A stretch of 64,000 nt of DNA, taken from the NCBI GenBank assembly GCA_903910445.1, contig CAIVZR010000003.1, positions 1-64,000 of the forward strand, in the 5' to 3' direction. Source of the DNA: an uncultured Bacteroidota bacterium. GTDB lineage: Bacteria > Bacteroidota > Bacteroidia > UKL13-3. Shown here in pieces: positions 1 through 64,000 of this stretch. Each line of letters begins with the position of its first letter. Position 1 is the stretch's first letter. The notes beneath the pieces were generated by a model. That model made no database searches, had not been told where the DNA came from, and saw nothing but the letters and a program-made list of their open reading frames with translations. The translations under genes and the position numbers were made by a program.

Positions 1-137
1 AATTTTACAAATATTAAGCGCTTCCATGTTTGATAAAACTCATTTAAAAGACCTTTTGCAAAGCCCTATCTGTCAGGATGTCAAAGAACAAAACAGCGAA
101 CAGTTAAAAATGGACCTAAATTAACCGGACACTAGTG
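1..137 (+). mobile_element. Right end of an IS4-like insertion sequence (cut by window edge)
   Basis: The first 124 bases hold the last 40 codons of an IS4-like transposase. Directly behind them, at 121-137, lies TTAACCGGACACTAGTG, which overlaps the transposase stop codon. Read from outside it begins CACTAGTGTCCGGTTAA, the look of a terminal inverted repeat. The left end is outside the window, so neither the matching repeat nor a target-site duplication can be checked. The IS family is inferred from the transposase tail. Confidence 0.55.
2..124 (+). CDS. IS4-like transposase, C-terminal fragment (5' end outside window)
   Basis: An open frame runs from the window edge to TAA at 122-124, giving 40 residues. 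The fragment includes ILQILSASMFDKTHLKDLL and ends in QNSEQLKMDLN. This pattern (hydrophobic LQILS, then FDKT, a variable stretch, then NxQLK near the stop) is what I recall of the C-terminal tail of Bacteroidota IS4-type (DUF4372/DDE_Tnp) transposases. No catalytic residue lies in the visible part. The stop falls inside the presumed terminal repeat, as is common for compact IS elements. The gene may be intact outside the window. The call rests on a short tail, so confidence is moderate. Confidence 0.55.
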   Translation: MLQILSASMFDKTHLKDLLQSPICQDVKEQNSEQLKMDLN

Positions 138-182
138 ATATTATTTATCTAAGCAATTTTGAATGTGTTCTTTTTAGGTTTA

Positions 183-2498
183 TTAATCGGATGGTTTAAT
201 AATAACCCTCCTTGCTAATATGGTATCTGCTGTTTTCAGCACAATCAAATAAGTTCCTGATGGAACTTGAGTTGTTTCAATTTCAATTTTATTATTTCCT
301 TTTGTACATAAATAGTAGTTGCTTGAAATCAAAATTGATTTCAAATCGTACAAATAGTATTCTATTAAAATATTGCTTCTAACATTGCTGGTTATAATAA
401 TGAAATTATAAAATGGATTATTCATTGTTATCTTTATACTGGGTATTGGAGTACACTCCGATTTTATTATTTTACTATATTCATAATTCCCATCTTCATC
501 AATTTGTTTTAATCGATAGTATCGAATATTTGTATTCTGATATAGATTTGTACTATCTGCAAAATAGTATTTAACATTTTCAATAGAATTACCCTTACTT
601 TTGATAACGCCTAATAATTGAAAGTTATTTCCATCTTCGCTATATTCTAAATGAAAACAATTGCTGTTATGCTCGGTAGCAGTAGTCCAGGTAATATTTA
701 CAATTGATGAAGTACGTAGTGCTTTAAATTCAATTAGTGTTACTGGAAGTGGATTTGAACCTGTAGTTGCAAATGTGAATACCCCTGAAACATTAATACT
801 ATCTGATGTAGTTATGATATTAGGCGAGGTGCCAAGAGAATTGCCACCACAGTTTTCCCATGTAGCATTGCTGTTGTTATATCGGGCTACTTTTAAATCC
901 GAAATATTAGCGCCTGCACCAGTGAAGTAGGAAGCACCTGAAGATGGGCTGCAACCGCTATTAATATTGCCATAAAGTGCAATCAAAAATTTTGAATTCC
1001 CCGCATTATGTACTAAGGTCCAATACTCACAGCTAGAAACCTTAGTAAGCATGCCACTAACTTTATATCCAAGCTGATATGGACTTGATCTAATATATTC
1101 AGCCGTAAAGCTATTATTTAATGTATCGGTAAGTGAAATCATAATTTGCTGAAGTCCTACACCAACTTTACCTATAGGAAATACGAATACACTCTTCCCG
1201 TTTTTTTTAATGGGTCCATTAACAAAACTAAAATTCGATGCATTCGTAACATTTGCATTTGTATCCAGAGTAATTAGGTTTGTGTTATTCGTGAATAATA
1301 TTCCATTTTTCAATTTTAAATTTCCAGTTATTATTCTAGGGGCACTTAAAATTAACCCATTTGAATTGTTTATGCATAGATTTATCGGCCCGTTTACGGA
1401 AGGCCATTCTGCAGGAGTGTTTCCAGTATTCTGCTGTATAGATCCATTGTATTCAAGGGTTGACGAAGGCCCGTAACTAATGCTTCCAGCACTGCCAATA
1501 CTTAGTGTAGCACTACCTTGAATTAGCATGGTGCCTGCGATTGTCATGGCTATAGATGGATTGGTTGTTTTAACCACGGAGGTACCTTGAAGCGTGACAT
1601 TCGTGTAATTACTAAAATTAGCACTTCCAGTAAAAGAACAGTTAATCCAGTTTTGATTCGCGCCGGCATATTCAACAGTTCCACTAGAATTAATTTGCAG
1701 ATTGGAAAATTCGATAAATGGTGAATTCCCGGTTAGCTTTAATGTGCCGTTTAAAATAAAGTTTCCAGATCTGCCAGATACGGATGATGTAGTTCGCGAA
1801 ATAACAGGTGTGCCAGATGCAGAGGCAGCTGATTGCAGTGTTGCTCCGGCCGAAATCGTTAAATCGCCTTGACCTGCAGTGCCTTTATCAGGCGCCAATC
1901 TATTTGTCCCCATATTAATAATGCCAGAGCTGATGAGGATATTGTGTGCTTTAAAGCTTGTATTTAATATCCCCGTATTGCCTGAGTCTAATGCAAACTC
2001 AACCATTGCATTTGTAGTTAACCCATTGGCACCCCATTCTCCGCTCGTTGTTATGCTTCGCGATATGCCAATAAACTTTATTCGACCTGTGTTACAAGTG
2101 ATATTACCCGATGATGGATTTGTAGCATTTGTATATGTAGCATCGTTAATAGTTGTATCTGACACTCCGGTATAACATCTTATTTTTCCTGAGAGGGAAA
2201 GTTGGTAATTACCACAAATAATGACTCCTGAATTATTCAGATGTAAGTCGCCGCATCCAATATTGGAATTCAGAGTTAAACTATGACTTGCTTGAATTGT
2301 AACAACCGAAAAGGTATCTGGAATTAGCGTAGTATCAATCCAACCTAATAAAGTTTTATACTGCCAATTAGCAGATGTGGTCCAGATGCCTGATTTTTTG
2401 GATCGAAAACTCCCCACTGCATTTTGAGCATTAGATATCGGTGTAATGAAAAATGCGAGAAACTGAAAGACAACAAAAACGATTATGGTTTTTTTCAT
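183..2498 (-). CDS. Secreted protein with T9SS type A sorting domain
   Basis: A 771-residue exported protein of unknown function. Residues 1-24 form a signal peptide (MKKTIIVFVVFQFLAFF, then a cleavage region before QNAVG). The mature start GIWTTSANWQY is common at the head of large Bacteroidota surface proteins. The middle is Ser/Thr/Asn/Gly-rich and looks like a beta-helix or beta-sandwich. From about 585 the region beginning LPVTLIEFKA, with YYRLKQIDEDGNYEYSK, is the typical linker before a sorting domain. The last ~80 residues end GTYLIVLKTAD...RRVIIKPSD, a type A tail, although the usual YPNP motif is degenerate. The product is expected to cross the outer membrane through T9SS. It lies between an IS end and a leftward terminator, so it probably has its own promoter. 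Confidence 0.85.
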   Translation of the reverse strand: MKKTIIVFVVFQFLAFFITPISNAQNAVGSFRSKKSGIWTTSANWQYKTLLGWIDTTLIPDTFSVVTIQASHSLTLNSNIGCGDLHLNNSGVIICGNYQLSLSGKIRCYTGVSDTTINDATYTNATNPSSGNITCNTGRIKFIGISRSITTSGEWGANGLTTNAMVEFALDSGNTGILNTSFKAHNILISSGIINMGTNRLAPDKGTAGQGDLTISAGATLQSAASASGTPVISRTTSSVSGRSGNFILNGTLKLTGNSPFIEFSNLQINSSGTVEYAGANQNWINCSFTGSANFSNYTNVTLQGTSVVKTTNPSIAMTIAGTMLIQGSATLSIGSAGSISYGPSSTLEYNGSIQQNTGNTPAEWPSVNGPINLCINNSNGLILSAPRIITGNLKLKNGILFTNNTNLITLDTNANVTNASNFSFVNGPIKKNGKSVFVFPIGKVGVGLQQIMISLTDTLNNSFTAEYIRSSPYQLGYKVSGMLTKVSSCEYWTLVHNAGNSKFLIALYGNINSGCSPSSGASYFTGAGANISDLKVARYNNSNATWENCGGNSLGTSPNIITTSDSINVSGVFTFATTGSNPLPVTLIEFKALRTSSIVNITWTTATEHNSNCFHLEYSEDGNNFQLLGVIKSKGNSIENVKYYFADSTNLYQNTNIRYYRLKQIDEDGNYEYSKIIKSECTPIPSIKITMNNPFYNFIIITSNVRSNILIEYYLYDLKSILISSNYYLCTKGNNKIEIETTQVPSGTYLIVLKTADTILARRVIIKPSD

Positions 2499-2660
2499 AA
2501 GTAAGTATTATAAGTTTTTAAGGTATTGGAAGAAGTTTATTACGCTTCGACAAATATTGTTGCAATATTAAAATACAAATCGAATGTTGAATTAGGTATT
2601 TTGAATTCGCGGTTAAATTCGATGGATTCGATTGGAATTACTTTGAATTTGCTTATACGC

Positions 2661-2688
2661 AAAAAAGGCCACCCTCTCGGATGGCCTT
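2661..2688 (-). terminator. Rho-independent terminator, leftward
   Basis: AAGGCCA (2665-2671) pairs with TGGCCTT (2682-2688), and CC/GG pairs extend the stem around a TCTC loop. Read leftward, the hairpin is followed by six T residues (2661-2666 as A on the plus strand). It ends the small transcription unit at 2731-3174 and insulates the secreted-protein gene beyond it. Confidence 0.8.
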
Positions 2689-2730
2689 AAATTTAAATTA
2701 AAGTATATAAGTTGTAATGGATATTCTAAC

Positions 2731-2814
2731 TCAACTAAAATGTTGAATTACTTTAAATAATAGCATCATTAGAGCAATACTTAGGATTACGGTTTTGATT
2801 TGAAATTTGTTCAT
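2731..2814 (-). CDS. 27-residue single-pass membrane peptide (hypothetical)
   Basis: A short leftward frame starts at ATG (2814) and stops at TGA (2731-2733). The peptide begins MNKFQIKTVILSIALMMLLF and ends KVIQHFS. A basic N-terminus is followed by about 15 hydrophobic residues, enough for one membrane segment or an uncleaved signal anchor. It sits 105 bases after an 84-residue gene on the same strand and 42 bases before a well-formed terminator on that strand, so the stretch is very probably transcribed. That context is the reason for listing it. I recognise no family. It could be a small membrane regulator, a toxin-like peptide, or chance coding in a 3' UTR. Confidence 0.4.
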   Translation of the reverse strand: MNKFQIKTVILSIALMMLLFKVIQHFS

Positions 2815-2919
2815 AATTGTTGAGTTTAAATAGTTGTAGTTTATGAAGATGATTTAAATGAATAAAGGGAAGTATTCTAGTTCGTGTGAACACTTGATAG
2901 AGAAGTATAATTCTTAATT

Positions 2920-3174
2920 TTAATTGAATTTAAGAAATGGGTAATAGCTTGGTGATTTTAAGGGAGCCACTTCATTGTAATAATGAATTTCGGAAGTTGC
3001 CGACTTCCAAGCTTTTGCAATCTCTAATTCCTTATCCTTAATGGAGTAATTTGGAGTCGGGAAAAATGCATTCTTTACTTTATTATATTTCGATTTAAAA
3101 AAGTTTAAAGAAATGCCTGTTCTCGGCTTGATTGCAGTTGATTTCAATGGATAGGATTTTAATAGTTGATTCAT
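2920..3174 (-). CDS. Hypothetical 84-residue protein
   Basis: A frame from ATG at 3174 gives a basic, soluble-looking protein rich in Lys, Ser, Tyr and Pro, with no signal peptide or membrane segment. Mid-protein elements include FFPTPNYSIKDKELEIAKAW, and the C-terminus is PSYYPFLKFN. The residue mix is protein-like rather than the Phe/Ile/Leu/Lys-heavy mix of chance frames in this AT-rich DNA. It is the first frame of a leftward unit that continues with a 27-residue membrane peptide and ends at the terminator at 2661-2688. No clear TAnnTTTG box was found upstream. I do not recognise the family, and the gene call itself is uncertain. Confidence 0.45.
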   Translation of the reverse strand: MNQLLKSYPLKSTAIKPRTGISLNFFKSKYNKVKNAFFPTPNYSIKDKELEIAKAWKSATSEIHYYNEVAPLKSPSYYPFLKFN

Positions 3175-3892
3175 ATTCAGTAATTTTTGTTCGTTAAGGG
3201 ACTCAATTTTTGATCAGTATTTTTGCTTTAAAAACACGTAAATATATAAGCCTGGAAATGACACTTCCAAATAAAAAAATGATTATTTTTATAGAATATG
3301 TTCTCTGGTTTTGTTCAAAATTTTAGCCAATTTAGTATTGAAAATCAACAAATTAACTTGCTTTATTAGGGAATTTAAAAACTCGAGATAATTATAATTC
3401 TATGATCCCTTGAATGTCCTTTTTTTAGTTCTAACGAAATTGAATGAAAATTCCAGTTGTGTCTGTATAGAATAGATTCGAATTGTCAAGTTCTTTCTGA
3501 AGCATATTCTAGGAAGCCTCCAACCATCTTATTTAGTTTGATGAAATTTTACTTTTTCCTGTTTTAATTAAGTGAAAAGAATTTTTTCAACTTATCGATA
3601 TAATAAAATTAATGAGGAAATTGAACTTTTTTTACTTTAGTGTTACGTTTTTTGTACACTTTTGATGAATAAAATCACAGAAAAATTGACTAATTTTAAA
3701 ATCTCCGAATAAAACAGGCTCAAAAATGGATAAAATTTGCCTAAAAACGTATATAAAAGTAGACGAAAACTGCTTTTTTCAATGAAATTTAAAAAAAAAA
3801 CAGATTGGCATGCATCTTGTAATTGTTTCAATGACAAATTTTACGATAACAATACAAAATCAATAAACAAGATTACTAATTTTTACCCTTTC
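3175..3892. other. 718-base intergenic stretch, no convincing gene
   Basis: Very AT-rich DNA between the leftward 84-residue gene and the RCC1-repeat gene. It must hold promoters for both, but I could not find a clean TAnnTTTG box with a properly spaced TTG. A hydrophobic 64-codon leftward frame at 3643-3837 looks like chance. No hairpin terminator, tRNA or repeat was seen. Confidence 0.5.
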
Positions 3893-5698
3893 ATGAAAAC
3901 AATTTACTATTTTACAGCTAAAGCTATTTTTACTCTCGCTGTACTCTTCACCTCACTTAACGCATCTTCTCAATCCTTAGTTGGTATCAAAGATTGCGGA
4001 AACGGATTTCATCACAACTTATTAATTAGTTTAACTGATACATTATATGTATTTGGTGAAAACGTTGACGGTCAATGTGGTAATGGAACTACAACCAATG
4101 TATTAACTCCATTAAATTCAAATGTTAAAGCAATTGGCGTTGCCGGTGGCTACGATTTCAGCTTCTATATTAAAACAGATAGTACTATTATGGCTACTGG
4201 TAGAAACTCTCAAGGAAATTTAGGTATTGGTAATAATGCTAACAAAACCTCTTGGACAGCAGTTAATTCAACATTACACTTTAAACAAATTGCTGCTTCA
4301 GGAACACATGCTGTTGCTGTTACAGGTAATGGATTGGTATATGCTTGGGGAGATAATGTTTCTGGACAATTAGGTGATAACACTACAACGGATAGAAACA
4401 GCCCTGTTCAAGTTCAAAAATCGGCAGGTGGTAACCTTACAAATATTATTAAAGTTGCTGCAGGGTCTCCGGGAACAGCAGGGACTTCTCCCTCTTTACC
4501 TGGACATACAGTTGCTTTGGCTAGTGATGGTACAGTTTGGACTTGGGGAGAAAATGGAAGTGGTGAATTAGGTGATAACACTACAACAGATAAAACACGT
4601 GCTGTACAAGTTAAAGGTATTGGTGGTTCAGGATTTTTAACTAATGTAATTGATATAGCAGCCAGTGGAAACTCTACTTATGCTTTGTTATCAGATAGTA
4701 CAGTTGTATCATGGGGTGGTAATGCTAATGGCCAATTAGGAGATGGTACAACAACATCTCACAGTGTGCCAGCTAGAGTATTGGTTTCTGCAGGTACCAA
4801 CATTACTTCTATAAAACAAATCACTGCTTCTGGTGCAGCAGTAAGTGATGATGTTTTGGCAATGTTGAAAAGCGATGGTAAAATTTGGAATGTAGGTGAT
4901 AACGGAAAAGGACAATTAGGAAATGGTACTACTACCAATTCTTCATACGCGATACAAAACACACCTGCTTTAAACAGAACCTTCTTAAAGGTTATCGGTA
5001 CTGGTCACTATTTAATGCAATTAGCAGCGGATACAATAGGTAACTATTGTGAAAGCGGTCACCAAACAAATGGTTCATTTGGTAATGGAACAGCTACAAA
5101 TCTTAATGTGACCACCGCCACTTGTTTAACAATTCCTATCGCGAACCTTCCTGTAACATTATCTACCTTCACTGGGAAAAGAACAGATGATAAAACTGTA
5201 GTTTTAAGATGGTCAACTGAATCAGAAATTAGCAATGATCGTTTTGATATTGAGTATTCGGCAGATGGAAATGAATTCGATGTTATTGGTGAAGTAAAAG
5301 GTAATGGAACAAGTTTCAATACCAATGACTACCAATTCCTTCATAAAGAAGCAGTATCTAACGCAGTTGCTTACTACCGTTTGAAGCAAGTTGATTTTAA
5401 CGGAAACTTCGAATATCACAAAGTGATTGTTGTAAAACCAACCGTTGAATCAAATGTATATACTTCACCAAATCCTACAAAAGGTTATTTAACGGTAAAT
5501 ATGGCTGAAGAAACCAATACTGATTATACTATCAGTATCATGGATCAAACTGGCCGTGTTCTAGTTGAAAGAACCGGTCATATTGACAATAACCCTGTTG
5601 GAGAGAAATTTGACCTAAATGGATACGATAGAGGCTTTTATTTCGTGACAATTTCAACAAGTTTCGGAACAAAGGTGGAAACTATTGCTAAACAATAG
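3893..5698 (+). CDS. Secreted RCC1-repeat protein with T9SS type A sorting domain
   Basis: Start set at ATG 3893 (601 residues), because MKTIYYFTAKAIFTLAVLF begins a signal peptide ending near NASSQS; the frame extends upstream only through a TTG and a Lys-rich stretch. About six RCC1-type repeats follow (residues ~50-390), recognisable by WGxN/D..G.LGxxTTT: GDNVSGQLGDNTTTD, GENGSGELGDNTTTD, GGNANGQLGDGTTT, GDNGKGQLGNGTTT. They should form a seven-bladed-type propeller, perhaps completed by degenerate end repeats. From ~425, LPVTLSTFTG begins the linker, and SPNPTKGYLTV opens a type A sorting domain ending VETIAKQ. Expected location is the cell surface or outside; the ligand is unknown. A strong terminator follows. 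Two repeats share 22 identical bases (4368-4389 and 4566-4587). Confidence 0.88.
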   Translation: MKTIYYFTAKAIFTLAVLFTSLNASSQSLVGIKDCGNGFHHNLLISLTDTLYVFGENVDGQCGNGTTTNVLTPLNSNVKAIGVAGGYDFSFYIKTDSTIMATGRNSQGNLGIGNNANKTSWTAVNSTLHFKQIAASGTHAVAVTGNGLVYAWGDNVSGQLGDNTTTDRNSPVQVQKSAGGNLTNIIKVAAGSPGTAGTSPSLPGHTVALASDGTVWTWGENGSGELGDNTTTDKTRAVQVKGIGGSGFLTNVIDIAASGNSTYALLSDSTVVSWGGNANGQLGDGTTTSHSVPARVLVSAGTNITSIKQITASGAAVSDDVLAMLKSDGKIWNVGDNGKGQLGNGTTTNSSYAIQNTPALNRTFLKVIGTGHYLMQLAADTIGNYCESGHQTNGSFGNGTATNLNVTTATCLTIPIANLPVTLSTFTGKRTDDKTVVLRWSTESEISNDRFDIEYSADGNEFDVIGEVKGNGTSFNTNDYQFLHKEAVSNAVAYYRLKQVDFNGNFEYHKVIVVKPTVESNVYTSPNPTKGYLTVNMAEETNTDYTISIMDQTGRVLVERTGHIDNNPVGEKFDLNGYDRGFYFVTISTSFGTKVETIAKQ

Positions 5699-5723
5699 TA
5701 GCGAAATAACTAAAAACTAATTT

Positions 5724-5755
5724 ACTCCTGCAAAATTTTGCAGGAGTTTTTTTTT
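5724..5755 (+). terminator. Rho-independent terminator after RCC1-repeat gene
   Basis: ACTCCTGCAAAA (5724-5735) pairs perfectly with TTTTGCAGGAGT (5736-5747), and a T run continues to 5755. It is 25 bases past the stop codon of the rightward gene. Confidence 0.92.
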
Positions 5756-5882
5756 ATAAAAAAATCTAAATCTATATTGGTTGAGTAAATATACTTTCAA
5801 ACCTCTGTCGCAAATCCCCAATTATTAATTTATAAATACGGGTATGATTGAATTGAAAGTAATCATTATTCTAATAATAAGG

Positions 5883-6722
5883 TTACCTTTTATACAGCAA
5901 TAACCAACCTAAGAGAAAGGATATCAAAAAGGTGAAGCTCCAAAAGGAAGCATAGCGAATGGAAATCCCTAAATGGGTGCTTCTTTTGATATTAAGCCAT
6001 CCTTTAAGAATTACACTTAGGCATATTCCCCAGAAAACAATTTGAATATTGTTTGAGGAGAAATTAAAAAGAATACTCCATAACAAAAGAAAGCCAGCGC
6101 CTTCTAAATTAAATGTTGCAACATTTCCGATATAATCCCAAAAAAACTGGCGTTGAGTAAAGAAACTAATAACAATTTGACCCATTACAGAAGGTACAAA
6201 AAGTAATAAAATATCGAGGCCAAAAAATCCAGTGTATGAGTGTAGATTTGAGCTCAGAAGCATTTGAGAAAACTGGTAAAAAACAAGCGCAGTAATCGAA
6301 ATCGCAAACAGGAAAAACAATACTCGATATTTTATATTGAACTTTGGATTGCACGAATTGGAATCGCAGCTAACAGGAGGAATTATAACCTTGCGATTAT
6401 AAGAGATCAGCAGATACAATTTTTGAAGAATCCAATATAGTGGTTTAATCTTTTTAATAATTTTGAATGAAGAATATTTCCTTGAAAGTATTTCCAATAA
6501 AGAATCAAGACCGTAATAGATTTGGCTCTTCTCCAAGTCAATTAAAGGAATTTCATTAACCGATTTATCACGATCTATTAATACACTGTACCATTGGTTG
6601 AAACTATCGGAGTAAGCAATTCTACCAGAAGCAGGAAGTAGGCCTAGCCTAACGAATAATTTTGAATAAGCCGCACACATTGGGCAGGCATCATCATAAA
6701 TAAGAATTATCGAATTCTTCAT
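5883..6722 (-). CDS. DCC-type thiol-disulfide oxidoreductase fused to a membrane domain
   Basis: Start chosen at ATG 6722 (279 residues); the upstream GTG extension adds nine residues without domain content. Residues ~1-115 match the DCC1/DUF393 thioredoxin-like family: IILIYDDACPMCAAYSKLF carries the D-x-C-P-x-C motif (C13 and C16). Residues ~128-275 contain about five hydrophobic segments, so the C-terminal half is a membrane domain. A second cysteine pair (CDSNSC) lies at the junction and could exchange disulfides with the active site. The family is presumed to do thiol-disulfide chemistry; the substrate is unknown. It stands alone, leftward, just after the nucleotidyltransferase gene. N-terminal call fairly sure, function open. 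Confidence 0.75.
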   Translation of the reverse strand: MKNSIILIYDDACPMCAAYSKLFVRLGLLPASGRIAYSDSFNQWYSVLIDRDKSVNEIPLIDLEKSQIYYGLDSLLEILSRKYSSFKIIKKIKPLYWILQKLYLLISYNRKVIIPPVSCDSNSCNPKFNIKYRVLFFLFAISITALVFYQFSQMLLSSNLHSYTGFFGLDILLLFVPSVMGQIVISFFTQRQFFWDYIGNVATFNLEGAGFLLLWSILFNFSSNNIQIVFWGICLSVILKGWLNIKRSTHLGISIRYASFWSFTFLISFLLGWLLLYKR

Positions 6723-6792
6723 AAAACGGATGGTATAAAATCCGGTCACAAAGATAAAGTAAAATATTTAAACTTTCGAAAATTACTGAAAG

Positions 6793-7788
6793 TTAGTTAT
6801 TGTCAAAGTTAATTTCAGCGCTATCCCCGAGGTTGAGGTTGTGAATACTTCCTTTATAGGATGCATCATTACCTATTAATGATTGGTGTAGCACCGCGTT
6901 TTCAATTTGTGCTCCAGGGCCTATTAAACTTTCCTTGATAATCGAGAAATTAATTATAGCATTAGCACCAATTGAAACATTGGGTCCGATAATAGAATTG
7001 CTAATCTTACAGCCTTCATCTATTTGAACAGGAGGAACAATAATTGTATTCTCAAAATGATATTTAGTTTTCTGAGGAATTCGTTTCAGAAGAATACTAT
7101 TTGTTTCAATAAGTACTTCTTTCTTACCACAATCATACCAGTTCGCCACATTGAATGGCTTCATTTTAACACCCAATGTTAGCATTCTTTGCAATGCATC
7201 AGTTAGATGAAACTCGTTTTTTGTTCTTATATTATTATCAATATTGTGACTTAATGAATCAAGCAGTGCACCTGTTTCTGCAATTTTGTATAACCCTACC
7301 AGGGCTAGATTCGATTTTGGAATTGAAGGCTTTTCTACCAGTCGTTTGATATTGCCTTTTGAATCAATTTCAGCAACTCCAAAGGCTCTAGGATCAGCTA
7401 CTTTCTTAATTCCTAAAAGCGTACCTTTTTCTTTCACCACTTTCTTTAAGTCTACATCAAAAATAGTATCACCTAAAACGATGAGCAATTCTTCATTTCG
7501 ATTAATTTTATCGCTACATAGCCAGATGGCATGACCTACTCCTTTTCCAACCGTTTGTAATACGAATTGAGATTTGAGTTTAGGGTAGTGTTTTGTAATA
7601 TACTGTTCAATTTTATCACCGAGATATCCGATAACAAAAATATACTCCTTAATACCGATGGCATTAAGCTCATCGATAATATGAGCAAGAATGGGCTTAC
7701 CTGCAACAGGGATTAATGATTTAGGTTGTGTATGCGTATGTGGGCGCAGGCGACTTCCAATACCGGCTACAGGAATAATGGCTTTCAT
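6793..7788 (-). CDS. Sugar-phosphate nucleotidyltransferase with left-handed beta-helix tail
   Basis: The enzyme should activate a sugar 1-phosphate with an NTP to give an NDP-sugar and pyrophosphate in the cytoplasm. Residues 1-~235 are a nucleotidyl transferase fold: the start MKAIIPVAGIGSRLRPHTHT carries the nucleotide-binding G-x-G-x-R-L loop, followed by PKSLIPVAGKPIL. VLGDTIFD is the metal-binding Asp region. Residues ~245-330 carry hexapeptide-like repeats (IIVPPVQIDEG, NSIIGPNVSIGANA, SLIGPGAQIENAVL), a left-handed beta-helix. The length (331) fits bifunctional-looking RmlA/GlmU-like proteins, but no acetyltransferase active site is evident. The exact sugar cannot be told. A TATTTTTG box lies 26 bases upstream. 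Confidence 0.85.
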   Translation of the reverse strand: MKAIIPVAGIGSRLRPHTHTQPKSLIPVAGKPILAHIIDELNAIGIKEYIFVIGYLGDKIEQYITKHYPKLKSQFVLQTVGKGVGHAIWLCSDKINRNEELLIVLGDTIFDVDLKKVVKEKGTLLGIKKVADPRAFGVAEIDSKGNIKRLVEKPSIPKSNLALVGLYKIAETGALLDSLSHNIDNNIRTKNEFHLTDALQRMLTLGVKMKPFNVANWYDCGKKEVLIETNSILLKRIPQKTKYHFENTIIVPPVQIDEGCKISNSIIGPNVSIGANAIINFSIIKESLIGPGAQIENAVLHQSLIGNDASYKGSIHNLNLGDSAEINFDNN

Positions 7789-7813
7789 GATATTTCTTAT
7801 ATTAATCGGGCAA

Positions 7814-7821
7814 CAAAAATA
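7814..7821 (-). promoter_or_regulatory. -7 box TATTTTTG of nucleotidyltransferase gene
   Basis: TATTTTTG on the minus strand ends 25 bases before the ATG at 7788 and fits TAnnTTTG. No good TTG is found at the expected upstream distance. Confidence 0.5.
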
Positions 7822-7908
7822 GAAAATAATGTTGTACCGACTAGGAAAGATTTAGTGTTGAATTAATGTTCATTATCGTAAATTTACAACCTATTTAGTT
7901 GATGGTTG

Positions 7909-8370
7909 ATGAAAAAAAGTTTATTAACAGCGCCTGCTTACCAGGAAGTGATTTCAAGACTTGAGCAATTGCAAGTTTCCAATACAAGATTATGGGGAAC
8001 AATGACTGTAACAGAAATGCTATGTCATTGTAAGCAACCGCTAAGAAATGCACTTGGCATTACAAATACTGTTTCGGAAGCCAATCCAATAAAAAGCTTT
8101 GTTTTCAAAATTGCTTCTTTAAATATTCTGAAAAAATTCCCACGCAATGCCCAAACCGGAGCCGCCTATAAAATTAGTTCAGGTACAGTATCTGAGACAG
8201 AATTTGAAAAAGAAAAAGCAGAATTAAAGTCTTTAATCTCACAGTTTTATCATTACCCCATTAAGGAATTTTACCAAAAACATCCATTATTTGGCAAAAT
8301 GGATAACGAGGAATGGGGTAAAATTAGTTTTATGCATCTAGATCATCACTTCCGTCAATTTTCAAACTAA
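7909..8370 (+). CDS. DUF1569 (DinB-like) protein
   Basis: ATG 7909 is taken as start; the adjacent TTG at 7906 is in frame but less likely. The 153-residue protein has the DUF1569 hallmarks: WGTMTVTEMLCHCKQPLR near the N-terminus and MHLDHHFRQF at the C-terminus, which place His residues where DinB/YfiT-type four-helix bundles bind a metal. The length agrees with the family. Members are small cytoplasmic proteins of unproven function, perhaps thiol- or metal-dependent transferases. The membrane phosphoesterase gene starts 30 bases downstream on the same strand, so the two may be cotranscribed. Confidence 0.8.
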   Translation: MKKSLLTAPAYQEVISRLEQLQVSNTRLWGTMTVTEMLCHCKQPLRNALGITNTVSEANPIKSFVFKIASLNILKKFPRNAQTGAAYKISSGTVSETEFEKEKAELKSLISQFYHYPIKEFYQKHPLFGKMDNEEWGKISFMHLDHHFRQFSN

Positions 8371-8400
8371 CACCCTTTTTATTTCAATTTATTTTCATTC

Positions 8401-9654
8401 ATGGATATCTATAGAACTATTGTTACGAGTGCAGTTTTTATTGTATTGATTATTCTTCTTGACTTGTATAGTTGGCAGGCTTTAAAGGTTGTAATCGAGA
8501 ACCCGAACTACCTAAGAATTGCAAAGCGCATTCATTTTGGTGCAAGCATTTTTATTGTTATCACCTTACTCTGTTTGATGTTTATACCGCAATTGGCGCC
8601 ATATAAAAATTTCAAAACATATTTCTATGCGATAGTAGTAGGAATTTATATGAGTAAATTACTTATTGTTTTCTTTCTTTTAATCGATGATTTTATTCGA
8701 TTGGTTCGATGGGTATTTCAGAAGTTATTTTATAGTCAATCAATTTCAGAAATTGATGGAGGGCAAGATTTAGGGAGAATTACCTTCCTCTCACAATTAG
8801 GATTAATTTTAGGTGGTGGATTATTTGCAATGCTTACAAAGGGCATGATTAAAGGTGTTTATGATTACCAAGTTCATAGAACTCAGCTTAAGCTAAAAAA
8901 TTTACCTGAAGCTTTCAAAGGACTGAAAATTCTTCAGATTAGTGATATTCATAGTGGTAGTTGGCAAAACGAACACAAGGTTCAAAAAGGAATTGACTTG
9001 ATTAAAGCACAAAATGCAGATGTGATTTTCTTTACTGGGGATCTTGTTAATAATGCAGCCGAGGAGGTAGTTCCTTGGATGGATTTGTTAAGTGAAATCA
9101 AAGCCCCTATGGGAGTTTATAGCATTTTGGGTAATCATGACTATGGTGATTATGTTGCTTGGCCCTCTCCAGAAGAGAAAGCTGCAAACTTGGAAGCGTT
9201 GAAGGCGGCACATAAAAAAATGGGATGGAATTTAATGCTGAATGAACATACGTTTCTAACTCGGGGAGATTCGAAGATTGGTTTGATAGGCATAGAAAAT
9301 TGGGGTAGAGGAGCACGATGGCCAAAGTATGGTAAATTAACAGAAGCAAAAGCAGGAATGGAAAATGTCCCAGTAAAAATTCTACTATCACATGATCCAT
9401 CGCATTGGGAAGCACAGGTAATCACCGATCATAAGGATATCGATTTAATGCTTGCAGGCCATACCCACGGAATGCAGTTTGGAGTTGAATGGGGAAGCTT
9501 CCGATGGAGCCCAAGCAGATGGGCATACAAGCAATGGGCTGACTTATATACAAATCAGGAGCAGCACCTATATGTAAACCGTGGATTTGGATTTTTAGGT
9601 TATCCAGGTAGAGTAGGTATCTTACCTGAAATTACGGTTATTGAATTGGTTTAG
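8401..9654 (+). CDS. Membrane-anchored calcineurin-like metallophosphoesterase (YaeI-like)
   Basis: A 417-residue protein. The first ~165 residues hold about four hydrophobic helices (for example FIVLIILLDLYSW and IFIVITLLCLMFI). The rest is a metallophosphatase domain with the motifs in order: ISDIHSG (D182, H184), GDLVNN, GNHDYGDY, LLSHDPSHW and AGHTHGMQFG (H354, H356), which together bind two metal ions. Proteins of this layout, such as E. coli YaeI, cleave phosphoesters including UDP-sugar lipids; the substrate here is not known. It follows DUF1569 by 30 bases. Its last 17 bases overlap the end of a convergent small gene. The fold call is sure, the substrate is not. Confidence 0.88.
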   Translation: MDIYRTIVTSAVFIVLIILLDLYSWQALKVVIENPNYLRIAKRIHFGASIFIVITLLCLMFIPQLAPYKNFKTYFYAIVVGIYMSKLLIVFFLLIDDFIRLVRWVFQKLFYSQSISEIDGGQDLGRITFLSQLGLILGGGLFAMLTKGMIKGVYDYQVHRTQLKLKNLPEAFKGLKILQISDIHSGSWQNEHKVQKGIDLIKAQNADVIFFTGDLVNNAAEEVVPWMDLLSEIKAPMGVYSILGNHDYGDYVAWPSPEEKAANLEALKAAHKKMGWNLMLNEHTFLTRGDSKIGLIGIENWGRGARWPKYGKLTEAKAGMENVPVKILLSHDPSHWEAQVITDHKDIDLMLAGHTHGMQFGVEWGSFRWSPSRWAYKQWADLYTNQEQHLYVNRGFGFLGYPGRVGILPEITVIELV

Positions 9655-9820
9655 GCGATTTAACTTCTAAATAAGTGGTGTACTTATTCGTTTTATTGAC
9701 AATAGGCTTTTGAGTGCTTATTTCTTTTATGAAATAGAAAAGAAATAGGGTTGCCAATGCAAGTAATATATAAAGCACCCAGTGAATAATTTTTATTGAC
9801 AATGAATTTCCTGTACGCAT
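9638..9820 (-). CDS. Small single-pass membrane protein (hypothetical, 60 residues)
   Basis: From ATG 9820 the frame encodes MRTGNSLSIKIIHWVLYILL, continuing hydrophobic to about residue 30, then a polar tail rich in Lys, Thr and Pro. This is an N-in single-pass topology with one strong transmembrane helix. It lies between the phosphoesterase gene, whose stop region it overlaps by 17 bases tail-to-tail, and the divergent DUF5522 gene 44 bases away. No family is recognised. The clean helix-plus-tail layout and defined ATG favour a real gene, but the length is near what chance can give. Confidence 0.45.
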   Translation of the reverse strand: MRTGNSLSIKIIHWVLYILLALATLFLFYFIKEISTQKPIVNKTNKYTTYLEVKSPKPIQ

Positions 9821-9864
9821 AACCTGATTGTTTCAGGTGTATCTAATAATATTAGAAAAGGTAA

Positions 9865-10041
<177 letters not shown>

Positions 10042-10048
10042 AAGCTAA

Positions 10049-10639
10049 TTAACGAATAGCGTGATAGTTGGATACGTAATCTTCAATAATTCTGGGGAGA
10101 TGAAGGTGCTCTAATTCATGTATTTTAATTGCAAGTGATTCTGGGTTTTCAGAATCCGAAATTGAAGTTTTGGCCTGAAATAAAATTTCCCCCTCATCGT
10201 ATCGTTTATTTACAAGATGAATTGTAATTCCTGATTCAGATTCCTGATTGTTTATTACCGCTTCATGAACTTTCATACCATACATTCCCTTTCCACCATA
10301 GGCTGGGAGTAGTGCGGGGTGTAGATTAATAATTCCATGAGGAAATTGGTTTATAAGTGATTCTGGAATCATCCATAGAAATCCGGCTAATATCACAAAA
10401 TCAACCTTAAACCATTCGAGATAACTTTTTATTTCATCATTTTCATAAAGATCTTCTTTGGTGAAAATTTTAGGATTAACATTATATGCTTTAATTCGCT
10501 CAAGCACCCCTGCATTTTTATTATTACAAAGGAGGCTATGAACTTCAATGCTCGGATGATTTTTAAAATATTTAATTATATTTTCTGCATTGGTTCCATC
10601 ACCTGATGCAAAGATTGCCAATCGTATTTTATTTTTCAT
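10049..10639 (-). CDS. purN: Phosphoribosylglycinamide formyltransferase
   Basis: PurN transfers the formyl group of 10-formyltetrahydrofolate to glycinamide ribonucleotide, the third step of purine synthesis, in the cytoplasm. The sequence is 196 residues, close to the usual ~190-210. Visible features are the phosphate loop ASGDGTNAENI (11-21), the folate/active-site segment FVILAGFLWMIP, the catalytic triad N105 and H107 in INLHPALLPAYGGKGMYG, and D148 in KRYDEGEILFQ. E. coli has N106, H108 and D144. It stands alone without other pur genes and is leftward, 37 bases after the GDSL lipoprotein gene on the same strand, so cotranscription is possible. Confidence 0.93.
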   Translation of the reverse strand: MKNKIRLAIFASGDGTNAENIIKYFKNHPSIEVHSLLCNNKNAGVLERIKAYNVNPKIFTKEDLYENDEIKSYLEWFKVDFVILAGFLWMIPESLINQFPHGIINLHPALLPAYGGKGMYGMKVHEAVINNQESESGITIHLVNKRYDEGEILFQAKTSISDSENPESLAIKIHELEHLHLPRIIEDYVSNYHAIR

Positions 10640-10676
10640 TTTAATTCGAGCTGAGTAATTTACTTCAAAGTTAATC

Positions 10677-11390
10677 CTATTGAATTCTTAGTTTTATTTT
10701 TTCGCTAAGCTTTTGAGCCCATTCGGTATACATTTTACCTGAAGGATGAAGGCCGTCCAGAGCGATTAATGTAGCGTCGTTTTTTGCAATTCTTGAATGA
10801 GGTGTGATATCGATGAAGGTAATTCCTCTCGTTTCTGTAATCCATTTTGCAATGCCATTAAACCAATCTATCTCCTTTGATATTTGGGTAGTATCGCGAC
10901 CTGAATTAATTCCGAAAGGTGTTATTCCCCAATCGGGTATTGATATCACAAACACATTTTTGATATTATTGCCGGCTAATCGGATTGCAGTATCTAATAA
11001 TTGAGAGAATTCTTTTCTGTAGTTTGCTGTATCTCTTCCGCGGTATTGATTATTCACGCCAATGAGTAGCGTAACGAAATCATATGTTCCAACTAGTTTT
11101 CTCTTTGTAATGTTTAATGAAAGTTCGTCGGTTGTCCAGCCAGTAGTTGCAACAATAACTGGTTTTTCGATCGGATGTGTCGTCTCAATTATTTTTTGTG
11201 TTTGAACGGGAAAACATTCATCATAAGTAATACTTTCTCCGATGGTATATGAATCTCCCAGCGCTAAATATGTTAGGGGCTTTTGTTTGTTAGACATATT
11301 GCTTGGTGAAGTTGATGAAATGGAATTTTTTGTACATGCAAAGAAAACAAAAGCCATGCATACACAAAATAAGAAAGAGAGTAATTTCAT
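10677..11390 (-). CDS. SGNH/GDSL hydrolase lipoprotein
   Basis: A 237-residue probable lipoprotein: a hydrophobic signal ends FVFFAC with the acceptor at C19. The SGNH hydrolase domain follows, with block I YLALGDSYTIGES (nucleophile S47), block III IGVNNQYRG (Gly/Asn of the oxyanion hole) and block V ALDGLHPSG (D212 and H215). All catalytic residues are present, so it is likely an active esterase, lipase or acetyl-ester hydrolase in the periplasm or outer membrane; the substrate is unknown. It lies between the terminator of korA and purN, hence probably starts its own transcript, which may run into purN. Confidence 0.88.
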   Translation of the reverse strand: MKLLSFLFCVCMAFVFFACTKNSISSTSPSNMSNKQKPLTYLALGDSYTIGESITYDECFPVQTQKIIETTHPIEKPVIVATTGWTTDELSLNITKRKLVGTYDFVTLLIGVNNQYRGRDTANYRKEFSQLLDTAIRLAGNNIKNVFVISIPDWGITPFGINSGRDTTQISKEIDWFNGIAKWITETRGITFIDITPHSRIAKNDATLIALDGLHPSGKMYTEWAQKLSEKIKLRIQ

Positions 11391-11424
11391 GTATCAACTT
11401 ACGAAGATTTAATGGAATAGGATT

Positions 11425-11462
11425 AAAAACAAAAACACCCTCGTGATAAGAGAGGGTGTTTT
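11425..11462 (-). terminator. Rho-independent terminator after korA
   Basis: AAAACACCCTC (11432-11442) pairs perfectly with GAGGGTGTTTT (11452-11462) around a nine-base loop. Read leftward, the stem leads into TTTTTGTTTTT. It lies 27 bases past the korA stop. Confidence 0.9.
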
Positions 11463-11489
11463 CAATTGTTTAATTATCCCTAAAACTGA

Positions 11490-13337
11490 TTATTTAGTAT
11501 AGGTTTCGATTACTTGACGTATTTCATCTACTTTAAATGGTAATCCTTGGATTTTGTTTAATGGCTTGGCATCAACGAAATATTTATCGCGAAGAATTTT
11601 TACCAATTGTCCATTATTCATTTCAGGAACCACCACGGTTTTGAAGTTCTTAAGTATATCACCCAAGTTTTTAGGGAAAGGGCTGATATGACGAAGATGC
11701 ACATGTGAAACTTTCTTTCCTTGATTTAAGGCTTGGCGCACTGCTGTTTTGATTGCACCATAAGTACTACCCCAACCTACAATTAACAAATCGCCCGATT
11801 CTTCCCCACTATCCAATTGCTGTAATGGAATATAGTCGGCAATACGATCCACTTTTTCTTGGCGTAATTTCACCATGAATTCATGGTTATCTGAATCGTA
11901 GCTAATATTACCTGTTATATTTTGTTTCTCGATACCACCAATACGATGTTCCAATCCAGGGGTGCCTGGGATTGCCCAAGGGCGAGCTAATTTCTCATCG
12001 CGGAGATAAGGAAGGAATTTATTTTTATCCTCTGAGTTTTTCTCTTTTATTTGAGAAACTTTAATTTCTGGTAAGTCTGACGATTTAGGGAACTTCCAAG
12101 GTTCTGCACCATTGGCAATATAGCCATCAGTAAGAACAAATACAGGAATCATATGTTGTAATGCAATACGGCATGCTTCAAATGTAGCAGCGAATGCATC
12201 ACTTGGTCCATTGGCTGCAATAATTGCAACTGGGCATTCACCATTACGACCATAGTAAGCTTGCATTAAATCGGATTGTTCCGTTTTAGTAGGTAAGCCA
12301 GTTGAAGGCCCACCGCGTTGAACATTTATAATTACTAATGGTAGTTCGAACATCGTGGCCAATCCGATGGCTTCGCCTTTTAAGGCAATACCAGGGCCAC
12401 TCGAAAGAGTTACTGCTAAGTTACCACCAAACGACGCGCCAATGGCACTGGTAATACCTGCAATCTCATCTTCGGCTTGAAATGTTTTCACTCCAAAACT
12501 TTTATGTTTACTTAGTTCGTGCAATACATCCGATGCTGGTGTGATAGGATATGCGCCTAGGAACAATGGTAAATTTGCTTTTTGTGCTGCTGCGATTAAG
12601 CCATATGCAGTAGCTTCATTACCCGTGATACTGCGATATTCGCCTTTTGCAAGTTTTGCCTTTGTAACTTCATAAGTTACTGCAAAACTTTCGGTGGTTT
12701 CGCCAAATGCATATCCTGCTTTTAGTGCTTTTAAGTTTCCTTCTAAAACCTCTGGTTTTTTCCCAAATTTACTTTGCAAATAACCCTCTGTTGGTTTTGT
12801 ATCGCGATTGTACATCCAGAAGAGTAAACCTAATACAAACATATTCTTACAACGGTCGATTTCCTTTACTCCTAATCCACTTTCTTTCAAGAGTTCACGA
12901 ACCATCTTCGTTACGTCAACACGCTTCACTTGATATTTATCCAGTGAGCCATCTGTCATTGGGTTGTTCTCTTCAGTTAAACCAGCAAGACGAAGGTTTT
13001 TAGGGTCGAAGCCATCCGTATTAAGAATGATAGTACCACCAGCTTTCAATTGCTTTAGGTTCACCGTTAAAGCGGCAACATTCATTACCACCAATACATC
13101 GCAAATGTCTCCTGGAGTATAAATTGCTTCAGAGCTAAAGTGTAATTGAAAACCCGAAACCCCAGGAAGTGTTCCCAAAGGTGCACGAATTTCGGCAGGG
13201 AAATCTGGAAATGTAGATAGGTCATTTCCAATCAACGCCGATGAGTTGGTAAATTGTGAACCCGTGAGCTGCATTCCATCGCCGCTATCGCCTGCAAACC
13301 GAATGACTACCGAAGATAATTGTTGTGCATCAGACAT
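11490..13337 (-). CDS. korA: 2-oxoacid:ferredoxin oxidoreductase, fused gamma-alpha subunit (KorA type)
   Basis: With a beta subunit, this enzyme decarboxylates 2-oxoglutarate (or another 2-oxoacid) to its CoA ester with ferredoxin as electron acceptor. The 615 residues show the fused layout: an N-terminal gamma domain (~1-190; VVIRFAGDSGDGMQLTGSQF opens it) and the alpha/pyrimidine-binding domain from ~220 (AYPITPASDVLHEL, FQAEDEIAGITSAIGASFGG, LSSGPGIALKGEAIG). The C-terminal part GDLLIVGWGSTYGAIKTA is the usual domain II. The beta (TPP-binding) gene normally follows directly, but here a terminator and a GDSL gene follow, so the partner must lie elsewhere. sucD in the same window supports a TCA-cycle role. 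Confidence 0.88.
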   Translation of the reverse strand: MSDAQQLSSVVIRFAGDSGDGMQLTGSQFTNSSALIGNDLSTFPDFPAEIRAPLGTLPGVSGFQLHFSSEAIYTPGDICDVLVVMNVAALTVNLKQLKAGGTIILNTDGFDPKNLRLAGLTEENNPMTDGSLDKYQVKRVDVTKMVRELLKESGLGVKEIDRCKNMFVLGLLFWMYNRDTKPTEGYLQSKFGKKPEVLEGNLKALKAGYAFGETTESFAVTYEVTKAKLAKGEYRSITGNEATAYGLIAAAQKANLPLFLGAYPITPASDVLHELSKHKSFGVKTFQAEDEIAGITSAIGASFGGNLAVTLSSGPGIALKGEAIGLATMFELPLVIINVQRGGPSTGLPTKTEQSDLMQAYYGRNGECPVAIIAANGPSDAFAATFEACRIALQHMIPVFVLTDGYIANGAEPWKFPKSSDLPEIKVSQIKEKNSEDKNKFLPYLRDEKLARPWAIPGTPGLEHRIGGIEKQNITGNISYDSDNHEFMVKLRQEKVDRIADYIPLQQLDSGEESGDLLIVGWGSTYGAIKTAVRQALNQGKKVSHVHLRHISPFPKNLGDILKNFKTVVVPEMNNGQLVKILRDKYFVDAKPLNKIQGLPFKVDEIRQVIETYTK

Positions 13338-13782
13338 AAAACAAATTCAAATTATAAAGATTATTGAGTTCTAAAAAAAGTAGGGCGAAGGTAATACTTT
13401 TTGCAATAATTATTACTGAAATAAGGGGATGGAAAAAATGGTTATTTCAATTCAATTTCAATGCAATTCGGAATGGGACTTTATCAAACCCAGAATTCAA
13501 AAAGCAGCTCTAAAAGTGCTTTATGGCAGGGGTTTTGGAAGAAATGGTGGGCGTTTTTAATGCACTTCAATAAGACTCAATTTATTATTAGAACCATCAA
13601 TAACACTTCACCAGAAATGCATAATAATATTTATGATTATGATCATGGCATTTCTTGGAAATTTGACTGTAGCACAGAAAGAGCGTTCCATGAAGAGATA
13701 ATATAAGAATAAAAGGAATAAAGAGGTAGCTTACAACAAAGTACAAAAGGAGTTAGATGTGCAATGGACGTTTAAAGGCCAA
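13338..13782. other. 445-base intergenic stretch, no convincing gene
   Basis: Between korA and the UDP-sugar decarboxylase-like gene, both leftward. It holds the probable korA promoter (TACCTTCG on the minus strand, 13386-13393). An 81-codon rightward frame at 13461-13706 exists but its product matches nothing I know and has no export or membrane signal; other frames are also broken. It may be decayed coding DNA. No terminator hairpin was seen after the decarboxylase gene. Confidence 0.45.
13386..13393 (-). promoter_or_regulatory. -7 box TACCTTCG of korA
   Basis: TACCTTCG on the minus strand, 48 bases before the korA ATG, fits the TAnnTTCG variant seen at several genes here. No well-spaced TTG; a TTT lies about 23 bases further up. 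Confidence 0.4.
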
Positions 13783-14763
13783 CTATTTATCATGAAACTT
13801 AGGTTGCTTAAACCATTCTTCTTGAGGCAAGTTTTTGAAATACTCGTAGGTCTTTTTTAGTCCTTCGGCACGATTTACTTTAGGCTCCCATCCAAGGATT
13901 TCTTTTGCTCTAGCGATATCGGGCTTTCTCTGTTTTGGATCGTCGACCGGTAATGGTTTGTAAATTATTTTTTGAGTAGTCCCAGTAAGTTTGATTACCT
14001 CTTCAGCAAAATCTTTTAGACTAATCTCGTCAGGATTTCCAATGTTTACAGGCATAAAGTAATCACTTAACAAGAGTCGATATATGCCTTCTACTAAATC
14101 ATCTACATAGCAAAATGAGCGAGTTTGAGATCCATCTCCGAATACCGTGAGATCTTCTCCACGCAATGCTTGGCCAATGAACGCAGGAAGTGCTCGGCCA
14201 TCATTGAGTCGCATACGAGGTCCGTAAGTGTTGAATATTCGAATAATTCGAGTTTCAAGGTTATGATAAGTATGATATGCCATGGTGATGGCTTCTTGAA
14301 AACGCTTTGCCTCGTCGTATACACCACGAGGGCCAATTGGGTTCACATTTCCCCAATAATCTTCATTTTGAGGATGCACCATTGGATCTCCATAAATTTC
14401 GCTAGTAGATGCGATGAGTAATCGTGCTTTTTTTGCTTTGGCTAAACCAAGGCAATTATGAATTCCAAGTGAACCAACTTTTAAAGTTTGTATAGGTATT
14501 TTTAGATAATCAATAGGGGAGGCTGGTGAAGCAAAATGCAAAATATAATGTAAGTCGCCAGGGACATAAACAAATTTACTTACATCATGATGATAGAATT
14601 CGAAATTTGGAAGATGAAAGAGGTGCTCAATATTTCGAATATCGCCAGTGATAAGGTTATCCATTGCTATAACATGATACCCTTCATTTATAAATCTATC
14701 ACATAGATGTGAACCGAGGAAACCGGCTCCTCCAGTGATAAGAATTCTTTTTTTATTACTCAT
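13783..14763 (-). CDS. UDP-glucuronate decarboxylase-like SDR epimerase (UDP-xylose synthase type)
   Basis: An extended short-chain dehydrogenase of 326 residues. The NAD-binding loop is [14 protein letters not shown] (G11-x-x-G-x-x-G17). The N-terminal third, [20 protein letters not shown], is the signature stretch of UDP-glucuronate decarboxylases, and [12 protein letters not shown] with Y149-x-x-x-K153 (YDEAK) supplies the catalytic groups. [14 protein letters not shown] and [16 protein letters not shown] are also typical. The family oxidises and decarboxylates UDP-glucuronate to UDP-xylose in the cytoplasm, providing a sugar donor for surface polysaccharide. It is monocistronic and leftward; a TAATTTCG box lies just upstream. 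Annotation at family level is secure, exact substrate inferred. Confidence 0.88.
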
Positions 14764-14782
14764 ATCGAAAACGATTATGTTG

Positions 14783-14790
14783 CGAAATTA
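14783..14790 (-). promoter_or_regulatory. -7 box TAATTTCG of UDP-sugar decarboxylase gene
   Basis: TAATTTCG on the minus strand ends 19 bases before the ATG at 14763. The upstream element is poor. Confidence 0.4.
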
Positions 14791-14900
14791 CACTTTAGAC
14801 CTCGTTTTTTTAACATTGGAATTAAGTTCTTTTAAAATTCATTAAGTAAATGTGGAATAACTTTAGTTAATAGCAAATTGAAACGGCAAAAACCAAACAA

Positions 14901-14930
14901 TTGTCTGTTGATGTCAAAATTGTACCTTTG
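14901..14930 (+). promoter_or_regulatory. Bacteroidota-type promoter of the CDF exporter gene
   Basis: TTG (14901-14903), a 19-base spacer, then TACCTTTG (14923-14930). This matches the -33 TTG / -7 TAnnTTTG pattern of the phylum's primary sigma factor. The ATG is 83 bases further on, leaving a leader of about 75 bases. Confidence 0.75.
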
Positions 14931-15013
14931 AAAATATTCTATATTAGTTCTTTGTAGTTTTATTTCTCCATTACAACGTATGGACTTAATTCGATTGATT
15001 TATCAGTCATATC

Positions 15014-15916
15014 ATGGAAGCCAATCATTCAGAACACCATCATCAACATGGGCATTTTTTACAAAATGTAAATAAGGCGTTTATTATCGGTATTGTTTTT
15101 AATTCACTTTTTGTAATCATTGAGTTTATTGTTGGTTATTATCAATCATCATTAGCGTTAATAAGTGATGCGGGGCATAATCTATCAGATGTTATTGGGT
15201 TGGGTTTTTCACTGGTTGCATTTAAAATGATGAAGGTAGAAGCAACTAATAAGTATACTTATGGATTCAAAAAATTTAGCATTCTAGCTTCCTTATTGAA
15301 TTCATTACTATTGATTATTACTACCATTGCAATTGTTTATGAGGGTATTCAACGCATAGGGAATCAGGATGAAATACAAGGAACAGTTATTTCAATGGTA
15401 GCCTTAATAGGGATTTTTATTAATGTGAGTTCTGCTTTATTGTTTCTGAAAGACAAGGAGAAAGACTTAAACTTAAAAGGAGCCTATCTTCATTTACTAG
15501 GTGATGCCTTGGTTGCTTTTGGAGTTGTTGTAACAGGTGTAATAATATACTATACCCATTGGTACTGGCTTGATACTGTAATTAGTTTCTTGATTGCGAT
15601 TATTTTGCTTGTAGCGACTTGGCAATTATTGAATGATAGTTTAAGATTGGCGTTAGATGGCATTCCAAGAAATATTGACTTAGAGAAAGTAAAAGAAATA
15701 ATTTTAAGTAAACCTGAAATTTCCGGCGTTCACCACATACATATTTGGGCAATTAGTAGTTATGAGAATGCGATGACAGCTCATTTGGTTTTAAAAGACA
15801 ATGACATGCTAGAATTTGAAAGTGTGAAGCATCAGATCAAACATCAATTAGAACATATCAATATACATCATTCTACATTTGAGTTAGAAATGAAAGACTG
15901 TGAAGAAGGTTGTTAA
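15014..15916 (+). CDS. Cation diffusion facilitator (zinc/cobalt/cadmium exporter, CzcD-like)
   Basis: A 300-residue inner-membrane proton/metal antiporter. Six hydrophobic segments lie within residues ~20-215. Metal-site motifs are LISDAGHNLSD in helix 2 and HLLGDALVAFG in helix 5 (both of the H/D-x-x-x-D form expected in CDF proteins). The N-terminus is His-rich (HSEHHHQHGH), a typical metal-collecting tail. The C-terminal cytoplasmic domain has SGVHHIHIWAIS and ends CEEGC. The likely role is export of Zn2+ (or Co/Cd) from the cytoplasm. A clear promoter lies upstream with a leader of about 75 bases in which a regulator could bind; no metal-sensor operator could be named. Confidence 0.9.
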   Translation: MEANHSEHHHQHGHFLQNVNKAFIIGIVFNSLFVIIEFIVGYYQSSLALISDAGHNLSDVIGLGFSLVAFKMMKVEATNKYTYGFKKFSILASLLNSLLLIITTIAIVYEGIQRIGNQDEIQGTVISMVALIGIFINVSSALLFLKDKEKDLNLKGAYLHLLGDALVAFGVVVTGVIIYYTHWYWLDTVISFLIAIILLVATWQLLNDSLRLALDGIPRNIDLEKVKEIILSKPEISGVHHIHIWAISSYENAMTAHLVLKDNDMLEFESVKHQIKHQLEHINIHHSTFELEMKDCEEGC

Positions 15917-15922
15917 ATAAAA

Positions 15923-15948
15923 AAGCCCTCAAAAATTATTGAGGGCTT
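15923..15948 (-). terminator. Terminator between CDF gene and sucD
   Basis: AAGCCCTCAA (15923-15932) pairs with TTGAGGGCTT (15939-15948). Read leftward it is followed by a T-rich run (TTTTTTATTT), so it chiefly ends sucD; it may also slow rightward transcription from the CDF gene. Confidence 0.85.
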
Positions 15949-15978
15949 CGAATTTATATTATTGAGTAGTGCTAATAA

Positions 15979-16857
15979 TTATGCAGTTTTAGAAAGCATT
16001 TTAGCTACTGTTTCACCAAGTACGGCTGGTGATTCACATACGGTGATACCACATTCGCGCATGATTTTCATTTTTGCAGCAGCAGTATCTTCCGCTCCAC
16101 CTACAATTGCACCGGCGTGTCCCATACGGCGTCCCGGAGGCGCAGTCTGGCCAGCAATAAAGCCTACTACTGGTTTTTTGTTATTGTCCTTTATCCAACG
16201 AGCAGCTTCAGCTTCCATGCCTCCACCAATTTCTCCAATCATAATGATAGCGTCAGTTTCAGGATCGTTCATAAATAATTCAACGGCTTCTTTAGTAGTT
16301 GTACCAATAATTGGGTCGCCTCCGATTCCAATTGCAGTTGATATTCCCAAACCGGCTTTCACTACTTGATCGGCAGCTTCATAGGTAAGAGTTCCTGATT
16401 TAGAAACAATACCTACTCTACCTTTCTTGAATATAAATCCTGGCATGATACCAACCTTACACTCATCGCTAGTAATTACACCAGGGCAGTTAGGGCCTAT
16501 TAAGCGAGTATTTTTACCGTTTAGATATTCTTTTGCCTTCACCATGTCCTGTACAGGAATTCCTTCGGTGATACATACCACAAGGGCAATACCTGCATCG
16601 GCGGCTTCCATAATTGCATCGGCAGCAAACATGGGTGGAACAAATATGATGCTCACATTGGCTCCAGTATTTTTTACAGCATCAGCTACCGTATTAAATA
16701 CAGGTTTATCGAGATGTGTTTGACCTCCTTTTCCTGGAGTAACTCCTCCAACTAATTGAGTTCCGTATTCAATCATTTGCGTAGCATGAAAGGTGCCTTC
16801 GGTACCTGTGAATCCTTGCACTATGATTTTCGATGACTTATTTACTAAAACTGACAT
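15979..16857 (-). CDS. sucD: Succinyl-CoA synthetase, alpha subunit
   Basis: The alpha subunit binds CoA and carries the phosphohistidine of the succinate-CoA ligase of the TCA cycle. Start set at ATG 16857 (292 residues), giving [20 protein letters not shown]; the upstream in-frame TTG overlaps the promoter box. Visible features are the CoA-binding [20 protein letters not shown], the segment [20 protein letters not shown], and the active-site GHAGAIVGG with H247 (E. coli H246). The length is standard. The beta subunit gene sucC is not in the window. It has its own promoter and terminator, so it is probably monocistronic. Confidence 0.96.
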
Positions 16858-16876
16858 GGTATTTTTTTTTGTGACG

Positions 16877-16909
16877 CGAAAATACAAATATTTTCAACAA
16901 GTGAAGCAA
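16877..16909 (-). promoter_or_regulatory. Promoter of sucD (TTG-N22-TATTTTCG)
   Basis: On the minus strand TTG (16907-16909) is followed after 22 bases by TATTTTCG (16877-16884), 19 bases before the sucD ATG at 16857. It is close to consensus with C for T in the -7 box. The position implies a leader of about a dozen bases, which rules out the in-frame TTG at 16885-16887 as start. Confidence 0.55.
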
Positions 16910-17035
16910 GCGAATCGGTTTGTATGGCTTAAAGAATATGAAAACAAAGCAAAAAAGGGTGGAATTCACTGATAGGTGATTTTAATCACTCAAATCCACA
17001 ATTATATTAAATTGCACCTCATTGTTTAATCCGCT

Positions 17036-18559
17036 ATGACGCTAATTCTTATTATAATTCTTCTTTCTGCAGCGGTAACTGGGTTTTATAGCTTTTATTT
17101 ATTTTCAAGAGATAGTAAGGGGTATTTATTGCTGCTGATTGGTTCAGGTTTCTTATTGCGATTGGCTTTTATATTATTCGACCCCATCTTAAATATTTGG
17201 GATGAATCGTTTCATGCTGTGGTTGCGAAGAACTTCACTAAGCATTGGCTTATACCAACATTATACGATGATACTTTAATTAGGCTCCCTACGGGCTGGG
17301 TGGAATGTCATTATTGGCTACATAAGCAGCCATTGTTTTTATGGCAGATGGCCATTAGTATTAAACTGTTAGGATCAACAATATTAGCAGCACGATTACC
17401 AGGAGCAATTTTAGCAAGCATCCAAATAGGTTTACTATTTTCAATTGCAACAAAAATCACTAATCGAAAAGTTGCGTATTATACTGCTTTGATTTATACC
17501 ATAGCGTATTACCCCCTTGCATTGGTAAGTGGGGCGGCATGCAATGACCAAAATGATATTTCGTTTGTATTTTATATAACAGCAAGTATTTGGGCGTATT
17601 TGAATTATCTGGAAACGAAAAGTTGGAAATGGGCTTTGTTTGTTGGAATACTAGCCGGCATGGCAGTTATGGTGAAGTGGCTTGCTGGCTTATTGGTATT
17701 CTTAGGTTGGAGTTTTTCGTTAGTTTTTATGAAGGAATTTAGGCTTCATTGGCGGCGATACTTACATCTTTTACTGGCAATAATAGCTTGCGTAATGATA
17801 TTCTTACCATGGCAGATTTACATCCTAAAAACATATCCCGTATTGGCTTCGGAGGAGTTTCAACTCATTTCAAAACATTTCACAGAGGTAGTTGAATTGC
17901 ATGAAGGCCCTTGGTATTTCTATTTGGAAGGAGTGCAGATTTTATATCCCTTTTACAAGCATCTTGGAGCAATCATTATTCTTATTAGTCTTTTAGTTTT
18001 GTTTCCTAGGATAAAAAATAAGCATCATAAAATTCTTGTCTTTAGTTCAGTGGTTTTCGTTTATGTATTCTTCTCAATTGCGGCTACCAAAATGACCACC
18101 TTTGTGTTTATAGTAAGCCCATTTATCTATTTGTCGCTTGGATATTTGATAACGCAATTGGCTGATAGAATTAATGTTTTGAAACGGCCGCTGCTATTTT
18201 TCTCTATAATGCTTTTTTTAATATTCAAAGGGATCAATATTCGACAAACATTAGCAGACCATTATAGTTCACTAAAGCTAAGTCAAATTGAACAAACGCA
18301 GCAGAGTATATCAATATTGCAAGACAGATATAAGGGAAAGGATGCTGTGATTTTTGGAGTCGGTTATTTGAATGCAACGCAAGTGTTATACTTTACGGAT
18401 TTAGTCGTGTATACAGTAGTTCCTAATACAGAACAAATTGAATTGCTTTTGCAAAATCATAAAAGCCCAGTTATTATTGATAATGGGAACCTTCCTGATT
18501 ATATTTTAAATGATAAACGGATTGAAATAATAAAGGATGTGAAATTCCCTCAGTACTAA
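17036..18559 (+). CDS. GT39-type glycosyltransferase (dolichyl-phosphate mannosyltransferase-like)
   Basis: A 507-residue polytopic inner-membrane protein with about ten hydrophobic helices. The first extracytoplasmic loop has FDPILNIWDESFHAVVAKNF; the acidic pair D56-E57 sits where GT-C enzymes of the PMT/ArnT group have their catalytic Asp. The length and distribution (helices in the first ~400 residues, then a soluble tail) fit this superfamily. Members transfer a sugar from a polyprenyl-phosphate donor to protein or lipid on the periplasmic face; the acceptor is unknown. The stop codon shares four bases (18556-18559) with the stop of the convergent GT2 gene. Confidence 0.8.
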   Translation: MTLILIIILLSAAVTGFYSFYLFSRDSKGYLLLLIGSGFLLRLAFILFDPILNIWDESFHAVVAKNFTKHWLIPTLYDDTLIRLPTGWVECHYWLHKQPLFLWQMAISIKLLGSTILAARLPGAILASIQIGLLFSIATKITNRKVAYYTALIYTIAYYPLALVSGAACNDQNDISFVFYITASIWAYLNYLETKSWKWALFVGILAGMAVMVKWLAGLLVFLGWSFSLVFMKEFRLHWRRYLHLLLAIIACVMIFLPWQIYILKTYPVLASEEFQLISKHFTEVVELHEGPWYFYLEGVQILYPFYKHLGAIIILISLLVLFPRIKNKHHKILVFSSVVFVYVFFSIAATKMTTFVFIVSPFIYLSLGYLITQLADRINVLKRPLLFFSIMLFLIFKGINIRQTLADHYSSLKLSQIEQTQQSISILQDRYKGKDAVIFGVGYLNATQVLYFTDLVVYTVVPNTEQIELLLQNHKSPVIIDNGNLPDYILNDKRIEIIKDVKFPQY

Positions 18560-20052
18560 TCGATGGCTTTTTTCTTTCTAAAGAAGCTCCATTCGAAACT
18601 TTCTTCAAAGGTGAAGTACACCACATAAGAAAAACCAAAAAACAACATAAGATGAAACGGGAACAATCCGAAGTCGCTAAGTTTAAATGCAAGATACAAT
18701 GCATATCCAAAATAGGCCACTGCACCCAACTCTAAAATAGTAACTGGTTTTAAATTTATTTTTACGTATTTATTTGTCTGCCAGTTTCTATTTCCTTTAA
18801 GTAAATGAAACTTTGGAGTACGAACGAATGCTGATTTGAACCCAAGAATACCTGACATGAATGCCAATGAATTATGTAAACTCATCCCCATGGCTGTGCT
18901 GAGGAATAGAATAAAATCAACAAAGAATTCGAGCGCATTAACTTCACGATGGAGGCTTTGACGTTTATTACTGATCCAGTAAAACATACCTAGAATAAAG
19001 AAACCGATAACACAAACACTTGCCAATTCAAAGAACCATTTCAACTCTGGATGTTTCGCCTTCACATATAAAAGAGGCACGCTTAAAATTGCGGTACTGA
19101 TAACACAAACAAAATTGAAATTACCTAACAGATGAAATGTTGAGTGTACTTTATGTGCCAAGGAAATTTTAGATGCATAAACCTTTCCTAAAATTTTCTT
19201 GGTAGTTTCTGCACTACCTTTATTCCAGCGATATTGTTGGCTTTTCCAAGCATCCATGGTAACGGGCAATTCGCTTGGGCTAGCTACTTCTTCCAAATAT
19301 TTGAATTGCCAGCCTTTAAGTTGGGCTCTAAAACTCAAATCCATATCTTCAGTAATTGTATCGCTTTGCCATCCACCCGCATCTTCAATGCAGCTTTTAC
19401 GCCAAATGCCACTTGTACCATTGAAGTTCATAAAATATCCACCACTATTTCTACCTGTTTGTTCAACGGTAAAATGGGCATCTAGTCCAAAAGCCTGTGA
19501 TTTGGTGAGTCGTGAGTAGTTTCTGTTGATATGGTCCCAGCGGGTTTGAATTAATCCAATTTTTTCATTATCGAATTCACGTAATGTACGTTTAAGGAAA
19601 CTAGGTTCGGGTAAGAAATCGGCATCAAAAATGGCAATGAACTCGCCTTTGCAAAATTGCATACCATATTTTAGAGCGCCTGCCTTATAACCTTCTCTGG
19701 ATGTACGACGTACATGGGTAATATCAATTCCTCTTTTTTGAATTTCAGCCACTTTATTGGCAATCAATGCCACAGTTTCGTCGGTGCTATCATCGAGTAC
19801 CTGAATCTCTAGTCGGTCGTGTGGATAGTCAATCTTGGAACAATCTTCAAGTAGATCTTCTACTACATAGAGTTCATTGTAAATAGGTAATTGAATAGTA
19901 ACATATGGGTAATGTTTCAATTCTTGTGGTTCTTGATATTTTTTATCACGATGAGCTTTTAAATAGAGGTATATAAGATGTGCTTGAATAAAAGCAAAGC
20001 ACAGTATAAAGACCATGAGCAATGAGTAAATAATGATAATTGTATAAATCAT
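18556..20052 (-). CDS. Processive GT2 glycosyltransferase (cellulose synthase-like)
   Basis: A 498-residue membrane glycosyltransferase. One N-terminal helix is followed by a cytoplasmic GT-A domain with all the motifs of processive family 2 enzymes: VLDDSTDET (D87, D88), IFDADF (D143, D145), ITEDMDLSF (E235-D236) and QQYRWNKG (Q-x-x-R-W, 272-276). About four helices follow from ~300. Such enzymes polymerise or add hexoses from UDP- or GDP-sugars and may export the chain; candidate products are a beta-glucan, mannan or glycolipid. It is last in a leftward run of six genes, 77 bases after a BamA-like barrel gene, which suggests a link to the outer membrane. Confidence 0.88.
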   Translation of the reverse strand: MIYTIIIIYSLLMVFILCFAFIQAHLIYLYLKAHRDKKYQEPQELKHYPYVTIQLPIYNELYVVEDLLEDCSKIDYPHDRLEIQVLDDSTDETVALIANKVAEIQKRGIDITHVRRTSREGYKAGALKYGMQFCKGEFIAIFDADFLPEPSFLKRTLREFDNEKIGLIQTRWDHINRNYSRLTKSQAFGLDAHFTVEQTGRNSGGYFMNFNGTSGIWRKSCIEDAGGWQSDTITEDMDLSFRAQLKGWQFKYLEEVASPSELPVTMDAWKSQQYRWNKGSAETTKKILGKVYASKISLAHKVHSTFHLLGNFNFVCVISTAILSVPLLYVKAKHPELKWFFELASVCVIGFFILGMFYWISNKRQSLHREVNALEFFVDFILFLSTAMGMSLHNSLAFMSGILGFKSAFVRTPKFHLLKGNRNWQTNKYVKINLKPVTILELGAVAYFGYALYLAFKLSDFGLFPFHLMLFFGFSYVVYFTFEESFEWSFFRKKKAID

Positions 20053-20129
20053 GTAAGAGGTAGAAAAGTTTGCAAAAGTAAGTATTGCTGAGCGAATGTG
20101 CGAAAGAAATACGAAAATCAGGATATCGG

Positions 20130-21323
20130 CTAAAATGCCTCTCCTAAATTGAATGAGAAACCTTGTGCACCATATTTTCCAATTGAATAGGTAAGAACAA
20201 GATGTGTATTTGAGAATTTATTGGTCAGCATCCTTATTCCACAACCGGCACCAGGCAGCATTGGGTCGAATTGGGTATTGTCTTTATTTGAGACATACAT
20301 CATATTGGCAAATACCACACCTGCTAAGAGCCCATTCCGTGTAAGTTCGAAGCGGTATTCCGATTCAAGGTATACCATATTCTTCGAAGTATATCTACCT
20401 TGACGATATGCCCTAGAGGTATTCGCCTTGGTATCCCAACCATTGCCTGGTAAATCGAAATAGGGCTGATTGCCATTAAGAGTAAACAGGTTATAGCTCC
20501 AGAATGCAAGCACATTCCTTGAATTGGATGGTAGGGTAATATATTTTCTTAAATCAATTAATAAAGACGACCAATTGGCGTTGCTTCCTAAGCGTTTATT
20601 ATTTACGCGATAGATAATATTTGCAAAGTAACCCTTGGTTGGATTATTGGCATTATGGCGAGGATCATACATTAAATTTAATGTTATGCCAGAAGAAATA
20701 GTTTTTGATGGGAGCCCATAATTACGGATTTCTTGGTTGATAAAGCCATTATTGGATTTGTCGCTAGAAATATCCCAATGATAATCGAGATTATAACCAA
20801 TACCAGCTAATAAATCGGGTGCAAACCGACGCATGACTAATTGATAAAATCGCAAAAAATTATAGTTAACTAATTCCCCATCCGTATTTTTAGATTTTCC
20901 TCCAAGTCCGTAGGCTTTGGTTGAATATTTCATAAATCGCCAATCACCAAGGATATTATAACGATTATTATGCAGCCAAATATTACTAATAACTGGAAAA
21001 AGGAATTGTTTGAACTGAGTGTATTCTAAGATGAAATCGACAGAAGATATTTTTATATTTGAGTCTTTACTTGTATAAAATGAGGCATTATTAGTGCATA
21101 CCCCCGAGAAGCCTTTCTGTTGGGCATAACCGAAGCCAGGAAGGATTGACCAAAATATTTTAGGCGGCTTGCCAGCAATAGAATCCGCTTTGCGTTGTGC
21201 GCGGCTCTTGAAAACTGACCTACCGACATCATATATATCTTTTCGGTATTTATAAGTACTATCATTCTGAGCTTTTAAAGAAAAGCCAATCAAAAGAATA
21301 GTTATTAATAAAAAGAGTCTCAA
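20130..21323 (-). CDS. BamA/TamA-type outer-membrane beta-barrel without POTRA domains
   Basis: A 397-residue exported protein (signal peptide MRLFLLITILLIGFSLKAQ). The start codon must be TTG at 21323: TAA lies in frame two codons upstream and no ATG precedes the signal sequence. TTGA overlaps the TGA stop of the upstream GT2 gene by four bases, so the two are translationally coupled. After ~45 residues the sequence is a bacterial surface-antigen barrel, with RQGRYTSKNMVYLESEYRFE and a final strand GAQGFSFNLGEAF ending in an aromatic. It is too short to hold POTRA repeats. Such barrels may insert proteins or translocate lipid or polysaccharide; the role here is open. Confidence 0.75.
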   Translation of the reverse strand: MRLFLLITILLIGFSLKAQNDSTYKYRKDIYDVGRSVFKSRAQRKADSIAGKPPKIFWSILPGFGYAQQKGFSGVCTNNASFYTSKDSNIKISSVDFILEYTQFKQFLFPVISNIWLHNNRYNILGDWRFMKYSTKAYGLGGKSKNTDGELVNYNFLRFYQLVMRRFAPDLLAGIGYNLDYHWDISSDKSNNGFINQEIRNYGLPSKTISSGITLNLMYDPRHNANNPTKGYFANIIYRVNNKRLGSNANWSSLLIDLRKYITLPSNSRNVLAFWSYNLFTLNGNQPYFDLPGNGWDTKANTSRAYRQGRYTSKNMVYLESEYRFELTRNGLLAGVVFANMMYVSNKDNTQFDPMLPGAGCGIRMLTNKFSNTHLVLTYSIGKYGAQGFSFNLGEAF

Positions 21324-22063
21324 TATTTAGGAGCTGAGTGATTTCCTGCAGTTTTAAAATACTCCTTCATGTATTTTCCTTCTATACCTGCCCTGAATAA
21401 TGAGTAAACACCTGCAAGAAAGAGTTCCATTGAGCTTCTGAAAGTTGCATTGTAGAAACGGCGTGCAGAGGTTTTTACGTAAACTCCTTTCAAAAGTTTG
21501 GCCTTATAGTAGGGTAATGCATCTACACCATATTTATAATCTTCGAAAATCATACCTTCATTAAATCCACCTATTTTCTCATGTATTTCTTTGCAAGAGA
21601 ATATAGAGCAGCCATGCATTGCAGGTTTAAAAAGTCGAAGTAAAGGCAAATATAAATTGGAATAATTCCAATACATGAAACGATATTTCAAATTCTTTTC
21701 GGTGGCATAAATTTTTGTACCTGCCAGTTTTATATTATCCTTCAGAATACGATAAATGAAAGCTTCTTTCAAAAAATTATCAGGTAGCACTACATCCGCG
21801 TCGAGGAATAACAAGTGCTCAAATTTGGCAGTTCGTGCACCAATATTTCTTTGAGCTGAAATGTTTCTGATTTTATTTGAGACAAAAGTTATAGGAAGAT
21901 TTCTTGTAGTTCTGTATTTTTCGGCTACTCCAGCAGTGTCATCATCAGAGCCAGAATCGGCGATAACTATTTCATATATAACTCCTAGTTGTAATGCAAT
22001 GCTATCGAGTAGTTTGGGCAAGTATTGCTCTTCATTAAGGGTGCATATAACGATTGAAAGCAT
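21320..22063 (-). CDS. GT2 family glycosyltransferase
   Basis: A 247-residue soluble GT-A enzyme. The start MLSIVICTLNEEQYLPKLLD is the classical nucleotide-binding strand of family 2, followed by IVIADSGSDDDT (D36, D40, D41) and FLDADVVLPDN (D88-x-D90, metal and donor binding). SAQRNIGARTAK is also usual. The C-terminal ~60 residues contain aromatic and basic residues that may touch the membrane. It should add one sugar from an NDP-sugar donor, probably to a lipid or surface glycan. Its stop overlaps the TTG start of the barrel gene, and it begins 24 bases after the desaturase stop, so all three are probably one operon. Confidence 0.87.
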   Translation of the reverse strand: MLSIVICTLNEEQYLPKLLDSIALQLGVIYEIVIADSGSDDDTAGVAEKYRTTRNLPITFVSNKIRNISAQRNIGARTAKFEHLLFLDADVVLPDNFLKEAFIYRILKDNIKLAGTKIYATEKNLKYRFMYWNYSNLYLPLLRLFKPAMHGCSIFSCKEIHEKIGGFNEGMIFEDYKYGVDALPYYKAKLLKGVYVKTSARRFYNATFRSSMELFLAGVYSLFRAGIEGKYMKEYFKTAGNHSAPKY

Positions 22064-22087
22064 GACAAAAAATGGAATTAGAATGGA

Positions 22088-23230
22088 TTAACTATATGAG
22101 GGCACTGTTAAATCGTTATCGAATTGATCATTATGCATTAGTTCTTTCGACTTATTATGCAAATGAACCAAGTGCGATTTAACACCTCCAAAAAAGGAGA
22201 ATGATTTATACCAGTCGAGATGAAATTCTTCAAGTGTTGTTCGAATTATTCGAGTTAATTCAGGATAATGCACATGTGATACTTCAGGGAAAACATGATG
22301 CGCAATATGCAAGTTAAATCCACCGAAAAGAAAATTAGCAATTTTATTTTCAGGGTTAAAGTCAATGGTAGTAATTATTTGATGCTTAATCCAAGATGTT
22401 GCAAAAACAGGCACATTGGGATCGGCATCGAAATAGTCTACTTCTTGAACATGATGTGAAATGAAAAATGTAAATGAAAGGTAGATGGATAAGAAAAAGT
22501 GCATTAATAAGAATGCATAGATTGTTTGTGAAAGTGAAAAATCGGTAAAATAAGCGGGTATTAGAATGAAATTCACTACGTAAAAAACTTTAATTAGTAT
22601 AAGTTTAACCCATTCGATAACAGGAATCTTAATGATTTTAAGGTTACCATGTGTTTTACGGAAGAATGCTGCAAAGTCCTGAACGAAAATATAGACTAAT
22701 GAAAAAATGCCATAAAGAAATGTAGCATAGATATGCTGATACTTATGAAACCAATAAACCTTTTGATTCTTATTGATTAGTAGTAATGGTGTTAGGTCCA
22801 TATCCGAATCATTTCCATTAATATTAGGGAAAATATGATGCGAGAAATTATGACGCATTTGCCAGAAGTATCCGCACATACCTTGAAGGCCGAATACCAA
22901 CTGGAAAATTACATTATCCATGCGTCTCTTGCCAGTAAAGCAGTGATGAGCGGCATCGTGACCCACATTTATTCCAAGGGTTAAAAAAGAAAACCCGAGC
23001 AGTAAATAGGACCCAAAAAGCATTAAAAATGACACAGAATGCATCACCAAATAATATGAAATGGCCACTAAAAGTGACAAGCTCAGAAATTTAAACCACA
23101 TAAAACCGTTCGCTGATTTTTTGGCTTGAACAGATGCAAAGTAGCTATCAGCACGGCTTCTAATCGTCTTAAATACCAACTCCGTATCCTTCGTTTCATA
23201 CTTAAGTTTCTTCTTCTCGTAGGTTTGCAT
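22088..23230 (-). CDS. Membrane fatty acid desaturase (front-end/linoleoyl-CoA desaturase-like)
   Basis: A 380-residue integral membrane di-iron desaturase. The three histidine boxes are HDAAHH (91-96), HNFSHH (127-132) and HIAHHVFPEVSHVHYPEL (HxxHH at 308-312), the last in the form found in acyl-CoA or acyl-lipid front-end desaturases. Four to five hydrophobic stretches flank them. It introduces a double bond in a fatty acyl chain using O2 and reducing equivalents; no cytochrome b5 domain is fused, so a separate ferredoxin or similar donor is needed. It lies in a run with a thioesterase and two glycosyltransferases, suggesting a lipid destined for modification. Confidence 0.92.
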   Translation of the reverse strand: MQTYEKKKLKYETKDTELVFKTIRSRADSYFASVQAKKSANGFMWFKFLSLSLLVAISYYLVMHSVSFLMLFGSYLLLGFSFLTLGINVGHDAAHHCFTGKRRMDNVIFQLVFGLQGMCGYFWQMRHNFSHHIFPNINGNDSDMDLTPLLLINKNQKVYWFHKYQHIYATFLYGIFSLVYIFVQDFAAFFRKTHGNLKIIKIPVIEWVKLILIKVFYVVNFILIPAYFTDFSLSQTIYAFLLMHFFLSIYLSFTFFISHHVQEVDYFDADPNVPVFATSWIKHQIITTIDFNPENKIANFLFGGFNLHIAHHVFPEVSHVHYPELTRIIRTTLEEFHLDWYKSFSFFGGVKSHLVHLHNKSKELMHNDQFDNDLTVPSYS

Positions 23231-23315
23231 GATTTAAAATTAACTTAACAAAAATAACAAAAAAAATCTTATACAAGTCCAAAACTTCGGTTGGGCAAAA
23301 TAGGAGTGATTTTTG

Positions 23316-24044
23316 CTATTCAACAGGTTCTATTTTGAAAAGTTCGGGGTGCTGATCTTTTAATCTTAATGCTGCGTCTGAACAGAGTTGTCGGAAAAGA
23401 AAAGCATCTTGAATTTGCAAGAAAGCAGCATCATTATTTAGTTTGAGATCATGCTCGGCGCCATTCACTTTTTCTTCTGTTTTATAGAACAATTTGTTTT
23501 CATCGAACATACTAATAATTATACGTTCTTTTATTGGTTCGGAAAAATCCCCATTATCACCTTTAAGTTCGGTATCGATAATTTTAAGAATGGTGCCTGA
23601 AACAAAAAAACTCTCAGAAATATAGTGGGTTTTCTGACTACGTTTATCCTCCATTATAATATGTGTTACATCAAAACTCTCTGTTGTTTCAATCTTGCAA
23701 TCAATGCTATCGAATGTAAACCCAAAAACAAAGCGTGTATAATTTCTTAATGAACGAAGGTAATTTGCTAAGCTTTCAATGGTTTTTTTTTCACCCTCTT
23801 TATCATATTTTACTGCGGCATCGCTTGCCTTAAGAAATTGAGAAATTTTAGTTGGTATTTTTACTTCTACCTGAGCATCTAAATTTGTCACTTCTCGATT
23901 GTTTCTATGGTCAAAGAAACTATTGAAAGTGACCCTGATTTTTTCTTTTGAAAGGATATCACGAACCGAATTTTGGGCTGTGTGGTTGCAATTTGAATGG
24001 CTAATGCCTATGAAAACCAAAAAATAAAGCGTGTATTTTTTCAT
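23316..24044 (-). CDS. Hypothetical exported protein
   Basis: A 242-residue protein beginning MKKYTLYFLVFIGISHSNC, a signal peptide that ends at a cysteine (C19), so it may be a lipoprotein, although the residues before the cysteine are not a classical lipobox. The rest is soluble, mixed alpha/beta and rich in Lys, Asp and Glu, with no known motif. Near residues 200-235, LQIQDAFLFRQLCSDAALRL looks helical. It starts seven bases after the thioesterase stop and is the second gene of the leftward run, 85 bases ahead of the desaturase. I do not recognise the family; a periplasmic or outer-membrane accessory role is inferred only from location. Confidence 0.6.
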   Translation of the reverse strand: MKKYTLYFLVFIGISHSNCNHTAQNSVRDILSKEKIRVTFNSFFDHRNNREVTNLDAQVEVKIPTKISQFLKASDAAVKYDKEGEKKTIESLANYLRSLRNYTRFVFGFTFDSIDCKIETTESFDVTHIIMEDKRSQKTHYISESFFVSGTILKIIDTELKGDNGDFSEPIKERIIISMFDENKLFYKTEEKVNGAEHDLKLNNDAAFLQIQDAFLFRQLCSDAALRLKDQHPELFKIEPVE

Positions 24045-24051
24045 AATATAT

Positions 24052-24468
24052 TTAGATGGTATATTTTTTAACGATTTCTTCAGGTATAAGTGCAGAGCGC
24101 TTTGATTTTAGGTCGATCATACTATATTTGAACCAACCATTACATGATAGTTTACCGCTCTTTTTATTATTAATAGTAAACTGAACCTCAACGAGATTTT
24201 TATGAAAGTTTTCCACCCAAGTGGTAACCTCAGCGATATCATTAAGATGCAATGGCCGTTTAAATTGCATAAAACTATCGGTCATCACCCAACCAAAACC
24301 TGCTTTAATGAAGTCTTCCATACTAAACCCATAACATCTTTCCATCTGGTCATATCGAGCATAAAGCACATAATCCATATATTTACTGCTATGCAAATGT
24401 TGATTGAGGTCAATATCATCTGGGCGGAGGGTAATATCTGTACTAAATTTTGATTTATTAAGAACCAT
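24052..24468 (-). CDS. Hot-dog fold acyl-CoA thioesterase
   Basis: Start set at ATG 24468 (138 residues); a TTG eight codons upstream would overlap the divergent TonB receptor start. The protein matches the 4-hydroxybenzoyl-CoA/YbgC-type thioesterases: LRPDDIDLNQHLHSSKYMDY holds the catalytic Asp and the central helix, followed by MEDFIKAGFGWVMTDSFMQF and VTTWVENFHKNLVEVQF. The length is typical (~130-145). It hydrolyses acyl-CoA or acyl-ACP esters in the cytoplasm. It is the first gene of the six-gene leftward run that includes a desaturase. Its promoter appears to lie inside the divergent TonB receptor gene. Confidence 0.85.
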   Translation of the reverse strand: MVLNKSKFSTDITLRPDDIDLNQHLHSSKYMDYVLYARYDQMERCYGFSMEDFIKAGFGWVMTDSFMQFKRPLHLNDIAEVTTWVENFHKNLVEVQFTINNKKSGKLSCNGWFKYSMIDLKSKRSALIPEEIVKKYTI

Positions 24469-24486
24469 ACTTTTTATTATTGCAGC

Positions 24487-26781
24487 ATGCAACGTTTCAA
24501 AAATAGCATTTTAGTTTTAATCCAATTGCTGGCATTGAACTTAGGTGCTCAGAATTTTACTGTTAGCGGGTATGTAAGTGATCAAAAGGATGGAGAAAGT
24601 TTAATAGGTGTTACCGCTTCATGTCCTTCACTTAAAAAGGGTAGTGCCACCAATGGATACGGTTATTATGCACTTACGTTTCCTGCCGGCACGTATGAAA
24701 TTGTTTTTAATTATCTTGGCTATATTTCTCAAAAGCAAACAATATTGTTGGATAAGAACATCGCATTGAACGTGAAATTAATTGAAAACACTAATCAATT
24801 GAAGGAGGTTGTTGTTACGGGATCTGATAGTAAAGGGAAGCAACAAGTGCAGAGCACTGAAATGGCTAAATTAAATATTCCCATTGAATTAATCAGGAAA
24901 GTACCGACGCTATTTGGAGAAAGCGACCTAATAAAGGTTTTGCAGCTTATGCCAGGGGTTAAAAGAGGTGTTGAGGGTACCACTGGTATGTATGTAAGGG
25001 GAGGAGGGAATGATGAAAATTTGATTTTATTGGATGAAGCTCCAGTGTATAATACCGGACATTTACTAGGATTTTTCTCTGTTTTTAATAGTAACTCTAT
25101 TAAGGATGTAAGCCTTTATAAAGGAGCGTTTCCTTCACAATATGGAGGCCGCCTATCATCAATCTTGGATATTAAAATGAGGGAAGGAAATGACAAGAAA
25201 TTCTCTGCGCAAGGAAGTATTGGAATTATCGCGAGCAACCTCACTATTGAAGGTCCGATTTTGAAAGATAAATGTAGTTTTATAATAAGCGGACGTAGGA
25301 CTTACCTCGATAAGGTGATAAATTTATTTAGCAAGCAGAACTTGTTTCCGTATTATTTCTATGATTTAAATGCCAAAATAAATTATAAATTAACTGATAG
25401 AGACCGCATCTATCTTAGTAGCTATTTTGGGCGAGATGTTTTGTCGGCCTCTAGCTCTGGCAGCGATTCCTTGAATGCTGGTATTAATTCATTCGTAGGC
25501 AATTTTACAGTAACGGCAAGGTGGAATCATGCATATAAAAACAGCAAATTATTTCATAATATTTCATTGATACAATCGAATTTCAAATATGATATTAGTG
25601 GGAAAGTACTAAGTAATAGCGTCTTGGTGACTTCCAAAATTCAAGATTTAGGAGTGAAGGCCGATTTTCAATATAAGCCAACAGTATTGCATGATATGAA
25701 GTTTGGAGCACTCTTAATAAATCATTTGTTTCGCCCTAATGTAGTGAGTACTCAAGGTGATATTTCAAAGTTTTTAGCTTCTCGTGAAGGAAGCAAAATA
25801 TACAATCAGGAAGTTAGTCTTTATGGCAATGATGACTATGATATAACAACAAAATTGAAGATTAATTATGGTTTAAGACTCTCCTCAACCTTTGTAACCG
25901 ATAAGTTGTACGCTGGTTTGGAACCCCGATTCGCTGCAAAATATAAAATAAGTGAAAATAGTTCCGTAAAAGCAGGGTATGCAAGAATGAAGCAATACCT
26001 GCATCTTGTAAGTAGTTCTGCCATTTCATTGCCTACCGATTTATGGTATCCAGTTACTAAAAATGTGAAGCCTGGTTCTAGTGATCAGTTGAGTGCTGGG
26101 TATTATAGGTATTTGGAGAAGAAGAAAATCAATCTTTCTGCAGAAGTCTACTATAAATGGCTGAATAGCTTAATAGAATATAGAGAAGGAGCTAATTTGA
26201 TTTTGAATGATAATTATGAGAGTCAATTAGTAACTGGAAAAGGCCGTTCGTATGGGTTTGAACTTTTATTGCAAAAGAATGAAGGTAAATTAAGCGGGTG
26301 GATTTCCTATACCCTTGCTTGGAGTAATCGCACATTCCCTGAAATAAATTCAGGCAAAACATATTATAGTAAATTTGACAGAAGGCATGATTTTGCAATA
26401 GTTGCTAATTATACAATAACGAAAAGGTGGTCAATTTCGGCCGATTGGGTGTTTAGTTCAGGTGCGCCATTTACAGCCCGCACCTCTCAATATTTGATGC
26501 CCAATCCAACATTCACGAGTATTGATATTTTGCCAGTATATACCAGTAAGAATGCCATTCGACTGCACGCTTCTCACCGTTTGGATATTGACATCACTTA
26601 CAAAAGCAGAATTTATAGTAAATATAAGGGGGAATGGCATTTCGGAGCCTATAATGTATATAATCGCGCTCAGCCAAGCAGGATTCAGATTGTTCAGAAT
26701 ACCGACAATACTGGATATCATTATGAAGAACGTGGTATTTTTGGAATCATCTATTCGGTAGCCTATAATTTTCAATTTTAA
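24487..26781 (+). CDS. TonB-dependent receptor with carboxypeptidase-regulatory-like domain
   Basis: A 764-residue outer-membrane transporter. A signal peptide (to about LNLGAQ) precedes a CarboxypepD_reg-like beta domain (residues ~25-105, FTVSGYVSDQKDGESLIGV). The plug domain has QLMPGVKRGVEGTTGMYVRG, then GGGNDENLILLDEAPVYN and YGGRLSSILDIKMREGN. The rest is a beta-barrel ending in aromatic FQF. Substrate uptake is powered by TonB/ExbBD, encoded elsewhere. It is followed after five bases by a DUF4249 lipoprotein, a recurrent pair in Bacteroidota. No SusD homologue is present, so this is not a classical glycan locus. Peptide, metal or organic ligands are possible; the ligand is not deducible. 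Confidence 0.92.
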   Translation: MQRFKNSILVLIQLLALNLGAQNFTVSGYVSDQKDGESLIGVTASCPSLKKGSATNGYGYYALTFPAGTYEIVFNYLGYISQKQTILLDKNIALNVKLIENTNQLKEVVVTGSDSKGKQQVQSTEMAKLNIPIELIRKVPTLFGESDLIKVLQLMPGVKRGVEGTTGMYVRGGGNDENLILLDEAPVYNTGHLLGFFSVFNSNSIKDVSLYKGAFPSQYGGRLSSILDIKMREGNDKKFSAQGSIGIIASNLTIEGPILKDKCSFIISGRRTYLDKVINLFSKQNLFPYYFYDLNAKINYKLTDRDRIYLSSYFGRDVLSASSSGSDSLNAGINSFVGNFTVTARWNHAYKNSKLFHNISLIQSNFKYDISGKVLSNSVLVTSKIQDLGVKADFQYKPTVLHDMKFGALLINHLFRPNVVSTQGDISKFLASREGSKIYNQEVSLYGNDDYDITTKLKINYGLRLSSTFVTDKLYAGLEPRFAAKYKISENSSVKAGYARMKQYLHLVSSSAISLPTDLWYPVTKNVKPGSSDQLSAGYYRYLEKKKINLSAEVYYKWLNSLIEYREGANLILNDNYESQLVTGKGRSYGFELLLQKNEGKLSGWISYTLAWSNRTFPEINSGKTYYSKFDRRHDFAIVANYTITKRWSISADWVFSSGAPFTARTSQYLMPNPTFTSIDILPVYTSKNAIRLHASHRLDIDITYKSRIYSKYKGEWHFGAYNVYNRAQPSRIQIVQNTDNTGYHYEERGIFGIIYSVAYNFQF
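24498..24525 (-). promoter_or_regulatory. Promoter of thioesterase operon inside the TonB receptor gene
   Basis: On the minus strand TTG (24523-24525) is followed after 17 bases by TATTTTTG (24498-24505), 29 bases before the thioesterase ATG at 24468. Both elements lie within codons 4-13 of the divergent receptor gene. The spacer is shorter than the usual 19-22 bases; the -7 box is perfect. Confidence 0.5.
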
Positions 26782-26786
26782 TTAAT

Positions 26787-27662
26787 ATGAAATACCTATT
26801 GTATTCAATCGTGATTTTGACATTTGTCACGGCATGTACTAAAACAAAACCGCTTATAATTAATTTACCTGAAACGGAGCAGAAGCTTGCAATATCCTCT
26901 GTGGTTATTCCAGGAAATATTTTGGCAGTGTCTGTAAGCTATAGCTTTAGTGCTTTGAAAAATGCTAAAGATAGCATGGGAAACAATGTGTTTGACTCCA
27001 CCCTTTATCAGCAGTTTTTAGTATCACATGCACTAGTTACCATTTCATATAATGGGAAAACAGATACCCTAAGCAAACTAGCACCAGGCATTTATGCTTC
27101 TGCAGGTGTGCTTCAATTGGTAAATGCAAACTATACATTGAATGTATATGATAGTGCTACCCAATTAAGAGTATTTGCCAATAGCACAATGTTACAAAAA
27201 GTGAATTTTGATTCTTTGTATTTTGAGAAAGAAAGAACGGCAACAGACACCACACTAAAAGTTCATTTTAGTGTGGCTGATAATTTATCAGAAGAGAACT
27301 ATTATATGGTAAGTTATTATAATACCGTGGCATCACCTATTTACAATTCGGTTTTTAGTAATCCAAACAAGAATAAATTTGTTTTGGTTGAACTCTATAG
27401 TGATAAAGTAGTTGAAGCGAATGGGAAAATTAAAGTAGACAAGAATTTTTTCATTTTAGATGAGAACGATACCCTAATTATAGAACTAGCCAATATTAGC
27501 AAAGGTTATTATGAGTTTCTATCGGCGTATAAGAAAAGCGATCAATTGATTTATCAACTGCTTGGCGAACCTGTTAACCTTCCAACAAATATTAATATTG
27601 GATATGGTTATTTTAGTACATTCAATCCAAGCTTTAAGATTGTAGATTTAAGTAAATTATAA
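26787..27662 (+). CDS. DUF4249 family lipoprotein
   Basis: A 291-residue lipoprotein: signal MKYLLYSIVILTFVTAC with acceptor C17. The body begins with KLAISSVVIPGNILAVSVSY, the conserved opening strand of DUF4249, and continues as beta-rich, mostly soluble sequence with segments such as ALVTISYNGKTDTL and ASAGVLQLVNANYTLNVYD. DUF4249 proteins are almost always encoded next to a TonB-dependent receptor, as here (five-base gap), and are thought to act as outer-membrane partners in uptake, in the manner of SusD. Biochemical proof is lacking. The two genes form one operon. Confidence 0.85.
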   Translation: MKYLLYSIVILTFVTACTKTKPLIINLPETEQKLAISSVVIPGNILAVSVSYSFSALKNAKDSMGNNVFDSTLYQQFLVSHALVTISYNGKTDTLSKLAPGIYASAGVLQLVNANYTLNVYDSATQLRVFANSTMLQKVNFDSLYFEKERTATDTTLKVHFSVADNLSEENYYMVSYYNTVASPIYNSVFSNPNKNKFVLVELYSDKVVEANGKIKVDKNFFILDENDTLIIELANISKGYYEFLSAYKKSDQLIYQLLGEPVNLPTNINIGYGYFSTFNPSFKIVDLSKL

Positions 27663-27718
27663 ACAATTTTTAACCTCAATTTGACAAACAACTTTAATTT
27701 AACAAAGGTTGAATAGTA

Positions 27719-27726
27719 TACCTTTG
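27719..27726 (+). promoter_or_regulatory. -7 box TACCTTTG of Lys-rich protein gene
   Basis: TACCTTTG ends 20 bases before ATG 27747. The upstream element is weak (TTT at 27698-27700). It also shows that the in-frame GTG at 27726 cannot be the start. Confidence 0.5.
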
Positions 27727-27746
27727 TGTACTTATACTTGCCCAAA

Positions 27747-28127
27747 ATGAAATTCATAAAAATCTTTCCAATACTTGTATTGTTTCTAGTAAGTATTGGC
27801 ATACAAGCGCAAACAAAGCAACCAGCCAAAGATGCGAAGCCCAAAACTCCTGTAAAAAAGGAAACTAAAACTGAACCTAAGAAAGCAACTGTTGCCCCAA
27901 CTAAGAAAGCAGAGGACAAGCCTGTAACAAAAAAGGACGATTCAAAAACTACCGATCCTAAGAAAAAGCCTGAGCCCAAGAAGGTGGAGGTAAAAAACGA
28001 TGATGTGAAGAAAGATCCGAAAGCCAATAGCAGTTCACATGGCCCTAATGGCGAAAAAATTCAAGTAGGTCCAAAAGGTGGTAGATACTATATCAATAAA
28101 AACGGCAATCGAATTTATGTTGATTAG
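27747..28127 (+). CDS. Exported Lys/Pro-rich protein with PBCV-type basic adaptor motif
   Basis: Start at ATG 27747 (126 residues); the upstream GTG overlaps the -7 box. A signal peptide (MKFIKIFPILVLFLVSIGIQ, cleaved after AQ) is followed by ~70 residues made almost only of Lys, Pro, Thr, Asp, Glu, Ala and Val (for example KPKTPVKKETKTEPKKA), certainly disordered. The C-terminus HGPNGEKIQVGPKGGRYYI and then NKNGNRIYVD matches the short basic adaptor motif first described in chlorella virus proteins (Pfam PBCV_basic_adap), also present in bacteria. It probably binds DNA, glycan or another polyanion outside the cytoplasm; that is inference. Own promoter, ahead of the C25 peptidase gene. Confidence 0.72.
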   Translation: MKFIKIFPILVLFLVSIGIQAQTKQPAKDAKPKTPVKKETKTEPKKATVAPTKKAEDKPVTKKDDSKTTDPKKKPEPKKVEVKNDDVKKDPKANSSSHGPNGEKIQVGPKGGRYYINKNGNRIYVD

Positions 28128-28344
28128 TATTTTTCAATTTAATAGCTGCCAAGTTTAATTTAACTGTACACTGGTTTTTTAAAGCCGAAATTTGTCTATA
28201 AAAGACTGCTTTATAGTACAATGTAATTTTTTTACTTTTTTATGACAAACCCATAGCAGTTGCGCATTCTACTATATACTACATTTACAAAAAAAACAGT
28301 TTATATTTTCTTGATTTGTTCTATGTTTAACAAATAAACTCGAT

Positions 28345-28352
28345 TATATTTG
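28345..28352 (+). promoter_or_regulatory. Possible -7 box TATATTTG of C25 peptidase gene
   Basis: TATATTTG, 66 bases before ATG 28419. TTTG at 28315-28318 is 26 bases upstream, longer than the usual spacing, so the assignment is tentative. Confidence 0.35.
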
Positions 28353-28418
28353 TTTCTTTGTAATACAAAAAATAGATGCCTTCTAAATTAAAGAACGCAT
28401 TGTCTTAAATCGTTATCT

Positions 28419-31400
28419 ATGAAAAAGTTTTATCTGATATTTACCCTTTTATTTTGCGTATTAATTTCTTCAAAAGCACAACTTCGCTTTGGTAATGAAT
28501 GGATCAATTTCAATCAAGAATATTATAAAATAAGTGTTTATAAGGAAGGGATATATCGTATTGATTACAATACCTTAACCAATGCTGGAATTAATGTTGC
28601 CACTATTAACCCGAAGAATCTACAATTGTTTTTTTTAGGATCAGAACAATTCGTATTTGTTAATGGGGAGTCGGATAATAGTTTTGATCCAGGCGATTAT
28701 TTAGAATTTTATGGGAAAAAGAATGATGGCATTCCTGATGTGCCACTTTACAGAACACCTCAAGAACAACCTCATACTTTATTTAGTTTATACACTGATA
28801 CAAGTTGTTACTTTTTGACTTGGACTTCATCAAAACCTGGACTTCGTTATTCAATCTTTAATGATACTACGTATAGTACCTATACGCCAGAAGTATACTT
28901 TATGCATACTATTAATACGGGTTATTATGAAGCATTCTATGAAGGAGTTCCAGTTATGGAGTATGGCTCGCTTTCCGAATACAGTGAAGCTGAAGGTTGG
29001 TTAAGTGGTTTATATAAAAGAGGTAATACTGCCAATCGCGATATTCCTACTCCATATCCTTATGCCGCGGGAGCTTCGGCATTCGTTAATGTTCTTTGGT
29101 ATGGAAGGAGTGATGCCGACTTAGTTGCGCCTCAAACGAAAAACCACCATACCGTATTAAGGGTAAGTCCCAACAATACATCATATCGACCTCTTATCGA
29201 CACTACATTTAAAGGATATCAAACACTTAGAAAAAATTTCACATTACTGAACTCAGACATCGGAGTTACAACAACACGATTTCAGTTTTTACTTCAAAAC
29301 GATTTAAGTGTAATAGCCGACAATCAATGCGTGGGAGGAATCTTTTTAACCTATCCGCGTTTATTTAATCTTGGCAACAGTTCTAAATTTTCATTTAATT
29401 TCACTGGATTGCAACCAGGCACGTCCAGTTATATAAACTTTATCAATTACCCTTTAGCAAAGAGTAACCCTGTAATTTATGATAAAACAAACCACATTCG
29501 AATCGGGGCAACCGCCAGTAGTGGTAGTTTGAAATTTATCTTACCCAATGCGAATAGTTTAAAAGAAATATATATTAATGATACTACTGATATCATTACT
29601 GTGGGTGCAATGGAGAAAACGCAATTCATTAATTACAATATGTCAACATCAAATTACGACTATTTGATAATTACCAATGATAAATTAATAAGTGGAGCCA
29701 ATGATTATGCTACCTATAGAACTTCTACTGGATATAAACCTTTGGTAGTAACATCCAAACAATTGTATAATCAATTTTATTATGGGCTGCACCATCCAAT
29801 GGCACTTAGAAATTTTTGCGATTATGCTTTGGAACAATCGGCTAGTGCCCCTAAGTATTTATTGCTATTAGGAAAAGGGCAATTGCATTATTTGGTGCGT
29901 ACCGATACGATTGGTTTTAATTATGATATGGTTCCTACCTGGGGTACACCAGGCTCCGATTATATGATTACCTCTGGTTTGAAAGGTACTGTATATCAAC
30001 CTGCGATTCCAACGGGAAGGGTAGCGGCGCAAACAAATACGGATATTCTAAATTATTTAAACAAAGTAAAAGAATATGAATCGACTCCAGCTCAATTGTG
30101 GCAAAAAAACGTATTGCATTTGGCAGGAGGAAGAGATATTGTGGAGAACACCAATTTTGCGGCCTATTTGAACGGATACAAGCCAATCATTGAAGGGCCA
30201 CATGTTGGTGCCGTTACGAAACTTTATTCGAAGGATCAGTCGGTATCAGTAAGTACTGGATTAAAATCATTTATTCAGAAAGACATTGTAAATGGTTTAG
30301 GGCTATTAACCTATGTAGGTCATGGTGCGTCGGATATCCTGGAAATTGACTTTGGAGGACCAGAGGAGATGAGCAATAAAGGGAAATACCCTATGATGCT
30401 TTTTAGTGGTTGCGTACTCGGGAATAGTTATACCAAGGGGTCATTGGGCGAACGATTTATTTTATACCCTAATGGAGGAACTGTAGGATGGATAGCGAAT
30501 AGTGGCTATGGTTTCACAAGTGAGTTGGACGCCTTTAACAGGGCGTATTATGATAATATTAGCTTGAAGAACTATGGGAATGGAATTGGAGATATCATCA
30601 AGCAATGTATTGCCGATTATCAGGATGTTTCTGGAAATAATATTTTCAATGTAATTCATGCTCGGCAATTTGCATACGAAGGTGATCCTGCATTGAGATT
30701 GTACTTTAGAGCCCAACCGGATTATACAATCGCGAATATTTTTGTGAGTCCAAGAGAAGTTACCGCCTTATCAGATTCTTTTGCGGTTGCAGTAGTGGTT
30801 AATAACCTTGGGAAGGCAGTATCCGATAGTTTCAATATTACCTTGAAACGAACATTGCCTGATAATAGTATAGTACAAATACCTGCTATTAGGAAAGTAG
30901 CAACTTACAATACCGATACCGTTTATATCTGGGTAAAATCCAAAGATATTAAAACTAAAGGTATCAACTATTTTGAAGCTACTGTAGAATCAAATAATGA
31001 AATTACTGAGAGTAATGAAAATAACAATAAGTTGTCGATTCAGTATTTCATGCAGGCAGAAGGAGCTCAAATAATTTCACCTAGTATGTATGCCATCGTA
31101 GGTAAGAAACCGCTTCAACTCAGAGCACAATCGAGTACAGTGAATGGAGCCGCCGAAGATTTTATTTTCGAGATTGATACCAATGCAAATTTCAATTCTC
31201 CATTTAGAACTACCTCATCAATAATTTCTTCTAATTTCATTGCTGTATGGGAACCACCTTTTGTTCCAATAGATAGCACTGTATATTATTGGCGAGTAAA
31301 ACTTGCCAATGCAGTAGGAACAGATGCATGGGAAAGTTCTAATTTTATTTTTATTGAAAATTCACTTGGAGGATGGGCTCAGAAGCACTTTCAGCAATTT

Positions 31401-33419
31401 AACAAAATACAAAGTACATCAATAATTAGAGATACTACTACTCGTATATTCAATTTTGTAAGAGTAACGTCATCATTTTATAGTTTAACTACCTTTGGAC
31501 AAACGGGTTCATCGGTAAGAACTGCCAATGTGAATTATTGGCCAACGCGATATGGGACTATTGGAGACGGGATAGCAATCATTGCCTATAACCCCGATAA
31601 TGAGACTAGGTTTTCTTATACGAGTCAATTTAATCCTTCAGTACAGGTTCCTGATCCATTCAATTACGGGTTTGTAACTATTAAGCCAAGTGGCTCTTAT
31701 TTCTTCAATACTAATAATGTTGGCAATGCCAACTATCAAGCCATCAGAGATTCGTTACGAAATCATATTAATAGAATTCCGGCAGGTTATCATATTTTCA
31801 TTCATAATGGAACAAAAACTGGAGTTGAGAATTGGGATACTGCACTTGTAAATGCATTTAAAAGTATTGGAGCTACTAAAATTTCTAATGTTAGAGAAGG
31901 TTGGCCATATTATCTAATAACTAAAAAGAACCCTAAACTAGGTGATGTTTTCTATGAAGAAACCGCTGATACTGTGAATGGAATCGCGGGCCCACCGTTA
32001 TCGCAAAAATTAGAGAAGTTTACTCAAATTTATCCATTGATAAAAGCCGGTTCCATAAGCAGTGAGTGGATTTCGGGGGCATCAAAATGGCATAAAGTAT
32101 TTGTTTGGACTAATGGCGCTGATAACAAGAAGGATGCGTTCGAATATCAAATTGTTGGATTGTCGAGTTCACAACAAGAAGTGACTTTATTTAGTCATGT
32201 CAAAACAGATAGCATTGATATTAGTAGTGTACTTGTTTCCCAGTTTCCAACAATTAAAATTGTCATGAACTATTTTGATGATTCTTTGCGAACAGCCATG
32301 CAGTTGAAACATTGGATGGTAACTTTTGATGAACTTCCAGAAGCCAGTGTGAATACGAATTACAAATACTTCTTTTATAAAGATTCTTTGCAAGAAGGGG
32401 ATAGTATTCGATTTAATTTGGCTTTTCAAAATATTTCAGATTACGGATTAGATAGTATTGATGTTCAAGTTAAATTGTTGAATAATCAAAATTTAGAAGA
32501 CACCTTGATGACTCAAAAACTGAAGGCTTTACCTGCGGGAGATACCCTTGAATTTGGTGCTGCATTCCCAACTATTGGCCGGGAAGGGCAAGTGAGACTG
32601 CAGATAGTGTTTAACCCTGGTGTGCAAATAGAAAAAACATATAGTAATAATGCATTTCAGAAAAACGTGTTCATTTTGCGAGATAAAATAAATCCATTAC
32701 TTGATGTTACCTTCGATGGAGTGCATATCAACAATAATGAGATCGTAATTCCAACGCCTACAATTTTGATTACTGCTACCGACGAGAACAAATTAAGATT
32801 GCTGAATGATACACAGTACTTTAAAGTGTTCCTTCGCGACCCTCTAGGCAATACACAGCGTATTAATTTGAATTCATCTTTTATCACTTTTACTCCTGCT
32901 GATAGTATTAAACGCAAGGCAACAGTTGAGTTTAAGCCAGGCCGATTGGCGGATGGGGTATATACATTGCTAGTGAATGTAAATGACGCTACAGGAAATA
33001 AAGCGGGAGTGAATGATTATAGCATTAATTTTGAAGTAATAAGTAAGGCTACTGTTACAAATTTTTATCCGTATCCAAATCCAGTTAACAATGCCATGCG
33101 TTTTGTTTTTACGATTACTGGAGAAAGTATACCGGATGATATCAAGATTCAGATTACAACAATCACAGGAAAGGTAGTTAAAACGATTACGAAACCTGAA
33201 CTGGGTACAATTCACCTTGGAAATAATATAACTGATATTGTTTGGAATGGCACTGATGAGTTTGGTGACAAACTTGCATCAGGAGTATATTTATACAAGG
33301 TAATTATCACTGATAAAAAGAATAATTATACACTACGTGCTACTGAAGGAGATGCCTACTTTAAAAATTCAGAAACGGATCTGAATAAAAATATGGGCAA
33401 AATTTATTTGCTTCACTAG
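28419..33419 (+). CDS. C25 (gingipain-type) cysteine peptidase, PorU2-like T9SS sortase
   Basis: A 1666-residue exported protein (signal MKKFYLIFTLLFCVLISSKA). The C25 domain lies at ~410-770: LLLLGKGQLHY, then GSDYMITSG, then YVGHGASDILEIDFGG with catalytic His 635, and MLFSGCVLGNS with catalytic Cys 665. After it come several beta-sandwich (CARDB-like) modules, for example ALSDSFAVAVVVNNLG and WEPPFVPIDSTVYYWRVKL. The C-terminus has FYPYPNPVNNAMRFVF and WNGTDEFGDKLASGVYLYKV, a FlgD-like/sorting fold. PorU-type sortases cut T9SS cargo at the cell surface and attach it to a lipid anchor. The size and tail fit the long PorU2 subgroup. Both catalytic residues are present. Confidence 0.82.
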   Translation: MKKFYLIFTLLFCVLISSKAQLRFGNEWINFNQEYYKISVYKEGIYRIDYNTLTNAGINVATINPKNLQLFFLGSEQFVFVNGESDNSFDPGDYLEFYGKKNDGIPDVPLYRTPQEQPHTLFSLYTDTSCYFLTWTSSKPGLRYSIFNDTTYSTYTPEVYFMHTINTGYYEAFYEGVPVMEYGSLSEYSEAEGWLSGLYKRGNTANRDIPTPYPYAAGASAFVNVLWYGRSDADLVAPQTKNHHTVLRVSPNNTSYRPLIDTTFKGYQTLRKNFTLLNSDIGVTTTRFQFLLQNDLSVIADNQCVGGIFLTYPRLFNLGNSSKFSFNFTGLQPGTSSYINFINYPLAKSNPVIYDKTNHIRIGATASSGSLKFILPNANSLKEIYINDTTDIITVGAMEKTQFINYNMSTSNYDYLIITNDKLISGANDYATYRTSTGYKPLVVTSKQLYNQFYYGLHHPMALRNFCDYALEQSASAPKYLLLLGKGQLHYLVRTDTIGFNYDMVPTWGTPGSDYMITSGLKGTVYQPAIPTGRVAAQTNTDILNYLNKVKEYESTPAQLWQKNVLHLAGGRDIVENTNFAAYLNGYKPIIEGPHVGAVTKLYSKDQSVSVSTGLKSFIQKDIVNGLGLLTYVGHGASDILEIDFGGPEEMSNKGKYPMMLFSGCVLGNSYTKGSLGERFILYPNGGTVGWIANSGYGFTSELDAFNRAYYDNISLKNYGNGIGDIIKQCIADYQDVSGNNIFNVIHARQFAYEGDPALRLYFRAQPDYTIANIFVSPREVTALSDSFAVAVVVNNLGKAVSDSFNITLKRTLPDNSIVQIPAIRKVATYNTDTVYIWVKSKDIKTKGINYFEATVESNNEITESNENNNKLSIQYFMQAEGAQIISPSMYAIVGKKPLQLRAQSSTVNGAAEDFIFEIDTNANFNSPFRTTSSIISSNFIAVWEPPFVPIDSTVYYWRVKLANAVGTDAWESSNFIFIENSLGGWAQKHFQQFNKIQSTSIIRDTTTRIFNFVRVTSSFYSLTTFGQTGSSVRTANVNYWPTRYGTIGDGIAIIAYNPDNETRFSYTSQFNPSVQVPDPFNYGFVTIKPSGSYFFNTNNVGNANYQAIRDSLRNHINRIPAGYHIFIHNGTKTGVENWDTALVNAFKSIGATKISNVREGWPYYLITKKNPKLGDVFYEETADTVNGIAGPPLSQKLEKFTQIYPLIKAGSISSEWISGASKWHKVFVWTNGADNKKDAFEYQIVGLSSSQQEVTLFSHVKTDSIDISSVLVSQFPTIKIVMNYFDDSLRTAMQLKHWMVTFDELPEASVNTNYKYFFYKDSLQEGDSIRFNLAFQNISDYGLDSIDVQVKLLNNQNLEDTLMTQKLKALPAGDTLEFGAAFPTIGREGQVRLQIVFNPGVQIEKTYSNNAFQKNVFILRDKINPLLDVTFDGVHINNNEIVIPTPTILITATDENKLRLLNDTQYFKVFLRDPLGNTQRINLNSSFITFTPADSIKRKATVEFKPGRLADGVYTLLVNVNDATGNKAGVNDYSINFEVISKATVTNFYPYPNPVNNAMRFVFTITGESIPDDIKIQITTITGKVVKTITKPELGTIHLGNNITDIVWNGTDEFGDKLASGVYLYKVIITDKKNNYTLRATEGDAYFKNSETDLNKNMGKIYLLH

Positions 33420-33465
33420 GCCTAATTAAGGTTCATTTTACTTTATTTTTTTTCTCAAATTTTAT

Positions 33466-33504
33466 TAGATTTGCTTTGTAACAGCACATGTTTATTTATG
33501 TGCT
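33466..33504 (+). promoter_or_regulatory. radC promoter box and leader hairpin
   Basis: TAGATTTG at 33466-33473 fits TAnnTTTG. Just downstream AGCACAT (33483-33489) and ATGTGCT (33498-33504) can form a seven-base-pair hairpin with an eight-base loop, 23 bases before the radC ATG. Its place in the leader suggests RNA stability or translation control; no T run follows, so it is not a simple terminator. Confidence 0.4.
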
Positions 33505-33527
33505 TGTTGCATAAATAAAATACACTT

Positions 33528-34223
33528 ATGGAATCTAATAAACACATCTCAATCAATGCGTGGGCTGACGACGATCGGCCACGTGAAAAGCTTCTTTCAA
33601 AAGGTAAAGGAGCTCTTAGTAATGCCGAACTTTTAGCACTTCTTATTGGTAATGGTACTCGTAATGTTTCGGCTGTAGCACTTTGTCAGCAGATACTTAA
33701 TTTAGTAAATAATGATATCGTTGCCTTAGGTAAACTTTCTGAGCATGATTTGATGCAAGTGAAGGGAATTGGCCCTGCAAAGGCAGTTACAATTAGTGCG
33801 GCTATGGAGCTGGGACGAAGACGCCGAGCATTTGAATCGCCTTTGAGAAGCCGATTAACAAGACCCAAGGAAATATATGAATATTTCAATCCTGAATTTG
33901 AAAATTTAAATCATGAGGAATTTTGGATTATTCTACTTAGACGAAATTTGTCAATTATTAAAAAGGAAAGAATAAGTATTGGAGGGTTGCATGGTACCGT
34001 GGTAGATGTAACTAAAATAATGAAGCAAGCAGTGGAGAATGAAGCCTCCTCACTAGTGCTTGCACATAATCATCCATCAGGCAATTTGAGCCCTAGTTCA
34101 CAGGATTTAGATATTACAAAAAAAATAGTTGATGCCTGTAAGATCTTTGGAATTTCTGTGTTGGATCATTTAATAATTACCGATCAAGGCTTTTATAGTT
34201 TTGCTGATGAAGGACAGCTATAG
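33528..34223 (+). CDS. radC: RadC family protein (JAMM/UPF0758)
   Basis: A 231-residue protein with the full RadC layout: an N-terminal helix-hairpin-helix (residues ~70-95, VKGIGPAKAVTISAAMELG) and a C-terminal MPN/JAMM domain. The metal motif is HNHPSGNLSPSSQD (H180, H182, D193), and E131 in EEFWIILL is the usual remote Glu. The length is standard. Despite the name, a role in DNA repair is doubtful; the fold suggests a metal-dependent hydrolase or nuclease associated with DNA. The gene is monocistronic in appearance, with a -7 box and a hairpin in the leader, and a 67-base gap before the aldo/keto reductase start. Confidence 0.93.
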   Translation: MESNKHISINAWADDDRPREKLLSKGKGALSNAELLALLIGNGTRNVSAVALCQQILNLVNNDIVALGKLSEHDLMQVKGIGPAKAVTISAAMELGRRRRAFESPLRSRLTRPKEIYEYFNPEFENLNHEEFWIILLRRNLSIIKKERISIGGLHGTVVDVTKIMKQAVENEASSLVLAHNHPSGNLSPSSQDLDITKKIVDACKIFGISVLDHLIITDQGFYSFADEGQL

Positions 34224-34290
34224 ATTAAATTAAAATTTAGTTTGGTAGTTAGTGAAAGTTAGTAATTTTGATTTCAAATTAAAAGTCAAT

Positions 34291-35112
34291 ATGATGCTTT
34301 CACGTGTAATTCCTTCCTCCGATGAATTACTGCCAGTTATAGGCCTGGGGACATATAAAAACTTTAATGTTGAATATACTCCCGACGCAGCCTCCAACTT
34401 AACAGCAGTGCTCGACTCAATGAATCAATTAGGAGGAACACTAATTGATTCATCACCCATGTATGGTAAATCGGAATCAATGATAGGCCAATTAACAAGC
34501 CTTATGCCTGCCAAGAATGATTTTTTTTATGCAACCAAAGTGTGGATCAATGGGGCAAGCGACGGAATTAAACAAATGCAACAATCGATGCAATTAATGA
34601 ATCGAGAAACGCTCGACTTAATTCAAGTTCATAACTTACTTGATTATAGAACACATTTGAAAACACTTAGACAATGGAAGGAAGAAGGAAAGGTGCGTTA
34701 TATTGGAATTACCCACTACACAACCTTTGCACATGAAGAATTAGAAAGAATTATAAGATCTGAACGGCCCGATTTCGTTCAATTTAATTATTCAATTGGA
34801 GTTCGTAATGCCGAGAAGAGGTTACTACATACAGCACTTGATTTCGGAACAGCAGTTATAATTAATGAACCTTTTGAGAAAGGAACATTATTTAATATGG
34901 TTGAAGGTAAAGCATTACCTGAATGGGCGGCAGCGTATCAAATAGAGAATTGGTCTCAGTATTTTCTTAAATATATTATATCTCATCCTGCTGTAAATGT
35001 TGTTATCCCTGCAACAACCAGTGCTTCACACGCCAAAAGTAATATGCTTGCAGGTTATGGAACAATGCCTGATGAAGAGGTAAGAAAGCAAATGAGGGAT
35101 TATTTATTCTAG
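34291..35112 (+). CDS. Aldo/keto reductase
   Basis: Start at ATG 34291 (273 residues); the GTG 13 codons upstream adds only a polar lead. It is an NAD(P)H-dependent (beta/alpha)8 reductase. The catalytic tetrad is visible: D53 and Y58 in TLIDSSPMYGKSE, K83 in YATKVW, and H114 in LDLIQVHNLLD. VRYIGITHY and FVQFNYSIG follow as in the family. The C-terminal NADP-binding stretch PATTSASHAKSN is present. The substrate is unknown, as is usual for these enzymes. It is slightly shorter than the ~310-residue norm. Its stop shares four bases (35109-35112) with the convergent glycosyltransferase gene. Confidence 0.88.
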   Translation: MMLSRVIPSSDELLPVIGLGTYKNFNVEYTPDAASNLTAVLDSMNQLGGTLIDSSPMYGKSESMIGQLTSLMPAKNDFFYATKVWINGASDGIKQMQQSMQLMNRETLDLIQVHNLLDYRTHLKTLRQWKEEGKVRYIGITHYTTFAHEELERIIRSERPDFVQFNYSIGVRNAEKRLLHTALDFGTAVIINEPFEKGTLFNMVEGKALPEWAAAYQIENWSQYFLKYIISHPAVNVVIPATTSASHAKSNMLAGYGTMPDEEVRKQMRDYLF

Positions 35113-36107
35113 AATGCTAGTCTCTCTTTCATTGTGAGCACTTCTTCAACAATTTCCCGAGTAATATCTGGAAAGTTTATCTTAACAGGATTAAAGAATG
35201 TAAGCCATTGGTTTAGTTTTACTCTAAAGTCAAGGTTAATATTTTTTACATACAGGCCTCCCAAATCTTTAAAGGCAACTGAATTACATTCTTGTTCATA
35301 GTGCCCTTCAATTGGAATCATTAAGACCTTCTTATTTAAATATGTTGCTTCGGCAGGTGCTTCAAAGCCTCCACCAGTAAGTAAGCCGCGGCTACTTGCC
35401 AGGCTTTTTAAATACCCATCGTTTGTTATTGGTAGTAATTTTATGTTTGGATGGTTGAATTCTGGAAGAATATTTTTAGAGAAGACATGCCATTCAACAT
35501 CGTTTACTTTTTCAAGAAAGGGAACAAGGAATTCGAGGCTATAGGCAGGCAGATATACCGTGATATGATTTAGCTCTGTTGGTTCAAGTACCCTAACATC
35601 ATTTCTAATAATTGGTGTTTTTATAAATCGGTCATAATTTTTAAAATGAAACCCTATGTGATGAGAACAAGGCGCATAATGGCTAAAAAGTTTTTCACAC
35701 CAGATACTTTTTTTGTCAGGACGAGGAGTCGCATTAGATAAGAATGCTGCTTGGTGGCTTAATGAAACACATTCTTTTCCTTTTACTTTGCATGCCCAAG
35801 CTGAGATGGGCTCGAAATCATTAAGCACAAGATCATATTCAGAAACAGGTAATTGATATATATCCTTTATAAACTCCCAGGGTTTTAAATTTTTTATGGT
35901 ATGCCTGTAATCTATTTTTCCATTACTTCCAGGAGTAAAGCTGATTCCCCTTTTTTTGTACTTCACGATGTACGGGATCTCAATTTGCGACTGCGTGCCA
36001 CTAACCAATAGATCTACATCTGCATGTTTTAATAGGTGAGGTATAATTTCCTTGGCCCTACTCAAATGCCCATTGCCTGTACCCTGAATTGCAAATAATA
36101 TTTTCAT
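35109..36107 (-). CDS. MJ1255/VC2487-type glycosyltransferase
   Basis: A 332-residue GT-B-like protein. The N-terminus MKILFAIQGTGNGHLSRAKE has the glycine-rich G-x-G-x-G-H loop of UDP-glycosyltransferases related to MurG. The segment KRGISFTPGSNGKIDYRHT and the donor-site stretch GLLTGGGFEAPAEATYLNK (near residue 245) are characteristic of the MJ1255 family. It starts eight bases after the stop of an LpxH-like phosphoesterase gene on the same strand, a neighbour I recall for this family in Bacteroidota. The pair suggests work on a lipid-linked sugar at the inner membrane, with the exact donor and acceptor unknown. Confidence 0.82.
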   Translation of the reverse strand: MKILFAIQGTGNGHLSRAKEIIPHLLKHADVDLLVSGTQSQIEIPYIVKYKKRGISFTPGSNGKIDYRHTIKNLKPWEFIKDIYQLPVSEYDLVLNDFEPISAWACKVKGKECVSLSHQAAFLSNATPRPDKKSIWCEKLFSHYAPCSHHIGFHFKNYDRFIKTPIIRNDVRVLEPTELNHITVYLPAYSLEFLVPFLEKVNDVEWHVFSKNILPEFNHPNIKLLPITNDGYLKSLASSRGLLTGGGFEAPAEATYLNKKVLMIPIEGHYEQECNSVAFKDLGGLYVKNINLDFRVKLNQWLTFFNPVKINFPDITREIVEEVLTMKERLAF

Positions 36108-36115
36108 GATATGAA

Positions 36116-36955
36116 TTATAATATAATATGTTCTTGTATGGTGGCTTCTAAGTCTTTTCTATTCTTTTTAAGTATTGACTTATTAGGAATGGAGGGTGCA
36201 TTTACCGAAGAAACTTGATCATGATGTTTATATACAGTCCATTCATTCTTGTTATACTCTAATGATGAAAGATTCTCAACCCAGTCACCAGAATTCATAT
36301 AAGAAATTTCACGATTGCCTTCGGTGACGCTTTTAATGATTGGAGAATGAATATGACCGCAAACCACAGTGTCATAGCCTTGACTTGCAGCTAATTCAAT
36401 AACGGTGTCCTCGAAATTTGAAATAAATGAAACAGCTTTTTTTACACTATCTTTTATTTGTTTTGATAGAGAGATCCTTTTATACCCAAGCATCAATGAA
36501 ATATTATTTAAAGTTTTGTTAAGTACAATCAACATATCATAACCTTTGCCACCAAGCTTTGCAAGCCACTTTGCATGCTTCATGCTTATGTCAAAAATGT
36601 CACCATGAAAGAACCATGTCTTTTTGCCGTTAATTGTCATTATCAATTTATCAGTAACGGTTAATTTTCCCAGGTATAGGTTGGTAAAACTTCGCAACTT
36701 TTCGTCATGATTACCGGTTAAATAATATATGGTTACCCCTTCTTCCATAAATTTCAAAATGGCGCGAATTATTTTTATATGCGATTCAGGGAAGTATGAT
36801 TTGCTGAATTGCCATATATCAATGATATCACCATTGAGAATTAAGATTCTTGGTTTTATAGAATTTAAATAATTATACAATTCATCGGCATGGCATCCGA
36901 AAGTGCCAAGATGGATGTCTGATATAACGACAATCTCGATTTCTCTTTTATGCAT
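36116..36955 (-). CDS. UDP-2,3-diacylglucosamine diphosphatase-like metallophosphoesterase
   Basis: Start set at ATG 36955 (279 residues), giving MHKREIEIVVISDIHLGTFG; the longer TTG-started frame adds 27 residues without domain content. All metallophosphatase motifs are present: SDIHLG (D13, H15), LNGDIIDIWQFS (D43), TGNHDEKL (N82, H83) and VVCGHIHSP. FHGDIFDISMKHAKW and YMNSGDWVENLSSLEYN match the LpxH-related family of Bacteroidota. LpxH removes UMP from UDP-diacylglucosamine in lipid A synthesis; related proteins act on other nucleotide-linked lipids. Its partner glycosyltransferase follows eight bases downstream. Family sure, substrate inferred. Confidence 0.83.
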   Translation of the reverse strand: MHKREIEIVVISDIHLGTFGCHADELYNYLNSIKPRILILNGDIIDIWQFSKSYFPESHIKIIRAILKFMEEGVTIYYLTGNHDEKLRSFTNLYLGKLTVTDKLIMTINGKKTWFFHGDIFDISMKHAKWLAKLGGKGYDMLIVLNKTLNNISLMLGYKRISLSKQIKDSVKKAVSFISNFEDTVIELAASQGYDTVVCGHIHSPIIKSVTEGNREISYMNSGDWVENLSSLEYNKNEWTVYKHHDQVSSVNAPSIPNKSILKKNRKDLEATIQEHIIL

Positions 36956-37297
36956 ATAAGAATATTTGATTTTACGAGGCAAATAATTCTTATAATATGA
37001 ACTGATTGTAAAGAGAGTTTGAAATAATAGCTTCAATGAACATTGAAGTTGTGTTTCAGAATTTAAGTGACTAAAATAAAGCTCATGTTTTTTAAGGCTA
37101 AATAGATGTGATAATTATTAACAACGCATTATGATTAATTTAGTAACACTAAGTTAACGTTTTCTAAATCTGCAAAATCTAGCTTCGACCCTTGAATAAT
37201 TTCTAACGATTTGATATTTATTAGTAATCGATCTAACATAAATGAGAATGAAGAAGGAGTGCGTTGAAACTGAATTTTTAAACCTAATCAATATTAT
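36956..37297. other. 342-base divergent promoter region
   Basis: The space between the leftward phosphoesterase and the rightward Oar receptor. For the receptor a tentative promoter is TTT (37160-37162), 17 bases, TAGCTTCG (37180-37187), leaving a leader of ~105 bases. No clear box for the leftward gene, no terminator, no RNA gene. Confidence 0.35.
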
Positions 37298-40200
37298 ATG
37301 AGCCATTTTAAACATTTATTATTCCTATTTATTTTTTTTGTGTCTATTCAAGCAATAGCTCAAAATGCAACTTCTTCCTCTATTATGGGGAGAGTTACTG
37401 ATTCAAAAGGAGAAGCAATTATTGGAGCTACCTTAGTTGCGTTACATAATCCGTCGGGTAGCGTTTCTGGGAACACCACCCGTAATGATGGTTCTTATAA
37501 TTTGCCATCTGTTCGTATCGGTGGACCTTATACGTTAACAGTATCATACATTGGCTATAAAACTCAAAAATTAGAGAACGTGTTTCTTAGCTTGGGACAA
37601 GCCTTTGAAGCGAATTTTGTATTAATTGAGAATACAGTAAATTTAGCTGAAGCTGAAGTAGTTGTTGAGAAAAATAGTATTCTTAATGATAAAAGAACAG
37701 GAGCTTCAACTACTATAACTAAGGAGCAATTACAAACACTGCCTACTATCAACCGAAGTTTGTATGACTTCCTAAGATTAACGCCTCAGGGGCGTTCGAG
37801 TTCGGTAGCTTCAACTGCTGGAGCTGGAATCTCTTTTGCTGGACAGGATAGCAGATATAACAACCTAACTATTGATGGTTCGGTTTTTAATAATAGTTTT
37901 GGCTTAGCTTCTGCACCAGGGGGGCAAACGAATTCAACTCCAATTTCATTGGATGCAATTCAAGAAATTCAAGTAAATCTTGCTCCATTTGACATTCGTT
38001 ATAATGGATTCACAGGGGCGGGAATAAACACAGTAACTCGTTCAGGCACGAATACTTTTGAAGGTTCAATTTTCAGAAATCTTAGAAATGAATCGATGGT
38101 AGGACGCTATGCAGGGGAGAATACTGTTACTACAAATAAGTTTAGTGTGAATCAAACAGGATTCAGATTGGGTGGCCCGATTATTAAAAATAAGGTTTTC
38201 TTTTTCGTAAATGGTGAATTTGAACGTCGTAGTGATCCAGCGACTCAGTTTTTGGCAGCACGATCAGGAGTTTCGGGTGCAAATGCCACGAGAGTAACAG
38301 CGTCATCACTTGATTCACTTCATAATTTTTTAATGACCAAATATGGTTATGATGCAGGAGTATATGAGAACTATGCATTACTCACTTCAAGCAATAAATT
38401 TTTGGCAAAAATTGATTGGAACGTAAACTCTAAGAATAGAGTTAGCGTGCGTTATAATAGCCTTTATTCAAAGAGAGATGTTCCAATGAGTAATAGTGGG
38501 GTTATTAGTGGCAATCGTTCAAATAATACAGATGCACTTGGATTTTCTAATGCTAACTATATTATCAATAATAATCTTACATCAGTAATTGCTGAGTTAA
38601 ACACCAATATCGGAAATAGCATGACTAACTCTGTGCAAGTAGGGTATACTGCGATGCGTGATTTTCGTTCTTCAAATAATGAAACACCGTTTCCCTTTGT
38701 AGATATTTTATCAGGTGGTAAAACGTATACTTCATTCGGTTACGAATTATTCACACCAAACAATAGATTGAATACGGATGTTATTCAATTTCAAGATAAT
38801 TTCACCAAGTACTTAAATAAACATACCATTACAGCTGGAATCAACTACCAACAATATAAGTTTGAGAATACATTTACTCCTCGCTATTATGGAAACTTCG
38901 CTTTTAATTCATTAAGTGATTTCTATAAATCGGCGAATGGCGATACCACTGGAGGCCTAGTTTCTATTCGTCAGTATCAATTAACATACTCGGCATTATC
39001 TGATAAAGGTTTGCCAACAGCAACTACAAAAGTAAATTATCCAGGCATATATGTTCAAGATGAATATAATGTAAACAAACGTTTCAAACTAACAGCTGGT
39101 GTACGTGTAGATATTCCAATATATGGTAATACTGCACTCAATAATTCAAAGGTTGATACTTTGAAATTTATGGATGAAACAGGGAAAGCGATTTCATTAC
39201 ATACGGATAAATTGCCTAAAGCCAATCCGTTATTCTCACCTCGTATTGGATTCAATTGGAATGTAAAAGGGAATCGTAAACTACAAGTAAGAGGTGGAAC
39301 TGGTTTGTTTAGTGGAACTCCACCCTTTGTTTACATCTCAAATCAAGTTGGAAATAATGGAGTTTTAACTGGTGCTATTAATATTAACAATACAACAGCA
39401 TATCAATTTAGTGCCGACCCTAACAGATATATTCCAGCTACACCTACATTACCTTCGACATATAATATTGCAGTGGTTGATCAAAATTATAAATTTCCGC
39501 AGCTTTGGAGAACTAATTTGGCTGCTGATGCTAAATTGCCAGGAGGTGTAATTGGAACATTTGAAGCCATATATAGCAAGAATGTTAATGCAGTTTATTA
39601 TATCAATGCGAATATGAAATCATCGGTTGGAACTTATTCTGGAGTTGATAATCGTCCGTATTATGGTAATCTAGTTGCAATTGCTGCAAATAAGAATGAT
39701 ACTAATAAAATAAACAAATCGATTAACGATGCAACTGTATTGAAAAGTAACAATATGGGCTCTTCGATGTCGATTACTGCTAAGTTCGAAAAAACCTTTA
39801 AAGAGGGGCTTTATTTAATGGCTGCATACAATTTTGCGATGGCTAAGGATTTAACTTCAGCGAGTTCTATCGCATTCTCTTCTTGGGCAAATAATTTAAC
39901 AGTAAATGGAAATAATTATCCAACGCTTGCTTATTCCGACTTTGATCAACGCCAAAGAATAATTGCAGCAATTTCATATACTCATAAACATTCAGAAGGA
40001 TTTTCTCAGACTATTGGTTTGTTCTTTCAAAGTGGAAGTCAAGGCCGCTATTCATTCGCTATTAATGGCGATATTAATGGTGATCAAACTAGCAATAATG
40101 ATTTAATGTATATCCCTGCAAAGGCTTCTGATATTCAATTTCAAGCGTTAACTGTTGGAACCAAAACTTACTCAATTGTTGACCAACAAACAGCTTTCGA

Positions 40201-40591
40201 TAATCTAATAAACACTAATGACTACTTAAAGGCCAATCGTGGAAGCTATGCCGCCCGCAATGGAGCCTTGTTGAAAATGTTTACTACCGTTGATTTTAGT
40301 TATGCTCAAAATTATTCTGTTAAGGTAAAGAACACCAAGCATACATTACAGCTGCATGCCGATATATATAATTTGGGTAATCTCCTAAATAAGAAATGGG
40401 GTGTAGGTCAACAAGTAGTCAATAATGTGCCATTGAAGTTTGTGAAACGTGATGCAACTACAAATCAGCCAGTTTATCAAATGCAAATAGATAATCAAAC
40501 AGGAGTATTGCCTATAACTGTAACCAAACCTCGTTTTACCTTGGAAGATGTATGGCAAATGCAATTTGGAATTCGCTATTCATTTAATTAG
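37298..40591 (+). CDS. Oar-type TonB-dependent outer-membrane protein
   Basis: A 1097-residue protein. The signal peptide ends near IQAIAQ; a CarboxypepD_reg-like domain (~28-110, SIMGRVTDSKGEAIIGATL) leads to the plug, with TTITKEQLQTLPTINRSLYD and ISFAGQDSRYNNLTIDGSVF. The sequence IQEIQVNLAPFDIRYNGFTG followed by GAGINTVTRSGTN is the signature of Oar, the receptor implicated in protease and signal export/uptake in Myxococcus. The barrel ends MQFGIRYSFN. It is larger than a typical siderophore receptor, as Oar proteins are. It is monocistronic with a strong terminator 23 bases beyond the stop. Confidence 0.9.
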   Translation: MSHFKHLLFLFIFFVSIQAIAQNATSSSIMGRVTDSKGEAIIGATLVALHNPSGSVSGNTTRNDGSYNLPSVRIGGPYTLTVSYIGYKTQKLENVFLSLGQAFEANFVLIENTVNLAEAEVVVEKNSILNDKRTGASTTITKEQLQTLPTINRSLYDFLRLTPQGRSSSVASTAGAGISFAGQDSRYNNLTIDGSVFNNSFGLASAPGGQTNSTPISLDAIQEIQVNLAPFDIRYNGFTGAGINTVTRSGTNTFEGSIFRNLRNESMVGRYAGENTVTTNKFSVNQTGFRLGGPIIKNKVFFFVNGEFERRSDPATQFLAARSGVSGANATRVTASSLDSLHNFLMTKYGYDAGVYENYALLTSSNKFLAKIDWNVNSKNRVSVRYNSLYSKRDVPMSNSGVISGNRSNNTDALGFSNANYIINNNLTSVIAELNTNIGNSMTNSVQVGYTAMRDFRSSNNETPFPFVDILSGGKTYTSFGYELFTPNNRLNTDVIQFQDNFTKYLNKHTITAGINYQQYKFENTFTPRYYGNFAFNSLSDFYKSANGDTTGGLVSIRQYQLTYSALSDKGLPTATTKVNYPGIYVQDEYNVNKRFKLTAGVRVDIPIYGNTALNNSKVDTLKFMDETGKAISLHTDKLPKANPLFSPRIGFNWNVKGNRKLQVRGGTGLFSGTPPFVYISNQVGNNGVLTGAININNTTAYQFSADPNRYIPATPTLPSTYNIAVVDQNYKFPQLWRTNLAADAKLPGGVIGTFEAIYSKNVNAVYYINANMKSSVGTYSGVDNRPYYGNLVAIAANKNDTNKINKSINDATVLKSNNMGSSMSITAKFEKTFKEGLYLMAAYNFAMAKDLTSASSIAFSSWANNLTVNGNNYPTLAYSDFDQRQRIIAAISYTHKHSEGFSQTIGLFFQSGSQGRYSFAINGDINGDQTSNNDLMYIPAKASDIQFQALTVGTKTYSIVDQQTAFDNLINTNDYLKANRGSYAARNGALLKMFTTVDFSYAQNYSVKVKNTKHTLQLHADIYNLGNLLNKKWGVGQQVVNNVPLKFVKRDATTNQPVYQMQIDNQTGVLPITVTKPRFTLEDVWQMQFGIRYSFN

Positions 40592-40613
40592 TAAAAAGAA
40601 AATAAATTATAGA

Positions 40614-40645
40614 AAAACACCTGCATAAAGCAGGTGTTTTTTTTT
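40614..40645 (+). terminator. Rho-independent terminator after Oar gene
   Basis: AAACACCTGC (40615-40624) pairs with GCAGGTGTTT (40630-40639) around ATAAA, and a T run continues to 40645. Confidence 0.93.
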
Positions 40646-40777
40646 GATTAATATTTAAAAGCTCAAATTAAATACATGTTGATCTCCTCCAAATAAAATG
40701 AAAAGGCGTAAAAGTTGATTAGTAAAGACTACTTTCTTTAGATCCTAGATGGGATTCAAAAGTTGGACTTGGATATT

Positions 40778-41071
40778 TTATCGATTCAAACTAATTGTAG
40801 ACGGGCTTTTTATTGAATCGGTATCTTTTTCATAATTCATTAAAGGGCCAAAAATCTGATAGCAAAGAAGTAAGTAGCCAACAATTAAACCAAGTAAATT
40901 AAATGAGGTAAAGACCTTGTTTCTAAAGCTTCTCATAGGGTCTACTGAAAAAAGATACAGGTATGCACATAAGAACCAAAGTATAGGGTTAATTTCCTCA
41001 AACCTAATAATAGAAACCACTGTTGATCCAAAAAAGAGTATAGAAACGAACCTATTATATCTGTTATACAT
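40778..41071 (-). CDS. Small multi-pass membrane protein (hypothetical)
   Basis: A 97-residue protein with three probable hydrophobic helices: FVSILFFGSTVVSIIRF, INPILWFLCAYLYLFSV and FNLLGLIVGYLLLCYQIFG, connected by short polar turns, with a charged C-terminal tail. ATG 41071 is preceded by TAAATTCG (41082-41089, minus strand), a likely -7 box ten bases from the start, which supports expression with a very short leader. No family is recognised. It could be a remnant of a larger membrane protein, but three helices with a defined end make a small stand-alone protein more likely. Confidence 0.55.
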   Translation of the reverse strand: MYNRYNRFVSILFFGSTVVSIIRFEEINPILWFLCAYLYLFSVDPMRSFRNKVFTSFNLLGLIVGYLLLCYQIFGPLMNYEKDTDSIKSPSTISLNR

Positions 41072-41081
41072 AATTAGGACT

Positions 41082-41089
41082 CGAATTTA
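41082..41089 (-). promoter_or_regulatory. -7 box TAAATTCG of small membrane protein gene
   Basis: TAAATTCG on the minus strand ends ten bases before ATG 41071. The upstream TTG is about 27 bases away, so the -33 element is weak. Confidence 0.4.
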
Positions 41090-41214
41090 GTTTCTTGTAT
41101 TAGGTATAGATTGTAACAATATTAACGAATTGAATTCTGAGTAATATTAACACATACTTAACCGAAACATAATATCCGAACTTGATTCTTAGGTGTAGTT
41201 TTACCTCATTATCT

Positions 41215-41850
41215 ATGAATATGAATAGGGTATTGATTCTCGGTGGCAATAATTCATTAGGCCAAATAATTGCCAGACAATTGTTAAATGCGGGTATGAG
41301 TGTAACCGTTTTCTCTGAAGGTGAATCTGATAACAAAATCTCTCATCAGCGATATCAACATGTAAAAGGAGATGTATATAATATTCTAAGTGTCGAGAAT
41401 ATCATCGCCAGTCACGATGCGGTTATTTCAGTATATACCTCAACCTATCTTTGGAAATTATTTTATTTAAGAGATGCATTGCAGAACATTTTGCGAAGTA
41501 TGACAGAGCAGAATGTGAACAGGTTTATTTTCTTTCATTATAGTCACAATGAAAGTTATTATACAAAGGGCTTGATACCAAGTCCATTTTTCAAAAGGAT
41601 ATTCGTTCGGAATTATGATGAAAAAACCCGGAAAATATTTTTCGAAGATCTAAAGAAATGTTCTTTGGTATACACAATTAATTATCTTGATTGGAATTTT
41701 TTGAAACTTGTATCAAGTCATGAGACGAATAAAAGTATAAAGCGGTATTATTTTAGTATTGCAGAGGAAGTTCAAAGACAACTCACACAAAATAATAGTC
41801 ATTTCAAGGAGGTCTATCACAAATCTCCTGAATCGAAAATCCCAGCTTAG
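41215..41850 (+). CDS. NAD(P)-binding Rossmann protein (SDR/NmrA-like)
   Basis: Start at ATG 41215 or ATG 41221 (about 211 residues). The N-terminus MNRVLILGGNNSLGQIIARQ is a dinucleotide-binding loop of the form GGxxxxGxxxA. HVKGDVYNILSVENIIASHD resembles the second sugar-phosphate binding strand of NmrA/SDR proteins, and NVNRFIFFHYSHNESYYTKG stands where the catalytic segment would be, though no clear Y-x-x-x-K is found. It may thus be a sensor or an atypical reductase. It lies alone between a membrane protein gene and a saccharopine dehydrogenase-like gene. Function unknown beyond the fold. Confidence 0.65.
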   Translation: MNMNRVLILGGNNSLGQIIARQLLNAGMSVTVFSEGESDNKISHQRYQHVKGDVYNILSVENIIASHDAVISVYTSTYLWKLFYLRDALQNILRSMTEQNVNRFIFFHYSHNESYYTKGLIPSPFFKRIFVRNYDEKTRKIFFEDLKKCSLVYTINYLDWNFLKLVSSHETNKSIKRYYFSIAEEVQRQLTQNNSHFKEVYHKSPESKIPA

Positions 41851-41899
41851 ATTCAAGGAATTTACTCCTAATTGGAGATTTCTACAGCCCAAAATTAAC

Positions 41900-41932
41900 T
41901 TTGCAAAATCTGTTTTCTAAAATGTACTTTTG
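41900..41932 (+). promoter_or_regulatory. Promoter of saccharopine dehydrogenase-like gene (TTTG-N21-TACTTTTG)
   Basis: TTTG (41900-41903), 21 bases, TACTTTTG (41925-41932): a full match to the phylum consensus. ATG 41948 follows after 15 bases. The in-frame TTG at 41930 lies inside the -7 box and so cannot be the start. Confidence 0.75.
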
Positions 41933-41947
41933 CGACATAACTATTAT

Positions 41948-43267
41948 ATGCGTAAAAAGATTCTCGTTTTAGGTGCCGGAAAATCATCATCGTATCTAAT
42001 TAAGTATTTGTCCGAACAAGCCTTTGAAAATGATTGGCAAATTACGATTGCTGATTCAGACATAAAGGCTGCACAAAAAAGAATTGGGCGCAGCAAATTT
42101 ACCCAAGCTGCATGGTTAGATGCTTCCAATTTGAATGCACTCACAAAACTTGTGGGGTTAAATCATTTGGTCATTTCATTGCTGCCTCCTCATATGCATT
42201 TGGAAGTGGCAAAGATTTGCTTGCTTAATAGAAAGCATTTAATAACAGCATCTTACTTAACCGATGAAATGAAGGCACTGCATAAATCGGCAGAAAGAGC
42301 TGGAATTGTATTTCTTAATGAGTGCGGCTTAGATCCAGGAATCGATCACTTAAGTGCGAAGAAAATCATTGATGAAGTTCATGCACAAAAAGGGTCTATA
42401 CTTTCTTTCAAATCTTATTGTGGAGGATTAATAGCGCCTGATTATGATACTAATCCTTGGCACTATAAGTTTACTTGGAATCCCAGGAATGTGGTTTTGG
42501 CAGGACAGCAAACGGCCAAGTATTTGGAGAATGGAAAATTGCAATTTATTCCGCCTCAACGAATATTTACCCAAACAGATAAAATAAAAATTAACGGCGT
42601 TATTTATGATGGTTATGCCAATCGAGATTCACTCTCGTATATAAATACTTATAATTTACAACATGTAACAACCATGCTGCGTGGCACACTTCGAAGTTCT
42701 GGTTTCTGCGAAGCTTGGGATGTGTTGGTTAAAATTGGGTTTACCGACAACTCCTACAAACTCAATACATCAAAGCTTAGCTATTCGGAATTGCTCGAGG
42801 CATTAATGCCTTCAAATAATAAATCAATCAAAAAGCGATTAGAGCAATTTACCAATTCAGCCGAAATTATATCGCAGCTTCAATGGTTAGGTTTATTCGA
42901 CAATACTAAAATATCACTTCGCGAATCATCACCAGCTGATGTATTGCAACAATTGCTTGAGAAGAAATGGAAATTGGAAAAAGGTGATTTGGACATGATT
43001 GTTATGCAGCATTTAATACAATACAAATTGAAAGGGAAGCTACATTTAATTACTTCAACCTTGCAATTAGAAGGAGAAACCGATACATTAACTGCAATGT
43101 CAAAAACAGTTGGCTTACCACTAGGAATTGCTGCAAAGTTGATTTTAGAAAAACAGGTTAACCTGAAGGGGGTTATCATTCCTACCTTGCCAGTATTGTA
43201 TCAGCCAATGCTCGAGGAACTCGCTAAGTATGATATTGTGTTCAAAGAAAAACACACTCAAAAGTAA
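41948..43267 (+). CDS. Saccharopine dehydrogenase family protein
   Basis: A 439-residue enzyme; start fixed by the promoter. The N-terminal Rossmann fold opens MRKKILVLGAGKSSSYLIKY; HLVISLLPPHMHLEVAKICL and NRKHLITASYLTDEMKALH are conserved. ECGLDPGIDHLSAKKIIDEV and LSFKSYCGGLIAPDYDTNPW match the glutamate-forming saccharopine reductase/dehydrogenase (LYS9-like) family. The C-terminal ~150 residues form the usual lid. It should interconvert saccharopine with aminoadipate semialdehyde and glutamate, or catalyse a related C-N bond step; some homologues act on other opines or in lysine breakdown. No other lysine gene lies nearby. Confidence 0.88.
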   Translation: MRKKILVLGAGKSSSYLIKYLSEQAFENDWQITIADSDIKAAQKRIGRSKFTQAAWLDASNLNALTKLVGLNHLVISLLPPHMHLEVAKICLLNRKHLITASYLTDEMKALHKSAERAGIVFLNECGLDPGIDHLSAKKIIDEVHAQKGSILSFKSYCGGLIAPDYDTNPWHYKFTWNPRNVVLAGQQTAKYLENGKLQFIPPQRIFTQTDKIKINGVIYDGYANRDSLSYINTYNLQHVTTMLRGTLRSSGFCEAWDVLVKIGFTDNSYKLNTSKLSYSELLEALMPSNNKSIKKRLEQFTNSAEIISQLQWLGLFDNTKISLRESSPADVLQQLLEKKWKLEKGDLDMIVMQHLIQYKLKGKLHLITSTLQLEGETDTLTAMSKTVGLPLGIAAKLILEKQVNLKGVIIPTLPVLYQPMLEELAKYDIVFKEKHTQK

Positions 43268-43276
43268 TTCTAAAGT

Positions 43277-44290
43277 TTATTGAATCGAATTCTCAATAGC
43301 CTGAAGAATTTTATCTTCATTTATTTCATTCATACATTTAAAATGTCCCCTAGGGCATCGGTCATATCCTAATTTACTGCAAGGCCTGCACGAAAGGTTT
43401 TCGACCTGAATGATGGTTGAGTTTTTTTGTTCTAACTCTTTACTGCCATAATACGGAGTCATTCCGAACTCTGGAATCGTATTGCCCCATAAGGAGATGA
43501 TAGGCTTCTTAAATGCGGCCGCAATATGCATCATGCCCGTGTCATTAGTGATAACTAAATCGGCATTTTTAAGTATGGAGGCTGATTGAGAAATACCATA
43601 TTTATTTACCCCGTTATATATTTTATTAATACCCAATTTACGCATTATTCTTGCCGCATTCTCTACCTCAGTATTACCACCTAACAAAATGATAGGCTTA
43701 TTAATTTTCTCGCATAAATGAATGACTTTGTCGTTAGGTAATCGTTTGGTGAAAAAAGTACCGCCAATTACAAATGCTATATATCCATTAGAAAATGCTG
43801 GTGGTAGTTTTGCGATATCAATTTCATCAACTAAGTTAATAAAGAAATCGAGGCCCTCATAATCATTATGTACATTCAAGGGAGCAATCATTTCAAAATA
43901 ACGATCAACAATATGCATTCTAGGCAATTTGTCTTTTTTGAAAAATACCATTAACCACTTCTCAAAATTCAATTTATTATAAGAGAAACTTTTGCCACCA
44001 ATTTGTTTTTTAATCAACCAACTGCGCAAATTATGGTGCAGGTCAATTACATAATCATACTTCTCATTTTTAAGTTCAATAATTGTATCGCTCAATTCCT
44101 TCTTTAAAAAATAGAACTTATTGATATATGGATTTTCGTTTACCATATTCTTGAACTTCGATTTTGTCACAAAGTGAAGTTGAGCATCAGGGTAGGTTTT
44201 TCTTAAACATCTTACCACTGGAGAAGTAAGTACAATATCGCCAATAGAACTAAGGCGGATGATTAGAATTTTAAGAGGTCGTTTATTCAT
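43277..44290 (-). CDS. GT9 family glycosyltransferase (ADP-heptosyltransferase-like)
   Basis: A 337-residue GT-B protein of the heptosyltransferase family. The N-terminus KILIIRLSSIGDIVLTSPVV is diagnostic. Mid-protein ILLGGNTEVENAARIM and the donor-binding VITNDTGMMHIAAAFKKPII then SLWGNTIPEFG are also as in family 9. It adds heptose or another sugar to lipopolysaccharide core on the cytoplasmic face of the inner membrane. The C-terminus has CRPCSKLGYDRCPRGHFKCM, a four-cysteine run common in Bacteroidota members of the family. Its start lies two bases after the DUF2797 stop, so the two are cotranscribed. Confidence 0.9.
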   Translation of the reverse strand: MNKRPLKILIIRLSSIGDIVLTSPVVRCLRKTYPDAQLHFVTKSKFKNMVNENPYINKFYFLKKELSDTIIELKNEKYDYVIDLHHNLRSWLIKKQIGGKSFSYNKLNFEKWLMVFFKKDKLPRMHIVDRYFEMIAPLNVHNDYEGLDFFINLVDEIDIAKLPPAFSNGYIAFVIGGTFFTKRLPNDKVIHLCEKINKPIILLGGNTEVENAARIMRKLGINKIYNGVNKYGISQSASILKNADLVITNDTGMMHIAAAFKKPIISLWGNTIPEFGMTPYYGSKELEQKNSTIIQVENLSCRPCSKLGYDRCPRGHFKCMNEINEDKILQAIENSIQ

Positions 44291-44292
44291 AA

Positions 44293-45087
44293 TTATGCTT
44301 CTAAGGTAATTTTATAGCCGCTATGTGTCCTAATATTAAGTACTGTATTGTCGGCAAAAATTAGGTATTGCCCTTTGATACCTTGCAAAACACCACCAAC
44401 TTGCGGTGACTTTTCAAAATTAGTACTTGTAACTTTCTCTGGGTTGGCTACCAAAGGATAATTGATATTGGTTATTGAATTATCAGGAATATAGTATTCC
44501 TTCATTTCCATTGGAATAAATTGTTGAAGTTGTTCTTTTATTGAAATAATATCTTTTAATGTTTTTTCACCTCGTAACATTTTCCGCCAATCAGTTTTAT
44601 CTGTAAGATGTTCCTTCATTGCCACTTCAATCATTCCCGCTAAATACCTATTGGGTGTTTTAGCGAAAATTATTGCAGCATCGGCTCCTTGATCAATCCA
44701 TCGGGTAGGTATTTGTGAATCCCGAGTTACTCCCACTTTGATGTCGCTACTTGCCGCTAAATATACATAATGCGGTTTTACATGGTGCTCAAGTTCCCAT
44801 GCCGGATCTCTTCCTTCACCCAAATGTCCTCTGCATAATTCAGGCCTTATAATACATTCGGCATTTTCAGGACTTTTGGAGAAGCATGGGAAACAGAGAC
44901 CTTGTGCGAATGACTTGGCCGTTGCCCTGCCGCATACAACACAGTTTATTTGATTTAGGTAGGTTAGTGAAATTACTTCGCCAATGTATTCATTCATTAG
45001 CACTCGTTCGTCATTCAATGGCAACCAATACAAAACTTCTTTTGATAATTGTGTTTCCATCTTTTCGATATTACCGGTAACCTCCAT
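44293..45087 (-). CDS. DUF2797 protein
   Basis: A 264-residue cytoplasmic protein. The N-terminal part has paired cysteines in CVVCGRATAKSFAQGLCFPC and a third site NAECIIRPELCRGHLGEGRD, a likely zinc ribbon. The core HYVYLAASSDIKVGVTRDSQ then IPTRWIDQGA resembles the GIY-YIG fold (Y-x-Y at the start, K-V-G strand, R in the following helix). This matches DUF2797, whose function is unknown; nucleic-acid binding or cleavage is a reasonable inference from the fold. It sits two bases upstream of the GT9 gene, a pairing that looks like convenience rather than pathway. A start at the tenth codon (Met) is possible. Confidence 0.82.
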   Translation of the reverse strand: MEVTGNIEKMETQLSKEVLYWLPLNDERVLMNEYIGEVISLTYLNQINCVVCGRATAKSFAQGLCFPCFSKSPENAECIIRPELCRGHLGEGRDPAWELEHHVKPHYVYLAASSDIKVGVTRDSQIPTRWIDQGADAAIIFAKTPNRYLAGMIEVAMKEHLTDKTDWRKMLRGEKTLKDIISIKEQLQQFIPMEMKEYYIPDNSITNINYPLVANPEKVTSTNFEKSPQVGGVLQGIKGQYLIFADNTVLNIRTHSGYKITLEA

Positions 45088-45157
45088 CCCGCAAATATAC
45101 GTTTGAGTAGGAAAATAATGAATTGAAAAATCAACAGAATGAATGATTTTTTGTCAA

Positions 45158-48100
45158 TTAGCGAAGTAAGGTAACAGTTCCGTTTTTAATTACTCGTTTA
45201 TTATCGAATCCTTTATATTCAATCATGTAAATATAGGCGTCCATTTGGCATGTTTTACCTTTGAATGTACCATCCCAACTTACTTTTGGGTCATCACTCT
45301 CGAATAGTTTTTCACCCCATCGATCATAAATTTGAATATGAAACTCCTTTATTGAAGCAGTAAAAATATCGTATGAATCATTAAGTCCATTTCCATCAGG
45401 GGTAAAAGCATTAGGAATCCAGACTAATGGATCAAATCCAAAACAAATTTCATTACTCCAGCTTTCTTGGTCATAGCCACCAATATTTTCAATGGCACGT
45501 ATTCGATAGCATTGATAGTAACTATCGAATCCATTTTTATAAGCAGCACTCGTATCGCTATATAAATCATAGAGTTCGTAGCTACCATGATCGCCTAATT
45601 TTCGATATAATTCATAATGCTTCACACTATTCCATCCGTAATAGTTATTCCAATTTAAAACAACAGCATAATTGTCGTCATTGGCTTTTGTTCCAGAGAG
45701 AAGTATGTTACGATGAAAAGGAGCAGTAATAATGTCGCCGCATAAGTTTTTTATTCTAACATTATACTCAAAGGCCGTTTTATTTGTGTTTTGATACTTA
45801 TGAATAAATACCGAATCATTTTTGGAAACACTATCAACATAAACAAATGCATTATTAGTAAAGGCTGTACGTTTCCAGATTTCAAAATTACTATTATAAC
45901 GAGGGGCATTTAAAAGTTTCCATTGCAATATCACACTCGTTTCATTTGAGTATAAATCACCAACCGATTTTACCACAATCACAGGATGGTCAACAAATAT
46001 TTTAAAGTATTGTGTATCGCCAACACAACCAAATTCGGATACTTCCACCACTTGAAGAATGCAATTATGATTATCGTCCCAGTCAACAATTACACTATTG
46101 GTATTGTTGCCACTTACGATGGTGCCATTCGTTGCCGTCCAGAGATAAGTAGAATTGGCATACCCATTTACGTGATACGTTTTTCCAAGATTATTTGGGA
46201 AACAAACAATTGAATCGCCTTTAATTTTAGAAGTTGTGGGCTTAGGATGAACCGTGATGAAGGTATCAATTCGGTTTCCAATACAGCTATCTTTAGATGT
46301 TTCAAGCACAGATAATTGATAAACACCAGGAAGATTCCAAATAAACTTCACTGTGTTCGAACCCTGGCCTATGATATTAGTGGTGTCGTTATTCAACCAC
46401 CATCGATATGTTGATTTGGGATAGCCATTCAAACTATAATAGGTGGTGTCCAATCCCTGGCAAACAAATTTATCGCCAATAATACGATCAGCTTTAGGTA
46501 TTGGGCTTATTCTAACATTCAAGGTTGCCGGTAATCCGTTGCAAGGAAGGTTATTAATACTATCAAAACTTGTTTCAATACAAGTTACCGTGCCAAGTCC
46601 AGCAGCCCCCCAGTCGACTGTAATTTTCGGAGCAGTTGTTCCTTGATTTAAATTCGTTCCCCCAGTAACAAACCATGTATATAATGACCTACGGGTATAA
46701 ACTACTTCGTATGTTTTGTTCTGTTCAAATTCACAAACTACACTATCTCCAATAGGAGTAAATCCTTGTATAACATGGTTAATAATTACGGATGCATACA
46801 TTGTATCACTTACACAACCTTCTTTACTGGTGGCAACAACCTTTATTGTTCCAATGCCTACATCACCCCAATTAATTGTAATTTTATTGAAATTACTTCC
46901 TGATGATTGGTATCCACCAGTTACAAACCATTCATAGGTGGCATCCTTAATGAAAGTAGTTTGATAATCAACAAAAGTAATATTTGGGCAAACAGAACGA
47001 GGTCCCTTAATCGTGTCAATCACTGCATTTGCGATTCTAACATTGTATATTAGAGTATCACTTCCACAGCCGTTGGGGCTTATTTCTACCAATTTAATTC
47101 TCCCTATACCGGGGGCGCCCCATTTCACTGAAATTGCACCGGTGTTACCTCCAGAAATTTGCGTTCCACCTACTATGCTCCAGTTAAAAACCGATACAGG
47201 AGTATAGCTCAAAGAATAACTCTCAACGTCTTTTTCACAAACTACTGAGTCGCCAACGATTGAATAATTTATTACAGGTATTCGATAAACTGTTACCGGT
47301 ATTGTTATGGGCAACCCAACACAACCGGCAGCTGTGGTATCATTCACCGTTATACTACCAATGCCTGGATTATTCCATTTCACTTGAACAATATTTTTTC
47401 CTTGGCCGGATACAATTGTTCCCCCATTTATTATCCAATTAAAGCCAACCCCTTTTTTACTAAAAGCTTGATAGGTGTAAATATATTTTTCACATGGCGC
47501 CTTCGTACCAACCACACTAATATTAGATATATATGGCGTAACCAATATATTGAAATCGTTAGAAACTGCTTTCGGCGGGCAGCCTGAATCGGAAACTGTA
47601 ACAGTAAATGAATAAGGATAATTACGAACTTGGCTTGTTGGAATACATGTAGTTTGCCAACAAAATTCATAAATAATACTTGCAGCGTTGGAAGTAACTT
47701 TAGTAATGGTAGCCAAAGGGCCTTTGTATCCATTTGTGCCATTAATTATATCTCCAAAGTACTTAAAGCTCATCTCCTTTTGCACATTTGGATTTATATT
47801 ATAATCTGGATCCTGATACTTAATATTAAAACACAGTTTATCTCCAGCCTCAACCGAATAATTGTATCCACCTTTTCCATCAGGTGTTCCAGTTACTGAT
47901 ATTGCAGGTTTTTTGTTCGGTGTGCAAGTAATAGCGATCAATTGTAAATCACGTCGTATTTCACTTAGGTAAACCCAAACACCATTAATTTTTCGATATT
48001 GTTTTACTACAACAGCAAAGGAGAACTGCCCTACAATAGGTGCTAACAGTGTAGTTAATCCTGTTTGAGAATTAATGGAAAGTAAACCTCCTGAACCAAA

Positions 48101-48823
48101 TGGGAGGTTGAAATTATACCCCGATTTATAACCAGCAAGTGGTAATGGTAAATTGATAAATCCCGGAGGTTGTGGTTTTGGATTGGTTTTATCACCACCT
48201 GTCCAAGGCTGAGCTAAACTATAAACTAATGAGTCGCCATCAGCATCAGTTGCAGCATTACTATAAACTACAGTATCCCCAACACAAACATAGGGGGCAG
48301 GAACACCTAAAATTACCGGTGAATTGTCTTGATTTTGAGTAGCAGGAGGGATGTAAGCATAATAGGATTGGCCGTAGTCGTCTGATAAATTATTTTGGGC
48401 ATTTCTGCAGCAACGCTGGTACCAAAGATGGTATCCCTTATCAGCATCTACTACAATTTGCTTTTTGTAAATTCCTTCTTCAATACAAACATTAGCGCTA
48501 AAATTGCAATCCACCCCGCCATTTGGAGGGTTCACTCTTGTACGTGAAATAAGAAACATGCTAACGGTCTGATCCCATGCCAAGGTCTCGTCGTAAACCC
48601 CCATTTCAAGCGCTGCTTGAGAGGTATTCAATCCATCAAAATCAGCTTGTCCATTGAGGCAATCTCTATAAACAGTAATTGTAATTTCATAAATTGCTTT
48701 TGATTGGTTGGGTCCTGTTCTTCCAATATATCGATACGTCATGATACCTCCGAGTAAATGCGTTGCATTTAACTGGAGTGCAGATAATAGAATAAAGAAA
48801 AAGAATATAATCTTTTTAACCAT
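45158..48823 (-). CDS. Giant secreted protein with PKD-like repeats and T9SS type B (CHU_C) domain
   Basis: Start at ATG 48823 (1221 residues); the upstream TTG adds ten residues before the signal peptide MVKKIIFFFFILLSALQL. The mature N-terminus THLLGGIMTYRYIG, with YEITITVYRDCLNG, is characteristic of gliding-associated surface proteins. From ~460 to ~930 come six related modules of ~80-95 residues with the pattern W-x-x-x-GG-x(~15)-V-x-W-x-x-PG-x-G-x-I-x-V-x-E-T...GC, for example VKWGAPGIGRIKLVEISPNG and ITINWGDVGIGTIKVVATSK. A fibronectin-like part follows, and the last ~95 residues (VWIPNAFTPDGNGLNDSYD, YDRWGEKLFES) form a CHU_C type B sorting domain. It is likely an adhesin or gliding-related fibre. 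Confidence 0.9.
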   Translation of the reverse strand: MVKKIIFFFFILLSALQLNATHLLGGIMTYRYIGRTGPNQSKAIYEITITVYRDCLNGQADFDGLNTSQAALEMGVYDETLAWDQTVSMFLISRTRVNPPNGGVDCNFSANVCIEEGIYKKQIVVDADKGYHLWYQRCCRNAQNNLSDDYGQSYYAYIPPATQNQDNSPVILGVPAPYVCVGDTVVYSNAATDADGDSLVYSLAQPWTGGDKTNPKPQPPGFINLPLPLAGYKSGYNFNLPFGSGGLLSINSQTGLTTLLAPIVGQFSFAVVVKQYRKINGVWVYLSEIRRDLQLIAITCTPNKKPAISVTGTPDGKGGYNYSVEAGDKLCFNIKYQDPDYNINPNVQKEMSFKYFGDIINGTNGYKGPLATITKVTSNAASIIYEFCWQTTCIPTSQVRNYPYSFTVTVSDSGCPPKAVSNDFNILVTPYISNISVVGTKAPCEKYIYTYQAFSKKGVGFNWIINGGTIVSGQGKNIVQVKWNNPGIGSITVNDTTAAGCVGLPITIPVTVYRIPVINYSIVGDSVVCEKDVESYSLSYTPVSVFNWSIVGGTQISGGNTGAISVKWGAPGIGRIKLVEISPNGCGSDTLIYNVRIANAVIDTIKGPRSVCPNITFVDYQTTFIKDATYEWFVTGGYQSSGSNFNKITINWGDVGIGTIKVVATSKEGCVSDTMYASVIINHVIQGFTPIGDSVVCEFEQNKTYEVVYTRRSLYTWFVTGGTNLNQGTTAPKITVDWGAAGLGTVTCIETSFDSINNLPCNGLPATLNVRISPIPKADRIIGDKFVCQGLDTTYYSLNGYPKSTYRWWLNNDTTNIIGQGSNTVKFIWNLPGVYQLSVLETSKDSCIGNRIDTFITVHPKPTTSKIKGDSIVCFPNNLGKTYHVNGYANSTYLWTATNGTIVSGNNTNSVIVDWDDNHNCILQVVEVSEFGCVGDTQYFKIFVDHPVIVVKSVGDLYSNETSVILQWKLLNAPRYNSNFEIWKRTAFTNNAFVYVDSVSKNDSVFIHKYQNTNKTAFEYNVRIKNLCGDIITAPFHRNILLSGTKANDDNYAVVLNWNNYYGWNSVKHYELYRKLGDHGSYELYDLYSDTSAAYKNGFDSYYQCYRIRAIENIGGYDQESWSNEICFGFDPLVWIPNAFTPDGNGLNDSYDIFTASIKEFHIQIYDRWGEKLFESDDPKVSWDGTFKGKTCQMDAYIYMIEYKGFDNKRVIKNGTVTLLR

Positions 48824-49030
48824 TATGTGTTTTTTGTAGCGATAACTTAACAAAGTTCCGATTATTTAACGATAAAACAAAGGAAGTATTTTAAAAAAGT
48901 ATAAATAATAAATCTAGCATTCAGTATTCATCAGGTTTACTGATAAATAAGGGATTCTGATGCTATAGACGTAATTTTCGAAAAAAGGTTTGAAGTTAAA
49001 TTGTAAATAAAAAGTTAAGGGCTGGAGTTC

Positions 49031-49540
49031 TTAAGAAAAGATCTTCTCAAGAAAGGCTGGATTCACCGCAATTGCAATACTATGGCCTACGATATCGATA
49101 TTAATTTTAAAGTTTTTTGAGCCAGTTTCACTCAAAAATCCTTCGGCACCAGCTAATGGGCCTTGTATTACTCGAATCTTATCACCTGATTGTAGTGTGC
49201 TACTTATTTCTATTTCATCGGGCGACTCAAGGAGTAGTTTTAAAAATGAAATTTGGTTGTCCGGAATTCTTTGAGGAATACTGCCAAAACTTATCACTTT
49301 CAGAATTCCATCAATAGGTAGCACCTTTTTTATGTCTGCTGCAAGCACCTTTATGAAAATATAGCTTTTGAAAACGGGCTCTACAACCATCTTTTTTCTG
49401 TCGCTCCATTGTTTGAGCGTTTTCATTAAAGGCAAATAATGTTCTATGCCATGTTTTTCTAATTTTTCCGACACTTTTTTTTCAGCTCTAGGAAAGGTAT
49501 AGAAAGCATACCAATAGGCGATATTATCTTCAGGCTTCAA
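49031..49540 (-). CDS. UpxY/NusG-like transcription antiterminator
   Basis: A 169-residue NusG paralogue. The start must be TTG 49540: the codon before it is TAA, and the first ATG would cut into the fold. Residues ~8-100 are the NGN domain (AYWYAFYTFPRAEKKVSEKL, then GIEHYLPLMKTLKQWSDRKK, VEPVFKSYIFI), which contacts RNA polymerase. Residues ~115-165 are a KOW domain (LQSGDKIRVIQGPLAGAEGF). UpxY proteins lock RNA polymerase into a processive state, usually at the head of a capsular polysaccharide operon. Here the next gene, 207 bases on, is the 3.7-kb secreted protein, and the GT9 gene comes later. It is not the housekeeping NusG, which would be longer and near rplK. Confidence 0.87.
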   Translation of the reverse strand: MKPEDNIAYWYAFYTFPRAEKKVSEKLEKHGIEHYLPLMKTLKQWSDRKKMVVEPVFKSYIFIKVLAADIKKVLPIDGILKVISFGSIPQRIPDNQISFLKLLLESPDEIEISSTLQSGDKIRVIQGPLAGAEGFLSETGSKNFKINIDIVGHSIAIAVNPAFLEKIFS

Positions 49541-49564
49541 TTAAAATGAGTTTATTTGTGGGGT

Positions 49565-49572
49565 CAAATTTA
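49565..49572 (-). promoter_or_regulatory. -7 box TAAATTTG of UpxY-like gene
   Basis: TAAATTTG on the minus strand lies 24 bases before the TTG start. No good TTG at the expected -33 position. Confidence 0.45.
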
Positions 49573-49632
49573 CAAATATGCATTGAGCCTTTTATATATT
49601 TATTATATCAAAGATTCAGTTTGCAATATAAT

Positions 49633-50259
49633 ATGAAACAGATATTTTATATCATCCGACATGGAGAAACCGACTATAATAAGGCGGGTATGGTGCAAGG
49701 CAGTGGAGTAGATAGCAGCTTGAATTCAACAGGAATAAAACAGGCGAATGCTTTTTTTGAATCGTATAAGTCTACTAAATTCGATAAGATTTTTGTTTCA
49801 GGATTAAAGCGTACAAAAGAAAGTGTACAAGGATTTATTGATATTGGGATTCCGTATGAATCCATACTTGAATTAAATGAAATAAGCTGGGGCGATTTTG
49901 AAGGGCAACCTGTGTCGGAGGAGATGCGTGAAAGGTACTTGAATATTATCGATGAATGGCAAAAAGGACATCTCGACTTAGCCTACAAAAATGCTGAAAC
50001 CCCATTGCAGATGCAGGCAAGACAAAAAATTGCACTTCAAAAAATACTGGCCTTATCAAGAGAAGGTAATCAATTCCTAATTGCCACTCATGGTCGTTAC
50101 CTTAGGGCATTTATATGCTTATTATTGAATCATCCTTTACATCAAATGGATGATTTTCTTCATAGCAATCTTTGCTTGTATCGATTTGAATATGATGGCG
50201 AAAAATTCACACTTCTAGATGCATTTAATACGATGCACCTAGAAGGTATGGAATCATAG
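49633..50259 (+). CDS. Histidine phosphatase family protein (phosphoglycerate mutase-like)
   Basis: Start at ATG 49633 (208 residues), since MKQIFYIIRHGETDYN opens the domain; an ATG at 49546 would add 29 residues and overlap the divergent UpxY promoter region. Catalytic residues are H10 in RHGE, the arginine of ILSGLKRTKES-like segment (FVSGLKRTKESVQ), the Glu in ELNEISWGDFEG and the second His in FLIATHGRYLRAFICL. The length fits cobC/GpmB-type phosphatases. It removes a phosphate from a small molecule via a phosphohistidine; which one cannot be told. It is followed tail-to-tail by yidC 20 bases on. Confidence 0.88.
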   Translation: MKQIFYIIRHGETDYNKAGMVQGSGVDSSLNSTGIKQANAFFESYKSTKFDKIFVSGLKRTKESVQGFIDIGIPYESILELNEISWGDFEGQPVSEEMRERYLNIIDEWQKGHLDLAYKNAETPLQMQARQKIALQKILALSREGNQFLIATHGRYLRAFICLLLNHPLHQMDDFLHSNLCLYRFEYDGEKFTLLDAFNTMHLEGMES

Positions 50260-50279
50260 AAAAGCCTATTGGCTCTAAA

Positions 50280-52091
50280 TTATTTCTTTTTGCGCTGTTG
50301 TTGTTGTTTCATTGCCTCATCAAGACGTTGTTGAAACTTCGACTTGGTTTGACTTTCAGGGCGTTTTTTGTTCTCTTCTATTTGTGCCAAGAGCTTATTA
50401 TCATCCACCAATCGACGAGCAAATAATTGTTGTCCTAAGGTCATTGCTGTAGCAATGGTTGAATAGTATGAGAATCCAGCCGAATAGTTATTGAAAATAC
50501 CAAGGAAAATAACAGGCATTATATAACCAATCCATTTGTACTCCTTAGGTTGGGTACTAAATTGATTACTCCAAAAGGTCATTGCCAAGGTTACTAGCGT
50601 CATTAGAATCGTCCACAAACTCACGTGATCGCCATAGAATGGGATATTTGTACCGAGGTTCAGAATCGAGTCATAGGTTGATAAGTCGTCGCACCATAAA
50701 AAGCCTTTTTGACGCAGGTCAATGCAAGAAGGGAAAAATTGAAACATCGACATTAAGAAAGGAAGTTGAAGTAACATAGGCAAACAACCTCCCAATGGAC
50801 TTACTCCTGCTTTTTTATAAAGCTTCATCGTTTCTTGCTGACGACGTTGTAAATCTTCCTTGTATTTTTCATTTAGCACATCAATATCTGGTTTCAATAC
50901 CTTCATTTTGGCCATCGATTTATACGAACCATAAACCATTGGAAATAATGCCAGCTTGATTATTAGCGTTAAGAGTAAAATGATGATACCGAAGTTGCTT
51001 ATGTATTTACTTAGAAACTCAAAAATAGGAATGGTCACAAACATATTCACCCATCCAAAAATTCCCCATCCTACTTTTACCATTTTCTCCATGCCAAGGT
51101 CGGCCGATTTTAGAATATTGTAATCATTAGGGCCAAAATAAAATTTCAATGCATAGCTATTATTAGCTTGTGACGTATTAAAAGGCAAATAAGATGTAGT
51201 ACTAAGTTCTTTTACATAGTTACCCATATTAATATTTTTCACTTCTACTCTAGAGTTTGTGAATGATTGATCAGCAATAATTGTAGAATTAAAGAATGCT
51301 TGCTTAAATCCAATCCATTTTAGACTATATGGGAAATCCTCTATTACTTCTTTACTTTCAGAGATATTATCTGCAGCTTGATCAGGTTGCTTATACCAAA
51401 TCGTTGTGGCTTGCATTTCCTGAGTAAGAGCCTTTTCTTGTTTTGGAATGCGAGCACTCCAATCCACTTGAAGCGATTGTGAATTGATAATATTATTCAT
51501 ACCATCAAATTTTACATCATAGCCAACCATATAACTACCAGGCTTCAGGCTATACGTTTGAACAATAGCGGTATTCGCATCCAATGAAGCGGTAAGCGTT
51601 ATTGATTCTCCTTGTTTGGCTGATGGAGTGAAATACAAATCAGCGGTATTAATGGTTTGTGCTTGCTTAGTAGGAAAGGTTATGTTGAATTTATTAAAAC
51701 CGCTCTCTAATAAAATCAAATCTGTTCCATCGGCACGTCTGAATTTCTTGAGTTGAACACTTTGAATATTTCCACCTTTACTATTCAAGGTAATCTTGAG
51801 AAGGTCATTCTCGAGAATGCAATTTTCATTAACACCTTGCGCCACTTGGCCAAAACCACCAAGCTGAGCAGCTTTTATTGAGTCTTGAATTTTGTGATCT
51901 AAGCTATCGGCTGCTTTCACAATTTCGGGCGCAATCTTTTCAATTGAATCCTTTTTTTGATTTACTAAGGCTAGCGAATCTTTCTTTGTATTATAATTTT
52001 CGACATCTTTACGCGAGGGATTGGTTACGAAGAAGTATACTAGTAACAGTAATCCGATGAGTAATAACCCCGTCCTTGCGGTTTTATCCAT
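50280..52091 (-). CDS. yidC: Membrane protein insertase YidC
   Basis: YidC inserts and folds inner-membrane proteins, alone or with SecYEG. The 603 residues show the Gram-negative layout: TM1 (LLLIGLLLLVYFFVT, ~9-23), a large periplasmic beta domain (~75-350) and a five-helix core from ~350 (LSKYISNFGIIILLLTLIIK). The core holds a cytoplasmic coiled loop (ALFPMVYGSYKSMAKMKVLK), then AGVSPLGGCLPMLLQLPFL and the conserved SCIDLRQKGFLWCDDLSTYD. The C-terminal tail is Lys/Gln-rich (QQQQRKKK), as in species whose YidC binds ribosomes. In many Bacteroidota pyrG precedes yidC; here a divergent CoA-binding gene does. Confidence 0.97.
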   Translation of the reverse strand: MDKTARTGLLLIGLLLLVYFFVTNPSRKDVENYNTKKDSLALVNQKKDSIEKIAPEIVKAADSLDHKIQDSIKAAQLGGFGQVAQGVNENCILENDLLKITLNSKGGNIQSVQLKKFRRADGTDLILLESGFNKFNITFPTKQAQTINTADLYFTPSAKQGESITLTASLDANTAIVQTYSLKPGSYMVGYDVKFDGMNNIINSQSLQVDWSARIPKQEKALTQEMQATTIWYKQPDQAADNISESKEVIEDFPYSLKWIGFKQAFFNSTIIADQSFTNSRVEVKNINMGNYVKELSTTSYLPFNTSQANNSYALKFYFGPNDYNILKSADLGMEKMVKVGWGIFGWVNMFVTIPIFEFLSKYISNFGIIILLLTLIIKLALFPMVYGSYKSMAKMKVLKPDIDVLNEKYKEDLQRRQQETMKLYKKAGVSPLGGCLPMLLQLPFLMSMFQFFPSCIDLRQKGFLWCDDLSTYDSILNLGTNIPFYGDHVSLWTILMTLVTLAMTFWSNQFSTQPKEYKWIGYIMPVIFLGIFNNYSAGFSYYSTIATAMTLGQQLFARRLVDDNKLLAQIEENKKRPESQTKSKFQQRLDEAMKQQQQRKKK

Positions 52092-52117
52092 GATTAATTG
52101 AGATTTTTTTAAGGGTG

Positions 52118-52125
52118 CGAATTTA
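52118..52125 (-). promoter_or_regulatory. -7 box TAAATTCG of yidC
   Basis: TAAATTCG on the minus strand, 26 bases before ATG 52091. A TTT about 16 bases further up is a weak -33 candidate. Confidence 0.4.
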
Positions 52126-52163
52126 GTTAAAAGAGAGGATAAAACGATGCTGACAAAAACCTT

Positions 52164-52171
52164 ATTTTCGA
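52164..52171 (+). promoter_or_regulatory. -7 box TATTTTCG of CoA-binding protein gene
   Basis: TATTTTCG, about 22 bases before the start at 52194. The box for the divergent yidC promoter lies 38 bases away, so the two promoters are back to back. Confidence 0.4.
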
Positions 52172-52193
52172 AGGCGTTATTAAAGCCGAAAAT

Positions 52194-52553
52194 ATGTCAA
52201 CCACCTTAGTTATCGGAGCCAGTAGTAATTCTGATCGATATGCCAATAAAGCGATTCGCAGCCTTTTAATGCATAAGCACCATGTAGTTGCTATCAGCAA
52301 AAGTTCGGGGCAGGAGTCGGGAATTGAGTTCATGAAACCGCTATCACCACTGAACAATATCGACACGGTAACCCTCTATATAAACCCTGTATTACAGCAG
52401 ATTTACTATAATTATATCATTGATTTGAAACCACGCAGAGTGATTTTTAATCCAGGTACAGAGAATGATAAATTTGAACAGATGCTAATGGACAAAGGAA
52501 TTGAGCCTGTAATTGCCTGCACCCTCGTGCTTCTTAGCATAGGCGATTATTAA
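52194..52553 (+). CDS. CoA-binding domain protein (YccU-like)
   Basis: A 119-residue stand-alone CoA-binding Rossmann domain. MSTTLVIGASSNSDRYANKA contains the G-A-S-x-x-x-x-x-x-A-x-K-A loop; KHHVVAISKS is the second strand, and IDTVTLYINP with RRVIFNPGTENDKFEQML gives the later conserved portion. The length is typical of this family (~115-140). Such proteins bind CoA or a related nucleotide, often without catalysis; a regulatory or acyl-handling role is a guess. It is divergent from yidC and convergent with the double-AAA gene (17-base gap). Confidence 0.85.
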   Translation: MSTTLVIGASSNSDRYANKAIRSLLMHKHHVVAISKSSGQESGIEFMKPLSPLNNIDTVTLYINPVLQQIYYNYIIDLKPRRVIFNPGTENDKFEQMLMDKGIEPVIACTLVLLSIGDY

Positions 52554-52570
52554 TCGAAAAATATTTTATG

Positions 52571-55183
52571 TTATCCTACCACACGAAACCCAATTTTGCC
52601 TGGTTGGTTCTTACTTGGTTCTTCTTCTAGACTAAAATGTAGTACATCCTCAAGGGTTATTTCTTTCATCATTTCCGGATTTCTATTCGCAGCTGGAAGT
52701 TGTGATAGTCGCAAATTTTGATGCTTCACAGTATCTTCCATAATTTTCCTTACCAAACGACCATTACCGAAATATTTATCTTTAATTTCAAATACATGAG
52801 TGAAGTATTTTGACATGTGAACTCCAGCTTCTTCAGCAAGTTTCAAGCCTTGGTCATCTATAATATGATTTGCGATTTGCATCAGTTCCTCAGGTTTGAA
52901 ATCCTCAAAAACCAATTCACGATCGAATCTGGATTTAAGGCCTGGATTGAATTCAAGGAAGTAATTCATATTGTCGGTATAGCCTGCTGCAATAACAACA
53001 AATTGCCCTCTTCGGTCTTCCATCCTTTTCAATAATGTTTCAACTGCCTCTCTCCCAAAGTCGGAATCGCCACCTTGAGAAAGTGCATAGGCTTCATCAA
53101 TAAAGAGCACACCGCCCATTGCCTTATCAACCATCTCACTGGTTTTTGTTGCTGTTTGACCTACGAAATTTGCCACCAGGCCTTGGCGATCAGTTTCTAC
53201 AAGATGGCCCTTTTCAAGAATTCCTAAGGCTTTAAATATTTGTGCAACAATACGGGCAACAGTGGTTTTACCGGTACCTGGACTGCCTTTGAATACGGTA
53301 TGCAACGAAAATGTTTGACGTACATCCTTGCCAATTTCGCGATAGAATCGAACCAGTTTAACAAGCTCTTCAATTTCCTTCTTTACGATACCCAAGCCAA
53401 TCATTTCTTTGAGCTGATTGAATGACTCTGCTAATAAATCTTCATCAACAGGGATATCAGCCAAGGCACGTTGTTTGGATGCAAATATTTTTTCTACATC
53501 CAGTAACTCAACAGTCATTAGCTGCTCCTTCGTTACTTCCTGAGTATTGGGCAATGCCATCACTCGTAAACCAAGATTCATTTTTGCTTCATCAATCAAA
53601 GAGTTTACATAACGAGCATTACCAAATGTATGCGTACGTGTACGATAAGCTTCTACGAGTTTTTTATAAAGCAATGCTTCCGATTCTGGAGTGAAAACAA
53701 TATTTCTTTTCTTGCTGCAATAGCGAGCTATTTCTTGCAATTCTTGGGGTAAATAATCGGGGAAGTCGAAGTACATATTGAACCTCGATTTTAATCCTGG
53801 ATTAGATCCTAGAAAGTTTGTCATCTCATCAGGATAACCAGCAACCACAATAGCGATATCACCATCACCATCACTCATTTCCTTTATTAAAATTTCGATT
53901 ACCTCTTTCCCAAAATCTTTATTATCGTCGCCAGCACGTGCTAAAGCGTAGGCCTCGTCAACGAACAGAATCCCTCCTTTTGCTTTTTTAATGGCTTCTT
54001 TAACCTTTGGTGCTGTTTGCCCAATATACTCGGCTACCAAATCGGCACGATCTACTTCATGCACATGGCCTTTACTTAGGAGTCCTAAGTTTTTATAAAT
54101 TTTACCAAGCATTAAAGCTACCGTTGTTTTACCTGTACCTGGATTGCCTGTAAATACGGAATGTAAATTTATCTTATCCTCATCCTCAAATCCTTTTTCT
54201 TTTCTAATTTTAAGAAAATTAAGATAGCTACTATATTCTTTAATTTTAGCTTTTATTGTGGCGAGCCCAATCAACTCATCCATTTTATGCATTACGGCAT
54301 CTATCGACTCAGGAATATGCTGTTCTTCATCAGAAGCGGGTTCTGCACCCATAATCTGATGCACATAGGGTTCAAAACTATCTTCATCCGCTTCAATAAA
54401 TTCATCTCCAATATCAAAATGATAACCAGCAACTATTTGGTCCATAAATAGTACTTCTATACTATATTGATCTCCACCCCAAGTGCCTTTATGGTCGCTG
54501 CCCCAACCTACTGTGCAAGTAATGGTGTCGTCGTTCTTATAAACAAACAATAATCGTTCAACACCACCTTTAAGCTGGCCATTATCATTTTTGAAATTAA
54601 AAAACAATTCGCAAGCCCAGTAGTCATATTTCTTAACAAGATTCTCAGCTTGAAATTCAACCCAAATATACCTTGTCTCCGATTGCTTGAAACAATCGTA
54701 ATAAACACGTTTCGATTCATCTACATTTTGATTTGGGCCTTCATATAATCGAATATTTTTAATACGGAAATAAGGATTTGATAATTCAGTTACCATTCCT
54801 TCTTTCTCTACATAAAACGACTTCGATCCAATTAAAACCCCATCCACCCATGCCTCCCAGCGATATGCTCCTCGCTTCCAATAACCCCCAATTTTTTTCA
54901 CTCCCCATCCTTCACGTACAAAAACAACATTTTCATCTTTGGCAATATGTTTTTGAACTTGTAAATCACACATCTCAGTACTCTTACTGTCATAGCACTT
55001 CAAGTTGATCTTAATATCCCAATCTTTGTTGTCGAATAATTTATTAAAAAACGAAAGTTCGCAATAAATAAAGGAACATTCTGTTTCATCAAATACCACT
55101 CGGTATTTCTTTTCATCATTGGCAAGCCATTCATTCGAACCGTATACCTTAATGTCTTTGAATTTATAATTTACCTCACTCAT
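52571..55183 (-). CDS. Double CbxX/CfxQ-type AAA ATPase with duplicated N-terminal beta domain
   Basis: An 870-residue cytoplasmic protein. Residues ~1-275 hold two tandem copies of a beta-rich domain: copy 1 starts YKFKDIKVYGSNEW and ends ...VDGVLIGSKSFYVE; copy 2 starts FRIKNIRLYEG and ends ...FMDQIVAGYHFDIG. Two CbxX/CfxQ (SpoVK-like) AAA modules follow. AAA1: Walker A GNPGTGKTT (~346), Walker B GILFVDEAYA (~408), SRF arginine finger. AAA2: GSPGTGKTT (~633), GVLFIDEAYA (~692), NPGLKSRFDRE. Both appear active. CbbX remodels Rubisco, and EccA acts in type VII secretion, but neither system is present. It is a probable protein remodeller; the target is unknown. Monocistronic. Confidence 0.85.
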   Translation of the reverse strand: MSEVNYKFKDIKVYGSNEWLANDEKKYRVVFDETECSFIYCELSFFNKLFDNKDWDIKINLKCYDSKSTEMCDLQVQKHIAKDENVVFVREGWGVKKIGGYWKRGAYRWEAWVDGVLIGSKSFYVEKEGMVTELSNPYFRIKNIRLYEGPNQNVDESKRVYYDCFKQSETRYIWVEFQAENLVKKYDYWACELFFNFKNDNGQLKGGVERLLFVYKNDDTITCTVGWGSDHKGTWGGDQYSIEVLFMDQIVAGYHFDIGDEFIEADEDSFEPYVHQIMGAEPASDEEQHIPESIDAVMHKMDELIGLATIKAKIKEYSSYLNFLKIRKEKGFEDEDKINLHSVFTGNPGTGKTTVALMLGKIYKNLGLLSKGHVHEVDRADLVAEYIGQTAPKVKEAIKKAKGGILFVDEAYALARAGDDNKDFGKEVIEILIKEMSDGDGDIAIVVAGYPDEMTNFLGSNPGLKSRFNMYFDFPDYLPQELQEIARYCSKKRNIVFTPESEALLYKKLVEAYRTRTHTFGNARYVNSLIDEAKMNLGLRVMALPNTQEVTKEQLMTVELLDVEKIFASKQRALADIPVDEDLLAESFNQLKEMIGLGIVKKEIEELVKLVRFYREIGKDVRQTFSLHTVFKGSPGTGKTTVARIVAQIFKALGILEKGHLVETDRQGLVANFVGQTATKTSEMVDKAMGGVLFIDEAYALSQGGDSDFGREAVETLLKRMEDRRGQFVVIAAGYTDNMNYFLEFNPGLKSRFDRELVFEDFKPEELMQIANHIIDDQGLKLAEEAGVHMSKYFTHVFEIKDKYFGNGRLVRKIMEDTVKHQNLRLSQLPAANRNPEMMKEITLEDVLHFSLEEEPSKNQPGKIGFRVVG

Positions 55184-55437
55184 GGTTTCTTAATTTATTT
55201 ACCCAGGGCTCTATTTCTTTAACTTTAAATTGAATATCAATGATAGCGAAAATCAGCAGCTATTATATTGTGTATTGCAATTTTACCATTTCAGCGATGA
55301 AAAACAAACATTTTTAAATTATTTTACAAAATTGCATAGATTAAACTTAAATAGTCAAAGAATTGTCAAAATAACGAATTACTTGAATCATACTATCATT
55401 TAACAATTCAATTGAAATCAGTTAAACTTCTATTGAT

Positions 55438-56100
55438 TTAGCCTATTTTACCACCTAATATCTGAAGTTCTTTATTTTCAACAAGTGGTAGTTCGGAACC
55501 AGCTTTCGCTAATTTCAAGAGTGCTTTGGCAAGGATATCAGAAGCAATAACATGATCGGGAGTTAGCCACTCTAACAATGGAAATATGGGAAGAAATATC
55601 TTATAAAGAAATGCCATATTGGGGTTTTTATGAATGGGCTTAATTCCAGCAGGCCGGGCAATGATTAGCTTCAATCCATTTATTCGATGCAATTCATTCT
55701 CGGCTTTTCCTTTGATACGTGCGAAGAGTGTGCGGCTTTTTTCGGTTGTATCGGCCCCAGCCCCACTTAAGAAAACAAAAGTTCCATTTTTGTTCGATGC
55801 ATACCAAGCCTGCGCTGCAGCAAGGGTGAAATCGAAGGTAATTTGTACATATTCTGTCTTTGAAACTTGCGATTGTGAAATTCCTAGGCACCAAATAAAC
55901 GCATCAGCTCCCGAAAATTCATCTAGTAAAGAATCGTAACTCATGAAATCTTGATGTAATATTTGACGAATTTTTGGGCTATTAAGCTTGACTGGTTTTC
56001 TTGAAATGGCAATAATTTCGGCTACTTCATTATCTAAAATTGCCTGACGCACAACTTCTTGTCCTGCAGTGCCGGTGGCCCCTGTTACAATGATTTTCAT
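55438..56100 (-). CDS. NAD(P)H-binding SDR protein (atypical, HTATIP2/NmrA-like)
   Basis: A 220-residue Rossmann protein. The start MKIIVTGATGTAGQEVVRQA has the GATGxxG cofactor loop; EIIAISRKPVKLNSPKIRQI gives the Arg that favours NADP. ADAFIWCLGISQSQVSKTEY and FVFLSGAGADTTEKSRTLFA fall where the Asn/Ser of SDRs lie, and KGKAENELHRINGLKLIIAR then PAGIKPIHKNP are as in HTATIP2-like atypical SDRs. It is a plausible NADPH-dependent reductase or sensor in the cytoplasm. It lies alone between the double-AAA gene and the divergent IPExxxVDY-like gene. Confidence 0.82.
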   Translation of the reverse strand: MKIIVTGATGTAGQEVVRQAILDNEVAEIIAISRKPVKLNSPKIRQILHQDFMSYDSLLDEFSGADAFIWCLGISQSQVSKTEYVQITFDFTLAAAQAWYASNKNGTFVFLSGAGADTTEKSRTLFARIKGKAENELHRINGLKLIIARPAGIKPIHKNPNMAFLYKIFLPIFPLLEWLTPDHVIASDILAKALLKLAKAGSELPLVENKELQILGGKIG

Positions 56101-56213
56101 GTGGTAAATTTAGGGTAATTAATTTTCTCGACTTATTTAGTTTAAAATTGGGAAGACTAATAAATAATAATTATTTGGTTTCCTATTCATTTTGATAGTT
56201 TCTTTGCATAACA

Positions 56214-56711
56214 ATGGCCAAGAAAAATAAATTGCTAAATGAACCCGAACTGATTGCATCAGTGAACTGGGCCATTGTAAGTCATCTGAAACCACATCAA
56301 TTGGCTTATCGTATCAATGAAGTTTGCCATTGGAATTTACTACGGCTAAGAAATCTTGGAACAGGAGGGAAGTCGAAAGAAACTGGATTTGCACTATTTA
56401 ATTTTCAAGATCATGAAATGCATCCTGATTTTTATTTGATTACGCTTAAGGATGAGCAACAAGTATTAGTAAAGGATTTGAAGCAATTTGATTACCTTTT
56501 ACAAGCCCGTTTACCCGACGAAGATACCAAATGGGATTCTCAGGGAATTATGAACCAAATTAAGAGTATTGAAAATGTTATTGGAGTATTTGAAATAAAT
56601 CTAGAGACGGTAAAAGCAGCTGATGTATTATATTTTGATAAACAACTGGATAAACTTGAAGTAGAAAAACCAATAGAAAAGCTGGTTAGAAATAAACGAA
56701 TCGTAAAATAA
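56214..56711 (+). CDS. IPExxxVDY-like family protein
   Basis: A 165-residue cytoplasmic protein. The pattern HLKPHQLAYRINEVCHWNLL near the N-terminus, a middle FALFNFQDHEMHPDFYLITL and then VLVKDLKQFDYLLQARLP resemble the IPExxxVDY family restricted to Bacteroidota, with LKQFDY standing where IPExxxVDY is expected; the motif itself is degenerate. NQIKSIENVIGVFEINLETV is the conserved C-terminal part. The family function is unknown. It starts 114 bases after the divergent SDR gene and is followed eight bases later by an rRNA methyltransferase gene, so the two are cotranscribed. Confidence 0.65.
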   Translation: MAKKNKLLNEPELIASVNWAIVSHLKPHQLAYRINEVCHWNLLRLRNLGTGGKSKETGFALFNFQDHEMHPDFYLITLKDEQQVLVKDLKQFDYLLQARLPDEDTKWDSQGIMNQIKSIENVIGVFEINLETVKAADVLYFDKQLDKLEVEKPIEKLVRNKRIVK

Positions 56712-56719
56712 ATATTTAA

Positions 56720-57895
56720 ATGATCCCAAGCATCAAATTACAAAGAGGAAAAGGATACCGTGTTGAGGCGGGTCACCCCTGGATTTACAATAATGAAGTT
56801 GAGCTAGTTGAAGGCGATGTTGAAGATGGTGATATTGTTGAAGTATACAATTTCAAGAATAACTTTATAGGTAGAGGTTATTATAATGGAAAATCACAAA
56901 TTTTAATTCGAATTCTAACTCGCGATTTTGAAGAACAAATAAATGAAGATTTCTTTTTTAGGAAAATTTCTGATGCACAAGCAATGCGCCATGAATGGGG
57001 TTATCGTCACAATTACCGTGTAGTATTTGGAGAAGCAGATGGTTTACCTTCATTAGTAATTGATAAATTCAATGGTGTTTTGGTATTGCAAATACTTACT
57101 CTAGGAATGGAGAAGTGGAAGCAGGAAATTTTAAACGCACTTAATAAGATTTTTAAACCTACGGGCATCTATGAAAGAAACGATGTTCCAGTAAGAATTC
57201 TCGAAGGCTTAACCGAAGATAAAGGATTTCTATCGGCGCCTTTTGATACGAATTTTGCAATAGAAGAGCCTGATGGTGTTAAGTTCTGGATTGATATTGT
57301 GAATGGTCAAAAAACAGGATTCTTTCTAGATCAGAAGGAAAACCGATTGGCATTAAAACCTTATGTTGAAAACAAAGAAGTGTTGGACTGCTTTTGTTAT
57401 ACAGGTTCATTTAGCATGTATGCTGCGAAATACAATGCCAAACATGTATTAGGATTGGATATTAGTGAGGATGCAATTCGTCAGGCGAAGTTAAATGCCG
57501 ACTTAAACAAATTCAACAACTGTACTTTTGAAGCCAGGAACACTTTTGATGCTTTATCTGAATTTTACCGCCTGCAAAGAAAATTTGATACCATAATTTT
57601 AGATCCACCTGCATTCACAAAAAACCGGCATAATATTGAAAATGCTCTGAAAGGGTATAAAGAAATAAATCTGAAGGCACTAAAAATCCTTAATAAAGGG
57701 GGGTATCTAATTACTTGTACGTGCTCACATTTTATTACTGAGGAGCATTTTGTGAATGTATTGTATGAAGCTGCGAGCGACGCAAAGGTTCAAATTCGTC
57801 AGATGGAATATCGATTGCAAAGTAAGGACCATCCATATATTTGGGGGATTGATGAAACATTGTACTTGAAATTTTATGTGCTTCAAGTAGTTTAA
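56720..57895 (+). CDS. Class I SAM-dependent rRNA methyltransferase (RlmI-like)
   Basis: A 391-residue RNA methyltransferase. A PUA domain (residues ~1-75, IKLQRGKGYRVEAGHPWIYN) is followed by the EEHEA-like middle domain (FGEADGLPSLVIDKF) and a Rossmann methyltransferase: VLDCFCYTGSFSMYAAKYNA (SAM loop), VLGLDISEDAIRQAKLNA, the D-P-P-x-F motif in ILDPPAFTKNRH (near residue 294) and LITCTCSHFITEEHF with the catalytic cysteine. This matches RlmI, which makes m5C1962 in 23S rRNA of E. coli; the length also fits (396). Second in an operon after the IPExxxVDY-like gene. Target base inferred by homology. Confidence 0.9.
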   Translation: MIPSIKLQRGKGYRVEAGHPWIYNNEVELVEGDVEDGDIVEVYNFKNNFIGRGYYNGKSQILIRILTRDFEEQINEDFFFRKISDAQAMRHEWGYRHNYRVVFGEADGLPSLVIDKFNGVLVLQILTLGMEKWKQEILNALNKIFKPTGIYERNDVPVRILEGLTEDKGFLSAPFDTNFAIEEPDGVKFWIDIVNGQKTGFFLDQKENRLALKPYVENKEVLDCFCYTGSFSMYAAKYNAKHVLGLDISEDAIRQAKLNADLNKFNNCTFEARNTFDALSEFYRLQRKFDTIILDPPAFTKNRHNIENALKGYKEINLKALKILNKGGYLITCTCSHFITEEHFVNVLYEAASDAKVQIRQMEYRLQSKDHPYIWGIDETLYLKFYVLQVV

Positions 57896-57982
57896 TTCAA
57901 TAGTTATTTAAAATCGCCTATCTAGAACTAAGTGTATTTCAAGCGAACCTGACCTTGATTTTTAATATTCAAATTCTAAACC

Positions 57983-57990
57983 TATTTTTG
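57983..57990 (+). promoter_or_regulatory. -7 box TATTTTTG four bases from a start codon
   Basis: TATTTTTG ends four bases before ATG 57995; TTT lies 19 bases upstream of the box. If used, transcription would begin at or next to the A of the ATG, giving a leaderless mRNA. Confidence 0.45.
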
Positions 57991-57994
57991 TTCC

Positions 57995-58399
57995 ATGAAC
58001 GCCGACGAAACTTTAAAAGTAATTGAATCCGAAAAGGAAATACAACAATACCTTGGTCAGGATACCAATCACATTATTAATTTCAAATATGAATTTCGTG
58101 ATGGGAAAATGCATGTTTATGTAGAAACGATCAATCCGAAATACAATCAAATGTTTTTGTTTCATACAGAAACAGGAATAGATAAACTTGATGCCCTGAC
58201 TAGAATGCTCGATTATGTGAAAAGCTATAAGGATAAGCAAGATTCTTATACTATACAATGGTGTGCAACAGGTGAGCGGGAGGTTCGAACCAGTTATTTT
58301 AGCGGCGCAACCATTGAGGAGGCGTTAGCCAAGTTCAGATATGGTCGTGATCGAAATAAGACAACAATATTCTTAATTTCTCTGAATCCTAAGGCCTAA
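57995..58399 (+). CDS. Hypothetical 134-residue protein
   Basis: A soluble, charged protein with no signal peptide or membrane segment: MNADETLKVIESEKEIQQYL then FKYEFRDGKMHVYVETINPK, a two-layer alpha/beta look. TSYFSGATIEEALAKFRYGR near the C-terminus recalls a binding helix in phage-like or ribosome-associated small proteins but gives no firm match. It is flanked by the RlmI-like gene (99-base gap) and the DUF3108 gene (95-base gap), and a TATTTTTG box lies directly against its ATG. Function unknown; the clean frame and charge pattern make it a convincing gene. Confidence 0.7.
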   Translation: MNADETLKVIESEKEIQQYLGQDTNHIINFKYEFRDGKMHVYVETINPKYNQMFLFHTETGIDKLDALTRMLDYVKSYKDKQDSYTIQWCATGEREVRTSYFSGATIEEALAKFRYGRDRNKTTIFLISLNPKA

Positions 58400-58494
58400 G
58401 AGAATTGATTCATTAAGAATTAATAACTTATTAGTGAATCCTAGAAACGTTCTCGGTATATTCTTTGATTACCTTAGGAATATCATTACTAACC

Positions 58495-59286
58495 ATGAAT
58501 TCCATAAAGCTTAAACTAAGTTTCTTCATTTTAGCCTTCATTTTATTTAGTTTCAGATCGGATAATTTTGAGTTTAGGAAATTAAATAACTCAGCATTTA
58601 CAGCCGGTGAAACTATTGAATTTCGAATACATTACGGGATTGTTACAGCGGGTTATGGCTCAATAAAAGTATTGCCATACACCGAAAAATTACGTGGAAG
58701 AGAAGTTTATCATATTATTGGCAAAGGGAAATCGGCGAGTAGCTTCGATTGGTTTTTTAAAGTAAGAGATGAATATCATTCTTATATAGATATTAACGCC
58801 TTAGCACCTCTTAAATATTCAAAAGACCAACATGAAGGAAGTTTCAACGACCGGGATGATGCTACCTTTGATCATGAGAAGAAGGTTATAAATTCTGTAA
58901 AGGGGAAATTCAATATGCCTGAGTATACTCAGGATGTAATTAGCTTGCTTTATTATGCGAGGAGTTTAAATGTGAAAGGTGCCCCAATTGGAACTTCATT
59001 TCCAATAACCTTTTATCTTGACAAGGAAATAACTACCATCTCATTGAAAATCGTTGGGCGGGAAAATATTTCAACCGAACTGGGTGTTTTTCATGCAATT
59101 AAGATTAGGCCACAAGTAATTGCTGATCGTGTTTTTAAAGATCAGGATGCCATGACACTTTGGGTTACTGACGACAATAATTTACTTCCGTTGCGTATTC
59201 AAGCCGACCTTACAGTTGGTTCAATTAAGGCAGATATTGTTAAGTATAGCAATTTAAAAAACAGTACGGATGCATTTATCAAATAG
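58495..59286 (+). CDS. DUF3108 exported protein
   Basis: Start at ATG 58495 (263 residues); the frame extends to a TTG ten codons upstream. The N-terminus MNSIKLKLSFFILAFILFSF is a signal peptide. The mature part matches DUF3108: AFTAGETIEFRIHYGIVTAG begins the domain, then YHIIGKGKSASSFDWFFKVR, KYSKDQHEGSFNDRDDATFD, VISLLYYARSLNV and ALTLWVTDDNNLLPLRIQAD-like sequence at the end. These periplasmic lipocalin-like proteins are of unknown function and have been linked to envelope assembly. It is convergent with the PHP phosphatase gene, 13 bases apart, with no hairpin between. Confidence 0.85.
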   Translation: MNSIKLKLSFFILAFILFSFRSDNFEFRKLNNSAFTAGETIEFRIHYGIVTAGYGSIKVLPYTEKLRGREVYHIIGKGKSASSFDWFFKVRDEYHSYIDINALAPLKYSKDQHEGSFNDRDDATFDHEKKVINSVKGKFNMPEYTQDVISLLYYARSLNVKGAPIGTSFPITFYLDKEITTISLKIVGRENISTELGVFHAIKIRPQVIADRVFKDQDAMTLWVTDDNNLLPLRIQADLTVGSIKADIVKYSNLKNSTDAFIK

Positions 59287-59299
59287 ACTTCAAAATTTC

Positions 59300-60037
59300 T
59301 TAAAGCTCACTTAAAAGTTCCAAATGGTGCGATTGCTTTATCGCTTCATGATAAAGCTCTGATTCAAACACATTTGGTAATAGCTCAAGATGTTTAAGTT
59401 TATGAGCATCGCTCGATAAATAGTAGGCGAGTTTGTTATCTATTAGCTTTTCTGCAATACGCTTTTCGTTGGGCCCATAGTATCCAATGAGGGAAAGCAG
59501 ATTTACTTGCAAACGACAACCAGTCTGAGCAATTTTCTCATACATATCATATCGAGAATGAAAAAAGCTATAGCGTTCAGGATGCGCTAAGATGGGTTGA
59601 AATCCAGCGATCTGTAAATTAAAAATGGTATCGAATAAATTGTGTGGTTCATTTACGTATGATATTTCGAACAGTATTTTATTTTTTGCAAAAGGCAGTA
59701 ATTGCTTTGCTTTTATTTTCTCATCAAACCATTCATCCAAATAATATTCTGCTGATGCCAATAGTGTAATTTGAAGTCCGTTAGCATCGGAAGCCTCTTG
59801 CAAGAGCTGAAGCTTCTCCAAAATCATTTCAGGTGTGTTTTTGTAAAAGTCGCCCATAACATGAGGCGACATGATGAGATGAGTATAACCAAATCCCTGC
59901 ATCTTCCGCAACAGTTCAATGCTTTCCTCCATGTTCTCGGAGCCATCGTCTAATTCTGGGAGTATATGGGAATGAAAATCAATTTTCAATGACTCGTAAT
60001 TAATGTGCTTTATCTTTTTCTTGAAGAAATTAAACAT
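59300..60037 (-). CDS. CpsB/YwqE-type PHP-domain tyrosine phosphatase
   Basis: A 245-residue manganese-dependent phosphatase of the polymerase and histidinol phosphatase fold. Metal motifs: LKIDFHSHILPELDDGSENM (H22, H24, D30), THLIMSPHVMG, LLASAEYYLDE, PILAHPERYSF and YLSSDAHKLKHL. This arrangement is that of CpsB/Wzb-like enzymes that dephosphorylate bacterial tyrosine kinases controlling capsule or exopolysaccharide. No BY-kinase gene is in the window. It starts two bases after the stop of an ABC exporter gene on the same strand, so the exporter and phosphatase are one operon. A link to polysaccharide export is inferred from this pairing. Confidence 0.86.
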   Translation of the reverse strand: MFNFFKKKIKHINYESLKIDFHSHILPELDDGSENMEESIELLRKMQGFGYTHLIMSPHVMGDFYKNTPEMILEKLQLLQEASDANGLQITLLASAEYYLDEWFDEKIKAKQLLPFAKNKILFEISYVNEPHNLFDTIFNLQIAGFQPILAHPERYSFFHSRYDMYEKIAQTGCRLQVNLLSLIGYYGPNEKRIAEKLIDNKLAYYLSSDAHKLKHLELLPNVFESELYHEAIKQSHHLELLSEL

Positions 60038-60039
60038 AG

Positions 60040-61710
60040 CTATTCTTGTTTCAAAGTACCGTTTTTAAATTCAAAAATGTGATCACATATCTCAAAAGCA
60101 CTGCGTTGATGAGAAACTATTAAAATTGTCTTTCCTTTTTTCTTTTCGTCAAGAAGCACTGAAATTGCATTTTTAAGTGTTTCAGAATCGAATGATGCAA
60201 AAATTTCATCTAGTACTAGAATAGGATGATTAAAGTACAATGCTCTAGCCAATGAGATTAGTTTCTTTTGTCCTCCCGAAAGCTTGCTACCAGCTTCACC
60301 AGCATTGGAATTAGGGTTGGAAAAAAGGTGTTCAATTTTATTTAATTCTAATTTTAATACAATTTGATTTAGGGAATCCATATTTGCATCTCCTTCAATC
60401 CCAAAGGTAATATTCTCAATAAGGGAGCCATTAAAAATAAATACATCCTGTTTTACAAAGGAAAATAGATTTCTGTAACTTGAAATTCTATTATCATTTA
60501 ATACAATGTCATCTATAATTATCTTGCCTTCTGATGAAGGTATAAGCTGAAGTAAGAGTTGTAGGAAAGTAGATTTCCCTTCCCCAGTATTTCCAAAAAT
60601 CCCAATACAATCTCCATGCTTTATCTCAAATGATTCAATATTGCAGATTTCTTTGTTCTCAAATCTAAACTTAAGATTTTCAAGTCGAATAGATTTGTTA
60701 AACGAAATTGGCTCTGTTTGCAATTGAATTTTCTGCTTTTTCAAATAGGATTGTAAAACATTAACAGAGAACCAATGGTTTTTGATGCGTAGCATAGAAC
60801 CCAAGCTCCGATTTACCGATGGCAATAATCGAAATGCTGAAGCAATGAAAAGCGTCATGTCGAAAGGTAGAGAAGTGGCTACTTCAAATTTGTTGTGGTA
60901 AATATAAATGATACAAAGAGCCATTACAGCAAACAATTCCATAAGACGTGCAGGAATACTATTAAAGGTGTAAACCTTAGCATCTGTGCCATAAATATTA
61001 CCTTGTAAAACGTCAAAATCCGATTCGAAATACTTTTTCCTATCATAAACAGTAGCATCGGTTTGCGCATCCATTGCTTGAATAAGAGCATCCTGAGCCG
61101 CCTTTACTTGTGAATTGCGATATTCGCCGAGGCGCTCCACTTTGTTTTTAATGCTACGATAGCTGAGATACGCTGCAGGTGCGATGCAAATAAAAACCAA
61201 TAGACTAATATAAAATGCCGTAATCGATAAGAAGATTAGCATCAAGAGGGAAACACATATTTCGGTAATTAAAGTAATATACCCCATAATTACACCATTA
61301 GAAAATGCTCCCGGCACATACATTACATCACTTACAAGGGAACCTGTTTCTGTATTTCTAAAAAATAACCCATCTTGATTATAAATGATTCTAAATAAAT
61401 TTCTGCTTTGATTTTGTGCTTCATTAAAAGCGAAACTTGCCTGCAATTTTGTTAGATAAGTTGTAATGAAATTCTTTGTAATAAAAAAAGCAATAACACC
61501 AATCGCACCCATGATTAGATTAGATAATGAGTTATCCAATTCAGATGTAATAAAGTTTACAGCATATACCAGGCTTGCGATTCCAAACACATCTAAAAAG
61601 GCACTTATTAGAGAATAGAAAACCATTAACAACAATTTTTTGCGTTGAGTAGTTCCTATAATTGAATGAATAGCAAACCTTGTTTTAAGTAATATATTGT
61701 TACGAAGCAA
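60040..61710 (-). CDS. ABC exporter, fused membrane and ATP-binding domains (MsbA-like)
   Basis: A 556-residue half-transporter. TTG 61710 is used as start: in-frame TAA lies 8 codons upstream and the next ATG (codon 29) would cut into the first helix. Residues ~30-310 contain six hydrophobic helices. The nucleotide-binding domain has Walker A FGNTGEGKST (~375), Q-loop FSFVKQDVFIF, signature KLSGGQKKLISLARAL, Walker B PILVLDEIFASFD and the H-loop SHQRS. All catalytic elements are present. It should form a homodimer that flips or exports a lipid, lipid-linked glycan or peptide. A TAAATTCG box lies at 61727-61734; the PHP phosphatase gene follows after two bases. Confidence 0.88.
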   Translation of the reverse strand: MLRNNILLKTRFAIHSIIGTTQRKKLLLMVFYSLISAFLDVFGIASLVYAVNFITSELDNSLSNLIMGAIGVIAFFITKNFITTYLTKLQASFAFNEAQNQSRNLFRIIYNQDGLFFRNTETGSLVSDVMYVPGAFSNGVIMGYITLITEICVSLLMLIFLSITAFYISLLVFICIAPAAYLSYRSIKNKVERLGEYRNSQVKAAQDALIQAMDAQTDATVYDRKKYFESDFDVLQGNIYGTDAKVYTFNSIPARLMELFAVMALCIIYIYHNKFEVATSLPFDMTLFIASAFRLLPSVNRSLGSMLRIKNHWFSVNVLQSYLKKQKIQLQTEPISFNKSIRLENLKFRFENKEICNIESFEIKHGDCIGIFGNTGEGKSTFLQLLLQLIPSSEGKIIIDDIVLNDNRISSYRNLFSFVKQDVFIFNGSLIENITFGIEGDANMDSLNQIVLKLELNKIEHLFSNPNSNAGEAGSKLSGGQKKLISLARALYFNHPILVLDEIFASFDSETLKNAISVLLDEKKKGKTILIVSHQRSAFEICDHIFEFKNGTLKQE

Positions 61711-61726
61711 TAGGTTTTTTTGGGAG

Positions 61727-61734
61727 CGAATTTA
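61727..61734 (-). promoter_or_regulatory. -7 box TAAATTCG of ABC exporter gene
   Basis: TAAATTCG on the minus strand ends 16 bases before the TTG start. No TTG at the expected distance upstream. Confidence 0.4.
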
Positions 61735-61777
61735 ATGATTTTGTTTTTGGATGTTTCATTTAAAAAAAAAGATAACG

Positions 61778-61809
61778 CATGTTAAGCCATGTTAACTATA
61801 AATTCATGG
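61778..61809. promoter_or_regulatory. Direct and inverted repeats between divergent genes
   Basis: CATGTTAA occurs at 61778-61785 and again at 61788-61795, ten bases apart, one helix turn. CCATG (61787-61791) and CATGG (61805-61809) form an inverted repeat. The position between the ABC exporter and the divergent DUF4476 gene suits an operator for a dimeric regulator; the protein is unknown. Confidence 0.35.
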
Positions 61810-61930
61810 CACAACAATTGGAATTCATGTATTATCAAAGGCAAAATTAATTTGGACCTCTTGTTGAAACGCCTTTGTAGTAATAATTACAAGAGATTCA
61901 AAAATTAGTAACAATTAAATATCCAACATC

Positions 61931-62749
61931 ATGAAACGCTTCGTCTACCTTCTTATTGTAGCACTTTTTAGTTTTAATCAATTAAGTGCTTCATCCTTTT
62001 ACATACATTTTTATAGACCTGCCGAATACACTATAACCATTGATGGTATGTATTATCGAGTAGCTGGCAATAATTTTGTAATGCCTACACTTCGCGACGG
62101 CCGTCATTATTTGGTAATCGAATCATACCAACAAGGAAGGGGAAGAAATCATAGACCGATGCCAGTTGTATTATATAATGGCTGCCTATCTGTGAGCGCC
62201 TGTAGCGATGTATTTGCTTCTGTTGACATGTATGGATTTCACGTAGATCGTGTAGTTGCTCAACGATATGAAAACCGAGGCAGAAGAGGACATTACCACT
62301 ATCGTTATAATGACAACAATAATAGGTATGATGAGTATTATGAAGATGACAATAACAACAGAGAAGATCATCAATATAAAAATCGGGATAATGATGAGGA
62401 TTGGAACGGTAGGGGTGGTAACAGAGGTGGAAACGGGCGCTATAATAGAGAATCAGGTTATCAAAATAAGTATATGGGCAATGAAGAGTTTGGAAGATTA
62501 AAGTCTAGTATTCAAAATGCATCATTTGAATCAACCAAAAGTAATATAGCAAAGCATGGAATGGTGAATAATGATTTAAGCATAGATCAAATAGCTGAAA
62601 TATTAAGACTATTCACTTTCGAAAGCACAAAGTTAGAAGTTGCTAAGTACGCCTTTAATTACACTAGTGATAAATCCCAGTTTTATCAATTGGCAGATGA
62701 ATTTACATTCGATAGCAATAAAAATGAAATGACCCACATGGGTTCTTAA
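61931..62749 (+). CDS. DUF4476 exported protein
   Basis: A 272-residue exported protein: signal MKRFVYLLIVALFSFNQLSA. Residues ~25-95 form a beta domain (YIHFYRPAEYTITIDGMYYR, VMPTLRDGRHYLVIESY) of the kind that precedes DUF4476. Residues ~105-175 are low-complexity, rich in Asn, Asp, Arg, Gly and Tyr. The C-terminal ~95 residues are the DUF4476 helical domain, with two similar units: NASFESTKSNIAKHGMVNN and LFTFESTKLEVAKYAFNYTS, then FTFDSNKNEMTH. The domain is widespread in Bacteroidota exported proteins; function unknown. A strong terminator lies 36 bases beyond the stop. Confidence 0.85.
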   Translation: MKRFVYLLIVALFSFNQLSASSFYIHFYRPAEYTITIDGMYYRVAGNNFVMPTLRDGRHYLVIESYQQGRGRNHRPMPVVLYNGCLSVSACSDVFASVDMYGFHVDRVVAQRYENRGRRGHYHYRYNDNNNRYDEYYEDDNNNREDHQYKNRDNDEDWNGRGGNRGGNGRYNRESGYQNKYMGNEEFGRLKSSIQNASFESTKSNIAKHGMVNNDLSIDQIAEILRLFTFESTKLEVAKYAFNYTSDKSQFYQLADEFTFDSNKNEMTHMGS

Positions 62750-62785
62750 AATTGAATTCTGTATATTAGTTAAGTAAATTGGTTG

Positions 62786-62818
62786 AGCCTCGGCACTTGA
62801 AAGTGCCGAGGCTTTTTA
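62786..62818 (+). terminator. Rho-independent terminator after DUF4476 gene
   Basis: AGCCTCGGCACTT (62786-62798) and AAGTGCCGAGGCT (62801-62813) form a long GC-rich stem, with the innermost pairs open as a loop, followed by TTTTTATTT. It abuts the stop codon of the convergent gene at 62820. Confidence 0.95.
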
Positions 62819-62819
62819 T

Positions 62820-64000
62820 TTAATAGTCGACTGCATACTTGTAACTGTGATGATGTTTTTGAGAACGTAACAATAATTTCATTTCTTCCTGAAGTTGTTG
62901 TTTAAGTGGAACATTCTCATCAAGCCGAGTTTCGGTTAAACTTGTTAAATCGTTATTCCTGCTAAATTTATCTTTTTCGGGGGGCTGTAATCCGCAAATC
63001 CCAATCGACCAATGCTCATCGGTTATATTTGTCTTGTATTTGTAGTAATAAACAGTCCCTTTGTTGCCTTTAAATTTCAGGACTTCGGTCATTAATAAAA
63101 CTAAGGTGTCTGGCTTTCTGTTCGAGCTCGTGCTATTAAGTATTATACTTCGAGCGATGAGTTCTTGTGTAAGCTTTGAATTGGGATACAGTTCAAGTTT
63201 ATTTATCGATTCTAATCCATTGTAAAGAGGCAAACGGTATAAATCTAATTGGGCGAACGTATCAATAAGTCCTTCAGGAATTGGTATGCCATTTCTCAAA
63301 TATATTAAAGCTAGGTTTAATTTTAGCTCAGATGTAGGCAAGAGCATCAATTTGTCCAGGTAACTTTTTACTTTAATATCGTTTGCGGCGAATGGAATTA
63401 ACAAAATACAAAATTCTTCAGTACGAGTATTTTCATAAAAGCCATTATTGTTGTAGTCAACATAAGAAACTGTTCCAGACTCAGGTTTATTTATATTCTT
63501 TTTTTGTTCAACTTTAGCTTCAATGAATAACTGTTTATGAACCGATTCATACAAATTGGTTTTTACGTATCCTGAATCAACAAGCATCGCCAGGAGGCCA
63601 TAAACCTTGTATTTATATTCATCGAGTGCAGTGAGTTTTAAAAAATCAGGGAAGAGACCAGCCGTTAATCTCAAGGAGTCATTTAATCGATAAAAGAGCT
63701 GACTTACTTGATTATCGCTATTACTAAGAGGAGGGTCCTTACAAATAAGGGTTCTCAATAAGGTATAGCTTTTTTCCGTTCTTTGGTTCGCTAATACTGT
63801 TAAGTATGCAAATTGTATTGATGCAGTATCGGTGCTTTTTAAATATTCATTCTCAATGAAAGCAACAATCATATCCGAAGAATCGATATAACTTAGTTCT
63901 TTAATAAACTTTACTTTTGTTTCTGTATAGTCATCATCCTTTTTTACATGAAGTATGGCATTGAACAATTTTGGAATATCAGCCTTATGATAGACAATAT
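62820..64000 (-). CDS. Hypothetical protein, 5' end beyond the window
   Basis: The frame is open from the stop at 62820 to the right edge (393 codons visible), and the TTG at 63966-63968 is not a start, since codons upstream (reading ...IVYHKADIPKLFNAILHV) continue it. The visible part is a soluble, mostly helical, Leu/Lys-rich sequence that looks like a string of helical repeats: IQFAYLTVLANQRTEKSYTL, LKLTALDEYKYKVYGLLAML, LKLNLALIYLRNGIPIPEGL. The C-terminus is charged, with QKHHHSYKYAVDY. I recognise no domain; HEAT- or TPR-like repeats are a guess. The N-terminus, which may hold a signal peptide or catalytic domain, is outside. Confidence 0.6.
   Translation of the reverse strand, partial: IVYHKADIPKLFNAILHVKKDDDYTETKVKFIKELSYIDSSDMIVAFIENEYLKSTDTASIQFAYLTVLANQRTEKSYTLLRTLICKDPPLSNSDNQVSQLFYRLNDSLRLTAGLFPDFLKLTALDEYKYKVYGLLAMLVDSGYVKTNLYESVHKQLFIEAKVEQKKNINKPESGTVSYVDYNNNGFYENTRTEEFCILLIPFAANDIKVKSYLDKLMLLPTSELKLNLALIYLRNGIPIPEGLIDTFAQLDLYRLPLYNGLESINKLELYPNSKLTQELIARSIILNSTSSNRKPDTLVLLMTEVLKFKGNKGTVYYYKYKTNITDEHWSIGICGLQPPEKDKFSRNNDLTSLTETRLDENVPLKQQLQEEMKLLLRSQKHHHSYKYAVDY

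Follow-up and report, generated by a model that had tools for sequence, protein, structure and literature searches.

A double-AAA+ variant of the SpoVK-CbbX-EccA clade with a duplicated Ig-like N-terminal domain in Bacteroidota

The window analysed here, a stretch of 64,000 nucleotides from an uncultured Bacteroidota bacterium, carries a gene for an 870-aa protein (52571..55183, minus strand, ATG start) that is a variant of the known SpoVK-CbbX-EccA chaperone clade, and one that is real, well constrained and unstudied. The reading frame is exactly as first noted, and its product joins two Ig-like domains to two AAA+ modules. We favour, with somewhat more confidence than doubt, the interpretation that the protein works as a remodelling chaperone of the cytosol, a double-ring AAA+ machine whose Ig-like pair would recruit one dedicated client or adaptor.

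AAA+ modules, clade membership and naming

Pfam recognises AAA (PF00004) and AAA_lid_6 (PF17866) twice each in the protein and has zero matches within residues 1-290. Pfam, the PDB, module scores and a module tree place the first module, D1, at residues 300-562 (53498..54286, minus strand) and the second, D2, at residues 583-848 (52640..53437, minus strand). Their Walker A motifs are GNPGTGKTT (K352; 54122..54148) and GSPGTGKTT (K639; 53261..53287), respectively, both on the minus strand and found in 91/91 relatives. The motif alignment comprised 91 related loci, some of which are one genome under two identifiers; across it the Walker A lysine, the Walker B Asp/Glu and the arginine finger (SRF) are invariant in D1 and D2, which together with Pfam bears out the earlier note's description of two CbbX/CfxQ-type modules with Walker A, Walker B and SRF in one chain. 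Among the motif residues listed here, the only one that varies is the aromatic position of pore loop 1, which is Y or F in D1 and Y, F or H in D2. Since the catalytic and signature residues are invariant in the 91 loci and the pore loop holds Y/F(/H), both modules look catalytically active, as far as sequence can tell.

SpoVK, CbbX, EccA and their relatives have been described as a clade of dedicated chaperones with narrow clients and without peptidase associations, its signatures being a sensor-1 GY, an Asn upstream of the first arginine finger and a sensor-2 Arg (Delerue et al., 2023; PMC10659427). All three signatures were found in both modules and in 91/91 relatives each: the sensor-1 tyrosine is Y450 in D1 and Y735 in D2, the asparagine N461 and N746, and the sensor-2 arginine (second arginine finger) R524 and R809. 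The asparagine stands six residues before the SRF arginine, while PMC10659427 says four, and the arginine from which the paper counts is uncertain. A variable N-terminal domain and a chain from which any peptidase domain is absent are further features shared with the clade. The protein differs in having two modules per chain and an Ig-like pair, which the text of the paper does not name; the N-terminal domains named there are TPRs, a beta-helix, a beta-prism, a helicase domain and SpoVK's own small N-domain, and such diverse domains are proposed to act as client recruiters (PMC10659427). We found no paper connecting CbbX-type AAA proteins with Bacteroidetes.

The best solved relative of D1 is CbbX (E 7e-59; PDB 3SYK/3ZUH) and that of D2 is EccA1 (E 5e-52; PDB 9LUR). 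CbbX, the red-type Rubisco activase, has the same motifs and aromatic pore loop as D1, but only one module and no Ig-like domain. EccA1, from type VII secretion, carries TPRs ahead of its AAA part, as does the TPR-bearing sister architecture described below, but again has one module. Named identities were also weighed by score. With the SpoVK model TIGR02881 the whole chain reaches 550 bits and passes the NCBIfam cut-off of 423 because two modules are summed; D1 and D2 score 281 each, and each fails alone. The CbbX model TIGR02880 gives 447.5 for the whole chain (equivalog cut-off 459.25) and 242 and 212 for the modules, and the EccA model TIGR03922 gives 432.5 (curated score 466.65) and 210 and 232. 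The known partners of the three proteins were also not found, as had been claimed: the window's genome yielded no Rubisco large subunit in a search that responds in 5 of 14 control genomes, no SpoIVA, and for EccC a single partial match below the cut-off, of a kind also seen in E. coli, bearing in mind that a sub-cut-off or missing match is not proof of gene absence. These scores and partners support none of the three names, and the SpoVK identity offered by the NCBIfam score was rejected. It is likely that such double-AAA proteins will be misnamed stage V sporulation protein K, the label that the NCBI equivalog model would give to the branch, and knowing the branch removes this annotation trap.

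The duplicated N-terminal domain

The N-terminal part consists of a first Ig-like domain, N1 (residues 5-126; 54806..55171, minus strand), and a second, N2 (residues 139-260; 54404..54769, minus strand), both delimited by profile comparison and AlphaFold2. Family profiles of N1 and N2, built from 33 relatives, align in register across 120 columns (hhalign, P = 5e-8). An HMM of N1 only matches 33/33 N2 domains, with a best E of 5e-8 against E 0.065 for the best of 3000 composition-matched shuffled decoys. The repeat is far beyond chance and, judging from these profiles, the duplication is real. In the AlphaFold2 model of the pair (mean pLDDT 92.4) N1 has eight predicted strands (6-16, 30-32, 38-47, 55-64, 70-80, 86-94, 105-113, 116-126) and N2 has eight at equivalent positions (139-149, 161-166, 172-181, 188-199, 204-215, 220-228, 239-246, 249-259). 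The proposal of a tandem duplication into two diverged copies of about 120 aa is thus upheld, and the motifs singled out at the time (a [YF]-x-[FI]-K-[DN]-I-[KR]-x-Y opening, a GWG loop and a closing strand) lie in register between the copies. Across 46 single domains compared, invariance is limited to three residues, a Tyr, a Gly and a Trp.

Modelled alone (pLDDT 93.8), N1 resembles in structure searches the carbohydrate-binding domain of Wzt (TM 0.62-0.66, E 7e-6 to 1e-4), and it also matches the AlkC Ig-like domain and the lipid-tail chaperones UNC119/PDE6D/RhoGDI. Foldseek matches the N1-N2 pair best to tandem Ig/FnIII-like proteins, RbmA ranking first (E 3e-8) with a global TM of about 0.3, a low value that probably comes from a different inter-domain angle. 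By these models N1 and N2 are predicted to be Ig-like beta-sandwiches of seven or eight strands, a known fold, and the suggestion in the earlier note that the N-terminal domain is structurally novel does not hold. The sequence family is new to Pfam although the fold is known: Pfam searches with the whole region, each half and the 46 single domains gave nothing convincing, and neither did a profile search of the PDB. One lead was kept, the family DUF3859 (PF12975), which matches the second copy of an exported relative (L048) over profile positions 13-122 of 123 with E 0.0016-0.0024. This is a sub-threshold match in 1 of the 46 single domains (best 18.2 bits, gathering score 24), which makes DUF3859 a lead only; a genome search with its profile gave zero matches in the controls too and says nothing either way.

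O-antigen is the ligand of the Wzt domain, and lipid tails are those of UNC119/PDE6D. The likeness of N1 to Wzt, AlkC, UNC119, PDE6D and RhoGDI rests on the modelled fold, not on ligand-binding residues or on any sequence kinship detected by the PDB profile search, and it does not show that N1 or N2 binds sugar or lipid.

Rates of change were compared between congeneric species as dN alone, and not as dN/dS, because synonymous sites were saturated. N1 and N2 change slowest (dN about 0.03-0.04), followed by D1 (0.06) and D2 (0.09-0.16), while the linker after N2 (residues 261-299; 54287..54403, minus strand), delimited by the same comparison, changes freely (about 0.32-0.36). Slow N-domains and a fast linker are what would be expected if the pair served as a specific, flexibly tethered platform for binding.

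Distribution, architectures and gene neighbourhoods

Within the bacterium's taxonomic family, 35/35 genomes encode the protein at 57-100% identity, nearly always as a single, full-length copy (one genome has the gene split over contig ends), and the gene is a conserved core gene of that family. Some other families of the same class also carry the four-domain protein, and the named relatives are freshwater or environmental Bacteroidota, including Bacteroidetes bacterium UKL13-3. A tblastn search of plasmids gave matches to the AAA part, with no record spanning 80% of the protein. This distribution bears on the idea of an anti-phage defence ATPase, which was prompted by the AAA part, as this weakly resembles IetA models (PADLOC E 8e-19). 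Such a role is highly improbable and was already disfavoured, given a core gene present in 35/35 family genomes, a score of 59 against a cut-off of 510 with the NCBIfam anti-phage model and no subtilase partner among the window's neighbours.

A scan of 395 Bacteroidota genomes, a partial sample of the phylum, with the single-domain profile A2 gave matches in 46 genomes from 35 genera. The Ig-like domain is a phylum-wide module in Bacteroidota, a feature that one window cannot show. Beyond the class the domain typically occurs once, in a protein of about 1300 aa, behind N-terminal TPRs and together with three AAA modules, the later modules being degenerate in a few cases (L172, L180). The relative L188 (598 aa) combines two Ig-like domains with a single AAA module, which is D2-like. 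In the module tree the D1 modules of the double and the triple form group together (support 0.90), and so do their D2 modules (support 0.83); therefore the D1-D2 tandem is older than the split of the two architectures, and it is the N-terminal part that has been re-built, the motor staying constant.

Further variants were also observed. Two AAA-less versions with two Ig-like copies and a signal-peptide-like start look exported (L177:9475-10308, 278 aa; L186:8816-10798, 661 aa), and two short AAA-less versions were found, one with a hydrophobic segment upstream of the domain (L181:9840-10511) and the other at L182:9720-10178. The single-AAA relative L019 (G052) is a 351-aa frame with an apparent N-terminal membrane anchor, and its module groups with the D2 type.

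No operon partner is constant, and the neighbours differ by sublineage. The window copy is flanked by a convergent CoA-binding gene, with yidC beyond, and, 254 bp upstream, by an NAD(P)-binding gene; no same-strand gene is close enough to suggest an operon and the gene looks monocistronic. A membrane GT2 glycosyltransferase gene lies directly downstream (-1 to 96 bp), followed by rsmG, at 22/91 loci, those of one sublineage. In the class sample every genome has the GT2 gene, which mostly stands beside rsmG without the AAA gene, as at 21/30 loci examined, including families that do not have the AAA gene, so that the adjacency is only a weak hint. As an old association that exists irrespective of the AAA gene, the GT2-rsmG couple was rejected as an operon partner, and its adjacency may be incidental. 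Two small frames were noted in passing: a 126-aa membrane protein with no Pfam match follows the four-domain gene by 2-15 bp at eight family loci (e.g., L063:12609-12986), and a 165-aa frame of the window (56214-56711), upstream of an rRNA methyltransferase-like gene and with no Pfam match at E 1e-5, has homologues that adjoin the gene in congeners.

In the triple form, an ABC ATPase and permease lie directly downstream on the same strand, at 29-59 bp, at 4/13 sister-architecture loci (L176:4879-11206, L178:4769-11330, L180:5637-10395, L189:4719-11169). At three loci the triple-form gene stands at groES-groEL or one gene after it, on the same strand (L172:7060-12974; L180:8104-12491, which is without TPRs; L178:7227-14804). 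These last loci, together with two active rings per chain as in Cdc48/p97 and a weak similarity of the whole chain to CDC48 models, would also suit a general quality-control unfoldase or disaggregase used in the manner of Cdc48 or ClpB, for which the Ig-like pair would be a non-specific platform. We regard this as unlikely, as the clade signatures are those of narrow-client chaperones (PMC10659427), the domain occurs in just 46 of the 395 sampled Bacteroidota genomes, and the strong constraint on the N-domains suits a specific partner.

Another possibility comes from two orthologous second TPR-Ig-AAA3 paralogues (L179:6719-12866, L183:7296-12271), which start 5-6 bp after an 85-aa ORF. Their clusters hold SiaC (PF09345, E 1e-42 and 1e-36), a DUF6272 protein in a SiaB-like position and response regulators, with a SpoIIE phosphatase/response regulator in the L179 cluster. 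These may be SiaABC-like partner switches with an AAA machine as output instead of a diguanylate cyclase, given that unphosphorylated SiaC activates the cyclase SiaD by binding its helical stalk (PMC8457831). Extended to the family, the AAA machine would be a regulated signalling output: it would act on a SiaABC-like partner-switch protein, or be gated by one, and envelope or biofilm physiology would lie downstream. This appears quite unlikely, since the arrangement is confined to one paralogue subfamily in two genomes, and neither the window copy nor its family has such neighbours.

Proposed mechanism and significance

We return to the preferred interpretation, a double-ring chaperone with a dedicated client or adaptor. 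By analogy, six chains would probably assemble into a stack of two rings, D1 and D2, both catalytically active, whose aromatic pore loops would grip a segment or tail of the client while ATP hydrolysis pulls, and the client would be remodelled or activated rather than degraded. We infer the hexamer, the threading, the recruitment and the client, the first two by analogy. Because chains of CbbX and SpoVK hold a single AAA module each, inter-ring behaviour is not established for the clade. The lack of a constant partner gene and of an operon neighbour at the window copy counts against this interpretation. Recruitment would fall to the Ig-like pair, placed at the ring entrance, and in the sister architecture to the TPRs and the one Ig-like domain. 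Substrate recognition, which the earlier note had suggested for the N-terminal pair, remains its most likely use and is in line with the proposal made for the clade (PMC10659427).

That the client belongs to cell-envelope assembly is a guess, more probably wrong than right. The client of SpoVK is MurG, and EccA1 has a role in mycolic acids; on this account envelope biosynthesis is our leading guess, held with low confidence. The GT2 glycosyltransferase (22/91 loci) and the ABC pair (4/13 sister-architecture loci) are weak hints in the same direction. More specifically, by analogy with Wzt and UNC119/PDE6D the Ig-like pair might bind a glycan- or lipid-linked precursor of the envelope, or else a protein that bears such a precursor, which we consider very unlikely. 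If true, a cytosolic double-ring chaperone would link the use of ATP to the assembly of envelope glycans or lipids in Bacteroidota, while the exported copies of the Ig-like domain would work outside.

Very few functions have been solved in the SpoVK-CbbX-EccA clade, each of them a narrow activation task. What is described here is a Bacteroidota branch that is a core gene, with two and sometimes three AAA modules per chain and a candidate recruiter domain outside Pfam, its known fold put to what would be a new use, and this Ig-like recruiter would offer a handle for fishing out the client.
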